Shown here: positions 1 through 64,000 of the stretch, piece after piece
Position numbering within the stretch: position 1 is the stretch's first letter
How the letters are laid out: every line of letters starts with the position of its first letter
NCBI GenBank assembly: GCA_947474005.1
Contig: CANJHI010000001.1
Location: 27,803-91,802 of the forward strand
Direction of reading: 5' to 3'
From: Alphaproteobacteria bacterium
Lineage (GTDB): Bacteria; Pseudomonadota; Alphaproteobacteria; Reyranellales; Reyranellaceae
Length of the DNA stretch: 64,000 bases
Made by a program: the position numbers and the translations under genes
Notes under the pieces: model-generated
Database searches by the model: none
What the model was told of the DNA's origin: nothing
The model's input: the letters and a program-made list of their open reading frames with translations, nothing else

Positions 1-431
1 GCGAAACCGATGTCGAGATCATCACCTGGGCCGGCCACTGCGAGGTCCACGAGCGCTTCTCCGCCGCGGACGTCCGCCAGGTACGCGCCGGCCATCCCGG
101 CGTGGTCGTGCTGGCCCATCCCGAATGCCCGCCCGAGGTGGTGGCCGAGGCCGATTTCTCGGGCTCGACCGCGGCGATGGCCGACTATGTCGAACGCGAG
201 CGGCCGGGCCGCGTCGTGCTGATGACCGAATGCTCGATGAGCGACAACATCGCGGCATTGCACCCCGAGATCGAGTTCGTGCGGCCGTGCAACCTCTGCC
301 CGCACATGAAGCGCATCACCCTGCCCAGGATCCGCCGCGCGCTCGAAACCATGAGCCACGAGGTGACGATCGATCCCGCCATCGCCGCCCCGGCCCGCCG
401 CGCCGTCGAGCGCATGCTGGCCGTCCGCTGA
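1..431 (+). CDS. nadA: Quinolinate synthase NadA, C-terminal part (5' end outside window)
   Basis: Open frame from base 3; reads ETDVEIITWAGHCEVHERF...MTECSMSDNI...CNLCPHMKRITL, typical NadA Fe-S cysteine motifs; followed directly by nadC. Confidence 0.93.
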   Translation, partial: ETDVEIITWAGHCEVHERFSAADVRQVRAGHPGVVVLAHPECPPEVVAEADFSGSTAAMADYVERERPGRVVLMTECSMSDNIAALHPEIEFVRPCNLCPHMKRITLPRIRRALETMSHEVTIDPAIAAPARRAVERMLAVR

Positions 432-441
432 GGAGAGCACC

Positions 442-1347
442 ATGACCTCCATCGTAAACCTCGCCCCATTGCCCCTCCTGATGATCGAGGCGACGGTGCA
501 CGCCGCCTTGCTGGAAGATCTCGGCCGCGCCGGCGATCTCACCACCGATTCAATCGTGCCGGCCGGCGCGTGGGCCGAGACGGCGCTGGTGGCGCGCCAG
601 CCGGGCGTCGTGGCCGGCCTCGACGCGGCGGCACTCGCTTTTCGCCTGATCGATCCCGCCATCGAGATCGCGATCGAGCGGCCCGACGGCACGCGGTTGG
701 CGCCGGGCGACCGCATCGCCACCATATCGGGGCCCGCGCGCGGCATGCTGACGGCCGAGCGCGTGGCGCTCAATTTCCTCGGCCATCTCAGTGGCGTCGC
801 CACCGCGACGGCCACGCTGGTGGCGGCGGTGCAGGGCCACAAGGCGCGCATCTGTTGTACGCGCAAGACCATGCCCGGCCTGCGCAGCCTTCAGAAATAC
901 GCGGTGCGTGCCGGCGGCGGCGTCAATCACCGCTTTGGCCTCGACGATGCCGTGCTGATCAAGGACAACCACGTTGCCGCGGCCGGTGGCGTGGCGCCGG
1001 CGATTCGCGCCGCGCGCGCGGGCGTGGGCCATTTGGTCAAGATCGAGGTCGAGGTCGATTCGCTTGATCAGCTCGACGAGGCGCTGGGCGAGCGTGTCGA
1101 CGCCGTGCTGCTCGACAACATGGGCCCCGAGATGCTGGCCGAGGCGGTGCGCCGCATCGACGGCCGTGCCATCGCCGAGGCCTCGGGCCGCATCACGCCG
1201 GCCACCGCCGGCGCCATTGCCGCCAGCGGTGTCGACCTGATCTCGGCGGGCTGGCTGACGCACAGCGCCCAGGTCCTCGACATCGGTCTCGACTGGCAGC
1301 GCCTCAGGCGAGACCGTAGCCGCGAAGTCCGTCCCGCGGCGGCGTGA
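442..1347 (+). CDS. nadC: Nicotinate-nucleotide diphosphorylase (carboxylating)
   Basis: 301 aa; EDLGRAGDLTTDSIVPA, CCTRKTMPGLRSLQKYAVRAGGGVNHRFGLDDAVLIKDNH, VLLDNMGPE motifs. Confidence 0.95.
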   Translation: MTSIVNLAPLPLLMIEATVHAALLEDLGRAGDLTTDSIVPAGAWAETALVARQPGVVAGLDAAALAFRLIDPAIEIAIERPDGTRLAPGDRIATISGPARGMLTAERVALNFLGHLSGVATATATLVAAVQGHKARICCTRKTMPGLRSLQKYAVRAGGGVNHRFGLDDAVLIKDNHVAAAGGVAPAIRAARAGVGHLVKIEVEVDSLDQLDEALGERVDAVLLDNMGPEMLAEAVRRIDGRAIAEASGRITPATAGAIAASGVDLISAGWLTHSAQVLDIGLDWQRLRRDRSREVRPAAA

Positions 1348-1373
1348 GTGTCGCTGCCGATCAGGTCAACTGA

Positions 1374-2336
1374 TCAAGTCGGCGCGGGGATGTTCGCGTC
1401 CTTGATCACCTTGCGCCAGCGCACGGTCTCGTCGGCCAGGCGCTTGGCATAGGCCTCGGGCGTGCCGCCGGTCGGGATGAAGCCCAGCGACATCAGCCGC
1501 TCGCGCACGGCCTCGACCTTGAGCGCTGTATTCACCGCCGCGTTGAGCTGCTGGATGATCTCCGGCGGCGTGCCGGCCGTCGTCGCCACGCCGAAATAGA
1601 CCGCGGCCTCGAGCTCCGGAACGCCGAGCTCGCTGGCGATCGGCACGGTCGGAATGTTGGCGACGCGGGCCTTGGCGCCGCACAGCAGGCCGCGCATCGT
1701 GCCGGCGCGGATCTGCGCATCGACCGGGGTCGTGACGTCGACGAAAGCCACAACGTGGCCGGCGACGGCGTCGCGCAGCGCTTCGGCCGCGGCCTTGTAG
1801 GGGATGTGCTGCAGCTTGCCGCCGGTGCGCGTGGCGATCAGCTCGCCCCACAGGTGCGGCAGGCCGCCGGTGCTGGACGTCGAGTAATGCGTCGGACCGG
1901 GCTGCGCCTTCACCCACTCGATGAACTCGGCGAAGGTCTTGGCGGGGTTGCTGGCGTTGACGGCGAGCACGCAGGGGATGTCGGCAAGCTGCGCGATCGG
2001 CGCGAGATCCTTCTGCGGGTCGATCGCCATCGGCACGTCGAACGCCGGCTGCAGCGCCGCCGTCGTCGTCAGCACCATCAGGCTGGTGCCGTCGGGCTTG
2101 CTCTTGGCGATGTTGACCATGCCCACCATCGTGCCGCCGCCCGGCCGGTTCTCGACCACGATGGTCCTGCCGGTGTCCTGCGACATGCGCTCGGCCAGCA
2201 CGCGGCCCGCCGTGTCGGTCGAGCCGCCCGGCCCGTAGGGCACGACGAGGCGGATCGGCGCGCCCTGCGCCCAGGCAAACGATGGCAGCGACAGGGCAGC
2301 GAGGCTTCCGGTGACGAGGGTACGGCGCGCGATCAT
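1374..2336 (-). CDS. Tripartite tricarboxylate transporter substrate-binding protein (TctC/Bug family)
   Basis: MIARRTLVTGSLAALSLPSFAWAQ signal peptide, then IRLVVPYGPGGSTDTAGRVLAERM...VENRPGGGTMVG; internal start chosen over the longer ORF. Confidence 0.9.
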   Translation of the reverse strand: MIARRTLVTGSLAALSLPSFAWAQGAPIRLVVPYGPGGSTDTAGRVLAERMSQDTGRTIVVENRPGGGTMVGMVNIAKSKPDGTSLMVLTTTAALQPAFDVPMAIDPQKDLAPIAQLADIPCVLAVNASNPAKTFAEFIEWVKAQPGPTHYSTSSTGGLPHLWGELIATRTGGKLQHIPYKAAAEALRDAVAGHVVAFVDVTTPVDAQIRAGTMRGLLCGAKARVANIPTVPIASELGVPELEAAVYFGVATTAGTPPEIIQQLNAAVNTALKVEAVRERLMSLGFIPTGGTPEAYAKRLADETVRWRKVIKDANIPAPT

Positions 2337-2468
2337 GACGTGTCCTTCCTGAAGGCGTTTCTTGGAATTGGCTTGTTGGGACTGGTTAGTCAGCCCCAAT
2401 AATGGCGGCAAGAGGACGGCGTGCGCGTCGTATCGCCAGCCGAACTGTCGGCGCAAGCCGCCGGCGCC

Positions 2469-5400
2469 CTAGCGGAACGGATTGGGGATGTTGAAGGACG
2501 GCAAGGAGATGCTGGGCAGCATCGACGGCACCTTCTCGACCTCCTTCAGGAGGTTGGTCATGCCGGGCGGATCGCTCGCCCCGCCGCGGGTGGCGGAGAA
2601 GGAGGGGCCGGCCAGGGGGCCGCGCACGGTCATGATCAGGTAGGGCAGCGACGGTTCCTCGGCGAGGAAGAAGTCGATCGTCGTGTCGGTCGTCGCGTTC
2701 TCGAGATGGGTGCGCGTGTGGATGCTGGCGGTGGCGCCGCTGCCCTGGAGCCGCAGGTTCCTGTCGCTCAACACACCCTGGGCGATCTCGATCTCGCCCT
2801 GTATCGGATCGTCATGGTTCACGAAGCGGTTCAGCACCAGCGAGACCGCGTTCAGGATATTGCCGACGCCGACGCCGCCACGCTCGCCGAACAGGCTGGC
2901 GATATTGCCCAGGGTGAAGTCGATGGCGCCGCCGGTGACGCCGGTCGCCGCGGCGCCGATCATCTGCAGGAAGTGGTTGGCGCTGGGATAGAGATGCCCG
3001 CCCAGCCGCGCGCCGCCCGCCAGCGAGGATTTGAGCTGCAACGCCGTCTTGCCCGACCCTTTGAGGACGATGTCGTTGGCATTCAGCACGCCGTCGAGCG
3101 CGACCTTGATCAGGCTGCCGACTTCGTTGCTGCCGGAGCTCGCGCGCATCATCTCGCCGATCCGCAGCCCCTCGGCGCTGCCCTTCAGGTGGAACGAGAG
3201 CGCGGGCTCGGTCGCATCGACGACGCCCGACAGGTTGAGCGTGCCGCCATAGAGGCCGCCCCTGAGGTGCGTGATCGTGAGCGTGCCGTCCTTCAGATCG
3301 GCCGCGATCTCTGCGTTGCCGAGACGTGCCGGCCCGCCTAAAGCGGCCGTCACCAGCTTAAACGTGCCGTCGAAGCCGCGGAGCGAGGCCGTGTCGATCT
3401 CGTCCGCTGCGCCAGCCCGGCCGCGTTCGTAACGCCGTGGTGTCGCGCCGCCGCGGAAGAACTTGTCGAACTCGAAGGTCTCCGCCTTCACGTCCGCCGT
3501 GATCTGGGGCCGGCCGGCGAGGTGGTCGGCGGAGATCGCCACCGTCATCGGCTGGCCGTCGGCCGTGACGCTGCCCGTGTAGGACATCGACGTGATCTTG
3601 CCGTCGGTGACGCCGAGCAGGGCCAGCACGCCGCTCGCCTGCACGGTCGAGCCCAGGGCGCTCACGGCGCCGCGGCGGATGGCGAGGCTTTCCCACGTGC
3701 CTGCGACGTCGCCGGCGGCGGACACGCGGCCGAACCCCGTCGGCGGCGCACCCGCCAGTTTCAGCACGCGATCGATGTCGGGCGTCTCGAAGCTGAAGAC
3801 GACATTGGCGCGCGGCAGCGGCGTCCAGTAGTCGGCCACCGCGCCGCGCACGTCGAGCCGAGCGCCGGCCAGGCTCGCCACCTTGAGGCCGTTGAGCTTC
3901 AGCGTGCCGGCCTGTCGCGCGACATCGAGATCGACGCCCGACACCACCTCGCCGCGATAGTCGATCCGGGCGACCTTGAGCTTGAGGCCGAGCGACGGGC
4001 CGAGCAGGGCCAGGATGGGCACGACGGCGCCGGCCGGCGAGGTCGACGCGGCCGCCTGCCCGGGCGGCGGCACGAAGGCATCGAGGTCGACGGTGCCCAG
4101 CTCGAGCTGCAACTCGACCGACAGCGGGATGGTGAAGGCGACGGTGATGCCGGCCCGGCCCCGGAGCGTGTCGAGCTCGAAGCTCGTGCCGTCGACCTGC
4201 ACATCGCCGTCGCGCGATCCCATCCGGCCGCGCATGCTGACGCGCGTGAGCTTGTCTGCCGGGATCGCCGAGGTGTCGACCTGCAGCCACGCCAGCGTCT
4301 CGCGCAGCTTCGGCCCCTCCAGGCTGAAATCGCCCGACACGCGCGGCCGCGCCGAACTGTCCGACAGGATCGACGCCGCGCGCACCACGAAGTCGCCCGG
4401 CAGCTCGACGCCGAATTTCGGCACGGCGATGGCGCCGTTGCGGGCTTCGATCTCGACCGCGATGTTGCGCACGGATTGGCGGTTGTAGATCAGCTCGCCA
4501 ACGTCGAGTACGAGTTTGGCGTTGAGCCCGATCAGCCAGCTCGGCTCGCGCGCCGTGGCCGGGGTTACCGTTGGCAGGGACGGGGGAGGCGGCGGGGCCG
4601 CCTGCTGCGCGGCCTCCTGCTTCTTGGCCTCGACCTCGGGCGGCAGCACGATCTCTTTGAGCCAGCGGTCGAGATCGAGCCGCGCGGCGCTGACGCGCGC
4701 CTCGATCGTGGGCACCGGTCCGGCCTTTGCCGCGAGCGACCCGGTGACCGTGTCGCCGCCCAGCACGAGGGTAAAGTCCTTTGCGCTCACGTCGGTCCGC
4801 GACAGCGCGACCGGTCCCTCGAAACTGAACTTGCCGGCCAGCAGCGGCGGCACATGGGGCTTCGGCTGGCCCGCGATTCTGGCCAGTGTCTTGACGAACA
4901 GCACCAGGTTGTCCGCCGACGCCGACACCGTGCCCGACAGCCGCGCGTCGGGCCCGAGCGCGCTCACGCTGCCCTTGTAGGCGAGCCGGCCGCCGGCTGT
5001 GTCCAGCGCGATGTCCACCTCATGGCCCGCCGTCGCCTTGGCCCCGAGCGCGACCGCGAACTTCAGCGGCGTGTCGTCGACCGAACCGCTGCCGGTCAGG
5101 GCCACCGGGCCCGTCATCGACGTGGCCGAAGCGGCGAAATCCAGCCTGTCGGCGCTCACAGACAGGCCCGTCCTGGCATCGCTGAAGGAGAGCGTGCCGC
5201 CGTCGATGCGGACGTCGTGCACCGGCAGCGGCGCGCTGCCATTGGGCGAGGGCGCGAAGGCCCAGTTGGGCTGGCCCGTGGCGTCGATCTCGAGGTTGAT
5301 GCGCGGGGCCACCAGCGTCACCTCGGTCGCCTCGATGCCGCCGGTGAGGAGCGCGCCCAGCGACAGCCGCACCGCGACCGACTTCGCCTCGGCCATGTTG

Positions 5401-5699
5401 GGATTCTGGGCGCCGGCCGCGTTGGCGAACTTGACGCCCTCGAGCCTCACGACCGGCAACGGCAGCAGCGACAGCCGGATCGGCCCCTCGATGGCGAGGT
5501 CGCGGCCGGTGGCCTGCTTCACCTCGGCAATGATCCGCGGCTTGTAGCTGTTGAGGTCGATCAGGGAAGGCAGCACCAGCAACGCCACGACCAGCACGCC
5601 GATGACGGCGCCGGCGCGGATCAGGAGCTTCTGGTGCGGAAAAGGCGTCACGGTCGGCCTCGTCGCTGGAGACGGCAATACTAGAGTCTTTCCCGCCAA
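2469..5699 (-). CDS. AsmA family protein
   Basis: Very long ORF; N-terminal TM (AGAVIGVLVVALLVLPSLIDLNSYKPRIIAEVKQATGRDLAIEGPIRLSLLPLPVVRLEGVKFAN) is AsmA-like. The ORF-track start is TTG inside an inverted repeat; a GTG near 5654 (VTPFPHQKLL) is an alternative. Confidence 0.85.
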   Translation of the reverse strand: MAGKTLVLPSPATRPTVTPFPHQKLLIRAGAVIGVLVVALLVLPSLIDLNSYKPRIIAEVKQATGRDLAIEGPIRLSLLPLPVVRLEGVKFANAAGAQNPNMAEAKSVAVRLSLGALLTGGIEATEVTLVAPRINLEIDATGQPNWAFAPSPNGSAPLPVHDVRIDGGTLSFSDARTGLSVSADRLDFAASATSMTGPVALTGSGSVDDTPLKFAVALGAKATAGHEVDIALDTAGGRLAYKGSVSALGPDARLSGTVSASADNLVLFVKTLARIAGQPKPHVPPLLAGKFSFEGPVALSRTDVSAKDFTLVLGGDTVTGSLAAKAGPVPTIEARVSAARLDLDRWLKEIVLPPEVEAKKQEAAQQAAPPPPPSLPTVTPATAREPSWLIGLNAKLVLDVGELIYNRQSVRNIAVEIEARNGAIAVPKFGVELPGDFVVRAASILSDSSARPRVSGDFSLEGPKLRETLAWLQVDTSAIPADKLTRVSMRGRMGSRDGDVQVDGTSFELDTLRGRAGITVAFTIPLSVELQLELGTVDLDAFVPPPGQAAASTSPAGAVVPILALLGPSLGLKLKVARIDYRGEVVSGVDLDVARQAGTLKLNGLKVASLAGARLDVRGAVADYWTPLPRANVVFSFETPDIDRVLKLAGAPPTGFGRVSAAGDVAGTWESLAIRRGAVSALGSTVQASGVLALLGVTDGKITSMSYTGSVTADGQPMTVAISADHLAGRPQITADVKAETFEFDKFFRGGATPRRYERGRAGAADEIDTASLRGFDGTFKLVTAALGGPARLGNAEIAADLKDGTLTITHLRGGLYGGTLNLSGVVDATEPALSFHLKGSAEGLRIGEMMRASSGSNEVGSLIKVALDGVLNANDIVLKGSGKTALQLKSSLAGGARLGGHLYPSANHFLQMIGAAATGVTGGAIDFTLGNIASLFGERGGVGVGNILNAVSLVLNRFVNHDDPIQGEIEIAQGVLSDRNLRLQGSGATASIHTRTHLENATTDTTIDFFLAEEPSLPYLIMTVRGPLAGPSFSATRGGASDPPGMTNLLKEVEKVPSMLPSISLPSFNIPNPFR

Positions 5700-5963
5700 A
5701 TCAGAATCGCTTCTTCTCCTATCCCGTCTGACCAGGGCTATCGCATATGGCCTTTCTCTGCCCCCGCGAAGCGGGGGAAGTGCCCCCGTAGGGGGCGAAG
5801 GGGGTCATCGCCCGCGTACGAGCGCCCCCTCCGCCACAGGCGCTGTAAACAGCGCCGATTCGGGCACCTCTCCCGAGACGGGGGAGGAGAAGCGGAAAGC
5901 CACGTGCGATTGCCCTGCCCGAGACAGGAGGAGAGCGATTCCGAATCAGTCGGAAAGACTCTA
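5682..5963. repeat. MITE-like 282-bp element with imperfect long inverted repeats
   Basis: TAGAGTCTTTCC at 5682-5693 and its exact reverse complement GGAAAGACTCTA at 5952-5963; adjoining GAATCGC...CTCCT and ATCGCA..TGGC.TTTC segments also pair inversely. Confidence 0.6.
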
Positions 5964-6338
5964 CGCCGGCAGCGCCGCCGTGATCAGGATCTCGATCAGG
6001 TCGCCCTCGGGCATGACGGACTGCACGAACGAGCGCACCGGCCCCTCGCCGTCGGGCATCCACGACGCCCATACGCGATCGAAGGCGGGCTTCTGGTCGT
6101 GGTCGGTCACCACCACGTCGGCGCGCAGGATGCGCGTGCGGTCGATGCCGGCCCTCGCCAGGTGCGCGTCGAGCAGCGCCAGGGTCGCCGCGGTCTGGCC
6201 GGGCAGGTCGAGCGACTTGTCGGGCGAGGTCGCCACCGCATTGAGCAGCCCGCCGCCGCCCGGGAAGCGGTAGATCGACACCGCCGACTTGGAAGGCAGG
6301 GCCTTGTTGGGAACGCGGCTGATATCGGGGTGGGGCAA
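5961..6338 (-). CDS. RidA family protein
   Basis: 125 aa; LLNAVATSPDKSLDLPGQTAATLALLDAHLARAGIDRTRILRADVVVTD...PVRSFVQ. Confidence 0.8.
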   Translation of the reverse strand: MPHPDISRVPNKALPSKSAVSIYRFPGGGGLLNAVATSPDKSLDLPGQTAATLALLDAHLARAGIDRTRILRADVVVTDHDQKPAFDRVWASWMPDGEGPVRSFVQSVMPEGDLIEILITAALPA

Positions 6339-6479
6339 GCGATTACTCCAAGGTTGTCATTCACAGCGAAAAGGTTGTCATCCTGAGCGAAGCGAAGGAT
6401 CCTTCGTTCCAGCGCAAAGGTAACCTCGCGCGGGCAGGCAACGGTACCCGTCCGCGGGAGAGACAAGGAGACTATTTCC

Positions 6480-6881
6480 ATGACCACGATACCCGACGTC
6501 TACATGGATTTGTTGCTGGAGAAGAAAGCCTTCGCCCACCTGGCGACGGTGATGCCCGATGGCTCGCCGCAGAACACGCCGGTGTGGTTCGACTTCGTTG
6601 ACGGCAAGGTGCGCGTGAACTCGGCGCTCGGGCGCACCAAGGTGCGCAACATGAAGCAGGGCGCGAAGGTGGCGCTCTCGATCATGGACCCGGACAATCC
6701 CGACCGATACGTCCAGCTACGCGGCACCGTGACGGGCGTGCGGCAGGACGATGTCGCCGCCCGACACATCGACCAGCTCGCGTTCAAATATCTGGGCCTA
6801 GACAAGAACCCCTATGCGAAGGCGGAAGATGTGCGGGTGATGTTTGAGATTTCCGTGTTCTCAGTGCAGGGAATGAGTTGA
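6480..6881 (+). CDS. PPOX-class (pyridoxamine 5'-phosphate oxidase-like / F420-type) oxidoreductase
   Basis: 133 aa; FAHLATVMPDGSPQNTPVWFDFVDGKVRVNSALGRTKVRNMKQGAKVALSIMDPDNPDRYVQLRGTV. Confidence 0.85.
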   Translation: MTTIPDVYMDLLLEKKAFAHLATVMPDGSPQNTPVWFDFVDGKVRVNSALGRTKVRNMKQGAKVALSIMDPDNPDRYVQLRGTVTGVRQDDVAARHIDQLAFKYLGLDKNPYAKAEDVRVMFEISVFSVQGMS

Positions 6882-6948
6882 TCGGGCGTTCTTTCGCCAC
6901 GGATTCCTGAAATAGCAAAGCTAGGTTGCCGCGGGGAGGGAGGCGTTA

Positions 6949-7401
6949 ATGACGGTAGCCGACAATTTGCTCACGTTACAGGCGGAGGAAGATCGCATTA
7001 GGTCAATCAGTCTCGCCCATATTCGCCAGCATGAGGACTTGGGCCTTCACGCCGACGCGATTGAGGCTGCAATGTCGGTGATCGAGCACTTCACAGCAGG
7101 ATGGCTTACGGCCGACTTGGACGAACTAACTATCCAGCATCTTGGTATCCGCTTGTTCAACGCCGCCGCTTCGGCTTGGCGGTTGTTGCTATGCGGCTAC
7201 TACCAGAACTCGACGGCGCAATTGCGCGACCTATTGGAAACGGCATTCTTGTTGGACTATTTGGGTACTGCGCCCGGGCTCGTGGCGACTTGGCGTGATG
7301 CACGCAGTGCAGCTGATCGCGACCAATTTCGACCGGTCAAGATCCGAGAATCACTCGACACTCGCGACGGGTTCAAAGAACGGAAGCGTGCGGATCACTA
7401 A
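6949..7401 (+). pseudogene. Hypothetical protein, probable 3'-truncated remnant
   Basis: 150 aa; helical N-terminal region (ALSVIEHF-type, LLCGYYQNSTAQLRDLLETAFLLDYL) ends abruptly at FKERKRADH*; visibly less GC-rich than neighbours. Confidence 0.4.
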
Positions 7402-7442
7402 CCGCATTGCCATCATCTCATCGCGTTCCTACATGATGCGAC

Positions 7443-9155
7443 ATGCGTGAACTCCTCTCCGAATCCCGCCTCTCCGACATCATCGAGCAGGCGCGCGGCC
7501 ACGCACCGGCTGACCTCGTCATAAAAGACGTCGGCATCCTCGACCTCACCTCGGGCGAGATCAAAACCGGCGACATCGCCATCGCCGGCGACCGCATCGT
7601 CGGCACGCACGAGACTTATCGGGGCGCCACCGAGATCGACGGGCGCGGCCTCACCGCCGTGCCGGGGTTCATCGACGCCCACGTCCATTGCGAATCCACC
7701 CTGGTCACGCCGCTGGAGTTCGACCGCTGCGTCGTGCCGCGCGGCACCACCACGGCGATCTGCGATCCGCACGAGATCAGCAACGTGCTGGGCATCCCAG
7801 GGCTGAAGTATTTCCTCGAGTGCGCGATGGTCACGGTGATGGATTTGCGCGTCCAGCTCTCGTCGTGCGTGCCGTCGACCCATCTCGAAACCTCGGGCGC
7901 CACCTTGGAGGCCGAGGATCTGCTGCCGTTCAAGCATCATCCCAAGGTGCTGGGGCTGGCCGAGTTCATGAACGTGCCGGGCGTGCTGGCGCGCGATCCC
8001 AAGGTGCTGAAGAAGCTCGCGGCCTTCTCCGACGTGCAGATCGACGGCCATTCGCCGCTGCTGTCGTCCTATGATCTCAATGCCTATATCGCATCAGGCG
8101 TGCGCAACTGCCATGAGACGACGTCGGCGGAGGAAGCGCGCGAGAAGCTGCGCAAGGGCATGCAGATCCTGGTGCGCGAGGGCACGGTGTCCAAGGATCT
8201 GGCGGCGCTGGCCGAGCTGATCACGACGGAGCGCGCGCCGTTCCTGGCCTTCTGCACCGACGACCGCAACCCGCTCGACATCGCCGAGGAGGGCCATGTC
8301 GATTACCTGATCCGCGCCGCCATCCGGAAGGGCGTGAAGCCGCTCAACGCCTATCGCGCCGCCACCTGGTCGGCCGCCCGCCACTTCGGCCTGTTCGACC
8401 GCGGGCTGGTGGCGCCGGGCCAGCGCGCCGATCTCGTGCTGCTGGAGGATTTCGAAACCTGCGCCGTGAAGCAGGTGATCTGCCGGGGCGCCCTGGTCAC
8501 TCCGGACCGGTTCCGGACGCGGCCGGACGTGGCGCTGGTCGGGCTCGATTCGGTGAAGCTGCGGCCGGTGACGGCTGGGACGTTCCGGGTTCCGGCGGGT
8601 GCGGGCGGATCGCCGCCGGTGATCGGCATCCGGCCGGGCCAGATCCTGACGGACCGGCTCTCGGTCCCGGTGGCGCGGCGGGACGGCGCCTTCGTGGCCG
8701 ATACAGCGTCCGATGTGCTCAAGGTGGCGGTGCTGGGCCGCCACAACACCGAGGGCAGGGTCGGGCGCGGGTTCGTGAAGGGTTTCGGCATCGCGCGCGG
8801 CGCCATCGCCTCGTCGATCGGCCACGGCAGCCACAATGTCTGCGTCATCGGCTGCACCGACGCCGACATGGCCGTCGCCGTGAATCGCCTGATCGCGCTG
8901 AAGGGCGGCTTCGTGGCCGCCGTCAATGGCCAGGTGGTGGCCGAGCTGGCCCTGCCCATCGCCGGCCTGATGAGCGACCAGCCGTTCGAGACGGTGGAGC
9001 AGGGGCTGCGGGCGCTGCGCACCGCCGTGCGCGGCCTCGGCACCACGCTGCACGAGCCCTTCCTGCAGATGGCCTTCCTGCCGCTGCCGGTGATCCCCCA
9101 CCTCCGTATCACCGACAAGGGCCTGGTCGACGTCGATAAATTCGCACTGGTCTAA
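7443..9155 (+). CDS. ade: Adenine deaminase
   Basis: 570 aa; TAVPGFIDAHVHCESTLVTPLEFDRCVVPRGTTTAICDPHEISNVLG; C-terminal SSIGHGSHNVCVIG. Confidence 0.93.
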   Translation: MRELLSESRLSDIIEQARGHAPADLVIKDVGILDLTSGEIKTGDIAIAGDRIVGTHETYRGATEIDGRGLTAVPGFIDAHVHCESTLVTPLEFDRCVVPRGTTTAICDPHEISNVLGIPGLKYFLECAMVTVMDLRVQLSSCVPSTHLETSGATLEAEDLLPFKHHPKVLGLAEFMNVPGVLARDPKVLKKLAAFSDVQIDGHSPLLSSYDLNAYIASGVRNCHETTSAEEAREKLRKGMQILVREGTVSKDLAALAELITTERAPFLAFCTDDRNPLDIAEEGHVDYLIRAAIRKGVKPLNAYRAATWSAARHFGLFDRGLVAPGQRADLVLLEDFETCAVKQVICRGALVTPDRFRTRPDVALVGLDSVKLRPVTAGTFRVPAGAGGSPPVIGIRPGQILTDRLSVPVARRDGAFVADTASDVLKVAVLGRHNTEGRVGRGFVKGFGIARGAIASSIGHGSHNVCVIGCTDADMAVAVNRLIALKGGFVAAVNGQVVAELALPIAGLMSDQPFETVEQGLRALRTAVRGLGTTLHEPFLQMAFLPLPVIPHLRITDKGLVDVDKFALV

Positions 9156-9307
9156 CCGTCGCCCCGAGCGAAGCCGAGGGGCCTTGCCTGCAACAGACGA
9201 GGTCTCTCCACTACGCCTCGCTGCGCTCGGCTCCGGTCGAGACGACGGAAATATTTGCTGTCCCCGGCGGGCTGCACACGAAATCGTGATGGAAAAATAC
9301 TTGCAGG

Positions 9308-9336
9308 TTGAACAGGTTTTGAGTTAAGTTTACGAT
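9308..9336 (+). promoter_or_regulatory. Candidate sigma70-type promoter
   Basis: TTGAAC (9308-9313), 17-bp spacer, TACGAT (9331-9336), in an AT-richer non-coding stretch. Confidence 0.4.
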
Positions 9337-9343
9337 AGCATCG

Positions 9344-9393
9344 CCACGAAATGCGCAGGCCGCCCGGATCACCGATCCGGAGCGGCCTTTTTC
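9344..9393 (+). terminator. Strong intrinsic terminator-like hairpin
   Basis: AGGCCGCCCGGATC-ACC-GATCCGGAGCGGCCT followed by five T (9388-9392); outer CCACGAA/TTCGTGG can extend the stem. Confidence 0.65.
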
Positions 9394-9400
9394 GTGGACC

Positions 9401-9560
9401 GGTGGCGTCCCGCCACCAAGAACCTTTGGCCATGCCCCGCCCGGCGCGCCCGCCGGGTATAGTTCCCTGGAGGACCAGGGGAGGTCCCGCGGTCTGTACC
9501 GGATATTCGGTGTCCGACTACTGAACCGTGAGTAGCAAGCACAAGGCCGCCCCACCGCAT
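9401..9560. ncRNA. Candidate structured non-coding region (family unknown)
   Basis: Perfect short-loop hairpins: GGTGGCG-TCC-CGCCACC (9401-9417), CCCGGCG-CGCC-CGCCGGG (9440-9457), CCCTGG-AGGA-CCAGGG (9465-9480); no convincing protein in either strand. Confidence 0.3.
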
Positions 9561-9671
9561 TGACTGTCCGGCAGGTGGGTGGACCGAGGCGCAAAAACGC
9601 GTCCCAGCACATAGTTTTGACGGTCTACTGTGGCCGCCCGAGGTGGGGCCGCAGGGTCAGATTCTCGTCGA

Positions 9672-9742
9672 TGTCACAGGTGGGCGCTCAGCCTGTGTCA
9701 CAACATTTGTCTCAACTTGGTGTGACAATCTGGGATGTGACA
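9672..9742. repeat. Cluster of TGTCACA / TGTGACA heptamers
   Basis: TGTCACA at 9672-9678 and 9696-9702; TGTGACA at 9721-9727 and 9736-9742. Confidence 0.5.
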
Positions 9743-9743
9743 T

Positions 9744-11339
9744 TCACTTGTCGAACCAGACGTCCTCGAAGCGCGAGCCGTTGTAGAGGCTGTTCACCAT
9801 GGGGCTGAAACCCTTGACGTAGGGGTGCCAGCAGCTCCCCGAGGCGTTCCACATGATGATGGGCCGGGCGCCGTCCTCGAGCAGCTGCTTGTCGATCTGC
9901 CAGACGATTTGCTTCCGCTTCTCCACGTCGGTCTCGGCCGACTGCACCGGGAACAGCTTCTCGATCTCGGGATTGCAGTAGCCGGTGTAGTTGCGCTCCG
10001 ACTTGCAGGCGTAGTGCTCGAAATAGGTCTGGTCGGGATCATCGACGCCGTTGCCGGTGGTGTTGAGGCCGATCGAGTAGTCCTTGCGCGCCACCTTGGC
10101 GAACCACAGCGAGGTGTCGACGAGCTCGAGCTCGCCGTCGATGTAGACCTCCTTGAGCTGGTCGATCAGCAGCACGGCGGGGTCGCGGTAGAGCAGGTGG
10201 TTGCGGGTGGCGACTTTTAGCTTGAGCTTCTTGTCCGGTCCGTAGCCCGCCTTCTTCATGATCTCGCGGGCTTCCTCGCGGTTCTTCTTCACGTCGGGTC
10301 CGTAGCCCGGCACCGCGTCGTACATCGCCTGGGGCAGGCCCCACACGCCGTTGGGCGCCGGCTCCATGACGCCGCCGATGTCGGCCTCGCCCTGGTTGAT
10401 GATGTCGATGAAGGTCTTGCGGTCGATGCTGAGCAGCATGGCGCGGCGGACGTCGGCATTGTCGAACGGCGGCGCCTCGCGGTTCACGATCAGGTTGGTG
10501 CTGTTGTTCATCGCCGCCACTTCGCAGATCGCCTTGGGCGACTGGGTCTTCATGTCCTTCAAGAGCGGAATGGTGACGGCATAGGGCGCCGTCATGTCGT
10601 AGCGGTTGGTCACGAAGCCCAGGATCGCCGTGGCGCGGGCCGGCACGATCGAGAACTCGATGCCGTCGAGGTAGGGCTTGCCCTTCTTGAAGTAGTCGGG
10701 ATTGCGGGTGAGCCGCACGATCTCCTTCTGCTTCCATTCGGCGAGCTTGAACGGGCCGGTGCCGATCGGTTTGGTCCGCATTTCGGCGGCCGTGGCGTGG
10801 CAGGGATAGACCGGGCTGTAGCCGGAGGCCAGCAGCACCAGCAGCGAGGGCTGCGGGGCGCCGAGATGGAAGGTCGCCTCATAGTCGCCGTTGGTCGTGA
10901 TCTTCTCGACGTTCCAGTACCATGACGAGCGCGGGTTCTTGCGCAGCTTGGTCTCGCCCTTGCCGGCCAGCATGTCCCACGTGCACTTCACGTCCTTGGA
11001 GGTGAACGGCTTGCCGTCGTGCCATTTCACGCCCTGGTGCAGCTTGAAGGTGAGCTGCTTGCCGTCGGCGCTCCACGCCCAGCTTTCGGCCAGGTCGGGC
11101 CGGATGGTCTTCAGGCTGTTCTGCGGGATCTGCTGATCGAACAGCACCAGGTTGTTGTAGATTCCCATGAAGGGCACGACCGTCGAGGTCGTGGCCTCCT
11201 CGAGGATCGAGGCGCTTGGCGGGTTGTCCTGGAAGTACATCCTGAGCGTCCCGCCGCTCTTCTGCGCCAGCGCCGGAGATGCAGCGATTCCCAGGGCCGC
11301 CAGGGCGCACGATACTCCCGTCCAAAACCGCATTTTCAT
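9744..11339 (-). CDS. ABC transporter substrate-binding protein, family 5 (peptide/opine type)
   Basis: 531 aa; signal peptide, GGTLRMYFQDNPPSASI, PDLAESWAWSADGKQLTFKLHQGVKWHDGKPFTSKDV, DNADVRRAMLLSIDRK. Confidence 0.92.
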   Translation of the reverse strand: MKMRFWTGVSCALAALGIAASPALAQKSGGTLRMYFQDNPPSASILEEATTSTVVPFMGIYNNLVLFDQQIPQNSLKTIRPDLAESWAWSADGKQLTFKLHQGVKWHDGKPFTSKDVKCTWDMLAGKGETKLRKNPRSSWYWNVEKITTNGDYEATFHLGAPQPSLLVLLASGYSPVYPCHATAAEMRTKPIGTGPFKLAEWKQKEIVRLTRNPDYFKKGKPYLDGIEFSIVPARATAILGFVTNRYDMTAPYAVTIPLLKDMKTQSPKAICEVAAMNNSTNLIVNREAPPFDNADVRRAMLLSIDRKTFIDIINQGEADIGGVMEPAPNGVWGLPQAMYDAVPGYGPDVKKNREEAREIMKKAGYGPDKKLKLKVATRNHLLYRDPAVLLIDQLKEVYIDGELELVDTSLWFAKVARKDYSIGLNTTGNGVDDPDQTYFEHYACKSERNYTGYCNPEIEKLFPVQSAETDVEKRKQIVWQIDKQLLEDGARPIIMWNASGSCWHPYVKGFSPMVNSLYNGSRFEDVWFDK

Positions 11340-11416
11340 TCCTCCCTGCCTCGATTTGCAGAGAGGATGAACGGTCGGGCCGGGCGCGTCGAGAACGCTG
11401 CGTTACCGTGCTTCGC

Positions 11417-12211
11417 TTAGCGGATCATGGCCCTGAGCATGGACGAGACCAGGTCGGTGGCGAGCACGAGGACCAGGATCACGATCACGCAGGCCGCGGT
11501 GTCCTCGTAGGCGAACAGCTTCATCGAGCTGATCAGCTCGAAGCCGATACCGCCCGCGCCCACCATGCCGAGCACGGTGGAGACGCGAATGTTGGTCTCG
11601 AAGCGATAGAGCACGACGCCGATCCAGGTCGGCAGGACCTGCGGCAGCACGCCGAACACGATGCGCTGCAGCGTTCCGGCGCCGGCGGCGCGCAAGGCGT
11701 CGAGCGGGCCCTCGTCGATCTCCTCGATGGCCTCGGCGAAGAACTTGCCCAGCATGCCGGCGCCATGCAGCGCGATGGCCAGCACGCCGGCGAACGGGCC
11801 GAGGCCGACGGCGGCCACGAAGATCAGCGCCAGGATGATCTCGTTGATGCCGCGCATCACGTTCAGGACCTGGCGCAGGCCGTGGAACACCCAGGCGTAG
11901 GGCGAGAGGTTGCGCGCGGCGAAAAAGCAGACCGGCAGGGCCAGCACGATGCCAAGCAGCGTGCCCCAGAGCGCGATCTGCACCGTCTCGACGGCGGGCT
12001 TCACCAGCTTCTGCATGAAGGCGAAGTTGGGCGGCAGCATGCGGCTGATGAAGTCGGCAATCCACGGCAGGCCGTCGATGAAGCCGGTGATGCTGAGGTG
12101 GGTGCCCTGGGCCGACCACCACAGCACGGCCGCCGAGAGGCCAAGAATGGGGGCCAGGATCCACCAGCCGAGCGGACCGCGCGGCTTGTTGACGACGAAT
12201 TGCAGGGACAT
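11417..12211 (-). CDS. phnE: Phosphonate ABC transporter permease PhnE
   Basis: 264 aa; VETVQIALWGTLLGIVLALPVCFFAARNLSP, EAIEEIDEGPLDALRAAGAGTLQRIVFGVLPQVLP; next to phnC. Confidence 0.92.
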   Translation of the reverse strand: MSLQFVVNKPRGPLGWWILAPILGLSAAVLWWSAQGTHLSITGFIDGLPWIADFISRMLPPNFAFMQKLVKPAVETVQIALWGTLLGIVLALPVCFFAARNLSPYAWVFHGLRQVLNVMRGINEIILALIFVAAVGLGPFAGVLAIALHGAGMLGKFFAEAIEEIDEGPLDALRAAGAGTLQRIVFGVLPQVLPTWIGVVLYRFETNIRVSTVLGMVGAGGIGFELISSMKLFAYEDTAACVIVILVLVLATDLVSSMLRAMIR

Positions 12212-12213
12212 GG

Positions 12214-13044
12214 CTAGGCCCTTTCTTCGACAGCGGCGGCGGCGATGACCGCCTCAGCCGCGGTGCGCCGGCGCTCGGTGAGGCGCTGGGCGGCGTCGAG
12301 CACGTTGGGATCGTCGAGGCCGGGGTAGATGCTGCGGATGACGTCGCCGCTCACGCCTGATGGTGGGCCGTCATAGACGATCTGGCCGGCGGAGAGGCCG
12401 ACCACGCGCTCGGCGAACTCCAGCGCATAGTCGATCTGGTGCAGGTTGCAGAGCACGGCGATGTTGGATTCCTTGCAGCTCTTCTTGAGATAAGTGAGCA
12501 CGGTGCGCGAGGTCTTGGGATCGAGGCTGGCCACCGGCTCGTCGGCCAGCATGAACTTGGGCTGCTGCGCCAGCGCCCGGGCGATGCCCACCCGCTGCTG
12601 CTCGCCACCCGACAGCGCATCGGCACGGCTCTTGGCCTTGTGCGACATCGCGACCTGTTCCAGGCAATGCATCGCGATACGGACGTCGGCTTCGGGGAAG
12701 AGCTGCAACGAGCTGAGAATGGGTGAGAGATCGGCCATGCGGCCGACCAGCACGTTCTTCAGCACGCTGAGGCGCTTCACCAGATTGTGCTGCTGGAAGA
12801 TCATGGCGACGTTGCGCCGAAGCAGGCGCAGGTCGCGGCGGTTGGACGACAGCGACGTGCCGTCGACCACGATGTTGCCGGCGGTCGGGTCGATCAGCCG
12901 GTTGATGCAGCGCAGCAGCGTCGATTTGCCGGCGCCCGACGGCCCCAGCACGACCACGAACTCGCCGGGCCGGATCGACAGGCTGACGTCGCGCAACGCC
13001 TGGTGCTCGCCGTAGGACTTGGCGAGGCCTTTTATTTCGATCAT
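12214..13044 (-). CDS. phnC: Phosphonate ABC transporter ATP-binding protein PhnC
   Basis: [12 protein letters not shown]...GPSGAGKST (Walker A)...[15 protein letters not shown]...[10 protein letters not shown]; start corrected from the fused 622-aa ORF. Confidence 0.93.
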
Positions 13045-13067
13045 GTGCGGCCCCCGATCATCGCCCG

Positions 13068-13946
13068 CTACTTCTGCTTCTTGAGGTCGATGTTCGCGAG
13101 CTTCGCGGTCTCGCGCACGATGTCGTAGGCTTGGTCGTTGGTTTCCTTGAAACCGTTCAGCTTGCCCTGGTCGGACCAGTTGAGGTCCTTGATCGACAGG
13201 AACGCGGCCTTCACCTTGGCCTTCATCTCGGGCGAGAGGTCCTTGCGCCACACCATGGGCGACTCGGGGATCGGCGCGGATTCCCATACGACCTGGATCT
13301 GGTCGGCCTTGATGTGGCCCTTGGCGATGGCGGCATCGAGGATGCGGTCGGCGATGGTGGCGGCGTCGACCTTGCCGTTGGCCACGGCCAGCGCGTTGGC
13401 GTCGTGGGCGCCGGTGAAGAGCACCGTCTTGAAGTCGCGCTTGGGATCGATGCCGGCCTTGATCAGGCCCGCCAGCGGGAAGGCGTAGCCCGAGGTCGAG
13501 GCGGGATCGACGAAGGCGAAGTTCTTGCCCTTGAGATCGTCGAGGGTTTTGATGCCGCTCGACTTCAGGGCGATGATTTTGCTGTGATAGTAGGTGCGGC
13601 CGGCCTTGGCGGTCTCGGCGATGGCGAAGGCCTCGACCGGCGTCACGGTGGTGGCCAGCACGTAGGAGAACGGCCCGAGGTAGGCGATGTCGAGATGCTT
13701 GGCGCGCAAGGCCTCGATGACGCCGTTGTAGTCGGTGGCGACGAAGCCCTGGACCTTGTAGCCGGAGTTCTTCTCGACCGCGTCGAGGATGTCCTTGCTC
13801 TGCGCCAGCATGGCCCGCGAATCCTCCGACGGGATCAAGCCGACCTTGAGGACCTGCGGAGCAGCCTGGGCGTAGGCGCTGCCTGAGCCGGCCAAGAAGG
13901 TGCCGGCGGTGAGAAGTCCGAAATCGCGACGCGTCATCCTGGTCAT
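13068..13946 (-). CDS. phnD: Phosphate/phosphite/phosphonate ABC transporter substrate-binding protein PhnD
   Basis: MTRMTRRDFGLLTAGTFLAGSGSAYAQ signal; LKVGLIPSEDSRAMLAQSKDILDAVEKNSGYKVQGFVATDYNGVIEALRAKHLDIAYLGPFSYV. Confidence 0.92.
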   Translation of the reverse strand: MTRMTRRDFGLLTAGTFLAGSGSAYAQAAPQVLKVGLIPSEDSRAMLAQSKDILDAVEKNSGYKVQGFVATDYNGVIEALRAKHLDIAYLGPFSYVLATTVTPVEAFAIAETAKAGRTYYHSKIIALKSSGIKTLDDLKGKNFAFVDPASTSGYAFPLAGLIKAGIDPKRDFKTVLFTGAHDANALAVANGKVDAATIADRILDAAIAKGHIKADQIQVVWESAPIPESPMVWRKDLSPEMKAKVKAAFLSIKDLNWSDQGKLNGFKETNDQAYDIVRETAKLANIDLKKQK

Positions 13947-13975
13947 TTTTTCCTCCGTTATTCGTCTTTTCTTGT

Positions 13976-15088
13976 TTAAGCGGCCATTTCGGCCAACAAC
14001 GTCTCCCGTCGTCCGATGAAATTGCGACCTCGGTCGCCCGCCAGTGCGTCGTCGACCAGCGCCGCCCAGTCGCGCGCGGCAATGCCGTGCTGGGTGGCGT
14101 CGGGCGAGATGCCGAGCTTCTTCAGTAAGGTTTCCAGCCGCGCTGCACCCGCCGTGAGGTCGGGTCCGAAGATGCGGCGCAGCGAGGCATCGCAGGCGGG
14201 ATCGCAGCCGGCCACGGCGCGCATCACCATGGGCAGGCTGAAGGAACAGGCAATGCCGTGCGGCACGCCGTGATGCAGCGTCAGATGGTAGGAGAGCGCA
14301 TGGGCGAGCGCCGTGCGGGTGTTGGAGAAGGCCAGGCCGGCGAACAGGCTGGCGCGGGCCACGCGCGTCCGCAGGGCCTCGTTTCGGAGATCGTCGGCCA
14401 GCAGCGGCAGGGCGTCGAGCACCTCGCGAGCGGCGACTTCGGCCAGCGATCCCGACACCGGGTTGGCGTTGACGTTCCAGATGCTTTCCAGCGCGTGGCT
14501 GAGCGCATCGAGGCCGGTGCTGATGGTGATGGCGCGCGGCAGCCCAAGGGTCAGCAGCGGATCCACCAGCGCCGCCTCGGGATAGAGCGTGTCGCGGGCC
14601 AGCGAGTATTTCTTCATCGCCCCGGTGTCCCACACCGTGGCCCACGAGGTGACCTCGCTGCCGGTGCCTGCCGTGGTCGGGATGGCGATGATCGGCGTCC
14701 GGCCGAGTGCCTCGCCACCAGTGCCTGTCTCCAAGTGGCGTCGCGCCCTGTCGAAATCTCCTGACGCGGCCGCCAGGACCTTGGCGGCATCCATCACCGA
14801 GCCGCCGCCCAGGGCCACGATCGCCTCGACGGGGCGTGCTGCGGTGGCATAGGTCCGGCAGGACTCGGCCAAGCCGATGAAATCCGGATTGGGGCCGATG
14901 TTGCGCACCATGACGGTGGGCGAGCCGGCCAGCGCCACGACGCGGCGCGTCAACTCGGCAAAGACACCGCCGCCATTGGCGTCGTCGTAGGTCGCCAGGC
15001 AATAGGCCCGGCCGGCCAGGACCTTGCCCAGCGTCTCGAAGACGCCGGCGCCGAACTTCACGTCGACCGGATTACGGTAGCGCCACAT
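13976..15088 (-). CDS. Iron-containing alcohol dehydrogenase (possible phosphonate-linked dehydrogenase/reductase)
   Basis: VALGGGSVMDAAKV, PTTAGTGSEVTSWA, GLDALSHALESIWN, NTRTALAHALSYHLTLHHGVPHGIACSF metal-binding motifs. Confidence 0.88.
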   Translation of the reverse strand: MWRYRNPVDVKFGAGVFETLGKVLAGRAYCLATYDDANGGGVFAELTRRVVALAGSPTVMVRNIGPNPDFIGLAESCRTYATAARPVEAIVALGGGSVMDAAKVLAAASGDFDRARRHLETGTGGEALGRTPIIAIPTTAGTGSEVTSWATVWDTGAMKKYSLARDTLYPEAALVDPLLTLGLPRAITISTGLDALSHALESIWNVNANPVSGSLAEVAAREVLDALPLLADDLRNEALRTRVARASLFAGLAFSNTRTALAHALSYHLTLHHGVPHGIACSFSLPMVMRAVAGCDPACDASLRRIFGPDLTAGAARLETLLKKLGISPDATQHGIAARDWAALVDDALAGDRGRNFIGRRETLLAEMAA

Positions 15089-15195
15089 CCGCGCCTCTCT
15101 CCCATAACTCTGTTGCTCTTTTGTGGACAAGTCTCCGGCCGGGTCTCACATTTATCCAATTCAAAGATTCTCCAACTCACATTGAGAAAATCAAT

Positions 15196-16107
15196 ATGAG
15201 ACACACCCAGCTCCGCTCCTTCCACGCCGTCGCCCAGCGGCTCAGCTTCACCGCGGCGGCGCGCGCGCTCGGCGTCAGCCAGCCCACCATCACCACCCAG
15301 GTGAAGTCGCTCGAGGCCGAATTCGGCCTGGAACTGTTCGTCCGGCGTGGCCGGCGCATCGAGCTCACCGAAACGGGCGGCGGCCTGCTCGACATCACGC
15401 GCCGGCTGTTCTCGGACGAAAAGGAAGCGGCGGACTACCTCAACGAAACGCGGGGGCTGAAGACGGGTCATCTGCGCGTCGGCGCGGTGGGTCCGTACCA
15501 TGTCACCGATATGCTGGCCGCCTTCAACGCGCGCTATCCCGGGATCTACGTGTCGGTGACCGTCGGCAATTCACGCGACACGCTGCGCGACCTGCTGGAC
15601 TACCGCACCGACGTTGCCGTGCTGGCGCATGTCGACCCCGACCTCCGGCTGATCGCGATTCCCTACCGGCGGCACAAGGTCGTGGTCATGTGCCCTGTCG
15701 ACCACGCCTTCGCCCAGCGCCGCACCCTTCGCGCCCGCGATATGGAAGGGCAGCGCCTGATCGTGCGCGAGGCCGGCTCGACGACGCGCCGCGCCTTCGA
15801 TCAGGCGATGCGCGAGGCCGACACGCGGCCCAAGGTCGTGATGGAGATCGGCAGCCGTGAATCGATTCGCGAGGCGGTGGCCAAGGGGATCGGGCTCGGT
15901 GTCGTGTCGGAGGCCGAATACATCCCCGATCCGCGCATCCATGCCCTGCCGGTGACGGATGCGGAGATCTACACCTACGCCCACGTCGTCTATCTCAAGG
16001 AGCGGCAGAACGCGCGCCTGGTGCGCGCTTTCCTCGAAGTGCTGGGCGGATTGCTGGGGGCTAGTTCGCCATCCAGCCGCCGTCGACCATCAGGTTCTCG
16101 CCGGTGA
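15196..16107 (+). CDS. LysR family transcriptional regulator
   Basis: MRHTQLRSFHAVAQRLSFTAAARALGVSQPTITTQVKSLEAEFGLELFVRRGRRIELTETG; divergent from the Fe-ADH; internal ATG chosen. Confidence 0.93.
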   Translation: MRHTQLRSFHAVAQRLSFTAAARALGVSQPTITTQVKSLEAEFGLELFVRRGRRIELTETGGGLLDITRRLFSDEKEAADYLNETRGLKTGHLRVGAVGPYHVTDMLAAFNARYPGIYVSVTVGNSRDTLRDLLDYRTDVAVLAHVDPDLRLIAIPYRRHKVVVMCPVDHAFAQRRTLRARDMEGQRLIVREAGSTTRRAFDQAMREADTRPKVVMEIGSRESIREAVAKGIGLGVVSEAEYIPDPRIHALPVTDAEIYTYAHVVYLKERQNARLVRAFLEVLGGLLGASSPSSRRRPSGSRR

Positions 16108-16819
16108 TGAAGGTCGCTTCGTCGGAAGCGAGGAAGAGGGCCGCATTGGCGACATCCTCCGACCGGCCGAGGCGCGGTAGCGGCGTGCGGTCATTCGAGT
16201 AGTCGATCCAGCGCGGCTCGACTGCGCGGCCACCCTTGCCGGTGAGAATTTTGCCCGGCGCCACCGCGTTGCAGATAATGCTGTCGCGGCCGTAATCCGA
16301 GGCGATCTGGCGCGTGAGATAGACCACGGCCGACTTCGAGACGCCGTAGGAGAAATCCTCGGGCGAGGAGATCATCCCGTGCTGGGAGGAGATGTTGACG
16401 ATGCGCCCGCGCGCCTCGTTGCGGATCTCCTGCGTCAGCATGCGGCGCACGGCGGCGCGGCACATCAGGAAGACGCCGGTGACGTTCACCTCCATCACCC
16501 GGTTCCATTCGTCGAGGCTGGTGTCGGTGAGCTTCTTGCCGCTGCGGATGACGGCGTCGTTGACCACGATGTCGAGCCGGCCGGTCGGCAGCGCGGCCCG
16601 TCGCACGGCCTCGTCGACATCCTTCTCGTTCGAGACGTCACCCTGGAAGAACGGCACGTCCAGGATCTTGTGCGTGGGCTCGCCGCCCTCGACCACCGCC
16701 TCGGTGATGTCCATCAGCAGGAGTGCGGCACCTTCGGCACGGAACCGGGTCGCAATGGCCCGGCCGATGCCCGAGGAGGCGCCGGTAATGAGAGCAGTCT
16801 TCCCGGCGAGCCGTTTCAT
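16061..16819 (-). CDS. SDR family oxidoreductase
   Basis: 252 aa; ALITGASSGIGRAIA, NISSQHG, YGVSKSA. Confidence 0.9.
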   Translation of the reverse strand: MKRLAGKTALITGASSGIGRAIATRFRAEGAALLLMDITEAVVEGGEPTHKILDVPFFQGDVSNEKDVDEAVRRAALPTGRLDIVVNDAVIRSGKKLTDTSLDEWNRVMEVNVTGVFLMCRAAVRRMLTQEIRNEARGRIVNISSQHGMISSPEDFSYGVSKSAVVYLTRQIASDYGRDSIICNAVAPGKILTGKGGRAVEPRWIDYSNDRTPLPRLGRSEDVANAALFLASDEATFITGENLMVDGGWMAN

Positions 16820-16828
16820 CGCCCGGCG

Positions 16829-17629
16829 TCAGCCTCGACGCACACTCGCGCCGCCGTCTACCGGCAAGGTGACGCCCGTGATGAAGCTCGCCTCGTCGGA
16901 AGCTAGGAAGAGCGCGGCGTTGGCCACGTCCCAGCCGGTGCCCATCTTCTTGCCCAGCGGCACCTTGGAATCACGCTCGGCTTCGACCTCGGCGCGCGTC
17001 TTCTTGAAGGTGCGGGCCCGCGTGTCGACGGCCATTGGTGTGTTCATCAGGCCGGGCAGGATGACGTTGGCGCGGATGCCGTACTCGGCGTTCTGGTAGG
17101 CGAGCTGCTCGGTGAAGGACACCATCGCCGCCTTGGTCGCCTTGTAGGCGACGTAGGGATAGGTGGTGATCACCGCCATCGAGGAGATGTTGATGATGGC
17201 GCCGCTCTTCTGGGCGCGCATGATCGGGATCACGTGCTTGGCGGCCAGGATGCAGCTTTTCAGGTTGATCGCCACGCAGCGGTCGAACGCTTCCTCGGTG
17301 ATCTCGAGCAGCTCGGCGTCGCCGCCCGAGAGGCTGACGCCGACGTTGTTGTGCAGGATGTCGATGCGGCCCCAGCGGCTATGCGCATCGGCCACCATGG
17401 CCTTGATCTCGGCCTCCTTGGTGACGTCGGCCTTGAAGGCCATCGCCGTGCCCTGGTTGGCACCGATCATCTCGACCGTTTCCTGGGCCGATTTGAGATT
17501 GTGATCGACGCACAGGACCTTGGCGCCTTCACGCGCGAAGGTGAGGGCCGTGGCGCGGCCGTTGCCCATGCCCTCGCCGGGACTTTGGCCGGCTCCGACG
17601 ACGATGGCGACGCGATCTTTGAGGCGCAT
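16829..17629 (-). CDS. SDR family oxidoreductase
   Basis: 266 aa; VAIVVGAGQSPGEGMGNGRA, NNVGVSLSGG, NISSMAVITTYPYVAYKATKA. Confidence 0.9.
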   Translation of the reverse strand: MRLKDRVAIVVGAGQSPGEGMGNGRATALTFAREGAKVLCVDHNLKSAQETVEMIGANQGTAMAFKADVTKEAEIKAMVADAHSRWGRIDILHNNVGVSLSGGDAELLEITEEAFDRCVAINLKSCILAAKHVIPIMRAQKSGAIINISSMAVITTYPYVAYKATKAAMVSFTEQLAYQNAEYGIRANVILPGLMNTPMAVDTRARTFKKTRAEVEAERDSKVPLGKKMGTGWDVANAALFLASDEASFITGVTLPVDGGASVRRG

Positions 17630-17630
17630 G

Positions 17631-18185
17631 TCAGCTTACTCCCGGAATCGGATACTGCTTCAGGACTTCCTTGTAGTAGGGCTCGTTGTCCATCTTCATG
17701 GTCGCGAGCACGCGTACGACCGCGCAATAGAAGGCGATGGTGAGCACGAGATCGGTCATATGCTCATTGCTGAGGTCCTTCTTGATCTCGGCAAAGGTTT
17801 CATCGGACATGGACAGGTCTCGAACCATCTCGCGCGCCCCTTTCAGGATCGCGCGAGCGAGAGGCTCCAGCTTGGACGGCTTGCCCTCGGTCTCAAGGAA
17901 GAGGTTCTGGATGTCCTCGTCGGTGACGCCGAATTCCTTGCCGATCTTCACGTGGTGCGTGAACTCGTATTCCGACTTCTCCATCCAGCCGACCTGCAGG
18001 ATGGCGAGCTCGCGCAGCCTCGAATCGAGCGTGCTCTTGTTGCGGATGTAGCCGCCGATACCATGGAAGGCACGCGCCATGCCGGGCGAATTGACGAGCA
18101 AACGCGTGAGATTGATCGGCCGCTTCAGAAGTTCCTTGTGTTCGGGCGGAAGCTGATCGACATCGAGATAGGGCAGGCGGGCCAT
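17631..18185 (-). CDS. Carboxymuconolactone decarboxylase family protein
   Basis: 184 aa; LDSRLRELAILQVGWMEKSEYEFTHHVKIGKEFGVTDEDIQ. Confidence 0.85.
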   Translation of the reverse strand: MARLPYLDVDQLPPEHKELLKRPINLTRLLVNSPGMARAFHGIGGYIRNKSTLDSRLRELAILQVGWMEKSEYEFTHHVKIGKEFGVTDEDIQNLFLETEGKPSKLEPLARAILKGAREMVRDLSMSDETFAEIKKDLSNEHMTDLVLTIAFYCAVVRVLATMKMDNEPYYKEVLKQYPIPGVS

Positions 18186-18198
18186 CTTGTTCGTCTCC

Positions 18199-19014
18199 TC
18201 ACTGAGCGGCTGAATCGCGTTCCGGGCCCTGCAGCGTGACGCCGCCGTCGACCACCAGCACGTGGCCGGTGATGTAGCGGGCGTGGTTGCTCAGCAGGAA
18301 TCGCACGGCATGGCCGATATCCCAGCCGGTGCCTTCGATCTTGAGTACCGAGGCCTTGGCGCGTTGGGCGCGGTTGGCTTCGCTCATGCCGTTGCCGCGA
18401 TTGACCATCGGCGTGTACATCGGGCCGGGGCAGATGCAGTTGACCCGGATATGGTCCTTGCCGTGATCGACCGCCATCGCCTGGGTAAGGCCGATGACGG
18501 CGGCCTTGGAGACCGTGTAGGTGGTGAGGCCGCGTGGCCTGAGGGCCGAGATCGACGAGATATTGACGATGGCGCCGCCCTTGGCGGTCTTGATCATGGC
18601 CGGGATGGCATGCTTTGAGAGCAGGAACATCGTCTCGACGTTCACCTGCATCACGCGCCGATATTCCTCGGGCTTTTCGTCGACCACGCTGGCGCGGCTG
18701 CCGATGCCGACGTTGTTGTCGAGGAAGTCGAGCCGGCCCCAGCGGTCGACCGCGGCATCGACCAGCCGCTTGCATTCGGCTTCCTGGGTGACGTCGCCGG
18801 CATGCGCCGCCGCCGTGCCGCCCTCGGCCTTGATCATCTCGGCCGTGCGCTCGGCGAGTTTCAGATCGAGGTCGGCCACCAGCACCTTGGCGCCGCCGCG
18901 CGCCAGCAGGATCGCCGCCGCGCGGCCGTTGCCGATACCGTCGCCCACCGCGCCGCCGCCGGAAATGATCGCTACCTTGCCGGACAGGCCGGCATCGTCC
19001 TCGGGACCCTTCAT
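18199..19014 (-). CDS. SDR family oxidoreductase
   Basis: MKGPEDDAGLSGKVAIISGGGAVGDGIGNGRAAAILLARGG, NNVGIGSRAS, NISSISALRPRGLTTYTVSKAA; start corrected. Confidence 0.9.
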   Translation of the reverse strand: MKGPEDDAGLSGKVAIISGGGAVGDGIGNGRAAAILLARGGAKVLVADLDLKLAERTAEMIKAEGGTAAAHAGDVTQEAECKRLVDAAVDRWGRLDFLDNNVGIGSRASVVDEKPEEYRRVMQVNVETMFLLSKHAIPAMIKTAKGGAIVNISSISALRPRGLTTYTVSKAAVIGLTQAMAVDHGKDHIRVNCICPGPMYTPMVNRGNGMSEANRAQRAKASVLKIEGTGWDIGHAVRFLLSNHARYITGHVLVVDGGVTLQGPERDSAAQ

Positions 19015-19024
19015 CTCATTCTCC

Positions 19025-19864
19025 TCATGGCAAACCAGCGCCCGGCACGTCGACTCGCATCGTCTCGATACGGCCTTCGAGCGTCTTGGCCGTGGTCGGC
19101 CCGCTTTTCGAATTGGTGACGACAAACAGGGTACGCCGGTCCTTGCCGCCCAGCATGCAGGCGTAGGCGCCGCGAGGTGCCAGATCGAGGCTGTGCGTGA
19201 TCCTTCCGCCTTCGAGGACGCGCAGCACGCGGCGGCCGAACGGATCGCTGACCCAGATCGCCCCCTCTTCATCGAGGCAGATGCCGTCGGGGAAGCAGCC
19301 CTCGATGGTAGCCCAGGTTCGGCGATTGGAAAGCGTGCCGTCGGTCGCGACATCGAACGCCGTGAGGCGATGGGCGAAGGTCTCGCCCACGATCATGGTC
19401 TTGCCATCAGGCGTGATCACGGTGCCGTTGGGAAACAGGAGATCATCCGTCGCCTTGTGCACCGAGCCGTCGGGGTCGACACGAATCAGGCAGGTCGTGC
19501 GCTGGGCCTCGCCGGCATGCCGATCGAAGCCGAAGTTGCCGACATAGGCGCGGCCTGCTCCATCGACGATCATGTCGTTGCAGTGACCGGTCGCCAGCGA
19601 TCCCAACTCGGCCTCGACCGAGAGCTTGCCGCCCGAGAAGCGCATCAGGCGGCGGTCGGTCATGCTCACGATCAGCATCGTTCCATCGGGCCGCCAGCCC
19701 AACCCCGATGGTTGACCCGGCACTTCCACGATCGTCTCCGCCTTGCCGCTCTCGTCGACGGTCCGGACCTGGTGAACGTAGAAGTCGGAGAAGTAGAGCC
19801 GGTTGTCCCGCCAGCGCGGCCCTTCGCCGAAGGAGAGGCCGGTGAGGAGGGGGGCGAGCTTCAT
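19025..19864 (-). CDS. SMP-30/gluconolactonase/LRE family protein
   Basis: LTGLSFGEGPRWRDNRLYFSDFYVHQVRTVDESG, DGICLDEEGAIWVSDPFGRRVLRV. Confidence 0.9.
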   Translation of the reverse strand: MKLAPLLTGLSFGEGPRWRDNRLYFSDFYVHQVRTVDESGKAETIVEVPGQPSGLGWRPDGTMLIVSMTDRRLMRFSGGKLSVEAELGSLATGHCNDMIVDGAGRAYVGNFGFDRHAGEAQRTTCLIRVDPDGSVHKATDDLLFPNGTVITPDGKTMIVGETFAHRLTAFDVATDGTLSNRRTWATIEGCFPDGICLDEEGAIWVSDPFGRRVLRVLEGGRITHSLDLAPRGAYACMLGGKDRRTLFVVTNSKSGPTTAKTLEGRIETMRVDVPGAGLP

Positions 19865-19874
19865 TGCCTCTTCC

Positions 19875-20753
19875 TCACGTCACGGCATCCCAGTCGATGC
19901 GGAAGCTGTCGCCGTGGGGCTTGATGTATCCCGCGTTGGCGCCAGGGAAGTGGGCGGGGCAGAGTAGCGCATTGGTCTCCACGCAATCCTCCAGCAGCTT
20001 GCGGCGGCTCCGGGCCGACATCTCCTGGTCCCAGCAGAACTGGCTCGACCAGTCGGGATGATAGACCTGGATCGGGTGATGCATGATGTCGCCCGAGAAA
20101 CAGGCCTGTTTGCCACCGTCCTTCAGGTTGATGGCGATCGAGCCAGGCGTGTGGCCGGGGTAATCTTTTATGGTGAGCAGCGGATCGGGCTGGTGGTCGC
20201 TTTCGATCATGACGGCCTTGCCGGCCTCGACAATCGGCAGCACCGAATCGTCGAACGAGCCGTCGTTGACGCCGTCCTTGGTCTTGCGCTCGTTCTCCCA
20301 GTGCGCGTACTCGCGCTTGGCGAAGAGGTAGCGGGCGTTGGGAAAGGTCGGCACCCAGCGGCCATTCTCGAGCTTGGTGTTCCAGCCCACGTGATCGACA
20401 TGCAGGTGCGTGCACATCACGAAGTCGACCGACTCGGGCGGACAGCCGCAAGCCTTCAGGCGATTGAGGAATGGCGTGTCGAGCTTGTTCCAGGCCGCGT
20501 TGTGGCGCTGCTTGTCGTTGCCGAGGCAGGTATCGATCAGGATGGTGTGACGGCCGGTCTTCACGACCCAGGTGTGCACCGAGCCGACGAGGCGGTCGGA
20601 GCCTGCCTCCACATGATCGGGCACCATCCAGCCCTTCTGGGCGTCGAAGGCCTGCTGGTCGAACTTGGGAAACATGCGGTTGGGCCGAAAGCCCGCGGCG
20701 CAGAGCTCCTCGACTTTCTCGATGGTGGCGCCACCGATCTTGCGAACCGTCAT
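19875..20753 (-). CDS. MBL fold metallo-hydrolase
   Basis: MTVRKIGGATIEKVEEL...VMCTHLHVDHVGWN...YPGHTPGSIAINL...FSGDIMHHPIQVYHPDWSSQFC. Confidence 0.9.
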   Translation of the reverse strand: MTVRKIGGATIEKVEELCAAGFRPNRMFPKFDQQAFDAQKGWMVPDHVEAGSDRLVGSVHTWVVKTGRHTILIDTCLGNDKQRHNAAWNKLDTPFLNRLKACGCPPESVDFVMCTHLHVDHVGWNTKLENGRWVPTFPNARYLFAKREYAHWENERKTKDGVNDGSFDDSVLPIVEAGKAVMIESDHQPDPLLTIKDYPGHTPGSIAINLKDGGKQACFSGDIMHHPIQVYHPDWSSQFCWDQEMSARSRRKLLEDCVETNALLCPAHFPGANAGYIKPHGDSFRIDWDAVT

Positions 20754-20764
20754 GGCGCTTCCCC

Positions 20765-21877
<1,113 letters not shown>

Positions 21878-21934
21878 GCGAACATTCCCCCGACTTTAGA
21901 AGCGGGGAGCCTAGAGCAGGGAAGCGGCTTCAGT

Positions 21935-22915
21935 CTATGCCGCGACTGACTTGGCCAGCATACGTGCCATTTCAGACTTCGCCTCGCGGTACTGCTGGAC
22001 CAGGCGGCGGCAGAGTTCTGCGGCGGCGGGGATGTCCTCGATGTTCCCGACGCCGTGGCCCGCCGTATAAATGTCCTTCCAGCGCTTCTTGTTCTCCTGC
22101 GCCGCCACGATCTTGCCGGGTAGGGTCGTCCGCAGCACGTCGAGGTCGACGCCGGCTGCCAGCAGGCTCGGCGTCAGCCAGTTGGCCGGCGCGCCGTCGA
22201 TCGAGGCCGTAAGGAAGACGTCAGTCGCACGCGTCGCCAGGATCATGTCCTTGTGCGCGGCGGCGGCCATCGCTTCCCGGGTGGCGATGAAGCGCGTGCC
22301 GATGTAGGCGAGATCGGCGCCCATCGCCTCGGCCGCCAGCACGTCGCGGCCGGTGGTCTGGCCGCCCGCCAGCACGATGGCGAAGTGATCGCCCAGTTGG
22401 CGCACCTCGTTCATCAGGGCGAAGGGATTGATCGTGCCGGTATGGCCGCCGGCGCCGCCCGCCACGGCGATCACGCCGTCGACCTCGGCCTCCAGCGCCT
22501 TTTCGGCGTGACGGCGGTTGGCGATGTCATGCAGCGCCACCGCACCCCAGCCATGGATACGTTTTATGGCGTCGCCCGGCGCGCCTTTGGACGTCAGCAC
22601 CACCGGGACCTTGTACTTCTCGACCAACTCCAGATCGCCGGGGTAGCGTGGGTTGGAGGCGTGGACGACCAGGTTCACTGCCCAGGGCGCGGGCTTCTTG
22701 CCCGAGTCTTCCAGGCGCTTCATGCCTGCCTGCATCTCGTCGAGCCAGGCCTGGAACTCCTCGCGGCTGCGTGTGCCGTGGGCGGGGAAGCTGCCCATGA
22801 TCCCTTCGGCACAGCAGGCGAGCGTGAGCGCGGGGTTGGACACCAGGAACATGGGAGCGGCGATGGCGGGAATCGCCATGCGCTCCATCAACTTCTTTAC
22901 TTCAGCGCGTGCCAT
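21935..22915 (-). CDS. Nitronate monooxygenase family protein
   Basis: 326 aa; IPAIAAPMFLVSNPALTLACCAEGIMGSFP, GAGGHTGTINPFALMNEVRQ, LAGGQTTGRDVLAAEAMGADLAYIGTRFIAT. Confidence 0.9.
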   Translation of the reverse strand: MARAEVKKLMERMAIPAIAAPMFLVSNPALTLACCAEGIMGSFPAHGTRSREEFQAWLDEMQAGMKRLEDSGKKPAPWAVNLVVHASNPRYPGDLELVEKYKVPVVLTSKGAPGDAIKRIHGWGAVALHDIANRRHAEKALEAEVDGVIAVAGGAGGHTGTINPFALMNEVRQLGDHFAIVLAGGQTTGRDVLAAEAMGADLAYIGTRFIATREAMAAAAHKDMILATRATDVFLTASIDGAPANWLTPSLLAAGVDLDVLRTTLPGKIVAAQENKKRWKDIYTAGHGVGNIEDIPAAAELCRRLVQQYREAKSEMARMLAKSVAA

Positions 22916-22918
22916 GGC

Positions 22919-24046
22919 TCAGACATCCCCAATAGTGGGCATCGTCGAGGTGACGCCTGCCTCTGCCAATTTCTTCAACTGCGCATCGTCGTAGCCCAGC
23001 AATTCGCGCAGCACCTCGCTCGTGTGCTGGCCCAGGTCGGGCCCGGGACGTTCGATGCTGATGCCTTTGCCGCTGAGACGATAGGGCAGGCCTTTGACCA
23101 GGCCACCGCGCTCATCGCGCACGAGCGTGACGCCCTGCAGTGCCGTGTTGCCTAAAAGGTCGTTGCCGTCGTTGCAGGGCGCGGCGGCGATGCCGCGCGC
23201 CAGAAGGGCGGTGACGGCGGCGGTGCTGTCGAGGCTGGCGCAGAAGGCTGCGAGCGTGGCATCAGGTTGGTCGAGCGTGACGGCAATCCAGCGCCCGTCC
23301 TTGCAGCGATAGGCATCCTGCTGGGTCACGCCTTCTTCCCGGTTGCCGCGACGGCCGTTGGGTCGCGCGGGATCGGCCGAGGCGGCAAGGATCTCCTCGC
23401 CCAGGGTAAAGGACGCGACCTCGCGCTGGGAGAAATCGAGGAACGCGCCCTGGCCGGTGCGGCGCGCTTCCATGACGGCCGTGATCACGATGCCGGTGGC
23501 GAACAGCGACACGATCTGGTCGGGGTAGTTCACGTCCATGCCGGAGATGCGCGGCTCCTCGCCCTCGTAGCCGGTGAGCGAGGCGATGCCGGAGGTAGCG
23601 TCGAGCGTCGAGCCAAACGACACGTTCATGCGCTCCGGCCCTGTATCGCCCTGGCTCGAAATGGCGGCGAAGACGAGGCGCGGGTTGAGCGCGCTCAGGT
23701 CCTTGTAGCCGAGGCCCGCGCGATCGAGCACGCCGCGGCGAAAATTCTCGACCACGACATCGCAATGGGCCGCCAGCTCGCGGATGACGCGCTGACCTTC
23801 GGGCGCTTTCAGGTTGAGCGCCAGGCCGCGCTTGTTGCGGTTGGTGAAGCGGAACTGCGGCGAGCGGTTCCACCAACCATCCTCGTTGTCGGGCTTGCCG
23901 ACGATGCGGAAGGGATCGAGGTAGGCCCCCGATTCGATCTTGATCACGTCGGCGCCGAGATCGGCCAGCATGGCCGAGGTATTGGCGCCGGCCGTCAGCA
24001 GGCCGAAGTCGAGGACGCGGACTCCAGTGAGTGGCCGCGCGCTCAT
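22919..24046 (-). CDS. Class III (CaiB/BaiF) CoA-transferase
   Basis: MSARPLTGVRVLDFGLLTAGANTSAMLADLGADVIKIESG; NRNKRGLALNLKAPEGQRVIRELAAHCDVVVENFRRGVLDRAGLGY. Confidence 0.9.
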   Translation of the reverse strand: MSARPLTGVRVLDFGLLTAGANTSAMLADLGADVIKIESGAYLDPFRIVGKPDNEDGWWNRSPQFRFTNRNKRGLALNLKAPEGQRVIRELAAHCDVVVENFRRGVLDRAGLGYKDLSALNPRLVFAAISSQGDTGPERMNVSFGSTLDATSGIASLTGYEGEEPRISGMDVNYPDQIVSLFATGIVITAVMEARRTGQGAFLDFSQREVASFTLGEEILAASADPARPNGRRGNREEGVTQQDAYRCKDGRWIAVTLDQPDATLAAFCASLDSTAAVTALLARGIAAAPCNDGNDLLGNTALQGVTLVRDERGGLVKGLPYRLSGKGISIERPGPDLGQHTSEVLRELLGYDDAQLKKLAEAGVTSTMPTIGDV

Positions 24047-25137
24047 GCTGCTAGCTCCGGCGCGGGTCTCGGTGCAAATGACCGGCCGTTCCATTGCACC
24101 GGCAGTTGCGGCAGGCGCAAGGTGCCCAGTGTCGGATGGTCCATGTCGGCGAGGAAGCCACGCGCGACATACTGTTCGGTCTGGAGCAGTTCCGCCGGCG
24201 AGAAGATCGGACCGAACGGCACGCCCTTGGCCTGCGCCGTCTTCTGGATCTCGGTGCGGGTCTTGCCGACGAACCACGGCGTGATGATCTCGTACAACTC
24301 GGCGATGTTCTGGCGGCGCCCGGCACGGGTGCTGAATTTGGCATCGGCCAGCCGCGGATCGCCGATCAGGGTGCGCGTCGCCGGCCACTGCGTGACGGTG
24401 TAGACGACGGCCACATGGCCGTCGCGGCAGGGCACGATCTGGAACTCGGAAATTCTGCCCTCACGGCCGGGCGAGGCGCCGGCGGCATCGGCCCCGGATA
24501 CGGCCTTCCAGTTCACCCACTGCATCACTTCAGCCAGTGATACGCGGACATCAGGCGCCGTCTGGCCTGCATCACGGGCGGCCAGGGCGGCAGCAAGACC
24601 GGTAAAGGCCGTGAGGCCGGCGGCGTAGGAAGCCTGATGGCCGCCCAGCCGCAGCGGCTTGCGCTCGGGTTCGCCCACCATGTGCAGCAGCCCGCCCAGC
24701 GCCAGGATGGCGAATTCGCTGACCGGCCGGGTAGCCGCGTTCATCTCGACCGAAAACGCTGCGATCTCGATCGGCGTCGCGCGCGAAGCGCGCAGCAGTG
24801 GCGCCGAGGCGGCCGGCTCCTCGAACAGCACGGCGTCGGCCTTGTCGAGCAGACCTTTCAGCGTGGCGCGGCCCGCGTCACTTGCGAGGTCGAGCACCAG
24901 CGAGCGCTTGGACGTGTTGAGGAACTGAAAGAGTGCGCTTTCGCCCTGCGGCAGGAATGGCGGTGCGCGGCGCACCGGATCGCCACCGGGCGGCTCGATC
25001 TTGAGCACCGATGCGCCGAGATCGGCCGCGATCTTGGCGGCGAGAGAGGTCGACAGACGCAGGCAGAGCGGCACGTTTGCGTCATTCACTTCGAGGATCG
25101 TGAAGCGTGCCAGCGGCAGGGCGGTATCGTTGCTCAT
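24043..25137 (-). CDS. Class III (CaiB/BaiF) CoA-transferase, divergent
   Basis: MSNDTALPLARFTILEV...LAAKIAADLGASVLKIEPPGGDPVRRAPPF...NTSKRSLVLDL; 4-bp overlap with the gene at 22919-24046. Confidence 0.85.
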   Translation of the reverse strand: MSNDTALPLARFTILEVNDANVPLCLRLSTSLAAKIAADLGASVLKIEPPGGDPVRRAPPFLPQGESALFQFLNTSKRSLVLDLASDAGRATLKGLLDKADAVLFEEPAASAPLLRASRATPIEIAAFSVEMNAATRPVSEFAILALGGLLHMVGEPERKPLRLGGHQASYAAGLTAFTGLAAALAARDAGQTAPDVRVSLAEVMQWVNWKAVSGADAAGASPGREGRISEFQIVPCRDGHVAVVYTVTQWPATRTLIGDPRLADAKFSTRAGRRQNIAELYEIITPWFVGKTRTEIQKTAQAKGVPFGPIFSPAELLQTEQYVARGFLADMDHPTLGTLRLPQLPVQWNGRSFAPRPAPELAA

Positions 25138-25198
25138 CTTCTGCGCATCGTGGCGTGTGCTACTGTGCCGGTCTACGGACGAATTTCGCGGGGACTTC

Positions 25199-26413
25199 AT
25201 GGCACAGACCGGCAATCACAAGGGGCTTACGTTCGGCATCTTCCTGGCGCCGTTCCATCGCGTCGGCGAGAACCCGACGCTGGGCATGGCGCGCGACATG
25301 GAGCTGATCGAGTGGATCGACGAGCTGGGCTACGACGAGGCCTGGATCGGCGAGCATCATTCCGCCGGCTGGGAGACCATCGCCTCGCCAGAAATCTTCA
25401 TCGGCGCCGCTATCGAGCGCACGCGCTACATCCGCCTCGGCTCGGGCGTGACCAGCCTGCCGTATCACCATCCGCTGATGGTCGCGAACCGCTTCGTGCA
25501 GCTCGACCACATGTCGCGCGGCCGCACGATGCTGGGCTGCGGCCCGGGGGCGCTGCCGTCCGACGCCTACATGATGGGGATCGAGCCTTCAACGCAGCGA
25601 CCGCGCATGGAGGAGGCGCTGGCCGCCATCATGGCGCTGCTGAAGTGCGAGGAGCCGGTCACCATGAAGACCGACTGGTTCGAGTTGAAGGAGGCGCGCC
25701 TGCATCTGGCGCCCTACAGCTATCCGCATTTCCCGATCGCCTGCGCCAGTACCATCACGCCCTCGGGCATGATCGCTGCCGGCAAGCATGGGCTGGGTGT
25801 GCTCTCGATCGGCGCGGGCATTCCCGGCGGGCCTGAGATGCTGGGCAAGCAATGGGGTATCTACGAGGAGACCGCGGCCAAGCATGGCCACACGGCCGAC
25901 CGGTCCAAGTGGCGCGTGGTCGTGAACTGCCACGTTGCCGATGACGACGAGGAGGCGCTGCGCCAGGTCCACAAGGGCGAGCGCAATGAGACCATCACCT
26001 ATTTCGAGGACACGCTCGGCCGCCCGCCGGGCCGCGCCGACGATCCGCTGCGCGACGGCGTGAAGATGGGCACCACGCTCGTCGGTTCGCCCGACACCGT
26101 TGCCAAGGGCATCGAGCGGCTGCTCGGCTTCTCCAACGGCGGCTTCGGCGGTGTGCTGTTCCGCGCCAACGAATGGGCGACGCGCGAGCAGATCCTGCGC
26201 TCCTACGAACTCTTCGCGCGCTATGTGATGCCGCGCTTCCAGGGTTCGCTCGACACCATTGTCAACTCGAACCAGTGGGCCAAGGACAACCGCAAGGGCA
26301 TCTTCGGGCCCAACGTCGCCGCCGTGAAGAAGGCCTTCACCGACGCCGGCCGCGAAGCGCCCGAGGAGTTCCGGTCCCGGACACCCGGTGCGCGCGATGT
26401 TGCGGATGACTAA
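25199..26413 (+). CDS. LLM class flavin-dependent (luciferase-like) monooxygenase
   Basis: MAQTGNHKGLTFGIFLAPFHRVGENPTLGMARDMELIEWIDELGYDEAWIGEHHSAGWETIASPEIFIGAA; start corrected. Confidence 0.92.
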   Translation: MAQTGNHKGLTFGIFLAPFHRVGENPTLGMARDMELIEWIDELGYDEAWIGEHHSAGWETIASPEIFIGAAIERTRYIRLGSGVTSLPYHHPLMVANRFVQLDHMSRGRTMLGCGPGALPSDAYMMGIEPSTQRPRMEEALAAIMALLKCEEPVTMKTDWFELKEARLHLAPYSYPHFPIACASTITPSGMIAAGKHGLGVLSIGAGIPGGPEMLGKQWGIYEETAAKHGHTADRSKWRVVVNCHVADDDEEALRQVHKGERNETITYFEDTLGRPPGRADDPLRDGVKMGTTLVGSPDTVAKGIERLLGFSNGGFGGVLFRANEWATREQILRSYELFARYVMPRFQGSLDTIVNSNQWAKDNRKGIFGPNVAAVKKAFTDAGREAPEEFRSRTPGARDVADD

Positions 26414-26978
26414 GGACGACTGGCTTGCGCGCTGGCTGCCATTGATCGGCGAGCGCGCGGCGGGTCTTCCCATTCTCGAACTGGGCTGCGGCGGCGGTCG
26501 TGACAGCGAGGTGCTGGGAGCGGCTGGACACAAGGTCGTCGGCATCGATCTTTCGGCCAAGGCGATCGGCAATGCTCGGACACGTGCGCCATTGGCCGAA
26601 TTCCATTGTCAGGACATCCAGGGACCGTGGCCGGTGGCGCGCGCCGGCGTGGTCGTCGCCAGCCTGTCGCTGCACTACTTCCCCTGGCCGGAGACGGAAG
26701 CGCTTGCGGCCCGTATCCATGAGACGCTCACGCCGTCGGGCGTGCTGCTGTGCCGGCTGAACTCGACCAACGACCATCACTTCGGTGCGTCAGGTCATCC
26801 GCGCATTTCCGACGACTATTATCGGGTCGACGGTGAACCCAAGCGTTTCTTCGATCGCGTGGCCGTGGACCGGCTGTTTGCCAGGGGCTGGCGCATGCTC
26901 CACAACGAAGAAGGGGTGATCGCGCGATACGATCACCCCAAATCGGTCTGGGAAACGACCCTCGAGAGGATCGACTAG
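26388..26978 (+). CDS. Class I SAM-dependent methyltransferase
   Basis: 196 aa; LPILELGCGGGRDSEVLGAAGHKVVGIDLSAKAIGNAR. Confidence 0.88.
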   Translation: MRAMLRMTKDDWLARWLPLIGERAAGLPILELGCGGGRDSEVLGAAGHKVVGIDLSAKAIGNARTRAPLAEFHCQDIQGPWPVARAGVVVASLSLHYFPWPETEALAARIHETLTPSGVLLCRLNSTNDHHFGASGHPRISDDYYRVDGEPKRFFDRVAVDRLFARGWRMLHNEEGVIARYDHPKSVWETTLERID

Positions 26979-27787
26979 AACTGCTTCTTCGTTCCCGGCT
27001 CCGCATCGATCACCTGGATCGACGACTGGCCCATCGCCGCTTTGAATTCGGCAGGCGTGCCGCGGAGGAACGGGTTGCTGGCGTAGTGCATCGGCCACAC
27101 CATCTTGGGCTTGATCAGCTCCTTGGTGGCGTAGGCGGCGGCCTTCGGGTCCATCACATAGTGGCCGCCGATCGGTACCAGCAGCAGGTCGGGCTTGTAG
27201 TAGTCGCCGATCAGCTTCATGTCGCCGAACAGTCCGGTGTCGCCCATGTGGTAGATCTTGAAGCCATTCTCGAGCTCGATAATGAAACCGCACGGCTCGC
27301 CGGCGGCATAGCTCGTGTCCTTGCCGGTCGCCGGGTCCTTCAGGATCATTTCGGACGAATGGTCGGCGTGGACCATGGTGATCTTCACGCCGGGGAAGGG
27401 CTCGATCGTGCCGCCCTTGCTCATGCGCGGCACCAGGTTGGCGGGCATCAGGCCCAGCGTCAGCAGCGTCTGGTTGAGGCCGGCCGGCGCCCACATCGGC
27501 ACGTTGTTCGTCTTGGCGATCTCCATGGCGTCGCCCAGATGATCGCCGTGGCCGTGCGTCACCAGGATCAGGTCGACTTTGCCGATCTTGCCGAGATCCT
27601 TGAGCTCGGGCGGGATCTTGGTGGCGCCCATGATCCAGGGGTCGATCATGATCACCTTGCCGCTCTGGGTGGTGAGCTTGAAGGCGGCCTGACTGTACCA
27701 CAGCAGCTCGGCCTTGCCCTGCGCATTGGCGGCGCCCGCGAACGCCAGACAAGCCGCGGTGATGACGGAAAGAAGACGGAAGATCAT
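26975..27787 (-). CDS. Secreted MBL-fold metal-dependent hydrolase
   Basis: MIFRLLSVITAACLAFAGAANAQ signal; LILVTHGHGDHLGDAMEIAKT; KIYHMGDTGLFGDMKLIGDYYKPDLLLVPIGGHYVMDPKAAAYA. Confidence 0.9.
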   Translation of the reverse strand: MIFRLLSVITAACLAFAGAANAQGKAELLWYSQAAFKLTTQSGKVIMIDPWIMGATKIPPELKDLGKIGKVDLILVTHGHGDHLGDAMEIAKTNNVPMWAPAGLNQTLLTLGLMPANLVPRMSKGGTIEPFPGVKITMVHADHSSEMILKDPATGKDTSYAAGEPCGFIIELENGFKIYHMGDTGLFGDMKLIGDYYKPDLLLVPIGGHYVMDPKAAAYATKELIKPKMVWPMHYASNPFLRGTPAEFKAAMGQSSIQVIDAEPGTKKQF

Positions 27788-27915
27788 GAGCCGTGCCCCC
27801 CAGGTTTGTTTTGCAGAGCCTAGCACCATTTTTCGCAGCGAAAGAGCGCACTTTCCTGTGAGCCCCTGATCGCCCAACATGTGCACCGCACAATGACCAG
27901 GGGGATGGCCCACCA

Positions 27916-29088
27916 ATGAGTATCAAGGGCAAAGCCTATATTGCCGGCATCTACGAGCATCCGACGCGGCTCGCCAAGGACATCTCGCTGGCGCAAATCC
28001 ATGCCCAGTGCGCCAAGGGCGCGCTCGAGGACGCCGGCCTCACCAAGGACGACGTCGACGGCTACTTCTGCGCCGGCGACGCGCCCGGTCTGGGGCCGAT
28101 GTCGATGGTCGAGTACATGGGCCTGAAGCCGCGCCACGTCGATTCGACCGACACCGGTGGCTCATCCTACGTGCTCCACGTCGGCCACGCGGCCGAGGCG
28201 ATCGCTGCCGGCAAGTGCAAGGTGGCGCTGATCACGCTCGCCGGTCGGCCGCGCGCCGAGGGCATGGCGACCGGCACCGTGCCGCGTTCGCGCGGCGGCA
28301 CGCCGACTCCGGACGAACCGTTCGAGTTCCCCTATGGGCCGACTGTCGTGAACATGTACGCCATGTGCGCCATGCGCCACATGCACGAGTTCGGCACGAC
28401 GTCAGAACAACTCGCCTGGATCAAGGTCGCGGCCTCGCACCACGCCCAGCACAATCCGCACGCGCTGCTGCGCGACGTGGTCACGGTCGAGGAGGTCGTG
28501 AACTCGCCGATGATCTCCGATCCGCTGCACCGGCTCGACTGCTGCGTCATCACCGATGGCGGCGGCGCCATCGTCGTGGTGGCGCCTGAGATCGCGGCCA
28601 AGCTCAAGCGGCCCAAGGTCAAGCTGATCGGCGCCGGCGAGTTCGTGAAGACCCAGATGGGCGGCAAGGTCGATCTCACCTACTCGGGTGCACGCTTCAG
28701 CGGTGCTGCGGCCTTCGCCGAAGCCGGCGTCAGGCCCGCCGACATCAAGTACGCCTCGATCTACGACAGCTTCACCATCACGGTGCTGATGCAACTCGAA
28801 GACCTCGGCTTCTGTGAAAAGGGCAAGGGCGGCGCCTTCGTGGCCGACGGCAACCTGATCGCGGGCACCGGCAAGCTGCCGTTCAACACCGACGGCGGCG
28901 GGCTCTGCAGCAACCATCCGGGCAATCGCGGCGGCCTCACCAAGGTGCTGGAAGCCGTCCGGCAATTGCGCGGCGAGGCCCATCCCGCCGTGCAGGTAAA
29001 GAACTGCAATCTCGCCGTCGCGCACGGCACCGGCGGCTCGCTCGGCCTGCGCCACGGCAGCGCCACCGTCATTCTGGAGAGGGAGTAG
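27916..29088 (+). CDS. Thiolase family protein (SCP2/acetyl-CoA acetyltransferase-like)
   Basis: 390 aa; thiolase-like fold; TDGGGLCSNHPGNRGG, VAHGTGGSLGLRHGSATVIL. Confidence 0.88.
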   Translation: MSIKGKAYIAGIYEHPTRLAKDISLAQIHAQCAKGALEDAGLTKDDVDGYFCAGDAPGLGPMSMVEYMGLKPRHVDSTDTGGSSYVLHVGHAAEAIAAGKCKVALITLAGRPRAEGMATGTVPRSRGGTPTPDEPFEFPYGPTVVNMYAMCAMRHMHEFGTTSEQLAWIKVAASHHAQHNPHALLRDVVTVEEVVNSPMISDPLHRLDCCVITDGGGAIVVVAPEIAAKLKRPKVKLIGAGEFVKTQMGGKVDLTYSGARFSGAAAFAEAGVRPADIKYASIYDSFTITVLMQLEDLGFCEKGKGGAFVADGNLIAGTGKLPFNTDGGGLCSNHPGNRGGLTKVLEAVRQLRGEAHPAVQVKNCNLAVAHGTGGSLGLRHGSATVILERE

Positions 29089-29091
29089 ACC

Positions 29092-29484
29092 ATGGCCGCG
29101 CAAGAGAGAAAGCTGCCGGCACCGGCGACCAGCCAGGAAACGCAGGCCTATTGGGATGCCGCCGCCAAGGGCAAGCTGCTGGTGCGTAAATGCACGAGCT
29201 GCGGCCAGGCGCATCACTATCCGCGCACGATCTGTCCCTTCTGCTTCAGCGACAAGACCGAATGGATCGAGGCCTCTGGCAAGGGCACGCTCTATTCCTA
29301 CAGCGTCATGCGCCGCGCCCCGGTACCCTACGCCATGGCTTATGTGACCCTGGCCGAAGGCCCGCGCATGGTGACCAACATCGTCGACTGCGACTTCGAC
29401 AAGCTGAAATGCGATCAGCCGGTGAAGCTGGTCTTCAAGCCGACCGACGGTGGCCCACCGCTGCCGATGTTCACGCCGGCCTGA
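29092..29484 (+). CDS. Zn-ribbon OB-fold (DUF35) protein
   Basis: 130 aa; AYWDAAAKGKLLVRKCTSCGQAHHYPRTICPFCFSDKTEWIEASGKGTLYSYSV; directly follows the thiolase. Confidence 0.9.
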   Translation: MAAQERKLPAPATSQETQAYWDAAAKGKLLVRKCTSCGQAHHYPRTICPFCFSDKTEWIEASGKGTLYSYSVMRRAPVPYAMAYVTLAEGPRMVTNIVDCDFDKLKCDQPVKLVFKPTDGGPPLPMFTPA

Positions 29485-29489
29485 GCGGC

Positions 29490-30092
29490 GTGACCGGCTG
29501 GCGCCTCGTCGCCGTGACGTTGGGTGGTCTTCTGACCCTGGCCCCTGTCACGGCGAGTGCGGCGCCCCTCGACACGACGGGCGCGTCGCAGTGCCGGACG
29601 CGCGGCTACTCGACCGATACAGATCCAGCGGGAACGAACGTCAGAAGTGCGCCCCGCGCCGACGCGCCAGTCATCGGCCGACTGGCGCCGCGCACCCTGC
29701 TCGGGCCGGGCACCTATGAGGGTGTCGAATTCGAAGTCGTCGGCTCGAAGGACGGCTGGCTCCTCATTCAGAAGCCGGATCCGAAATCGGGCCTGAAGCT
29801 CGATGCCGTCAACGCCGCCGATGGGCGCGGATGGATATCGGGAAAGCTCGTCGGCGTCGTGCTGGGCAACCGCTCGCTGCGATCGGCGCCGAGCCGTGAA
29901 GCGCCTGTTGCGGCCGATCTGTCAGGCCCGAATAGAGGGCCGGACAGTTTCATTGTGTCGACTGTGCATGCCTGCGACGGCAAGTATCTCGAGGTGACCG
30001 GCACCTGGGGCGGCAAACCCCTGCGCGGCTGGTCGCTGTCGCCCTGTTCCAATCAGCTCTCGACCTGCGACGGCGCAAGCGCGAGCGACTGA
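29490..30092 (+). CDS. Secreted SH3-domain-like protein
   Basis: GTG start; signal peptide LVAVTLGGLLTLAPVTASA; GTNVRSAPRADAPVIGRLAP...GWISGKLVGVVLGNRSLRSAPS. Confidence 0.7.
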   Translation: MTGWRLVAVTLGGLLTLAPVTASAAPLDTTGASQCRTRGYSTDTDPAGTNVRSAPRADAPVIGRLAPRTLLGPGTYEGVEFEVVGSKDGWLLIQKPDPKSGLKLDAVNAADGRGWISGKLVGVVLGNRSLRSAPSREAPVAADLSGPNRGPDSFIVSTVHACDGKYLEVTGTWGGKPLRGWSLSPCSNQLSTCDGASASD

Positions 30093-30115
30093 TCGGAGCC
30101 GGCGTGCGACGCCGC

Positions 30116-32452
30116 TCAGGAGTTCAACGCCTCCCACACCCGCTCGGGCGTCGCCGGCATGTTGATGTGCTTGCCGCCGAGCGCGTCGACGATGGCGTTC
30201 ATCACCGAGGGCAGGGAGCCCGCGCAGCCCGCTTCGCCGCAGCCCTTGGCGCCCAGCACGTTGGTCTTGGCGGGGACCGAGTGATAGTCCATCGCGAAGA
30301 ACGGCACCGTGTCGGCGCGCGGCAGGGCGTAGTCGGTGAAGCTGCCGGTGATGAGCTGGCCATCCTCGTTGTAGACGACATGCTCGAACATCGCCTGGCC
30401 GATGCCCTGCACCACGCCGCCGTGGCTCTGGCCCTCGACCAGCAGCGGATTGATGACCGTGCCGAAGTCGCCGACCATCGTGTACTTCACGACATCGACG
30501 ACGCCGGTGTCGGGATCGATCTCGACTTCGGCGACATGCGCGCCATTGGGGAAGGCCGAGGGTGCCGCCTCGTGGACGTGGCTGACGTCGAGCGTGGCGG
30601 GCACGCCCTCGGGCAGCTTCATGCCGCCACGCAGCCGCTCGGCCAGATCCATGATGCCGATGCCGCGGTCGGTGCCGACGATGGTGAAGCGGCCGGCCTC
30701 GAACTCGATGTCGGCGGCCGAGGCTTCGAGTGCCACGCCCGCGATCTGCTTACCCTTGTCGATCACCTTGTCGGAGGCTTCGACGATCGCCGCCCCCGAG
30801 GCCATGATCGACTTCGAGCCGCCGGTGCCGCCGCCCGCGATCAGCAGGTCGCTGTCGCCCTGGATCAGCTTGATCTTCTTGAACGGAATGCCGAGCTTGG
30901 TCGTCAGCACCTGGGCGAAGGCCGACCAGTGGCCCTGGCCGTAGTCGAGTGTGCCGGTGATGATGGTGACGTCGCCGTTGGGCTCGAAGCGGATGCCGCC
31001 CATTTCGTTGGTCGGCGGCGCCGTCACTTCGAGATAGTCGCCGATGCCCATGCCGCGCAGCTTGCCGCGCGCCTTGCTCTCGGCCTTGCGGCCGGCGAAG
31101 CCGCCGACGTCGGCGAGCTTCAGCGCCTTGTCGAGCAGAATGGAGAACTCGCCCGAGTCGTAGACCGTGCCCGACGCGGTCTTGTAGGGCATCTCTTCCG
31201 GCTTGATGTGGTTGCGCTTGCGCATCTCGACCTGGTCTATGCCCATCTCGCGCGCCGCGGTGTCGATCAGACGCTCCATGAAGTAATTGGCCTCGGGCCG
31301 GCCGGCGCCGCGATAGGCGCCGATCGGCGAGGTGTGCGTGAAGCAGACCTTGGTCGAGACCGAGATCAGGGGCGTGCGATAGATCGCAGCGAGGTTGCGG
31401 GTGACGCCGAGCGCACCCATCGCCGCACCGACGTTGGAGAGATAGCCGCCGAGGTTGGCGTAGCCCACGAGGCGCACGGCGAGGAAGGTGCCGTCCTTGT
31501 CGAGCGCCAGCTCGGCGTCGAAGTCGTGGTCGCGACCGTGCTGGTCGGAGAGGAAGCTGCCGCTGCGGTCATCGGTCCACTTCACGGGCCGGCCGAGCAG
31601 CTTGGAGGCATGGAACAGGCCGGCATATTCCGGATAGGGCGAGCCCTTCATGCCGAACGAGCCGCCGACGTTGCCGGTGAGGATGCGCATCTGCGCCGGC
31701 TTGATGCCGAGCAGGGCGGCCATCTGGTGCTTGAGCCCGAACACGCCCTGATTGCCGGCCTGGAAGGTGTAGCGGTCGCTCGCCTTGTCGTAGAAGGCGA
31801 CCGCCGAGCGCGGCTCCATGGCACAGACAACGATGCGGTTGCTGATCAGCCGCAGGCGCGTGACGTGCGCGGCCTTGGCGAAGGCTTCCTCGACCTTGGG
31901 CGTATCGCCCGAGTGAAAGTCGGCGCAGACATTGCCGGGCACGTCGTCGAACACCACGGGTGCTCCGGGCTGGGCGGCCTCGCGCGCGTCGGTGACGGTC
32001 GGGAGGGACTCGATGTCGACCACGACCGCCTCGGCCGCGTCCCTGGCCTCTGCCTGCGTCTCGGCTACAACAAAGGCCACCGGGTCGCCGACGAAGCGCA
32101 CCTTGTCGGTGGCCAGCGAATAGCGCGTCGGCGTCTTCATCGGCGAGCCGTCGCGCTGCGGCACCATCATCACCGTCTTCAGCGCGCCGTAGCCCGCGGC
32201 GTTGAGGTCGGCGCCGGTCCAGACGCCGAGCACGCCCGGCATCTGGCTCGCTTCCTCGGTGTCGATGCCCTTGATGATCCCGTGCGCCACCTGGCTGCGC
32301 ACCATCACGCACCAGGCCTGGTTCTCGAGATTGACGTCGTCGCTGTAGCTTCCCTCGCCCTTCAGCAAGGTCGGGTCTTCCTGGCGCGGCACGGGCTGGC
32401 CGACGCCAAATTTCATCAAATCGAGATTATCCGCAGCGAAAGGCGCGTTCAT
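30116..32452 (-). CDS. Xanthine dehydrogenase family, molybdopterin-binding large subunit (CoxL-like)
   Basis: [78 protein letters not shown]. Start corrected from the 1028-aa ORF. Confidence 0.92.
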
Positions 32453-32530
32453 GGGAACCCATTCTAAAAGAGGGGAAATTAGACCCGGACTATAGCGCAC
32501 GCGGGCATGCGCTGTGCTAGTGATTCGGGC

Positions 32531-34228
32531 ATGTCGAACCTCGATCCCGTCACCTTGACCGTCATCCAGAACGGCCTGATCCAGGTCTGTAACGAAATGG
32601 ACCTGGCGTTTGTCCGTGCGGCTTTCTCGCCGGTGATTTCCGAGGGCATGGACCGCTCCGACGGTATTTACGACGCGACCGACGGATCCTTGATCGCGCA
32701 GGGCGAACTGGGGCTGCCGGTCTTCGTCGGCACCATGCAATTTTCGACCCGTGCCGTCATAGAGCGGGTGAACACCCACTATGCAGGAAAGGTGGAGCCG
32801 GGCGACGTCTTCATCGTCAACGACCCCTACCTCGGCGGCACCCATCTGATGGACGTGCGGTTTGTAAAACCGTTCTTCTACAAGGGCGAGGTCTTCGCCT
32901 GGCTCGCCAACACCGGCCACTGGCCCGATGTCGGCGGCATGGTGCCCGGGGGCTTTTCGGCCAGCGCCACGGAAGTGGAGCAGGAGGGCCTGCGCCTGCC
33001 GCCGGTGAAATTCTTCAAGAAGGGCGAGATGGACCAGGAGATCCTCTCGATCATCCTCAGCAACATCCGCATTGCCGACCAGCGCATCGGCGACATCAAG
33101 GCCCAGGCCGCGGCTCTCACCACCGGCGAGGTGCGGCTGACCGCGCTGATCGATCGCTATGGCGCCGACGTCGTACGGGCGGCGATTGCCGAAATGCGAC
33201 ATCGCGCCGAGCGTCAGATGCGGGCCAAGATCTCAGGCATTCCCGACGGTGTCTACGAGGGCACCTCGCAAGTCGACAGCGACGGCGTGGTCGACGAACC
33301 GCTCACGATCAAAATGAAGGTCACGAAGAAGGGCGAGACCCTCACCTTCGATATGACGGGCTCGAGCCCGCCCTGCCGTGGGCCGATGAACAGCGTCATC
33401 GCCACGACCAAGTCGGCGATCTATCTCGCCATAAAACACATCTTTCCCGAGGTGCCGATCAATGCCGGCACCTTCGAGCCCCTGCAGATCGTCGAACCCG
33501 AGGGCACGTTCCTTTATGCCAGGTATCCGCGGCCGGTCTCGGGTTGCGCCGCCGAAGTGAGCCAGCGCATCGCCGAAGCAGTGTTCGCGGCACTCACCCA
33601 CGCCATTCCCGACATTCTGTTCGCCGCACCCGCCGGCACGTCGGGCAATCTCGGCGTCGGCGGTTTCGATCCCGAGCGCAACCGCTCCTACATCATGTAT
33701 CTCTTCACCGGCGGCGGTTACGGCGGCTTCCAGGGCGGCGACGGCCTCAGCAACGGCTGCTCGACCATCGGCATCTCCAAGATGCCGCCGGTCGAGGTGC
33801 TGGAGCAGTTCTATCCGATCCTGTTCGAGGAGTTCTCGCTGCGCGAAGGCTCGGGCGGCGCCGGCGAGTTCCGCGGTGGCTTCGGCATCAACTACGCGAT
33901 CAAGCTCAGGCGCGGCGAGGCGCGGGTTTCGATGGTGATGGACCACGGCCGAACCGGCCCGCAGGGCGCGTTGGGCGGCGACGCGGGCGGCGTCAACACA
34001 GTAGCCGTAACCCAGCGCGGCAAGACCTACCGTCCGCCGCATCTTTCCAAGGACCAGGATATCGAGATCGGTGTCGGCGATGTGGTGCGCGTGTCGACGC
34101 CAGGCGGCGGCGGCTTCGGAGATCCCGCCAAGCGCGACCCAGGATCGATCGCCCGCGACGTCGCGCGCGGTTACTACACCGCCGACCAGGCGCGCGAGAA
34201 GTTCGGAACGCGGCCCGCCGCAGAATGA
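32531..34228 (+). CDS. Hydantoinase B/oxoprolinase family protein (HyuB-like)
   Basis: MSNLDPVTLTVIQNGLIQVCNEMDLAFVRAAFSPVISEGMDRSDGIYDATDGSLIAQGELGLPVFVGTMQ; DPYLGGTHLMD. Confidence 0.92.
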   Translation: MSNLDPVTLTVIQNGLIQVCNEMDLAFVRAAFSPVISEGMDRSDGIYDATDGSLIAQGELGLPVFVGTMQFSTRAVIERVNTHYAGKVEPGDVFIVNDPYLGGTHLMDVRFVKPFFYKGEVFAWLANTGHWPDVGGMVPGGFSASATEVEQEGLRLPPVKFFKKGEMDQEILSIILSNIRIADQRIGDIKAQAAALTTGEVRLTALIDRYGADVVRAAIAEMRHRAERQMRAKISGIPDGVYEGTSQVDSDGVVDEPLTIKMKVTKKGETLTFDMTGSSPPCRGPMNSVIATTKSAIYLAIKHIFPEVPINAGTFEPLQIVEPEGTFLYARYPRPVSGCAAEVSQRIAEAVFAALTHAIPDILFAAPAGTSGNLGVGGFDPERNRSYIMYLFTGGGYGGFQGGDGLSNGCSTIGISKMPPVEVLEQFYPILFEEFSLREGSGGAGEFRGGFGINYAIKLRRGEARVSMVMDHGRTGPQGALGGDAGGVNTVAVTQRGKTYRPPHLSKDQDIEIGVGDVVRVSTPGGGGFGDPAKRDPGSIARDVARGYYTADQAREKFGTRPAAE

Positions 34229-34749
34229 ACCTCTTGCGTCGACAGGCGGTGGCCTTGCCCCTGGCGGCGGTCGTGGCGGGCGAAGCCTCGGCCCAGACCG
34301 GATGGATTGCGGTGCAGGACATCGACAATTCCTTCCTGGTCGATATGCCCGGACGGCCCATCTACAAGGTGATCGACACGACGACGCCGGCCGGCACGGC
34401 CTTCGTCTACCATTCCTACAGTCTCGAATACCGCCGGCTCTCCTTCGTGGCGCAGACGGCGCTCTATCCCGCCGACGTCGACGTATCGCGGCCGCGCAAC
34501 AATCTGCAGATTGCGCTCGACGACCGCGCCCAGCGCCTCGAGGGCGGCAAGTGGAGCAAGGTCGATTGGCGCGACGTGCAGGGCGCGACAGCGGTCGAAG
34601 CGATCGGCCCGATCGCCGGCGGCAGTGCGTTGCGCCAGCTCTCGCTGCTGAAAGGCCGCCGCTTCGTGTCGCTGGGCTATCTTGCGCCGGCCGACGCGAT
34701 GCGCGCGCCCGAGGCCGAACGCTTCTTCCGCTCCCTGAGGCTCACATGA
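34225..34749 (+). CDS. Hypothetical secreted protein
   Basis: MNLLRRQAVALPLAAVVAGEASAQTG signal-like start; ATGA overlap with the upstream gene. Confidence 0.65.
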   Translation: MNLLRRQAVALPLAAVVAGEASAQTGWIAVQDIDNSFLVDMPGRPIYKVIDTTTPAGTAFVYHSYSLEYRRLSFVAQTALYPADVDVSRPRNNLQIALDDRAQRLEGGKWSKVDWRDVQGATAVEAIGPIAGGSALRQLSLLKGRRFVSLGYLAPADAMRAPEAERFFRSLRLT

Positions 34750-35768
34750 CATTGCCGCGCATAAAAGTCCTGGCGCTGGGCGGCACCATCGCCACGCGGC
34801 CCGATGCCTCGGGTGCCATGCAGATGGGACTGGGCGCCGACGATCTGGTGGCGGCGGTGCCCGCTCTGGCGACGCTGGCCGCGATCGATGCCGAGACAGT
34901 GTCGAGAGTCGGCAGCCATTCGCTGGGCTTCGATCAGATCCATGCACTGGCGGCGAAAATTGCGGTGCTCGATGCCGATGGCGTGATCGTGACGCAGGGC
35001 ACCGATACGCTCGAGGAAACCGCGTTCCTGCTCGACCTGCTGCTCGACCGCGACATTCCGGTGATCGTGACGGCGGCGATGCGCAACCCGGCGCTCACCT
35101 CGCCCGACGGGCCGGGTAACCTGCTGGCGGCCGTCCGCGTCGCCGGCAATCCCTGGGTGCGGGCGCATGCACGCGCGCTGGGCGTGATGGCCGTAATGTT
35201 GGACGAGGTTTTTGCCGCGTCAGATGTATTGAAGATCCATCCGACGCGACTCAATGCCTTTGCAGCCCCTCAGACCGGCCCGCTCGCAGCACTTGTCGAG
35301 GACCGCGTGGTGCCGCTCGCTCTGCCGGTGCGCGATGCGATGACGCACACACGCGCCCGGATCGGTGACGTGGCGGGCGCCAGGGAACAGCCTGTGGCGC
35401 TCTTGTGGATGGGACTCGACGAGCCGGGCTTCATGCTGGAGGCGATGCTCGATCATCGCGACCAACTGGGCTACCGCGGCGTCGTGCTGGGGGCGATGGG
35501 CGGCGGTCATGTGCCGGAGCGCATCGCGCCGCTCGTGGGGCAACTCGCGGGCCTGCTGCCTACGGTCGTTTCGCCGCGCGCAGGGGCGGGCGGGCCGATG
35601 CTGCGGCAGACCTACGGCGGTCCCAGTTCCGAGATTGCGCTCCGCAAGGAGGGCCTGATCTGGGGCGGTCGCCTGCAACCGCTGAAGGCGCGCGTGTTGC
35701 TCGAAACCTGCCTGCGGGGCGGGCTCGATCATGCGGCGATCGCCGAGGTTTTCGACGCCTGGGGCTAG
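34746..35768 (+). CDS. L-asparaginase family protein
   Basis: MTLPRIKVLALGGTIATRPDASG; GVIVTQGTDTLEETAFLLDLL; ATG overlaps the preceding stop. Confidence 0.9.
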   Translation: MTLPRIKVLALGGTIATRPDASGAMQMGLGADDLVAAVPALATLAAIDAETVSRVGSHSLGFDQIHALAAKIAVLDADGVIVTQGTDTLEETAFLLDLLLDRDIPVIVTAAMRNPALTSPDGPGNLLAAVRVAGNPWVRAHARALGVMAVMLDEVFAASDVLKIHPTRLNAFAAPQTGPLAALVEDRVVPLALPVRDAMTHTRARIGDVAGAREQPVALLWMGLDEPGFMLEAMLDHRDQLGYRGVVLGAMGGGHVPERIAPLVGQLAGLLPTVVSPRAGAGGPMLRQTYGGPSSEIALRKEGLIWGGRLQPLKARVLLETCLRGGLDHAAIAEVFDAWG

Positions 35769-36175
35769 CCAAGACTCGGGACTGCTTCGCCTCGCGCCTG
35801 CTTCGCTTCGGCGAAGCCGTGCATGCCCATGTGCCACTGCATCGCGACGATCAGGCCCTTGAGCGGTTGTAACAGCCCGAGCGAGAGCAAGAGCACCAGC
35901 GGCAGCCAGATCGCGGCGTGGAGCCAGTAGTTCGGCATGAAGGCGATCTCGACATACATCGCGAGCGGCACGATCAGATGGCCGACCAGGATGATGGTCA
36001 GGTAGGCGGGAAAATCGTCGGCCCGGTGATGATGCAGCGGCTCGCCGCACTTCTCGCAAGAGTCGGCCACCTTCACGAAGGCGCGGAACAGATGGCCTTC
36101 GCCGCAGGCCGGACACCGGCCCAGCAGGCCCCGCAGCAGATAGAGGCCGCCTTTTTCGGTTCGCGTATTCAACAT
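35765..36175 (-). CDS. DUF983 family protein
   Basis: MLNTRTEKGGLYLLRGLLGRCPACGEGHLFRAFVKVADSCEKCGEPLHHHRADDFPAYLTIILVGHLIVP. Confidence 0.85.
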   Translation of the reverse strand: MLNTRTEKGGLYLLRGLLGRCPACGEGHLFRAFVKVADSCEKCGEPLHHHRADDFPAYLTIILVGHLIVPLAMYVEIAFMPNYWLHAAIWLPLVLLLSLGLLQPLKGLIVAMQWHMGMHGFAEAKQARGEAVPSLG

Positions 36176-36201
36176 CACCTTCTCCCTTCCTCTTCGCTGC
36201 T

Positions 36202-36255
36202 TGTATGTCCTTACAATGAGGCATACATTCAAGGTCATTGAGGGGATATTGTATG
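36202..36255. promoter_or_regulatory. Candidate operator for the MocR-type regulator
   Basis: TGTATG (36202-36207) / CATACA (36222-36227) inverted repeat in the divergent intergenic region; a third TGTATG (36250-36255) overlaps the start codon. Confidence 0.45.
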
Positions 36256-37629
36256 GATTGGATCCCTACATTAGGTGGCCAGCCCGGGCCGGTCTATGCG
36301 GGCATCGTCGAGGCGCTGAACGGCGATATCGCCTCGGGCCGGCTCCATCGCGGCCAGCGACTGCCGACGCATCGTGCGCTCGCCAAGGCGCTGGGCGTCG
36401 ATCTCACGACAGTGACACGCGCCTACAATGAGGCACGGCGGCGCGGCCTTACCGAAGCGCGTGTCGGACAGGGGACCTTCGTCGCCGAGAGCCGGGTGCA
36501 CGCGCCGCGGGCGGCGTCGGCCGGCGTCGAATTCGACCTGTCGATGAACGTGCCGCCCGAGCCCATCGAGGCGGATCTGGAGGGCCGGGTGGCGCGGGGC
36601 CTCGCCGCCCTGCAGCGCGACTACGGCATCTCCGATTTCCTGAGCTATCAGAAAGCAGGCGGCAGCGAGGCGGATCGCGGCGTGGCGGCCGACTGGCTGC
36701 GCCGTCGCGTCCGCATCGCCGAGGCGAACCGGCTTGTCGTGTTTCCTGGCACGCAGACGGCGCTCGCGGCGCTGCTGCTCGCCCTCACCAGGCCGGGCGA
36801 CGTCGTGCTGGTCGATCGCCTGACCTATCCCGGTTTCAAGGCCGCGGCCGCGGCGCTCGGCGTGCGTCTCGTCGGCGTGCCGTCGGACGGCGAGGGCATG
36901 ATCCCCGCGGCACTGGAGGAAGCCTGCCGTCGGCACGTCCCGAAGGCTGTGTATCTGATTCCCACGATCCACAATCCGACGACGCTCACGATCACGCCGG
37001 GCCGGCGCGAGCAGCTTGCCGGGGCGATTCGTCGAAACGACCTGTTGCTGTTCGAAGACGATGCGTACGGCAGTCTCGATCCCAAAGCCCAACCGATCGC
37101 CACCCTGATCCCGGAACACAGCTATCTGGCGGTCAGCCTGTCGAAGAACATCGCGCCGGGTCTCCGGGTCTCGTTCCTGCTCGTGCCCGATCGCGCTGCT
37201 GCCGCCATGCTCGGCAACGCACTGCGCACCATGGCGCAGATGCCGGTGCCGCTGATGGTCGCCCTGGTGATGCGCTGGCTGGCGGACGGCAGCGCCGATG
37301 CAATCATCTCCGCCATCGCCGCCGAGGCTGCGGCAAGACAGAAGCTGGCGGCAAAGGCGCTTTCGGGTGAGACTTACGCCGCCCATCCGAAGGGACACCA
37401 CGTCTGGCTCACCTTGCCACCGACATGGACCCGGGCCGAGTTCGCAGCGCACGTCCAACGACAGGGGCTCGCCGTGGTCACGAGCGACAGTTTCAGCGTC
37501 GACGGCGATCCAGACCATGCGATTCGCGTCGCGCTCGGCGCGGCTCGCAGCCGTTCGGATCTCGTGGGCGCCCTCGACGTCCTGACGGTCGCGCTCAAGT
37601 CGCCGGCCTTCGCGTCACGCATCGTCTGA
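36253..37629 (+). CDS. MocR-like transcriptional regulator (GntR HTH + class I aminotransferase domain)
   Basis: GPVYAGIVEALNGDIASGRLHRGQRLPTHRALAKALGVDLTTVTRAYNEARRRGLTEARVGQGTFV; VYLIPTIHNPTTLTI; SLSKNIAPGLRVSFLL. Confidence 0.93.
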   Translation: MDWIPTLGGQPGPVYAGIVEALNGDIASGRLHRGQRLPTHRALAKALGVDLTTVTRAYNEARRRGLTEARVGQGTFVAESRVHAPRAASAGVEFDLSMNVPPEPIEADLEGRVARGLAALQRDYGISDFLSYQKAGGSEADRGVAADWLRRRVRIAEANRLVVFPGTQTALAALLLALTRPGDVVLVDRLTYPGFKAAAAALGVRLVGVPSDGEGMIPAALEEACRRHVPKAVYLIPTIHNPTTLTITPGRREQLAGAIRRNDLLLFEDDAYGSLDPKAQPIATLIPEHSYLAVSLSKNIAPGLRVSFLLVPDRAAAAMLGNALRTMAQMPVPLMVALVMRWLADGSADAIISAIAAEAAARQKLAAKALSGETYAAHPKGHHVWLTLPPTWTRAEFAAHVQRQGLAVVTSDSFSVDGDPDHAIRVALGAARSRSDLVGALDVLTVALKSPAFASRIV

Positions 37630-37639
37630 GGAGGACGCC

Positions 37640-39073
37640 ATGTTCGAAGCCTTCGATGCGATCGTGCTGGCCCGGGCGCAGTTTGCCTTCACCGTCTCGT
37701 TCCATTTCATCTTTCCATCCTTCTCGATCGGACTCGCGAGCTATCTCGCGGTGCTCGAGGGGTTGTGGCTGTGGACCGGCCGGCAGATCTATCTCGACCT
37801 TTTCAAGTACTGGCTGAAAATCTTCGCGCTGGCCTTCGGCATGGGCGTGGTCTCGGGCATCGTCATGGCCTATCAGTTCGGCACCAACTGGGCGGCCTTC
37901 TCCGACAAGGCGGGCCCGGTCATCGGGCCGCTGATGGCCTACGAGGTCCTGACCGCGTTCTTCCTCGAGGCGGGCTTCTTGGGCGTCATGCTGTTCGGCA
38001 TGAACCGCGTCGGCCGCACGCTGCACTTCGTGGCCACCCTGGCGGTCGCGGTCGGCACCTTCATCTCGGCCTTCTGGATCCTGTCGGCCAACAGCTGGAT
38101 GCAGACGCCGGCCGGCTTCGCCATGAACGCCGGTGGTCAGTTCGTGCCGGTCGACTGGCTGGCGGTGATCTTCAATCCGTCCTTTCCCTACCGGCTGGTC
38201 CACACGGTGTTCGGCGCCTACCTCACCACGGCTCTGGTGGTGGGCGCGGTCGGCGCCTGGCATCTCTTGCGTGCCAAGTCGGACAAAGGAGGGGCCAACG
38301 ACGGCGCCCGCGTCATGTTCTCCATGGCGATGGGCATGATCACGGTGGTGGCGCCGTTACAAATCTTCGCCGGCGACCAGCACGGGCTGAACACGCTCGA
38401 GCACCAACCGGTCAAGGTCATGGCCATGGAAGGCCATTTCCACAGCTATCCTGACGGCGCGCCGCTGATCCTGTTCGGCTGGCCCGACGCGGCCGCGGCC
38501 AAGACGCTCTACGCGGTCGAGATCCCCAAGGCCTCGTCACTGATCCTGAAGCATTCGCTCGACGCGCCGCTCAAGGGACTCGACTCGGTCGATCGCAAGG
38601 AATGGCCGCCGGTGGCCATCGTCTTCTGGGCCTTCCGCATCATGGTCGGCATGGGGATGCTGATGCTGGCGCTTGCCGCCTTCAGCCTGCTCGCCCGTGT
38701 GAAGCATCGGCTCTACGACTGGCCGCTGCTACATCGCTTCGCGCTGGCAATGGGGCCGGCAGGCTTCGTGGCGGTGATCGCCGGCTGGGTGACGACAGAA
38801 GTCGGGCGCCAACCCTATACGGTGCATGGCCTGCTGCGCACCGCCGACTCGGCCTCCAGGCTCGACGCGCCCGCGGTCGCGGCCTCGCTGTTGGCCTTCA
38901 TCGTCGTCTACTTCATCGTGTTCGGCGCCGGCGTCTTCTACATCCTGAAGCTGATGAGCCATCCGCCGCACCGCGGCGAGCTGGGTCCGAACCGCGGCGA
39001 GCCGGTGCGTGCGGCGGGCATCACCCCGTCGCCCGCGGTGGCGGAAAAGATCGCGACGGGCGGGGAGGCCTGA
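37640..39073 (+). CDS. cydA: Cytochrome ubiquinol oxidase subunit I (bd/CIO type)
   Basis: 477 aa; ARAQFAFTVSFHFIFPSFSIGLA, GVVSGIVMAYQFGTNW, EVLTAFFLEAGFLGVMLFG, GWVTTEVGRQPYTVHGLLRTADS. Confidence 0.95.
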   Translation: MFEAFDAIVLARAQFAFTVSFHFIFPSFSIGLASYLAVLEGLWLWTGRQIYLDLFKYWLKIFALAFGMGVVSGIVMAYQFGTNWAAFSDKAGPVIGPLMAYEVLTAFFLEAGFLGVMLFGMNRVGRTLHFVATLAVAVGTFISAFWILSANSWMQTPAGFAMNAGGQFVPVDWLAVIFNPSFPYRLVHTVFGAYLTTALVVGAVGAWHLLRAKSDKGGANDGARVMFSMAMGMITVVAPLQIFAGDQHGLNTLEHQPVKVMAMEGHFHSYPDGAPLILFGWPDAAAAKTLYAVEIPKASSLILKHSLDAPLKGLDSVDRKEWPPVAIVFWAFRIMVGMGMLMLALAAFSLLARVKHRLYDWPLLHRFALAMGPAGFVAVIAGWVTTEVGRQPYTVHGLLRTADSASRLDAPAVAASLLAFIVVYFIVFGAGVFYILKLMSHPPHRGELGPNRGEPVRAAGITPSPAVAEKIATGGEA

Positions 39074-39075
39074 TC

Positions 39076-40083
39076 ATGCCGTTCACCCTCGATCTGCCCG
39101 TCTTCTTCGCCTTCATCATCGCCTTTGCGATCTATGCCTACGTCGTGATGGATGGCTTCGATCTCGGCATCGGCATCCTGTTCCCGATGATCCCCGCCGG
39201 CCGCGAGCGCGACAGCGCCATGAACTCCATCGCGCCGGTATGGGACGGCAACGAGACCTGGCTGGTGCTGGGCGGCGGTGGCCTGCTGGCGGCCTTTCCG
39301 CTGGCCTACGGCGTGATCTTCTCGGCACTCTATGCGCCGATCATCACCATGCTGCTGGCATTGGTGTTCCGCGGTGTCGCCTTCGAGTTCCGCTGGCGCG
39401 ATCCCGCGCACCGCGCCTATTGGGATGTCGCTTTCAACCTCGGCTCGGTGGTCGCCACGCTCGCACAGGGCATCACGCTCGGCGCTCTGCTGCAGGGGAT
39501 CGCGGTCCAGGACCGCGGCTATGCCGGCGGCTGGTTCGACTGGTTGACGCCGTTCAGCCTGCTGGTCGGTGTCAGCCTGGTCTTCGGCTATGGCCTGCTC
39601 GGCGCCACGTGGCTGATCATGAAGAGCGAGGGCTCGCTACAGGAGCGTTGCTACCGGCTCGCCTTCCGGCTGGGCATCGCGGTGATCCTGGCCATGGCGG
39701 CGGTGAGCGCCTGGACGCCGTTCCTGCGCGATGCCTACTGGCTGCGCTGGTTCGCCTGGCCCCAGGTCCTGTTCACGGCCCAGGTGCCGCTGCTGGTCGT
39801 CATCGCCTCGGCCACCTTCTTCGTGAGCCTGCGGCGCCAGCATCACTACACGCCGTTCTTGATGACGCTGGCCCTGTTCACCCTGGGGTTGGCCGGCCTC
39901 GGCATCAGCCTCTATCCCTACGTCGTGCCGCCGGTCATCTCGATCTGGGATGCTGCTGCGCCGCACGTCAGCCTGATGTTCATGCTGCCGGGCGTGCTGG
40001 TGATGGTGCCGATCATCCTCGCCTACACCGCCTATTCGTACTGGGTGTTCCGCGGCAAGACCGGTCATGAAGGCTATCACTGA
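39076..40083 (+). CDS. cydB: Cytochrome d ubiquinol oxidase subunit II
   Basis: YVVMDGFDLGIGILFP, APVWDGNETWLVLGGGGLLAAFPLAYGVIFSALYAPI; start corrected. Confidence 0.95.
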   Translation: MPFTLDLPVFFAFIIAFAIYAYVVMDGFDLGIGILFPMIPAGRERDSAMNSIAPVWDGNETWLVLGGGGLLAAFPLAYGVIFSALYAPIITMLLALVFRGVAFEFRWRDPAHRAYWDVAFNLGSVVATLAQGITLGALLQGIAVQDRGYAGGWFDWLTPFSLLVGVSLVFGYGLLGATWLIMKSEGSLQERCYRLAFRLGIAVILAMAAVSAWTPFLRDAYWLRWFAWPQVLFTAQVPLLVVIASATFFVSLRRQHHYTPFLMTLALFTLGLAGLGISLYPYVVPPVISIWDAAAPHVSLMFMLPGVLVMVPIILAYTAYSYWVFRGKTGHEGYH

Positions 40084-40201
40084 GGTGAATCCTCCAAGGA
40101 CAACGAGAACCCGCCAGCTTTTGTGGTTCGTGGGCCTGTGGGCCGCCGGTGTCGGCGTGACCGCGCTGGTGAGCTACGGCATCAGGTTCTGGCTGCGGTG
40201 A
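40067..40201 (+). CDS. DUF2474/CydX-like small membrane subunit of cytochrome bd
   Basis: Not in ORF track; MKAITEVNPPRTTRTRQLLWFVGLWAAGVGVTALVSYGIRFWLR (44 aa); one TM helix; overlaps the 3' end of cydB. Confidence 0.75.
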   Translation: MKAITEVNPPRTTRTRQLLWFVGLWAAGVGVTALVSYGIRFWLR

Positions 40202-40205
40202 TGCC

Positions 40206-40559
40206 CTAGGTCGTGCGCCGGTTCGGCCGGCAGTTGAAGGCCAGCGGCCGCGCGCTGCCGCCGATTTCGCGCAGGGTGGCGAGATCGTCGCGGCCCGCCC
40301 ATTCGTTGGTCGTGTCGACGTAGCGGAACCCCTGGTCGGTCGCCTGGTATTCGAGGCGCCAGGTTCTGCCGTCGAGCGTCACCGAGGCGCGGTTCTTGGC
40401 GTAGACCACCGCCACTTCCTTGCGGCCGTCGCAGATATAGGCAATGCCCTGTGGCGTCGGATCGTCGGGGGCGGGCCGGGGAATCAGGTTTGTCTGGAGT
40501 GGCTGCTCGGCGGTGCAGCCGCCCAGCAGGACAATCGCAACAATCGACAGGCGCTTCAT
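40206..40559 (-). CDS. Lipoprotein, MliC-like (lysozyme inhibitor) domain
   Basis: MKRLSIVAIVLLGGC lipobox; YICDGRKEVAVVYAKNRASVTLDGRTWRLEYQ. Confidence 0.6.
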   Translation of the reverse strand: MKRLSIVAIVLLGGCTAEQPLQTNLIPRPAPDDPTPQGIAYICDGRKEVAVVYAKNRASVTLDGRTWRLEYQATDQGFRYVDTTNEWAGRDDLATLREIGGSARPLAFNCRPNRRTT

Positions 40560-40612
40560 CCTGCGCTTTCCTCCCTAGGGCAGCACCTTAAGGAAATCGA
40601 GGGGACGTGCAA

Positions 40613-41407
40613 ATGCCACTCTTCAAACTGCATGATGGCGCCGAGCTCTACTACGAAAAGAACGGTAGCGGCCCGCCCTTGTTCCTGGTGCCGGGCTTGG
40701 GCGGGGACGGCCGCTTCTGGGGGGCCAATGTGGCCGAATTGGCCAAGCGCTTCACGGTGGTCGTGCACGATCATCGCGGCACCGGGCGCAGCACGCTGTC
40801 GCGGCTCACCTACAGCGTCGAGCAGATGGCCGACGATGCGCTGCAGCTGATCGAAGGCCTGGGCTACGACAAGGTGCACTGGTGCGGTCATTCGACCGGC
40901 GGTGCCATGGGCCAGGTGCTGGCGATCGACCATCCCGGCCGCATCGATCGCCTGGTGCTGAGCGCCACTTGGGCCCGGACCGATGTCTTCTTCCGCCGTT
41001 CGTTCGAGGTCCGCGCAATGATCTTGCGTGAACTGGGGCCGGCCGCCTATCAGAAGTCGAGTGCGCTGGCACTCAATTCGCCATGGTGGGTGCGCGATCA
41101 TGAGGCCGATCTGGCGGCAGCCGAGGCGAAGGCCAAGGAGACAATCCCGGAACCCGAGATCATGCTGTCGCGCATTGCCGCAATCATCGCGCACGACCGG
41201 TACGACCAGTTGCAGCAGGTGAAGGCGCGGACCCTGGCGATCTGCGCCCGGGACGATATGGTGACGCCGCTCTATTTCACGGAAGAGCTGGTACGATTGA
41301 TCTCTGAGGCTCGATCCTACGTGCTGCCCGATGGCGGCCACTTCTATCCGCACGTGCACGGTGCCGAATTTTGTCGTGTACTGACGTCCTTCCTGTTGGA
41401 GTCCTGA
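40613..41407 (+). CDS. Alpha/beta fold hydrolase
   Basis: MPLFKLHDGAELYYEKNGSGPPLFLVPGLGGDGRFW; VHWCGHSTGGAMGQVLA nucleophile elbow. Confidence 0.9.
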   Translation: MPLFKLHDGAELYYEKNGSGPPLFLVPGLGGDGRFWGANVAELAKRFTVVVHDHRGTGRSTLSRLTYSVEQMADDALQLIEGLGYDKVHWCGHSTGGAMGQVLAIDHPGRIDRLVLSATWARTDVFFRRSFEVRAMILRELGPAAYQKSSALALNSPWWVRDHEADLAAAEAKAKETIPEPEIMLSRIAAIIAHDRYDQLQQVKARTLAICARDDMVTPLYFTEELVRLISEARSYVLPDGGHFYPHVHGAEFCRVLTSFLLES

Positions 41408-41410
41408 TTC

Positions 41411-42586
41411 ATGAACATCGAGCCCAAGATCGCCGCCTTCGCTTCCGAGCTGACCGCCATCCGGCGCGACATCCACGCCCATCCCGAGCTCGGCTTCGAG
41501 GAGGAGCGGACCAGCACCATCGTGGCGCAGAAGCTGAAGGAGTGGGGCCTCGAGGTCACGACCGGCATCGGCAAGACCGGTGTCGTGGGCACCATCCGGG
41601 TCGGCAACAATCCGCGCGCGATAGGGCTGCGCGCCGACATGGACGCCCTGCCGATGGACGAGCTCAACACCTTCGACCATCGCAGCACGCACAAGGGCCG
41701 CATGCACGCCTGCGGCCACGACGGCCACACCACCATGCTGCTGGGCGCGGCAAAATATCTTTCGGCGACGCGCAACTTCGACGGCACCGTGCACCTCATC
41801 TTCCAGCCGGCCGAGGAAGGCCGCGGCGGCGCCGAGGCCATGGTCAAGGACGGGCTGTTCGACAAGTTTCCCTGCGAACAGATCTTCGGCATGCACAACC
41901 GGCCCAAACTCGACGTCGGCAAGTTCGCCATCCGCTCCGGCCCGCAGATGGCGGGCGGCGGCCTGTTCGACATCCACATCACCGGCAAGGGCGCGCACGG
42001 CGCGCGGCCGGAGAGCGGCATCGACCCGGTGATCATCGCCACGCAGATCATTTCTGCCCTGCAGACTGTGGTGTCGCGCAATGTCGCGGCACTCGACTCG
42101 GCGGTGATCTCGGTGACGCAGATGCATTCCGGCGACGCCTACAACGTCATCCCGCAGGAGGCCGTGCTGCGCGGCACTGTCCGCGCCTTCCGCAAGGAGA
42201 CGATGGCGCTGATCAAGGAGCGCATCGAGACGATCTCGGCCGGCATCGCGCACACGCTGGGTGGCAGCGCCAAGGCCGACGTGCGCATCGCCTTCCCACC
42301 GCTGGTGAACGACAAGGATGCGGTGAAGTTCATCGCCGATGTCGCCGCCGAAATCGTCGGGCCTGAGAACATGAACCGCGAGGGGCCGTACGTCATGGCC
42401 TCGGAGGACTTCTCCTACATGCTGGAGAAGGTGCCCGGCGCTTTCATCAACATCGGCAACGGCGGCGGCGAGGGTGGCTGCGAGGTGCACAATCCCAGCT
42501 ACGACTTCAACGACGAGATCCTGACCCTCGGCGCCACGCTGTGGTCGCGCGTGGTCGAGACCAAGCTGGCGAAGGACGCCCGATGA
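41411..42586 (+). CDS. M20 family amidohydrolase/metallopeptidase (hippurate hydrolase-like)
   Basis: 391 aa; LTAIRRDIHAHPELGFEEERTS, LRADMDALPMDE, HACGHDGHTTMLLGAAKYL, QPAEEGRGGAEAMV. Confidence 0.93.
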   Translation: MNIEPKIAAFASELTAIRRDIHAHPELGFEEERTSTIVAQKLKEWGLEVTTGIGKTGVVGTIRVGNNPRAIGLRADMDALPMDELNTFDHRSTHKGRMHACGHDGHTTMLLGAAKYLSATRNFDGTVHLIFQPAEEGRGGAEAMVKDGLFDKFPCEQIFGMHNRPKLDVGKFAIRSGPQMAGGGLFDIHITGKGAHGARPESGIDPVIIATQIISALQTVVSRNVAALDSAVISVTQMHSGDAYNVIPQEAVLRGTVRAFRKETMALIKERIETISAGIAHTLGGSAKADVRIAFPPLVNDKDAVKFIADVAAEIVGPENMNREGPYVMASEDFSYMLEKVPGAFINIGNGGGEGGCEVHNPSYDFNDEILTLGATLWSRVVETKLAKDAR

Positions 42587-42596
42587 GGGCCATACA

Positions 42597-43127
42597 GTGA
42601 CCGACAGCGCGACCAGCACCCGGCACTGGCTGCTCCGGGACCTGCCCTATGCGCTGATGCTGGCGCTGGCAGTGGGCGGCATCGTGCTCACCAGCTTCCG
42701 CGGCCCGACGACCTACTACTACTGGATGGCCCTCGCGCCGATCTATGGCTTGATCTGCGTGATCTCGGGATGGCGCATGCTCGAGACCGGCGCCGAGCGC
42801 ATGCAGCTGGTGCTGACCCAGGCGCTGCACTGGTTCGCCCTGGTGGCGGCGATGTGGCTGATGTTCCTCCCCGAGGTGCGCGGCGTCATCAACGATAACG
42901 CGACCAGTCTCGCCCTGCTGATCCTGCTGGCGCTCGGCACTTTCCTGGCCGGCGTGCATGCCCGGGTGTGGCGGATCAGTCTGGTCGGCGTCTTTCTCGC
43001 GATGTCGGTTCCGGCGGTGGCGTGGATCCAGGAGTCCGCCGTGCTGCTGCTGGTCGGCGGGCTGCTGGCGGTTGCCGTTGTCGCGGTTTTCTGGTGGCTG
43101 TGGCGGCGCGAAAGCGCGCGGCTGTGA
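42597..43127 (+). CDS. Hypothetical membrane protein
   Basis: 176 aa with several hydrophobic helices; GTG start. Confidence 0.7.
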   Translation: MTDSATSTRHWLLRDLPYALMLALAVGGIVLTSFRGPTTYYYWMALAPIYGLICVISGWRMLETGAERMQLVLTQALHWFALVAAMWLMFLPEVRGVINDNATSLALLILLALGTFLAGVHARVWRISLVGVFLAMSVPAVAWIQESAVLLLVGGLLAVAVVAVFWWLWRRESARL

Positions 43128-43720
43128 GCGAGATCGTTCTCTGGAGCGACTATGTGAGTCCCTATGCCTTCGTTGCCAAGGCGTGGGCCTATGAACTCGA
43201 GGCCGACTACGACATTCCCGTCCTGTGGCGGCCCTACACGCTCGACATCGCCTCTTTCCAGGGCTCGGTGGCCGAGCGCGATGCCCATCACTGGCGCCGC
43301 GTGCGCTACGCCTACATGGATGCGCGGCGCTTCGCCAACAAGCAGGGGCTCACCCTGATGGGGCCGAGGAAGATCTTTTACGCCCGGCCGATCAATGCCG
43401 GCATGCTCTATGCCCAGAAGCATGGTGTCTTCCGCGGCTACAACGACCGGGCGTTCGATCTCTTCTGGCGACGCGAACTCGATCCCGAGAGCCCCGAGGC
43501 CGTCGCCGCGGTGCTTGTCGCGGCAGGCGCACCTGCGGGTTTCGAAGACTTCCTCGCGGGCGAGGGTGGGACGGAGCACGACCGCCTGCGCGGCGAGGCC
43601 GAAGCTTCGGGTGTATTCGGCGTGCCCAGCTTCTCCTTTGACGGTGAGCTGTTCTGGGGCGGAGACCGGATCGGCCTGCTGCGCGAACGGCTCGACGAGA
43701 AGGGCGTGAAGCGGCGCTAG
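43124..43720 (+). CDS. DsbA-fold / 2-hydroxychromene-2-carboxylate isomerase-like protein
   Basis: GTG start overlapping the upstream stop; MSEIVLWSDYVSPYAFVAKAWAYELEADYDIPVLWRPYTLDIASF...GVFGVPSFSFDGELFWGGDRI. Confidence 0.8.
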   Translation: MSEIVLWSDYVSPYAFVAKAWAYELEADYDIPVLWRPYTLDIASFQGSVAERDAHHWRRVRYAYMDARRFANKQGLTLMGPRKIFYARPINAGMLYAQKHGVFRGYNDRAFDLFWRRELDPESPEAVAAVLVAAGAPAGFEDFLAGEGGTEHDRLRGEAEASGVFGVPSFSFDGELFWGGDRIGLLRERLDEKGVKRR

Positions 43721-43729
43721 GCGCCCAAT

Positions 43730-44116
43730 CTAGGCATCTGGTGGCTGGTCGATCGTGCGTTCGATGCGCTCGTGCAGGGTTTTGACGGCGCCGCGCTGCT
43801 TCTGCGCTCGCTCCTTGAGCAGCCGCTTGGCGCGCCGGAAGGCGTCGTTCACTGCGAATTGCGGGCTGGAGAAGCGGTCGTCGGCCTGGGGCGTATGGTC
43901 GATGTTGATGTCGATTCCGCCCGGCAAAGTCATGTGGATGTTGGCGCTGAACAGGCCACTGCTACGGTGATGCTTGTCGGGAATCTTGACCGCGACATGG
44001 CATGCGGTCATCCGGCCGTACAGTTGCTCCAGGGCCTCGACATGCCCGGTAATCATCTGGCTCAACGCATCGCTTGTATCGCCGCCCTGAAAGCTGATCT
44101 TGAGGGGTGTTTCCAT
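43730..44116 (-). CDS. HPF/RaiA family ribosome-associated protein
   Basis: 128 aa; PLKISFQGGDTSDALSQMITGHVEALEQLYGRMTACHVAVKIPDKHH; short form. Confidence 0.75.
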   Translation of the reverse strand: METPLKISFQGGDTSDALSQMITGHVEALEQLYGRMTACHVAVKIPDKHHRSSGLFSANIHMTLPGGIDINIDHTPQADDRFSSPQFAVNDAFRRAKRLLKERAQKQRGAVKTLHERIERTIDQPPDA

Positions 44117-44187
44117 GTCGATCCTCCCTGCGATGCTTCAACGTCCTTATTCAACGTGGGGCGTACGTGGTAGGTTGCAAGCGGCAA

Positions 44188-45147
44188 TTAAGGTGCCTTC
44201 GCCGGCAACCCTTGCGCCGCGAGATAGGCTTCCAGCGCGGCCGTCCATAGCGATGGCGCCGAACTGATCTGATGGCCGTTCAGACCGGCGGGCGGTTCGT
44301 ATTCGTGAAATGCACCCCTGCCGCCAGCCTGCTGGTACGCGGCGAAGTTCGAGCGGCTGTGCCACAGCGGATAGTACGGATCCTGGTCTCCATAGAGCCA
44401 GATCGTGGGCTGGCCGAAGGCGGCGCCGCGATTGAACAGGTTCGGGTTGATCACGCTCGCGTTGGCGCAGACTGACCCCCTCCAGCCGCCGACGAAGTTG
44501 ATCGCGGCGCGCGGTACGGCGGACTGGCGGGCGCTCCAGGCGATAGCGAGGATGCCGCCGCGCGACAGGCCGCCCACGGCGATGCGGGCGCGATCGACGA
44601 AGGGCTGTGCCAGGATCGTGGGTGTGATGGCATCGATGTCGCGCAATGCGCGTTCGGCGCCGGAAATTGAAAGCGTCGGATCGCAGCTATAACCCTGCTC
44701 GCGGTCGTTCGAGAGGCCTTCGTCATAGCGGCCCTCCGAGCCGCCGCGACCCCGTCGCGAGGGCAGCACCACGGCCCAGCCTCGCGCCGTGAACCATTGG
44801 GCGAGTGTCCTGGGATCGTAGGGCCGCGTGAAGATCGAGGGATCGTTGCCGCGGCCGGCCGAGCCATGATGGAAGATCAGGGTCGGGAAGGGGCCAGGGC
44901 CAGTCGGCTTGTAGGTGATGGTGGCAAGCTTCACATGCTCGCCGTCGATCATGACCGGCACCATCGCCCGATCTTGCGCGGCGACCGGGAGGGCCGCGAT
45001 CAGGCCAACAGCAAAGAAGAAGGAACTTAGTCTCCCGCCGTGGCGGCCGTGGTCGAGACGGTCTCGATCGGCCGGGCGACACGATGCGTCACCATGCTGT
45101 GATGCAGCGCACGGACGGTATCGCTTCCCCGGGTCAGGCAGAGCCAT
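44188..45147 (-). CDS. Secreted alpha/beta hydrolase (dienelactone hydrolase-like); start uncertain
   Basis: TLIFHHGSAGRG, ARIAVGGLSRGGILAIAWSARQ; true start may lie downstream since the ORF N-terminus overlaps the next gene. Confidence 0.75.
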   Translation of the reverse strand: MALPDPGKRYRPCAASQHGDASCRPADRDRLDHGRHGGRLSSFFFAVGLIAALPVAAQDRAMVPVMIDGEHVKLATITYKPTGPGPFPTLIFHHGSAGRGNDPSIFTRPYDPRTLAQWFTARGWAVVLPSRRGRGGSEGRYDEGLSNDREQGYSCDPTLSISGAERALRDIDAITPTILAQPFVDRARIAVGGLSRGGILAIAWSARQSAVPRAAINFVGGWRGSVCANASVINPNLFNRGAAFGQPTIWLYGDQDPYYPLWHSRSNFAAYQQAGGRGAFHEYEPPAGLNGHQISSAPSLWTAALEAYLAAQGLPAKAP

Positions 45148-45278
45148 GGGAAGAAACCATGCACGAAGCAGCCGAGGCTGCCTAGCAGCATGCGCCCGCC
45201 AAAACTGAAGGCCACCCCCATGTGCTGGAAGTAGGTCTCGTTGACCGTGGCGGGGTGAGCGGTGAAGCGGCGGATCAT
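45027..45278 (-). CDS. DUF6356-like small protein
   Basis: MIRRFTAHPATVNETYFQHMGVAFSFGGRMLLGSLGCFVHGFFPWLCLTRGSDTVRALHHSMVTHR. Confidence 0.65.
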   Translation of the reverse strand: MIRRFTAHPATVNETYFQHMGVAFSFGGRMLLGSLGCFVHGFFPWLCLTRGSDTVRALHHSMVTHRVARPIETVSTTAATAGD

Positions 45279-45368
45279 TGTTGAATTTTACCGGCTGTTT
45301 CAGGAAACGGCTTGCTACCTTTGCGCAATCCGGCCAAATTTTGAGAAATTCATTCTAAAGGACCGACG

Positions 45369-45848
45369 ATGGCCGCGAAATTGTCGCTGGATTCCTTCGA
45401 CAAGAAGATTCTGGATTGCCTGCAGGACAATTCGGACATGCCTCTCGCCGAGATCTCCCGCCGGGTCGGGCTGTCGACGACGCCGTGCTGGCGGCGCATC
45501 AACCGGCTGCAGGAGCAGGGCATCATCCGTGCGCGAGTGGCTCTGCTGAACCGCAAGGCGGTGAACGCCGGAGTGACGGTGTTCGTGGCTGTGCGCACTG
45601 CCCAGCACACGGCCGTATGGCTCGGCCGCTTCGCCAAGGCCGTGGCATCGTTTCCCGAAGTGATCGACTGCTACCGTATGAGCGGCGAGATCGACTATCT
45701 GATCCGCCTCGCGCTGCCCGACATCGAGGCCTACGACGCCTTCTACAAGCGCCTGATCGCCAAGGTCGACCTCAGCGACGTCACCTCCATGTTCGCCATG
45801 GAGGAAATCAAGTCCACCACGCGGCTCCCGCTTTCCTACCTCCCCTAG
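45369..45848 (+). CDS. Lrp/AsnC family transcriptional regulator
   Basis: 159 aa; LDSFDKKILDCLQDNSDMPLAEISRRVGLSTTPCWRRINRLQEQGIIRARVALLN. Confidence 0.95.
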   Translation: MAAKLSLDSFDKKILDCLQDNSDMPLAEISRRVGLSTTPCWRRINRLQEQGIIRARVALLNRKAVNAGVTVFVAVRTAQHTAVWLGRFAKAVASFPEVIDCYRMSGEIDYLIRLALPDIEAYDAFYKRLIAKVDLSDVTSMFAMEEIKSTTRLPLSYLP

Positions 45849-45909
45849 CCTCGGGCCGACCCGGGCTCTAGGATCGCCCCAGTTCGACCTAGGAAAAGCA
45901 GGGGAAACG

Positions 45910-46905
45910 ATGAACACGGGCCCGAATACTGGCAAGAATCGCAAGAAGGTGCTGATCGTCGGCCGCATGCCGCAGGCCGGCCTCGACGTCCTGAAGAAAC
46001 GCGACGACGTCGATTTCGAGATCCTGGCCGACGATACGGTTCCGTCGCTGCACCCCAAGCTCAAGGACGCCAATGCCGTGACCCTGGGCGGCACGGCCTT
46101 CCGCCAAGCCGAACTCGACGCCGCGCCCGGCATGATGGTGGTGGCCCGCCTCGGCGTCGGCTTCGATGCCGTCGAGGTGCCGGCCCTCAACAAGCGCAAG
46201 ATCCCGCTCATGACCACGGGCATCGCCAACTCCGTGTCGGTGGCCGAGCATGCGATGTACATGCTGCTGGCCTCGGCTCGCCTGGTGAAGAAGTACGACC
46301 GCTTCGTGCGCGAGGGCGGCTGGGGCCAGCGCCTCGCCGACCTGCCGGCCGATCTTTCCGGCAAGTCGATCCTGGTGGTCGGCATGGGCCGCATCGGCTC
46401 GCGCACCGTGAAGCGCTGCGCCGCCTTCGAGATGGACGTCCTCGTGCTCGACCCCAACATCTCCGAGGCCGAGATCAAGAAGGCAGGCGCCACCAAGGTG
46501 AAAGATCTGAAGGCAACCCTGCCCAAGGTCGACTTCGTCTCGGTGCATTGCCCCAAGGCGCCCGAGACGATCGACATGTTCAACACCGAGACGCTGGCGC
46601 TGATGAAGCCCGACGCCTTTCTGGTGAACACCGCGCGCGGCGGCATCATCAATGAGGACGCGCTCTACAAGGCGCTCTCCACCGGCAAGCTGCGCGGTGC
46701 CGGCCTCGACGTGCTCAACAAGGAGCCGCCCGATCCGACCAACAAGCTGTTCAGCCTGGAGAACGTGATCTTCAGCCCGCACATGGCCGGCGTCACCAAG
46801 GAAGCGAGCGACCGCATGGCGGTGACCGCCATCGAAAACATCCTGAGCGTCTTCGACGGCCGTCCCAACGCCGCCCATTGCGTGAACAAGGAAGTGCTGG
46901 GCTGA
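45910..46905 (+). CDS. D-isomer-specific 2-hydroxyacid dehydrogenase (phosphoglycerate dehydrogenase-like)
   Basis: 331 aa; ILVVGMGRIGSRTVKRCAAFEMDVLVLDP; HCPKAPETIDMFNTETLALMKPDAFLVNTARGGIINEDAL. Confidence 0.92.
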   Translation: MNTGPNTGKNRKKVLIVGRMPQAGLDVLKKRDDVDFEILADDTVPSLHPKLKDANAVTLGGTAFRQAELDAAPGMMVVARLGVGFDAVEVPALNKRKIPLMTTGIANSVSVAEHAMYMLLASARLVKKYDRFVREGGWGQRLADLPADLSGKSILVVGMGRIGSRTVKRCAAFEMDVLVLDPNISEAEIKKAGATKVKDLKATLPKVDFVSVHCPKAPETIDMFNTETLALMKPDAFLVNTARGGIINEDALYKALSTGKLRGAGLDVLNKEPPDPTNKLFSLENVIFSPHMAGVTKEASDRMAVTAIENILSVFDGRPNAAHCVNKEVLG

Positions 46906-46917
46906 CGCACCCTGTCG

Positions 46918-46956
46918 TCCTGAGTCGCGCGGGGGTTACCCCCGCGCGACTCAGGA
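46918..46956. terminator. Perfect 18-bp palindrome between convergent genes
   Basis: TCCTGAGTCGCGCGGGGG-TTA-CCCCCGCGCGACTCAGGA; no T tract. Confidence 0.6.
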
Positions 46957-46971
46957 TCACAAGGCTTCGTC

Positions 46972-47793
46972 CTAACCCTTCACGAACGCCAGCAAGTCGG
47001 CGTTGAGCTGGTCCTTGTGGATGATCGCGAGCCCATGAGGGCCGCCCGGATAGATCTTTAACGTGGCACCCTTGACCAGTTGCACCGAGTGCTGCGCGGC
47101 AGCGCCGATCGGCACGATCTGGTCGTCGTCGCCGTGGATCAGCAGCGTCGGCACGTCGAACTTCTTCAGGTCCTCGGTGAAATCGGTTTCCGAGAAAGCC
47201 TTGATGCAGTCGTACTGGCCTTTCAGCCCACCCATCATGCCCTGCAGCCAGAAACTGTCGCGCGTGCCCTGGCTCACCTTGGCGCCGGGACGGTTGGCGC
47301 CGAAGAACGGCGTGGTCAGGTCCTTGTAGAATTGTGAGCGGTCGGCGGCGACGCCCTTGCGGATGCCGTCGAACACATCGATCGGCAGGCCGCCGGGATT
47401 GGCCGCGGTCTTCAGCATGATCGGCGGCACGGCGCTCACCAGCACGGCCTTGGCGAGGCGCTTGGTGCCGTGGCGGCCGATGTAGCGCGCGACCTCGCCG
47501 CCGCCGGTCGAATGGCCGATCATCGTGGCGCCCTTGATGTCGAGCTTGTCCAAAAGCTCGGCGAGATCGTCGGCATACTGGTCCATGAAGTTGCCACCCC
47601 ACGGCTGGCCCGAGCGGCCATGGCCACGGCGGTCGTGTGCAATGGCGCGGAAGCCGTGCCCGGCAAGGAACATCGCCTGGTCGTCCCAGGCATCGGCCGA
47701 GAGCGGCCAGCCATGCGAGAAGATGACCGGCGTGCCAGTGCCCCAGTCCTTGTAGAAGATCTCGGTGCCGTCCTTGGTCGTGATGGTGCTCAT
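46972..47793 (-). CDS. Alpha/beta hydrolase (non-heme chloroperoxidase/esterase type)
   Basis: 273 aa; [55 protein letters not shown]. Confidence 0.93.
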
Positions 47794-48011
47794 GGTGTTT
47801 CTCCAAGATCCTCGATCTCGTCGTCGGTCGGGAAGCGGCCGGTCTTGCTGCGGGTGTATTTGAGCGCGCCGTCGACGGTGACGTCGAACTGGCCGGATTT
47901 GCCGGGGCGCAGCTCGATGTCGGCAGCGCCCAGCCTCTCAAGGTGTGCCCTCACACGGAGGGCCTGCGGCTTATAACCTCAAGCGCCGCAATACTCGATC
48001 AGGACTTTCAT
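47790..48011 (-). CDS. SelW/Rdx-family selenoprotein with in-frame UGA (Sec) at 47979-47981
   Basis: Not in ORF track; [73 protein letters not shown]; CxxU motif; ATGA overlap with the gene at 46972-47793. Confidence 0.88.
47947..47963 (-). promoter_or_regulatory. Candidate bacterial SECIS hairpin
   Basis: mRNA GCCCTC-CGUGU-GAGGGC, beginning 15 nt after the UGA; G at the second loop position. Confidence 0.6.
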
Positions 48012-48058
48012 CCTGCTAAGGTGGCGGCCTGGGCTCGCGCCATCAAGGGGGAGATTTT

Positions 48059-49039
48059 ATGAAATACGGACCGCTCGGCCGCTCGGGCCTGATCGTGAGC
48101 AGAATCTGCCTCGGCGGCAATTCGTGGGGCGCCAAGGGCCGCCGCGGCTGGGGCAAGTTCGACGAGGCCGAGGCGCCGGCCTACTTCAAGCGCGCCCTCG
48201 ACGTCGGCATCACCTTCTTCGACACCGCCGATGCCTACAATGCCGGCCGCTCCGAGGAGATCATGGGCGCCACGCTCATGAAGACAACGAAGCGCGAGGA
48301 GATCGTGCTGTCGACTAAGGTCGGCATTCGCATGAGCCCTGTTGCGAACGACCAGGGCACCGGCCGCAAGCATTTGATGGCCGCGGTCGACGCGCAGCTG
48401 AAGCGCCTGCAGACCGATTACATCGACGTCTATCAGGTGCATCGCCTCGATCCGCACACGCCGATGGAAGAAACGATGTATTCGCTCGACCAGCTCGTGC
48501 GTTCCGGCAAGGTCCGTTACATCGGCGGCTCGACCATGCCGGCCTACAAGTTCGCGCAGATGATCGCGATCGCCGACTGGAAAGGCTATGCGCGGCCGAT
48601 TGCCATGCAGAATCTCTACAATATGGTTCAGCGCGAGGAGGAGCGCGAGATGAACCGGCTCTGCCACGAACAAGGCGTCGGCCTCATCCCCTATTCGCCG
48701 CTGGCGCGCGGCTTCCTGGCCGGTAATCGCAGCAAGGACGGCGGCGGCTCGACCGAGCGCTCGAAGAACGACACGGTGGTGAAGGACGGAACCTATCGCG
48801 ATAGCGACTGGGAGATCGTGAAGCGGCTGAAGAAGATCGCCAAAGGAAAGGGCGTGACGCCGGCCCAGGTGGCGCTCGCCTGGCTGCTGCACAAGCCCTA
48901 CATGGGCGCCCCCATCATCGGCGCCACCGACCTCGACCAGCTCACCTCGGCCGCGAAATCGACCGAGATCACGCTCACGGCGGAAGAGTCGAAACTGCTC
49001 GAGCAGCCCTACGAGTTCCGGGTGTCGCCGGAGAACTGA
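48059..49039 (+). CDS. Aldo/keto reductase
   Basis: 326 aa; MKYGPLGRSGLIVSRICLGGNSWG; FFDTADAYNAGRSEEIMG; YIDVYQVHRLDPHTPMEETM. Confidence 0.93.
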   Translation: MKYGPLGRSGLIVSRICLGGNSWGAKGRRGWGKFDEAEAPAYFKRALDVGITFFDTADAYNAGRSEEIMGATLMKTTKREEIVLSTKVGIRMSPVANDQGTGRKHLMAAVDAQLKRLQTDYIDVYQVHRLDPHTPMEETMYSLDQLVRSGKVRYIGGSTMPAYKFAQMIAIADWKGYARPIAMQNLYNMVQREEEREMNRLCHEQGVGLIPYSPLARGFLAGNRSKDGGGSTERSKNDTVVKDGTYRDSDWEIVKRLKKIAKGKGVTPAQVALAWLLHKPYMGAPIIGATDLDQLTSAAKSTEITLTAEESKLLEQPYEFRVSPEN

Positions 49040-49050
49040 CAGCGGTAGCT

Positions 49051-49122
49051 GTCATCGCGGGCGGAGTTTACTCCGCCCTGGAGCGAAGCGAAGGATCCCT
49101 CGGCTTCGCCTCAGGATGACAC
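49051..49122. repeat. REP-like composite palindrome between convergent genes
   Basis: GGGCGGAGT-TT-ACTCCGCCC (49059-49078); outer GTCATC/GATGAC; GAGCGAAGCGAAGGATC core shared with 6370-6410. Confidence 0.55.
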
Positions 49123-50328
49123 TGCACGCTTTCTGATCGCGTGCGCGAACCAGAGCGCGAGCAGCGGCAGGAAGATCGCGGCGGCCCAGAACACCGGCGG
49201 CGCGCCCCAGCGGTCGACGATGGGCGCGGCGACGGGCACGCCTATCGCCTGGCCCAGAAACAGGCAGAGCGCGAACAGCGCCATGCCGGCGCCGCGCGCC
49301 TCGGGCGCCATCTGCGTGCCGTGGGTCTGCAGCGTGTTGTGGAACATGTAGAACGATACGCCTGAGAGGACGATGGCGGCGAACTCGACCTCGGCCGAGG
49401 GGGCGAGCGCCATGCCGGCGAAGGCGATGCCGAGACCCGCGCCGCCCCACAGGCAGAGGCCGCGCTCGCCCAGCAGGCGCACGAGATGGTGTGCCGACAT
49501 CACATACAGGAAGCCGCCGGCGCCGAAGGCCGCGACCGCGAGGCCGATGGCGGCGAAGCCCAGGCCGAAGCGCTGATGGAGATCGGCGCCGACGAAGGTG
49601 AAGGCACCCCAGAACACGCCGCCCTCGAGCGCCACCACGATGATGACGGTGAGCGCCCACGGCCGGCGCAGCACGCGGACCATCTGGCCGACCATCGAGC
49701 CCTCGGCGCGTTCGCCGGGCCGGGCAAGATCCGGGCGGGTGCGCATGACGGCGATCAAGGCGCCGCCGGCCATCAGATAGATGGTGGCCAGCACCCAGAA
49801 GACCGAGCGCCAGCCCAGCCAGTCGCCGATCGCGCCGCCCAGCGCGGCGCCGGTCATCAGGCCCAGCGTCTGGCCGGTGAGGAAGCGCGCCAGCATGGCC
49901 TGGCGCCGCTCGTAGCTCACGTTGTCGCCGACCCAGGCGATGGCCAGCGGAATGATGGCGGCACTCGCGGCGCCGGTCAGGAAGCGTGCCAGGGTGAGCA
50001 GGCCGAGCGAGGCCGCGAGCGCGCTCAGGATGCAGCAGAGGGCGGCGCCGATGCAGGCGATCGTCACCACCGGCATCTTGCCGTAGCGGTCGCCGAACGG
50101 GCCGTGCACCAGGACGAACACGCCGTTGGCGAACAGGAAGGCCGTGGCCACGATCGAGGCGCCGCCGACGGTGACGCCGAATTCGGCCGCAAGCTGGACC
50201 AGGAGCGGGTCGGTCACACGCATGTTGGCGGCCGACGCGAAGGCAGCGACCGACAGGAACACGATGGCGAGGGTGGGCGCACGCGCCGGAGGTGGGGTGG
50301 GCCGCGGCACGGCGGCGGAGGGAGGCAT
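49111..50328 (-). CDS. MFS transporter
   Basis: About 405 aa, 12-TM pattern; [36 protein letters not shown]; internal start [10 protein letters not shown]. Confidence 0.9.
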
Positions 50329-50405
50329 CGGCAGCGGGCTTAGCGGCTGGAACCGGTAAAAGAAAGGTCTCTTGGCGGGCAGCTGCAATGACTTATGGTG
50401 CAGGG

Positions 50406-51146
50406 ATGATCGAAGAGATTCTCATCCTCGCCCGCGACCCCAACGCCTGGGCGGCACTGGCCACGCTGGTGGTCATGGAAATCGTGCTCGGTATCGACAA
50501 CCTGATCTTCATTTCCATCCTGACCAACAAGCTGCCCGAGGAACAGCGCCCACGGGCGCGCCGGCTCGGCATCGGCCTGGCGGTTTTTCTGCGGCTGGCG
50601 CTGCTCGGCACGGTATCGATCATCGTCCAGCTCACCCAGCCGCTGTTCACCCTGCTCGGGCATGCCTTCTCATGGCGCGACCTCATCCTGATCGCGGGCG
50701 GCCTGTTCCTGATCTGGAAGGCCACGACGGAGATTCACGACAGCGTGGCCGGCGGCGAAGGGCACGGCGACAAGCCATCGGCCGCAGGCAGCGTCACGGT
50801 CGCCGCCGCGATCGGCCAGATCCTGGTGCTCGACATCGTCTTCTCGCTCGACAGCATCATCACCGCCGTCGGCATGACCGACGATCTGCCGATCATGGTT
50901 GCGGCCGTGCTGGTGGCGGTGGCGCTGATGCTGCTGGCCGCCGATCCGCTGGCCCGCTTCATCGGCAACAACCCGACCATCGTCATGCTGGCGCTGGGCT
51001 TCCTGCTGATGATCGGCGGTACGCTGCTGGCCGAGGGCATGGGGGTGAAGATCCCCAAGGGCTACATCTACGCCGCCATGGCCTTCTCGGCGCTGATCGA
51101 GGGGCTGAACATGATGGCGCGGCGCGCGCGGCAGAAGAAACGCTGA
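50406..51146 (+). CDS. TerC family membrane protein
   Basis: [66 protein letters not shown]; start corrected. Confidence 0.95.
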
Positions 51147-51147
51147 C

Positions 51148-51747
51148 TTAGTGCGTGGCTGGAGTGCCCCACAGGCGTTCCAGCCGCCGATCGCGGCCGC
51201 AGCTCCATCGGTAGTAGGTGTAGGCCGTCGGGTTCTTGCGGTAATAGTCCTGATGATACGCCTCGGCCGGATAGAATTTGGCCGCCGGCAGAATCTCCGT
51301 GACGATCCGGCCCGATAGCTTGCCCGACTTCTCCAGCGCGGCCTTCGAGGCTTCGGCCTGCGCGCGGTGGCTCTCGTCGGCCACGAAGATCGCGGCGCGG
51401 TATTGCGGGCCCTTGTCGCAGAACTGCCCGCTCGCATCGAGCGGATCGACGTTGTGCCAGAACACGTCGAGCAATTTCTCGTAGCTTACGCGCGCCGGGT
51501 CATATTCGACTTGCAGTGCCTCGTAGTGGCCGGTGCGGCCGGCCGAGACCTGCTCGTAGGTGGGATCGATCTTCGTGCCCCCGGTGTAGCCGGAGGTCGT
51601 TGCCAGGACGCCGTCGACCTTGTCGAACGGCGGTTCCATGCACCAGAAGCAGCCGCCAGCGAAGATGGCGACCGCGCGGGTCTGGGCCTGTGCGGACGCC
51701 AGGGTCGCGCCGATCAGCAGCACCGCGAGGAGGGCGAGCTTTTTCAT
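51148..51747 (-). CDS. msrA: Peptide-methionine (S)-S-oxide reductase with signal peptide
   Basis: MKKLALLAVLLIGATLASAQAQ; IFAGGCFWCMEPPFDKVDGVLATTSGYTGG; EVEYDP-type motif; start corrected. Confidence 0.94.
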   Translation of the reverse strand: MKKLALLAVLLIGATLASAQAQTRAVAIFAGGCFWCMEPPFDKVDGVLATTSGYTGGTKIDPTYEQVSAGRTGHYEALQVEYDPARVSYEKLLDVFWHNVDPLDASGQFCDKGPQYRAAIFVADESHRAQAEASKAALEKSGKLSGRIVTEILPAAKFYPAEAYHQDYYRKNPTAYTYYRWSCGRDRRLERLWGTPATH

Positions 51748-52253
51748 GCGCCTGTTCCGGTCGGCTTGAAGATCATCGCCACGCCGTTCATGCAATAGCG
51801 CAGGCCGGTGGGTTTGGGGCCGTCCTTGAAGACGTGACCGAGATGGCCGCCGCAGCGCCGGCAGTGAACCTCGGTCTGGGTCATGAACAGGAACCCCGAC
51901 TCCTGCTTGGTGCCGATCGCATTGTCGAGCGGCTGCCAGAAGCTCGGCCAGCCGGTGCCGCTGTCGTACTTGGAGGCCGAGGAGAACAGCGCCAGGTCGC
52001 AGCCGGCGCAGCAGAAAGTGCCGGCGCGTTTCTCGCGGTCGAGCGGACTGGTGCCGGCGCGCTCGGTGCTGGCCTTCCGCAGGACGGCATATTGTTCCGG
52101 CGTCAGCAGGCGCCGCCATTCGGCATCGCTGCGCGTGATCTCGAAGGCCGCGGCTTGTGCGTGCGCGGCTTTGGCGCCGAAACCGAAGGCCATGAGGGTG
52201 GTGCTCCCCAGGAGGAAATGTCGTCGATTGATCGGCTTCATGATGTTGCTCAT
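51744..52253 (-). CDS. msrB: Peptide-methionine (R)-S-oxide reductase with Tat-like signal
   Basis: MSNIMKPINRRHFLLGSTTLMAFGFGAKAAHA; GTFCCAGCDLALFSSASKYDSGTGWPSFWQP; GHLGHVFKDGPKPTGLRYCMNG. Confidence 0.94.
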   Translation of the reverse strand: MSNIMKPINRRHFLLGSTTLMAFGFGAKAAHAQAAAFEITRSDAEWRRLLTPEQYAVLRKASTERAGTSPLDREKRAGTFCCAGCDLALFSSASKYDSGTGWPSFWQPLDNAIGTKQESGFLFMTQTEVHCRRCGGHLGHVFKDGPKPTGLRYCMNGVAMIFKPTGTGA

Positions 52254-52346
52254 AGCGCCGCGCGCGGGCCGGAAGTAAGGCGATCCACCATCACCGATGG
52301 TCACTTTGTCGTGCGGCCGCCGTGCTCCGAGGCTAAACTCGCCATC

Positions 52347-53108
52347 ATGAAACTCAAGGATCAGGTCGCCATCGTCACCGGCGGCGCCTCGGGCATCGGC
52401 GCCGCTTCGGCCCGCCTGTTCGCCGCGGAAGGCGCGAAGGTGGCGCTGGTCGATCTCGACGAAGCAGGGCTGGGCCAGGTCGCGGCCGACATCGAAGGCA
52501 GGGGCGGCACGGCGATGACCATTGCCGCCGACGTCAGCCGGGACGATCAGGCGCGTGACGGCGTGGCCCGGGTCATGGAGAAGTGGGGCCGCATCGACGT
52601 GCTGCTGACGGCGGCAGGCGCCTCGACCGGCGGCACCGTCGACACGATCGAGGAGGCAGCGTGGGACCGCACCTTCGCGATCAACGTCAAGGGTACCTAT
52701 CTCTGGATCCACTACGCCATCGCCCCGATGATCGCCGCCGGGTCGGGCGCCATCGTCACCATCGGCTCGCAGCTCGCGCAGTCGAGTCCGGGCAAGAACG
52801 CGGCCTACATCGCTTCCAAGGGTGCCATCGCGTCCTTCACCAAGACCATGGCGGTCGACCACGCGGCCCAGGGCATTCGCGTCAATGCGCTGATGCCGGG
52901 CGTCATTGATACGCCGATGCCGGCCAAGTCGCTGACACGCTACGCCGATCCCGAGGCGATGCGGACCTTCTGGAAGCATCGCCATCCCATGGGCCGCATC
53001 GGCCAGCCGGAGGAGGTGGCCAAGGCGGCGCTGTTCCTTGCCTGCGATGACTCATCCTTCGTCACCGGCACGCTGCTGTTCGTCGACGGCGGCTGGACGG
53101 CGCACTGA
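52347..53108 (+). CDS. SDR family oxidoreductase
   Basis: MKLKDQVAIVTGGASGIGAASARLFAAEGAKVALVDLD; AAYIASKGAI; start corrected. Confidence 0.92.
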   Translation: MKLKDQVAIVTGGASGIGAASARLFAAEGAKVALVDLDEAGLGQVAADIEGRGGTAMTIAADVSRDDQARDGVARVMEKWGRIDVLLTAAGASTGGTVDTIEEAAWDRTFAINVKGTYLWIHYAIAPMIAAGSGAIVTIGSQLAQSSPGKNAAYIASKGAIASFTKTMAVDHAAQGIRVNALMPGVIDTPMPAKSLTRYADPEAMRTFWKHRHPMGRIGQPEEVAKAALFLACDDSSFVTGTLLFVDGGWTAH

Positions 53109-53935
53109 TGGCCAAGAAACTCACCGAGTCCCAGATCGCGGCCTACGAGCACGACGGCTACATCTGTCCGGTGGATGCGTTTTCGACCCAGCAGGCCACG
53201 GAGTGGCGCAGCCAGCTCGAGTCGTTCGAGCGCGCCGAGGGCCAGAAGATGACGCGCGGCCACAACTTCAAGCCGCACCTGCTCTTTCCCTGGGTCGACG
53301 AGATCGTGCATTCGCCGGAGGTGCTCGACGCTGTCGAGGACCTGATCGGACCGGACATCCGGCTGTTCCATCTTACGGTATGGCCCAAGGACGCGCATTC
53401 CGGCGCCTACGTGAGCTGGCATCAGGACGCGACCTACTTTGCCCTCGATCCGATCTGCCACGTCACGGCCTGGGTGGCATTGACCGATGCGCCGGTCGAG
53501 GCGGGCTGCATGGAAGTCGTGCCGGGATCGCACAAGTTGGGCCAATTGCGCCACGCCGAGATGCAGGATCCGGAGAATCTGCTGTCGCGTGGTCAAGCGT
53601 TGGCGGTCGACGTCGATCGCACGAAGACCGCGTTCATGCCGGTCAAGGCGGGCCAGTTCTCGCTGCACCACACGCACCTCGTGCACAATTCGCGGCCCAA
53701 TAAGTCCAACGACCGGCGCATCGGCCTCGGCATCAGCTACATCCCGACCCACGCGCGGTGCACGGCTGCCAACCGCGTGACGGCAATGCTGGTGCGCGGC
53801 CGGGACAATTATGGGCATTTCGACGAGGAGCGCCGGCCTGAAGCCAACGCCGGTCCGGAGGAGCGAGCGTTCCATGCGCGCGCTGTCGCCACGTTCCGCG
53901 ACATGAATGCCAGCCTGAACAGGAAGAGTGCCTGA
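53108..53935 (+). CDS. Phytanoyl-CoA dioxygenase family protein
   Basis: 275 aa; YVSWHQDATYF (HxD), HHTHLVHNSRPNKSNDRRIGLGISYIP. Confidence 0.9.
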   Translation: MAKKLTESQIAAYEHDGYICPVDAFSTQQATEWRSQLESFERAEGQKMTRGHNFKPHLLFPWVDEIVHSPEVLDAVEDLIGPDIRLFHLTVWPKDAHSGAYVSWHQDATYFALDPICHVTAWVALTDAPVEAGCMEVVPGSHKLGQLRHAEMQDPENLLSRGQALAVDVDRTKTAFMPVKAGQFSLHHTHLVHNSRPNKSNDRRIGLGISYIPTHARCTAANRVTAMLVRGRDNYGHFDEERRPEANAGPEERAFHARAVATFRDMNASLNRKSA

Positions 53936-54849
53936 TGCATACGATCCGCATGCCGTATCACGACCGCTATCCCTATTCACCGATCACCGAGCGCAAGGAT
54001 TACTCCTGGCCCGAGGGCAAGCGGCTGGCCGTCTATCTCGGTCTCAACATCGAGCATTTCGCTTACGGTGCAGGTGAGGGGCACCTGCTGACGGTGGCCA
54101 ATCCGCCGCCCGATCCGCGCACCTTCGCCTGGCGCGATTATGGGAACCGGGTCGGCGTGTGGCGCTGCCTCGAATTGTTCGACGAGCTCAACCTGCCGGC
54201 CTCGCACCTCATTAATACGACCGTGTTCGAATATGCGCCGCAGATCGTCGATGCCTTGAAGGCTCGCGGTGACGAATTCGTCGGCCACGGCCGCACCAAC
54301 GCCGAACGTCACGGCAGCATGTGGGAAGCCGACGAGAAGCGTTTTCTCGAGGAGGTTCGCGACGCCATCGAGAAGGCATCGGGCAAGCGCCCGCGTGGCT
54401 GGATGGCGCCGTGGATGGCCTCGACGCGCTGGACACCGGATCTCCTGAAGGAAGTAGGCTTCGACTTCCTGATGGATTGGCCGAACGACGACCAGCCCAT
54501 CTGGATGAAGACGCGATCGGGTCCGCTGATGAGCGTGCCCTATCCGATCGAGGTGAACGACAGCCCGCAGATCCTGGTACGCCACCATTCGGGCGACGAG
54601 TTCCGAGACATGATCATCGGCCAGTTCGAGGAACTTCTCCGCCAGTCGGCCAAGCAGCCGCTGGTCTGCGGCATCGCGCTTCACACCATGATCGTGGGTC
54701 AGCCCTATCGCCTGAGGGCGTTGCGCGAGGCGCTGACCCACATCGCCAAGCACCCGCAGAAAGACAAGGTGTGGTTCACGCGGCCATCCGACATCTACGA
54801 TCATTGCGCGGCATTGCCCAAGGGCACGATGGTGCCGCCGACGGCCTAG
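53935..54849 (+). CDS. Polysaccharide deacetylase family protein (PuuE-like)
   Basis: 304 aa; YGNRVGVWRCLELFDELNLPASHLINTTVFEYAPQIVDALKARGDEFVGHGRTNAERHGSM. Confidence 0.88.
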   Translation: MHTIRMPYHDRYPYSPITERKDYSWPEGKRLAVYLGLNIEHFAYGAGEGHLLTVANPPPDPRTFAWRDYGNRVGVWRCLELFDELNLPASHLINTTVFEYAPQIVDALKARGDEFVGHGRTNAERHGSMWEADEKRFLEEVRDAIEKASGKRPRGWMAPWMASTRWTPDLLKEVGFDFLMDWPNDDQPIWMKTRSGPLMSVPYPIEVNDSPQILVRHHSGDEFRDMIIGQFEELLRQSAKQPLVCGIALHTMIVGQPYRLRALREALTHIAKHPQKDKVWFTRPSDIYDHCAALPKGTMVPPTA

Positions 54850-54867
54850 ACCCAGCAGGAGGAAATC

Positions 54868-55305
54868 ATGGCGATCGAGATTGTCGAACTCCACCATCCC
54901 GGCTATCGCATCGACGAGACGCTTCTGGACACCACGGTGGATTTTTACACCGACGTCCTCGGGCTCGAGCGCGACAAGAGCCGTCCGACCATTCCCGGCA
55001 TTCCGGGGGCCTGGATCAACGTCGGCGAGGTCGGCCAATTGCACCTGATCGGCGGCGCGCAGCCATCACCCGTCGCCAAGGGGCCGGGCGAGGACCCGAC
55101 CCGGCCGCACGTTGCCTTCGCGGTGGCCGATATTCTCGCGGCCAAGAAGGAACTCGATCGCATGGGCGTGAAGTACTGGCAGATCGAGGGCCTCACTAGT
55201 CCCGACGCGCTGCAGGTCTTCATGAACGATCCCTGCGGCAACATGGTGGAACTGCACCAGATCGACAAATGCAATTGCCGCGCGAGCAATCGGGCGAAGG
55301 CCTAG
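54868..55305 (+). CDS. VOC family (glyoxalase-like) protein
   Basis: 145 aa; VELHHPGYRIDETLLDTTVDFYTDVLGLERDKSRP; FMNDPCGNMVELHQID. Confidence 0.9.
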   Translation: MAIEIVELHHPGYRIDETLLDTTVDFYTDVLGLERDKSRPTIPGIPGAWINVGEVGQLHLIGGAQPSPVAKGPGEDPTRPHVAFAVADILAAKKELDRMGVKYWQIEGLTSPDALQVFMNDPCGNMVELHQIDKCNCRASNRAKA

Positions 55306-55306
55306 G

Positions 55307-56539
55307 TTGACGACCGGCGCCGAGATCGCGACCTGGCTGGCCGATGCGGGCCTGCGCAACCTGCCGATCGAGGAGATGGTCGATGGTGTCGCGCGCCGGC
55401 TGAACCAGGCTGGCGTGCCGGTCGCGCGCATCTTCGTGGGTACCAACACGCTGCATCCGCTGATCCGTGCGCGCAGCATGATCTGGGACCGCGCCACCGG
55501 GCCCAGCACGCATTTCGAGTTCCCGCACGGCCAGATCGATGCGGAGGTGGTGCGTCAGAGCCCGTTCAACTCGATGCTGCGGGGCGGCATCTCCGAACGG
55601 CGCCACGACCTTGCGCGGACTCCGGCCGAGGACGAACTCCCGGTGTTCGCCGAGCTGCGTGCGGCCGGCATGACCGACTGGCTGGGCCGCGTCTTTCCCT
55701 TCGGCGAGCTGGCGCCGCACGTCGGCGGACCGTCGGGACCGGAGCGCGCCGGCGAGCTGTGGCTGGTCTGCTCCTTCTCCACGGACCGGCAGGGCGGCTA
55801 CACCGAGTCCGATTTCGCCACGCTTGCCGCCCTGGCGCCGCTGTTCGCGCTGGCGGCCAAGGCCACGATGCTTCGCACCGTCGGCGAGGGGTTGCTCGCC
55901 ACCTATCTCGGGGCCGATCCCGCCGCCCGCGTCCTGGCGGGCACGGTGCTGCGCGGAGAGCCGCAGAGCGTGGAAGCGGTGCTGTTCTACGCCGACCTGC
56001 GCGGCTTCACGCCGTTCGCCGACACCTTGTCCGGCCGCGAGCTGTTCGTGCTGCTCGATGAGTGCTTCGCCTGCATGGTGCGGCCGGTCAATCGGCATGG
56101 CGGCGAGGTCCTGAAGTTCCTAGGCGACGGATTGCTCGCGATCTTTCGCATCGAAGGGCACGCCGACGAGCGGCGTCGCGCCGAAATCTGCGCCGCCGCC
56201 CTCACCGCAGCCAGCGAGGCGCTCGACCTGATGGAAATGCTCTCGACCGAACGCACCGGGGCGGGCAAGTCGACCCCGGGCCTCGACATCGCGCTCCACA
56301 TCGGCACGGTCCAATATGGCAACGTCGGCACCGATGCGCGGCTCGATTTCACGGTGATCGGCCCGGCCGTCAACGAGGCGGCGCGTATCGAAGTCCTGTG
56401 CAAGGAACTGGGCCAGGATCTCCTGGTCTCTCAGGCCTTCGCGGTAGCGGCGACCGGCAGCCGGGCGCATCTGGTCTCGCTCGGTCGCCATCGCCTGCGC
56501 GGCGTGCGCGAGGACACTGAACTGTTCGCGCTCGCCTGA
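55307..56539 (+). CDS. Adenylate/guanylate cyclase domain protein (class III)
   Basis: 410 aa, TTG start; VEAVLFYADLRGFTPFADTLSGRELFVLLDECFACMVRPVNRHGGEVLKFLGDGLLAIF; GTVQYGNVGTDARLDFTVIGPAVNEAARIE. Confidence 0.92.
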   Translation: MTTGAEIATWLADAGLRNLPIEEMVDGVARRLNQAGVPVARIFVGTNTLHPLIRARSMIWDRATGPSTHFEFPHGQIDAEVVRQSPFNSMLRGGISERRHDLARTPAEDELPVFAELRAAGMTDWLGRVFPFGELAPHVGGPSGPERAGELWLVCSFSTDRQGGYTESDFATLAALAPLFALAAKATMLRTVGEGLLATYLGADPAARVLAGTVLRGEPQSVEAVLFYADLRGFTPFADTLSGRELFVLLDECFACMVRPVNRHGGEVLKFLGDGLLAIFRIEGHADERRRAEICAAALTAASEALDLMEMLSTERTGAGKSTPGLDIALHIGTVQYGNVGTDARLDFTVIGPAVNEAARIEVLCKELGQDLLVSQAFAVAATGSRAHLVSLGRHRLRGVREDTELFALA

Positions 56540-56542
56540 CCG

Positions 56543-57706
56543 TTAGCCGGCGTAGACCGCTTTTTCGAACTCGTAGAACAGCGGCAGCGACTTGGTGTCG
56601 GCGAAGGGCAGGATCTGGGTCACGTAGACGCCGCCCAGGCCCTTCTTCTGGTCGATCCAGTAGTAGGTGTTGGCGAGGCCGGCCCACGCCAGCGCGCCGG
56701 CCGAGCGTCCTGTCGGCGCCTGGGCATTGTTGATCATGAATGAGAGCCCCCATTGCTTGTCGATGCCGGGGAAGAATTCGGCGTCGTTCGACAGCGGCGG
56801 CATCACGGTCTTGAGCAGCGTGACCTTGGTCTCGCCCATGGCGTTCTTCGACATCAGGGCCGCCGTCTCGGGCTTCAGCACGGCCCGGCCGCGATCCGAC
56901 CGGCCCTCGTTCAGCATCATGCGCACGAACTTGAGATAGTCGCCGGCGGTGGAATAGAGGCCGCCGCCGCCCATCTCGAACTCGGGCTGCTGCGGCAATT
57001 CGAGCGCCAGGTCCGGTGCCAGCGCGCCGTCGGGACCGCGATGGTGGATCTTGGCCAGCCGCGCGCGCATCGTCGGCGTGATGAAGAAGCCCGTGCTGTC
57101 CATGCCGAGCGGCCCCAGCAGTTCGTCGCGGAAATACTGGCCGAGCGTCTTGCCGCTCGCCGCCTCGACCATCTTGCCGGCCCAGTCGATGTTGATGCCA
57201 TAGTCCCAGCGTTCGCCGGGATCGAACAGCAGCGGCGTGGTCAGCGCCTTGTTCTCGCAGCCGGTGATGCCGGGCACGCCCATCGCCTCCTGGTACTTGC
57301 CGATGTCGGCGTTCCAGATCTCGTAGGAGAAGCCGGCGGTGTGGGTGAGCAGATGGCGCAGCGTGATGTCGCGCCTGGGCTTGCGGGTCCTGGGCTTGCC
57401 GGCCGCGTCGAAGCCCTCCAGCACGCCGACCTCGCCGAGATAGGGGATCGTGGCCTTGGCCGGCGCGTCGAGCGAGAGCTTGCCGCGCTCGACCTGCTGC
57501 ATGGCGGCGGCGCCCGTGATCGCCTTGGTCATCGAGGCGATCCACGCCACGGTGTCGGGCGTCATGTCGGCGGCTTCGCCCAGCACGCGCTTGCCGAAGC
57601 CGGCCTCGTAGGTCTGGCCCTTGGCGTCGGTCGCGACCGCCACGACGCCGGGCACATCGCCCCTGCTCACGGCCTCCTTCAGGACCTTGTCCGCCTGGAC
57701 TTTCAT
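56543..57706 (-). CDS. Serine hydrolase (beta-lactamase/EstB family)
   Basis: MKVQADKVLKEAVSRGDVPGVVAVATD; WIASMTKAITGAAAMQ (SxTK); LRHLLTHTAGFSYEIWN; start corrected. Confidence 0.93.
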   Translation of the reverse strand: MKVQADKVLKEAVSRGDVPGVVAVATDAKGQTYEAGFGKRVLGEAADMTPDTVAWIASMTKAITGAAAMQQVERGKLSLDAPAKATIPYLGEVGVLEGFDAAGKPRTRKPRRDITLRHLLTHTAGFSYEIWNADIGKYQEAMGVPGITGCENKALTTPLLFDPGERWDYGINIDWAGKMVEAASGKTLGQYFRDELLGPLGMDSTGFFITPTMRARLAKIHHRGPDGALAPDLALELPQQPEFEMGGGGLYSTAGDYLKFVRMMLNEGRSDRGRAVLKPETAALMSKNAMGETKVTLLKTVMPPLSNDAEFFPGIDKQWGLSFMINNAQAPTGRSAGALAWAGLANTYYWIDQKKGLGGVYVTQILPFADTKSLPLFYEFEKAVYAG

Positions 57707-57723
57707 GGTGCGCTCCTCCGGTT

Positions 57724-59472
57724 TCAATTCCCGTAGAGATAGTTCGGCAGCCACAGAGTCATGCCCGGCCACGCGTACATGATCACCATGCACAGGATGA
57801 CGATCAGCATGTACGGCATCATGCCGGCGAAGATCTGGTTCAGCGTGACATGCGGTGGCGAGACGCCCTTCAGGTAGAAGGCCGACATGGCGACCGGCGG
57901 CGACAGGAATGCGGCCTGCAGGTTCACGAAGACCAGCGTGCCCCACAGGATCGGGTCTATGTTGAAGTGCCGCAGCATGGGCAGGAAGATCGGCACGAAG
58001 ATGATGATGATCTCCGTCCATTCCAGCGGCCAGCCGAGCAGGAAGATGATGGCCTGCGACAGGATCATGAACTGCACCGGGCTCATGTCGAGCGACAGCA
58101 CCCAGTGTTCGAGCAGCGCCTGGCCGCCCAGGATGGCGAACACGGCGGAGAACAGCGCCGAGCCCACGAACAGCCAGCACACCATGGCGGTGGTCTTGGC
58201 GGTCAGGAACACCGCCTCCTTGGTCCGCTGCCAGTCGAGGGTGCGGGCATGGAAGGCCAGCACGAAGGCGCCGGCGGCGCCGACCGCCGCCGATTCCGTG
58301 GCCGTGGTGATGCCGAACAGGATGACCGCCAGCACGATGACGGTGAGGATACCGAGCGGCATCACCGATGCCGTGAGGAGCTTCAGCACCACGAAGCGCG
58401 CGGCATCCATGCGCCAGTAGTAACGCACCAGCATCAGCGCCAAGAGGGCGGCGCAGATCCAGAAGTAGAGGTAGAAATCGGCCGGCGGCCCCGATTCGGA
58501 AGGGGCTGCTGGTCCGGTCGCGATGCCGGGCGTGCCAAGCTGTTGGACGCCGGTCACGACGGCCTCGGCTTCGACCTGCTGGTGGATGACGACGTACCAC
58601 CACAGGCCCCAGAAGGTGACGACGCTCATGATCAGCGGCACGAGGGCAATGACGAAATTCTTGACCAGCTCCCAATAGCCGAGCGGCTTGCCGTCGGCGT
58701 CGATTGCCGCCGCCCGCGACGGCGACAGCAGCGCCGAAACGAGGCCGACCAGCATGTTGGCCGAATAGGCGGCGCGGAATTTTTCCACCCAGGCCGGGAT
58801 CGGCACCCGGGTCTGCTCCTCGGGGAGCCTGGGCGCGATCTTGGGGTCCAGGAGCGCCCAGCCGATGACGTAGAGGAGATAGAGAAATGCCAGGAAGAAG
58901 CCGGGCAGCATTGCCGCGGCGTAAAGCTTGACCACCGATTGGCCGGCGACGGCGGCGTAGACGATGATCATGACCGAGGGCGGGATCAGGATGCCCAAGG
59001 TGCCGCCGGCGGTGATGACGCCCGAGGCCAGCCGGACGTCGTAGCCGGCGCGCAGCATCGGATTGAAGGCGATGACGCCCATCAGCACCACGACCGCGCC
59101 GACCAGGCCGCTGGCGATCCCCCAGAATGTGCAGACGATCAGCGTCGCCACGGCAAGCGCCGCCGGCACCCGGCGGAAGGCGAGCTGGATCGAATAGAAC
59201 ATCTTGTCGACGAGTGCGCCGCGCTCCATCACGTAGCCCATCAGCACGAACAGCGGGATCGAGATCAGCACGTCGTTGGTCATGGCGCCGTAGGTGCGCT
59301 GGACCATCAAGTCGAACACCCGGTTGTGCGCCCACGACTGGTTAGGGTCGTAGAAGGCGATGAAGCCGAAGAACATGCCCAGGCCCATCAGCGTGAAGGC
59401 CGTGGCGAACCCCATCAGGATCACCACGACGATCAGGCCCAGCATCAGCAGGCCAAGGGCGGGATCGCTCAT
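57724..59472 (-). CDS. dctM: TRAP transporter large permease subunit
   Basis: 582 aa; ISIPLFVLMGYVMERGALVDKMFYSIQLAFRRVPAALAVATLIVCTFWGIASGLVGA; GGTLGILIPPSVMIIVYA. Confidence 0.94.
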   Translation of the reverse strand: MSDPALGLLMLGLIVVVILMGFATAFTLMGLGMFFGFIAFYDPNQSWAHNRVFDLMVQRTYGAMTNDVLISIPLFVLMGYVMERGALVDKMFYSIQLAFRRVPAALAVATLIVCTFWGIASGLVGAVVVLMGVIAFNPMLRAGYDVRLASGVITAGGTLGILIPPSVMIIVYAAVAGQSVVKLYAAAMLPGFFLAFLYLLYVIGWALLDPKIAPRLPEEQTRVPIPAWVEKFRAAYSANMLVGLVSALLSPSRAAAIDADGKPLGYWELVKNFVIALVPLIMSVVTFWGLWWYVVIHQQVEAEAVVTGVQQLGTPGIATGPAAPSESGPPADFYLYFWICAALLALMLVRYYWRMDAARFVVLKLLTASVMPLGILTVIVLAVILFGITTATESAAVGAAGAFVLAFHARTLDWQRTKEAVFLTAKTTAMVCWLFVGSALFSAVFAILGGQALLEHWVLSLDMSPVQFMILSQAIIFLLGWPLEWTEIIIIFVPIFLPMLRHFNIDPILWGTLVFVNLQAAFLSPPVAMSAFYLKGVSPPHVTLNQIFAGMMPYMLIVILCMVIMYAWPGMTLWLPNYLYGN

Positions 59473-60167
59473 TTCCTCTGGTCTCCGCCCGTCTTGTCGC
59501 CACCCGTCTTGTCACCCCCGAGGCCACGCTGGCGCGCGGTCTCGTCGATCTGCTGGACGTGCTCGATCGCGATCTTGCGCGACTCCTCGTCGACATACTC
59601 GCTGTTGGCGAGTTGCTCGCCCACGACGTCGATCTCGGCGACGTCCTTGAGACGGCTCGGCCAGGCGCCGGTCTTGAGGCAGACAATGCAGCGCACGATC
59701 TCGGCCACGCCCTGGAGCATGACCAGGGCGCCGGCGATCGGGATGACCGACTTGAAGTGGTAGACCGGCGGGCCGTCCGCCGTGACGTTGGAATGCTCGT
59801 TGATACGCCATGAGTCCGCGGCATAGTCGGTGCCGGCATAGATCAGCGCGGCGATGCCGGGCAGGAAGAACACGATGTAGAGCACCAGGTCGAGCGTGGC
59901 CTGGGTGCGCGGGCGCATCGAGCTGTAGAGGAAGTCGCCGCGGACATGGGCGTTCTGCGCCAGCGTGTAGGCGCCGCACAGCATGAACAGCGAGCCATAG
60001 AGCATATTGTCGAGATCGAAGATCCACGCCGTCGGCGCATTAAGAAGGTAGCGCTTGAAGACTTCGATGCAGACCACGGCCATCAGCGCGATGATCAGCC
60101 AGGCCGCGGCCTTGCCGACCCACGTGCTGATGCCGTCGATCGTGTGCAGGAAACGCTCAACGGTCAT
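59469..60167 (-). CDS. dctQ: TRAP transporter small permease subunit
   Basis: 232 aa; WLIIALMAVVCIEVFKRYLLNAPTAWIFDLDNMLYGSLFMLCGAYTLAQNAHVRGDFLYSSM; 4-bp overlap with dctM. Confidence 0.9.
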   Translation of the reverse strand: MTVERFLHTIDGISTWVGKAAAWLIIALMAVVCIEVFKRYLLNAPTAWIFDLDNMLYGSLFMLCGAYTLAQNAHVRGDFLYSSMRPRTQATLDLVLYIVFFLPGIAALIYAGTDYAADSWRINEHSNVTADGPPVYHFKSVIPIAGALVMLQGVAEIVRCIVCLKTGAWPSRLKDVAEIDVVGEQLANSEYVDEESRKIAIEHVQQIDETARQRGLGGDKTGGDKTGGDQRK

Positions 60168-60181
60168 GCAGCCTCTTTGCC

Positions 60182-60197
60182 GGGGGCACGTGCCCCC
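60182..60197. repeat. Perfect 16-bp palindrome in the dctP-dctQ spacer
   Basis: GGGGGCACGTGCCCCC. Confidence 0.6.
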
Positions 60198-60230
60198 AGC
60201 GATGATGTGCTTCCGTCACAACAGTGTCCT

Positions 60231-61358
60231 CTACAGCTTCACCGGCTTGGCGGTGGCGCCCCAGTAGTGGTCGAACGCCATCTTGCGGCTGACCACCGTG
60301 TCCTGCTCCCACTGCGTCGCGCGCTTGGCGAAGGCGAGCTGCGACTGGACGATTTCCTTGAACAGGGGATTCTCCGCCGACTTCTTCGCCACCACCTCGT
60401 CATAGACTTCGAGCTGGCGCTTCAGGACCGCGTCGGGCGTCTTGTAGAACTTCACTTTGTCCTTGGTCTGCAGCTCGATGTAGTCCTGCGAGTAGCGGTC
60501 GATCGCCTTCCACGACATGTCCTGGCTGGCGGCATCGACGGCGTTGGCGATGATTGCCCGCATCTTCTCGGGCAGCGCGTTGTACTTGTCCTTGTTGAAC
60601 AGGATCTCGAACTGTTCGGCGTTCTGGTGGTAGCTCTGCAGCATGCAGACCTTGGAGACGTCGGCGAAGCCCAGGATGCGGTCTGAGCTGGCATTGTTGA
60701 ACTCGGCCGCGTCGAGCAGGCCACGGTCCATCGCCGACACGATCTCGCTGCCGGGCAGCGCGTTCACTGCCGCACCCATGGCCTGGAACACGTCGATCGA
60801 GATGCCGACGGTGCGGAACTTCAATCCCTTGAAGTCGTCGACCTTTGTGATCGGCTTCTTGTACCAGCCGAGCGGCTGCGTCGGCATCGGCCCGTAGGGG
60901 AACGACACGACGTTGGCGTTGATCGAGGCGTAGAGCTTCTCGAGCAGCGCCTTGCCGCCGCCGTAGCGGTGCCAGCTGAGCAGCATGTTGGCGTCCATGG
61001 CGTAACCCGGGCCCGAGCCCCACAGCGCCAGCGCCGTCTGCTTGCCGTAGTGATAGACCAGCACGCCATGGCCGCCATCGAGCGTGCCCTTGGATACCGC
61101 GTCGAGCAGACCGAAGGCCGGCACGACGGCGCCGGCCGGCAGAACCTCGATCTTGAGATCACCGCCGGTCATGTCGTTGACCTTCTTGGCGTAGTCGAGC
61201 GCGTATTCGTGGAAGATGTCCTTCGACGGCCAGGTGCTCTGCCAGCGCATGCTGATCGGGCCCTGGGCCTTGACGACGGCCGGGGCGGCGACGGTTGCTG
61301 CCGTGGCAACGGCAGCGCCTTTCAGGAACTTGCGACGCGACTCTTTCATCTGCGACAT
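60231..61358 (-). CDS. dctP: TRAP transporter substrate-binding protein
   Basis: 375 aa; MKESRRKFLKGAAVATAATVAAPAVVKAQGPISMRWQSTWPSKDIFHEYALDYAKKVNDMTGGDLKIEVLPAGAVVP. Confidence 0.93.
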   Translation of the reverse strand: MSQMKESRRKFLKGAAVATAATVAAPAVVKAQGPISMRWQSTWPSKDIFHEYALDYAKKVNDMTGGDLKIEVLPAGAVVPAFGLLDAVSKGTLDGGHGVLVYHYGKQTALALWGSGPGYAMDANMLLSWHRYGGGKALLEKLYASINANVVSFPYGPMPTQPLGWYKKPITKVDDFKGLKFRTVGISIDVFQAMGAAVNALPGSEIVSAMDRGLLDAAEFNNASSDRILGFADVSKVCMLQSYHQNAEQFEILFNKDKYNALPEKMRAIIANAVDAASQDMSWKAIDRYSQDYIELQTKDKVKFYKTPDAVLKRQLEVYDEVVAKKSAENPLFKEIVQSQLAFAKRATQWEQDTVVSRKMAFDHYWGATAKPVKL

Positions 61359-61455
61359 GAGTTTCCTCCGTGTGTTTGTTTCTTATTTGTCAACGCCACG
61401 CTGTAGGCAGGATGAACCTGCGGCGGAAGCCCTGTCTAGCCGAAACGCGGGAGAA

Positions 61456-63558
61456 TCACGCTGGCGTGACTGCCAGGCCGCCCGTCCCCAGGCCGACCGT
61501 CCTCAGGGCGAAGGCATAGGCGATCGCGACCTCGTCGAGGCGGCTGAACCGTCCGGAGGAGCCGCCGTGGCCAGCCCCCATGTTGGTACGCAGAAGAACC
61601 GGGCCGCCCGACGTCATGGTGGCGCGCAGCCGTGCGACCCACTTCGCCGGCTCCCAGTAGGTGACGCGCGGATCGGTGAGGCCGGCCATCGCCAGGATCG
61701 CGGGATAGTCTTGGGCCACGACATTGTCGTAGGGCGAGTAGGACAGGATATGGCGGAACGCCGCTTCGTCGGTGATCGGGTTGCCCCACTCGGGCCATTC
61801 CGGCGGCGTGAGCGGCAGCTTGTCGTCCAGCATGGTGGCGAGCACATCGACGAAAGGCACTTCGGCCACGATGCCGGCAAAGAGCTCGCCGGCGCGGTTG
61901 GCGACCGCGCCCATCAGCATACCGCCGGCGCTGCCGCCGTGCCCGACGATGCGCTTGGCGGATGTGTATTTCTCGGCGATGAGCGCGCGACCTGCGGCGG
62001 CGAAATCGTCGAAAGTGTTCGTCTTCTTCTCGCGCTTGCCGTCGAGATACCACGACCAGCCCTTGTCCGCGCCGCCGCGGATATGGGCGATGGCATAGAC
62101 GAAGCCGCGATCGACGAGCGACAGGCGGTTGGCCGAGAAGGAGGCGGGCATCGCCATGCCGTAGGAGCCGTAGCCGTAGAGCAGCAGCGGCGCGCGGCCG
62201 TCGCGCACGAGGTCGCGTCGGTGCAGGATCGAGACCGGCACTTCGGCGCCATCGTTCGAGACTGCCATGATCCGCGTCGTGACATAGGCGGCGGGATCGT
62301 GGCCGGAGGGAATCTCCTGGCGCTTCCGCAAGGTGCGCGCGCGGCTCGCCATGTCGTAGTCGTAGATCTCGGCCGGCGTCGTCATCGACGAGTAGGAGAA
62401 GCGCATGGTCGTCGTGTCGAACTCGTAGCCGCCCGCCATGTCGAGCGAGTAGGCGGTCTCGTCGAAGGCGATGACGTGCTCGCTTCCGTCGCCGAGGTCG
62501 CGAATCACGATCGAGGGCAGGGCGTTGGCGCGCTCCAGCCGCACGAGGTGGCCGGCGAAGAGTTCTAGGCCGAGGATATAAGTGCCCGGGCGGTGCGCGA
62601 TCAGTTCCCGCCAGTTCGCCCGCTCCGGTGCGGCGAGCGGCGCGGTCACGACGCGAAAATCGATGGCATCGCCGGCGTTGGTGAGGATGAAGAGCTCGTC
62701 GCCGCGATCGGCAACGCTGTAGCGCACGCCGGTTTCTCTTGGAGCGATGAGCCGCGGCGTTGCGTCTGGATCGGACAGATCGATCAGGCTTTGCTCCGAC
62801 GTGTCGTGATCGCCGCCGCCGATGATGCAGAAGCGGCGACTGGCGCTTTCCTCGATGCGCGTGAACCAGCCGGTATCCTTCTCCTCGTAGACGAGAACGT
62901 CGTCGGCCTGCGGCGTGCCGAGCCGGTGGCGGTAGACTTTGAGTGGGCGATGGTTGTCGTCGACCTGGACATAGAAGAAGAACGTCGAGTCGAGACCCCA
63001 GACCACGCTGCCGCCGGTCTGCGTCAGCACGTCGGGCAGGTCTTCGCCCGTATCCCAGCGCCTGATACGGATGGTGAAGAACTCGGAGCCGCGCAGGTCG
63101 GCGCTCCAGGCTTCAAGCCGGTGATCCGGCGAATGACGCGTGCTGCCGAACTTGAAGTAGTCGGAATGCCTGGCCAGTTCGTCGCCGTCGAGGATGGTCT
63201 GCAGGCCAACGCCCGTGCGCGGCTTGCGGCCGATCAGCTGATGCTGGCCGCCCTCGCGGTACTTCCATAGATAGGCGAAAGGCCCGTCCGGTGTCGGGAC
63301 ACCGGAATCGGCCTCCTTGATGCGGCCGCGCATCTCCGCGACCAGCGTCTTCTGCAGCGCCTGCGTCGGCGCCAGCAGCTCATCGGCGTAGGCACTCTCG
63401 GCCTCGAGATAGGCCCGGATATCGGGATCAAGCAGGGACGGGTCGCGCAGAACTTCCTGCCACTTTTCGTCCTTCAGCCAGGCATAGTCGTCCGAGACCG
63501 TGATGCCATGCAGCGTACGCTGAGAGGGGCGCCGCGGCGCGATCGGCGGCTTCATCAC
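61456..63558 (-). CDS. S9 family peptidase (oligopeptidase B-like)
   Basis: 700 aa; DDYAWLKDEKWQEVLRDPSLLDPDIRAYLEAESAYADELLAP; IVGHGGSAGGMLMGAVANRAGELFAGIVAEVPFVDVL. Confidence 0.94.
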   Translation of the reverse strand: MMKPPIAPRRPSQRTLHGITVSDDYAWLKDEKWQEVLRDPSLLDPDIRAYLEAESAYADELLAPTQALQKTLVAEMRGRIKEADSGVPTPDGPFAYLWKYREGGQHQLIGRKPRTGVGLQTILDGDELARHSDYFKFGSTRHSPDHRLEAWSADLRGSEFFTIRIRRWDTGEDLPDVLTQTGGSVVWGLDSTFFFYVQVDDNHRPLKVYRHRLGTPQADDVLVYEEKDTGWFTRIEESASRRFCIIGGGDHDTSEQSLIDLSDPDATPRLIAPRETGVRYSVADRGDELFILTNAGDAIDFRVVTAPLAAPERANWRELIAHRPGTYILGLELFAGHLVRLERANALPSIVIRDLGDGSEHVIAFDETAYSLDMAGGYEFDTTTMRFSYSSMTTPAEIYDYDMASRARTLRKRQEIPSGHDPAAYVTTRIMAVSNDGAEVPVSILHRRDLVRDGRAPLLLYGYGSYGMAMPASFSANRLSLVDRGFVYAIAHIRGGADKGWSWYLDGKREKKTNTFDDFAAAGRALIAEKYTSAKRIVGHGGSAGGMLMGAVANRAGELFAGIVAEVPFVDVLATMLDDKLPLTPPEWPEWGNPITDEAAFRHILSYSPYDNVVAQDYPAILAMAGLTDPRVTYWEPAKWVARLRATMTSGGPVLLRTNMGAGHGGSSGRFSRLDEVAIAYAFALRTVGLGTGGLAVTPA

Positions 63559-63562
63559 GTGC

Positions 63563-64000
63563 TCAGTAGTTGCCGGCCTTGGCGGCCACCTTTGCCGGCA
63601 CGTCGGCCTTGCCGCCCAGCATGCCGCGCATCGCGGCGCCCTTGGTGTCCCACCAGTCGGCCAGAATGCGCACGTCCCAGCCGATGCAGAAATGTTTTAC
63701 GCCCATCTCAAGATACTTGCCGGCCTGGCCGGGGTCGCGCAGTTCGACGCGCGGATGCAGGCCCATCTTCAGTGCCATCTCGATCGTCTTCTTCTCGGCC
63801 GCCAGAACCTCGGCGTCGTTGTATTGGCCGGTCTTGCCGATGCTCATCGAGAAGTCGGAGGCGCCGAACTGCACCATGTCGATGCCCGGCACCGACAGCA
63901 CGGCCTCGAGATTGTCCACGCACGACTTCTTCTCGACCATGATGGCGATCACCACCTCGTTCAGCGCATCGACGTAGGCGGGCGTGCCGCCGGTGCGGAC
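63563..64000 (-). CDS. HpcH/HpaI aldolase/citrate lyase family protein, partial (5' end outside window)
   Basis: ALNEVVIAIMVEKKSCVDNLEAVLSVPGIDMVQFGASDFSMSIGKTGQ; frame open to window end. Confidence 0.88.
   Translation of the reverse strand, partial: VRTGGTPAYVDALNEVVIAIMVEKKSCVDNLEAVLSVPGIDMVQFGASDFSMSIGKTGQYNDAEVLAAEKKTIEMALKMGLHPRVELRDPGQAGKYLEMGVKHFCIGWDVRILADWWDTKGAAMRGMLGGKADVPAKVAAKAGNY

Follow-up and report, generated by a model that had tools for sequence, protein, structure and literature searches.

The window analyzed here is a 64,000-nucleotide stretch of a contig from an alphaproteobacterium of the Reyranellaceae (GenBank assembly GCA_947474005.1). It contains a large non-coding gap in which four short-loop hairpins (H1–H4) follow one another, and this raises the question of whether the array is one structured RNA or several elements, which strand carries it, and what kind of element it is. 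The gap measures 588 bp (9156–9743; 590 bp in the first-pass annotation) and lies between two convergent genes, an adenine deaminase on the plus strand that ends at 9155 and an SBP_bac_5 ABC substrate-binding protein on the minus strand with its stop codon at 9744. Protein homology of the minus-strand ORF 9211–9612, previously named as a check on the non-coding reading, was sought in Pfam and PHROG and none was found; two further gap ORFs likewise matched no family in either.

A search of the same genome (G000) with the gap returned 44 matches that fall into separate groups, and the gap is a mosaic of dispersed repeats (Table 1). The first of these is a REP-like repeat adjoining the adenine deaminase stop codon; its stretch 9200–9249 has many 84–98% copies in the genome, and it is probably separate from the RNA element described below. 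All four hairpins are present at or near the positions first reported, with the exception that H1, initially described as perfect, contains a bulge. They do not constitute the single unit that was proposed: H1 and H2 are part of one repeat module, H3 and H4 of another, and the two are separable. The former module, which includes a promoter-like sequence (P), H1 and the beginning of H2, lies around 9295–9413 of the window and recurs in G000, and P with H1 is also found without the core to which H3 belongs.

The plus strand of 9338–9560 folds at −109.7 kcal/mol compared with a mean of −87.0 for shuffled sequences (z −4.82; 0 of 200 as good), and the minus strand folds more weakly (z −2.05). None of the Rfam 15 covariance models, including those for GOLLD, ROOL, HEARO and riboswitches, reaches its gathering score in the window, in agreement with the earlier failure to match the gap to 6S, tmRNA, RNase P or SRP RNA; permissive thresholds yield only chance-level matches, and an RcsR1-like match on the H1 region was rejected (15 bits against a gathering score of 60). 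We interpret the feature, at a probability of roughly 0.6, as a member of a family of dispersed, modular non-coding RNA elements that are structured and probably selfish and that spread or are homogenized within Reyranella genomes.

Table 1. Features of the gap, in coordinates of the window.
Feature	Position	Strand	Description
REP-like dispersed repeat	9156–9250		Inverted arms 9156–9178 / 9226–9248
Putative family promoter P, degenerate copy	9301–9331	+	TTGCAGGTTGAACAGGTTTTGAGTTAAGTTT; from family comparison
5' domain	9344–9397	+	CCACGAAA (9344–9351) pairs with TTTCGTGG (9390–9397) as outer closure of H1, then TTTTT
H1	9357–9388	+	AGGCCGC+CCGGATC / GATCCGG+GCGGCCT, A9381 bulged
H2	9401–9417	+	Perfect; joins 5' domain to core
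Core repeat unit	9420–9742	+	~323 bp; sharp ends GAACCTTTGG...TGTGACA
Conserved junction	9435–9481	+	CCCC 9435–9438 / GGGG 9478–9481 around H3 (9439–9458), and UCC 9464–9466 / GGA 9472–9474
H3	9440–9457	+	Perfect; part of covarying conserved structure
H4	9465–9480	+	Perfect in window copy; not conserved; competes with conserved fold
Core helix GTCCG/TGGAC	9566–9584	+	99% of cells paired
Core helix GGCGC/GCGTC	9588–9603	+	Strongest covariation
Core helix CTGTGGCCGC / GGGGCCGCAG	9628–9654	+	C-G/U-G/U-A variation in 79 copies
3' iteron tail	9672–9742		Array TGTCACA/TGTCTCA/TGTGACA; ends one base before stop codon of neighboring gene

Covariation and distribution of the core

Core matches in G000 total 15; the near-full copies number 14—the window copy and 13 others at 81–89% identity—and there are truncated ones besides. 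Seventy-nine copies from 13 genomes were aligned, and their flanks diverge sharply at both ends. The structure was examined in 34 diverse aligned copies using a consensus derived from related sequences, which comprises the CCCC/GGGG pairing around H3, the UCC/GGA mini-hairpin and two further helices; 97.0% of its cells are paired. Its covariation score is 0.138 versus 0.079 for shuffled alignments, with 0 of 500 shuffles as good—a control that is inflated by the kinship of the aligned sequences—and it is far above all slid versions of the consensus. Compensatory changes are seen in the junction at pairs 36/50 and 38/49, and among the 34 copies the clearest covarying pair, in the GGCGC/GCGTC helix, occurs 19 times as C-G and 14 times as U-A. 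Many core pairs, including much of H3, are invariant and are uninformative on structure; in a distant copy (L346) the H3 stem persists with other letters at its innermost positions.

The covariation supports a plus-strand RNA structure for the core. The first-pass annotation had allowed either strand, and this can be refined to plus, as P lies upstream on that strand and the frequent G-U pairs (for example, one that is G-U in 24 copies and A-U in 10) are compatible with the plus strand only, many of them becoming A-C on the minus. H3 and H4 as first drawn have 88.7% of cells paired in the same 34 copies, with no excess over shuffles. H4 was rejected as a conserved hairpin, since pair 44/51 is broken in 25 of the 34 copies and there is no covariation; it exists in the sequence as reported and is restricted to copies of the window genome. 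What remains of the proposed novel structured RNA or intergenic element is a region that is structured, lacks an Rfam match and covaries among its relatives, in modules rather than as one unit.

The iterons or inverted repeats of the tail vary by element type (TGTCACA, GGGCCC, GTGCGCAC, CCGGACA/CAGACA and GGCACA; L026–L031, L285, L349, L018 and L153), with a similar layout throughout, as if bound by different proteins. At one G000 locus (C99; L024:1–190) the core tail is interrupted by what appears by eye to be an IS transposase C-terminus; we rejected the solo tail there as a transposon end, since the adjoining frame looks IS transposase-like, which favors insertion of an IS into a copy. Of the 61 copies that could be assigned, 48 run into a convergent gene, the strand of neighboring genes being judged by codon-position GC and not by annotation; no neighbor is constant. 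This placement, the variable iteron tail and the REP-like neighbor would all suit an intergenic element acting as DNA (a palindromic repeat, protein-binding iterons, or a barrier or terminator between convergent genes) with the RNA fold as a by-product, a reading that we nonetheless find quite improbable because a DNA site would not be expected to have a strand-specific P upstream, or to show G-U pairs on the plus strand together with covariation in helices of the junction type.

The core was found in 15 of 61 sampled Reyranella genomes, and a covariance model built for it (R1) matches 16 of 65, with 1–21 matches each. The model has no match in 11 genomes of neighboring genera, a class-level sample of about 380 other Alphaproteobacteria genomes contains no core, and no match to the element was seen in phages, plasmids or viral contigs. 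Within the genomes and collections searched, the family is confined to one branch of Reyranella. A metagenome-assembled genome with many copies (CAMDOT01) is titled 'Rhizobium sp. Q54'; it was placed in Reyranella, and the title is probably wrong.

The proposed family promoter and the bodies behind it

Of the 74 testable core copies, 63 have P (consensus TTGCAGGTTYAGCAGG-N7-CTATATTT) or a close variant of it 65–713 bp upstream, on the same strand; the corresponding numbers for the controls are 0 (reverse complement), 1 (shuffled) and 0 (downstream side). With no more than three mismatches allowed, the pattern has 19 sites in G000 and its reversed version has none. P and the core share exactly the same 15 of the 61 genomes, a co-occurrence that may in part reflect a single clade. 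The window copy of P is five edits from the consensus and a simple sigma-70 scan finds no promoter there, so the promoter assignment rests on the family comparison; given this degeneracy the window copy is probably weak. In many copies (L304 and L313, for example) a palindrome, TGCTGGCA-N-TGCCAGCA, is located tens of bases upstream of P and is a possible regulator site.

The H1 stem is almost invariant in 26 copies, and in 26 of 26 it is followed by a U-tract (at least four T). Together these look like an intrinsic terminator, which a simple scan overlooks, probably owing to the bulge. Other copies have a second class of H1 with the same bulged A, a similar loop and several compensatory pair exchanges, and with no U-tract; these hairpins were chosen for pairing, and the evidence that they offer lies in the pairs swapped from one class to the other rather than in the percentage paired. 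The 3' arm of H2 is retained mainly where an H1-type 5' domain precedes the core.

Other structured-looking bodies also lie behind P, including a B2 type (GGCATGACCCGCCCGCGCACGCCGCGGG...), an X type of about 0.6 kb, and others. Such sites occur in several genomes (for example L376–L399) and in G000 itself (C23 (L304), C48 and C80). The 3' part of the X body has, in several copies, a candidate small ORF with the start ATGAACAG behind GGAGAG (L018, L019, L020, L032 and L033). Genome G031 contains 21 P sites and only two core matches, so the core family is just one part of a larger superfamily.

In one further arrangement in G000 (C31; L311:1621–2109), a terminator-like hairpin separates P from an apparently orphan gene resembling a phage Sf6-type terminase small subunit (phrog_4044). 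This could be taken to suggest that the window feature is what is left of a coding gene or of a phage element, which is extremely improbable: the gap ORFs and the phage, viral-contig and plasmid collections gave no match, and indels between core copies break the reading frames while the structure is retained.

The order of parts that we propose is P, a 5' domain in which CACGA/TCGTG closes the bulged hairpin, optional middle modules, the folded core and the iteron tail, the last of which would stop beside the 3' end of a neighboring and usually convergent gene. Transcription of the plus strand is inferred to begin at P. Where a copy resembles that of the window, H1 and its U-tract would terminate or attenuate the transcript, and the core would therefore be made only on read-through; where H1 is of the class with no U-tract, the core would be transcribed directly.

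An intrinsic-terminator-like H1 would also suit an sRNA gene, and a promoter heading many structured bodies, together with core segments that are very strongly conserved, could be taken as the mark of a host multigene family of small or long regulatory RNAs under one regulator of P, with bodies that are different regulators useful to the cell and kept alike by gene conversion. This is the main rival to a selfish-like element; we hold it to be possible though rather unlikely.

Copies, loci and probable spread

A tree of 79 cores places 13 of the 14 G000 copies, the window copy among them, in one clade (support 100/95). Sister species carry a core at the window locus, yet the window copy groups by genome and not by locus. 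Across species this locus has promoter, H1 and core in three, promoter and H1 with another tail and no core in two, and neither in three; for a different G000 locus (L014) the other species yielded no close orthologue. At the locus of an EamA-type gene the promoter is kept in most species and the bodies differ (core, B2 and others). Bodies that differ behind the promoter at orthologous loci indicate that loci can be old and their bodies replaced. The EamA-locus copies of four genomes (G022, G039, G051 and G060) cluster together in the core tree, and some copies are therefore inherited vertically like ordinary genes.

Conserved promoter loci and partial vertical inheritance would be at home in a regulatory RNA family, whereas the patchy distribution, the range of 1–21 copies, the clustering by genome, the positions at convergent gene ends without a constant neighbor, and the presence of damaged and truncated copies fit a repeat better. 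We conclude that the element is probably selfish and non-autonomous. Its copies would multiply or overwrite one another within a genome, the route being transposition in trans or else gene conversion guided by the promoter and tail that they have in common, and the latter would explain the exchange of bodies.

Two candidate movers were rejected for lack of association with carriers. Reverse transcriptase (movement by a group II intron or otherwise RT-driven) was undetected in the draft genome G000 and is present in 4 of 15 carriers versus 16 of 46 non-carriers, all counted in draft genomes; Y1 transposase (Y1_Tnp) was also undetected in the G000 draft and is present in 2 of 15 versus 15 of 46. 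The ends are sharp and only one of them bears the iteron tail; inspection by eye recognized neither a target-site duplication nor a left end matching the tail, and no autonomous partner turned up. A more far-reaching scheme, which we consider unlikely, is a SINE-like bacterial system of clade-wide exchangeable RNA cassettes with one promoter, whose bodies and tails are shuffled between fixed loci and whose tail type (TGTCACA, GGGCCC, CCGGACA, GGCACA and so on) would select the copying enzyme.

If the selfish-element reading is correct, it adds a large unnamed structured RNA family with its own dispersed promoter, missed by current annotation and amounting to 15 core matches in G000 and, in a relative, as many as 21. 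It would also make a natural experiment in how bacterial non-coding repeats spread, recombine and turn into regulatory RNA genes, since different bodies replace one another behind promoters that stay in place at orthologous loci.

Relationship to known elements

No published description of the element was found in the open-access literature, our searches found no related sequence outside Reyranella, and no sequence shared with known families was detected. REP/RAYT (Y1) elements are likewise dispersed intergenic palindromes, and the Reyranella element differs in being far longer and modular, and in that Y1_Tnp is undetected in G000 and not linked to carriers. GOLLD, ROOL and OLE are long multi-domain structured bacterial RNAs of unclear function (PMC12286853). 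The fullest Reyranella copies would be comparable, with about 0.6–0.7 kb between P and the core and roughly a further 0.3 kb of core; unlike those RNAs, the Reyranella element has no Rfam match and occurs as dispersed chromosomal copies absent from phage collections. The HEARO or omega RNA of IscB-IsrB elements is a structured RNA of about 340 nt (PMC12286853); the Reyranella element differs again in having no match in Rfam, and beside the copies inspected no linked nuclease ORF was noticed.

Two families of interspersed repeats are closer in kind. BRE is a Betaproteobacteria repeat of about 90 bp that overlaps the Bordetella sRNA region bprJ1/J2, and the available text of its description presents it, like the Reyranella element, as an intergenic repeat linked to RNA (transcribed in the case of BRE) with variable copy number and mobile features (PMC3110155). 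It is shorter, of other sequence and from another bacterial class, and that text describes no common promoter or multi-domain core. The repeats bcr1–bcr18 of the Bacillus cereus group are non-coding, interspersed, 100–400 bp long and group-restricted, with up to 130 copies per genome and features of mobile elements (PMC6542083). The Reyranella element is likewise interspersed, non-coding, restricted to one group and variable in copy number. Mobility of the bcr repeats is tied to TTTAT repeats (PMC6542083), a motif not noticed at the Reyranella core ends viewed, and the Reyranella element is further set apart by the conserved promoter that heads it and by the exchange of its modules.
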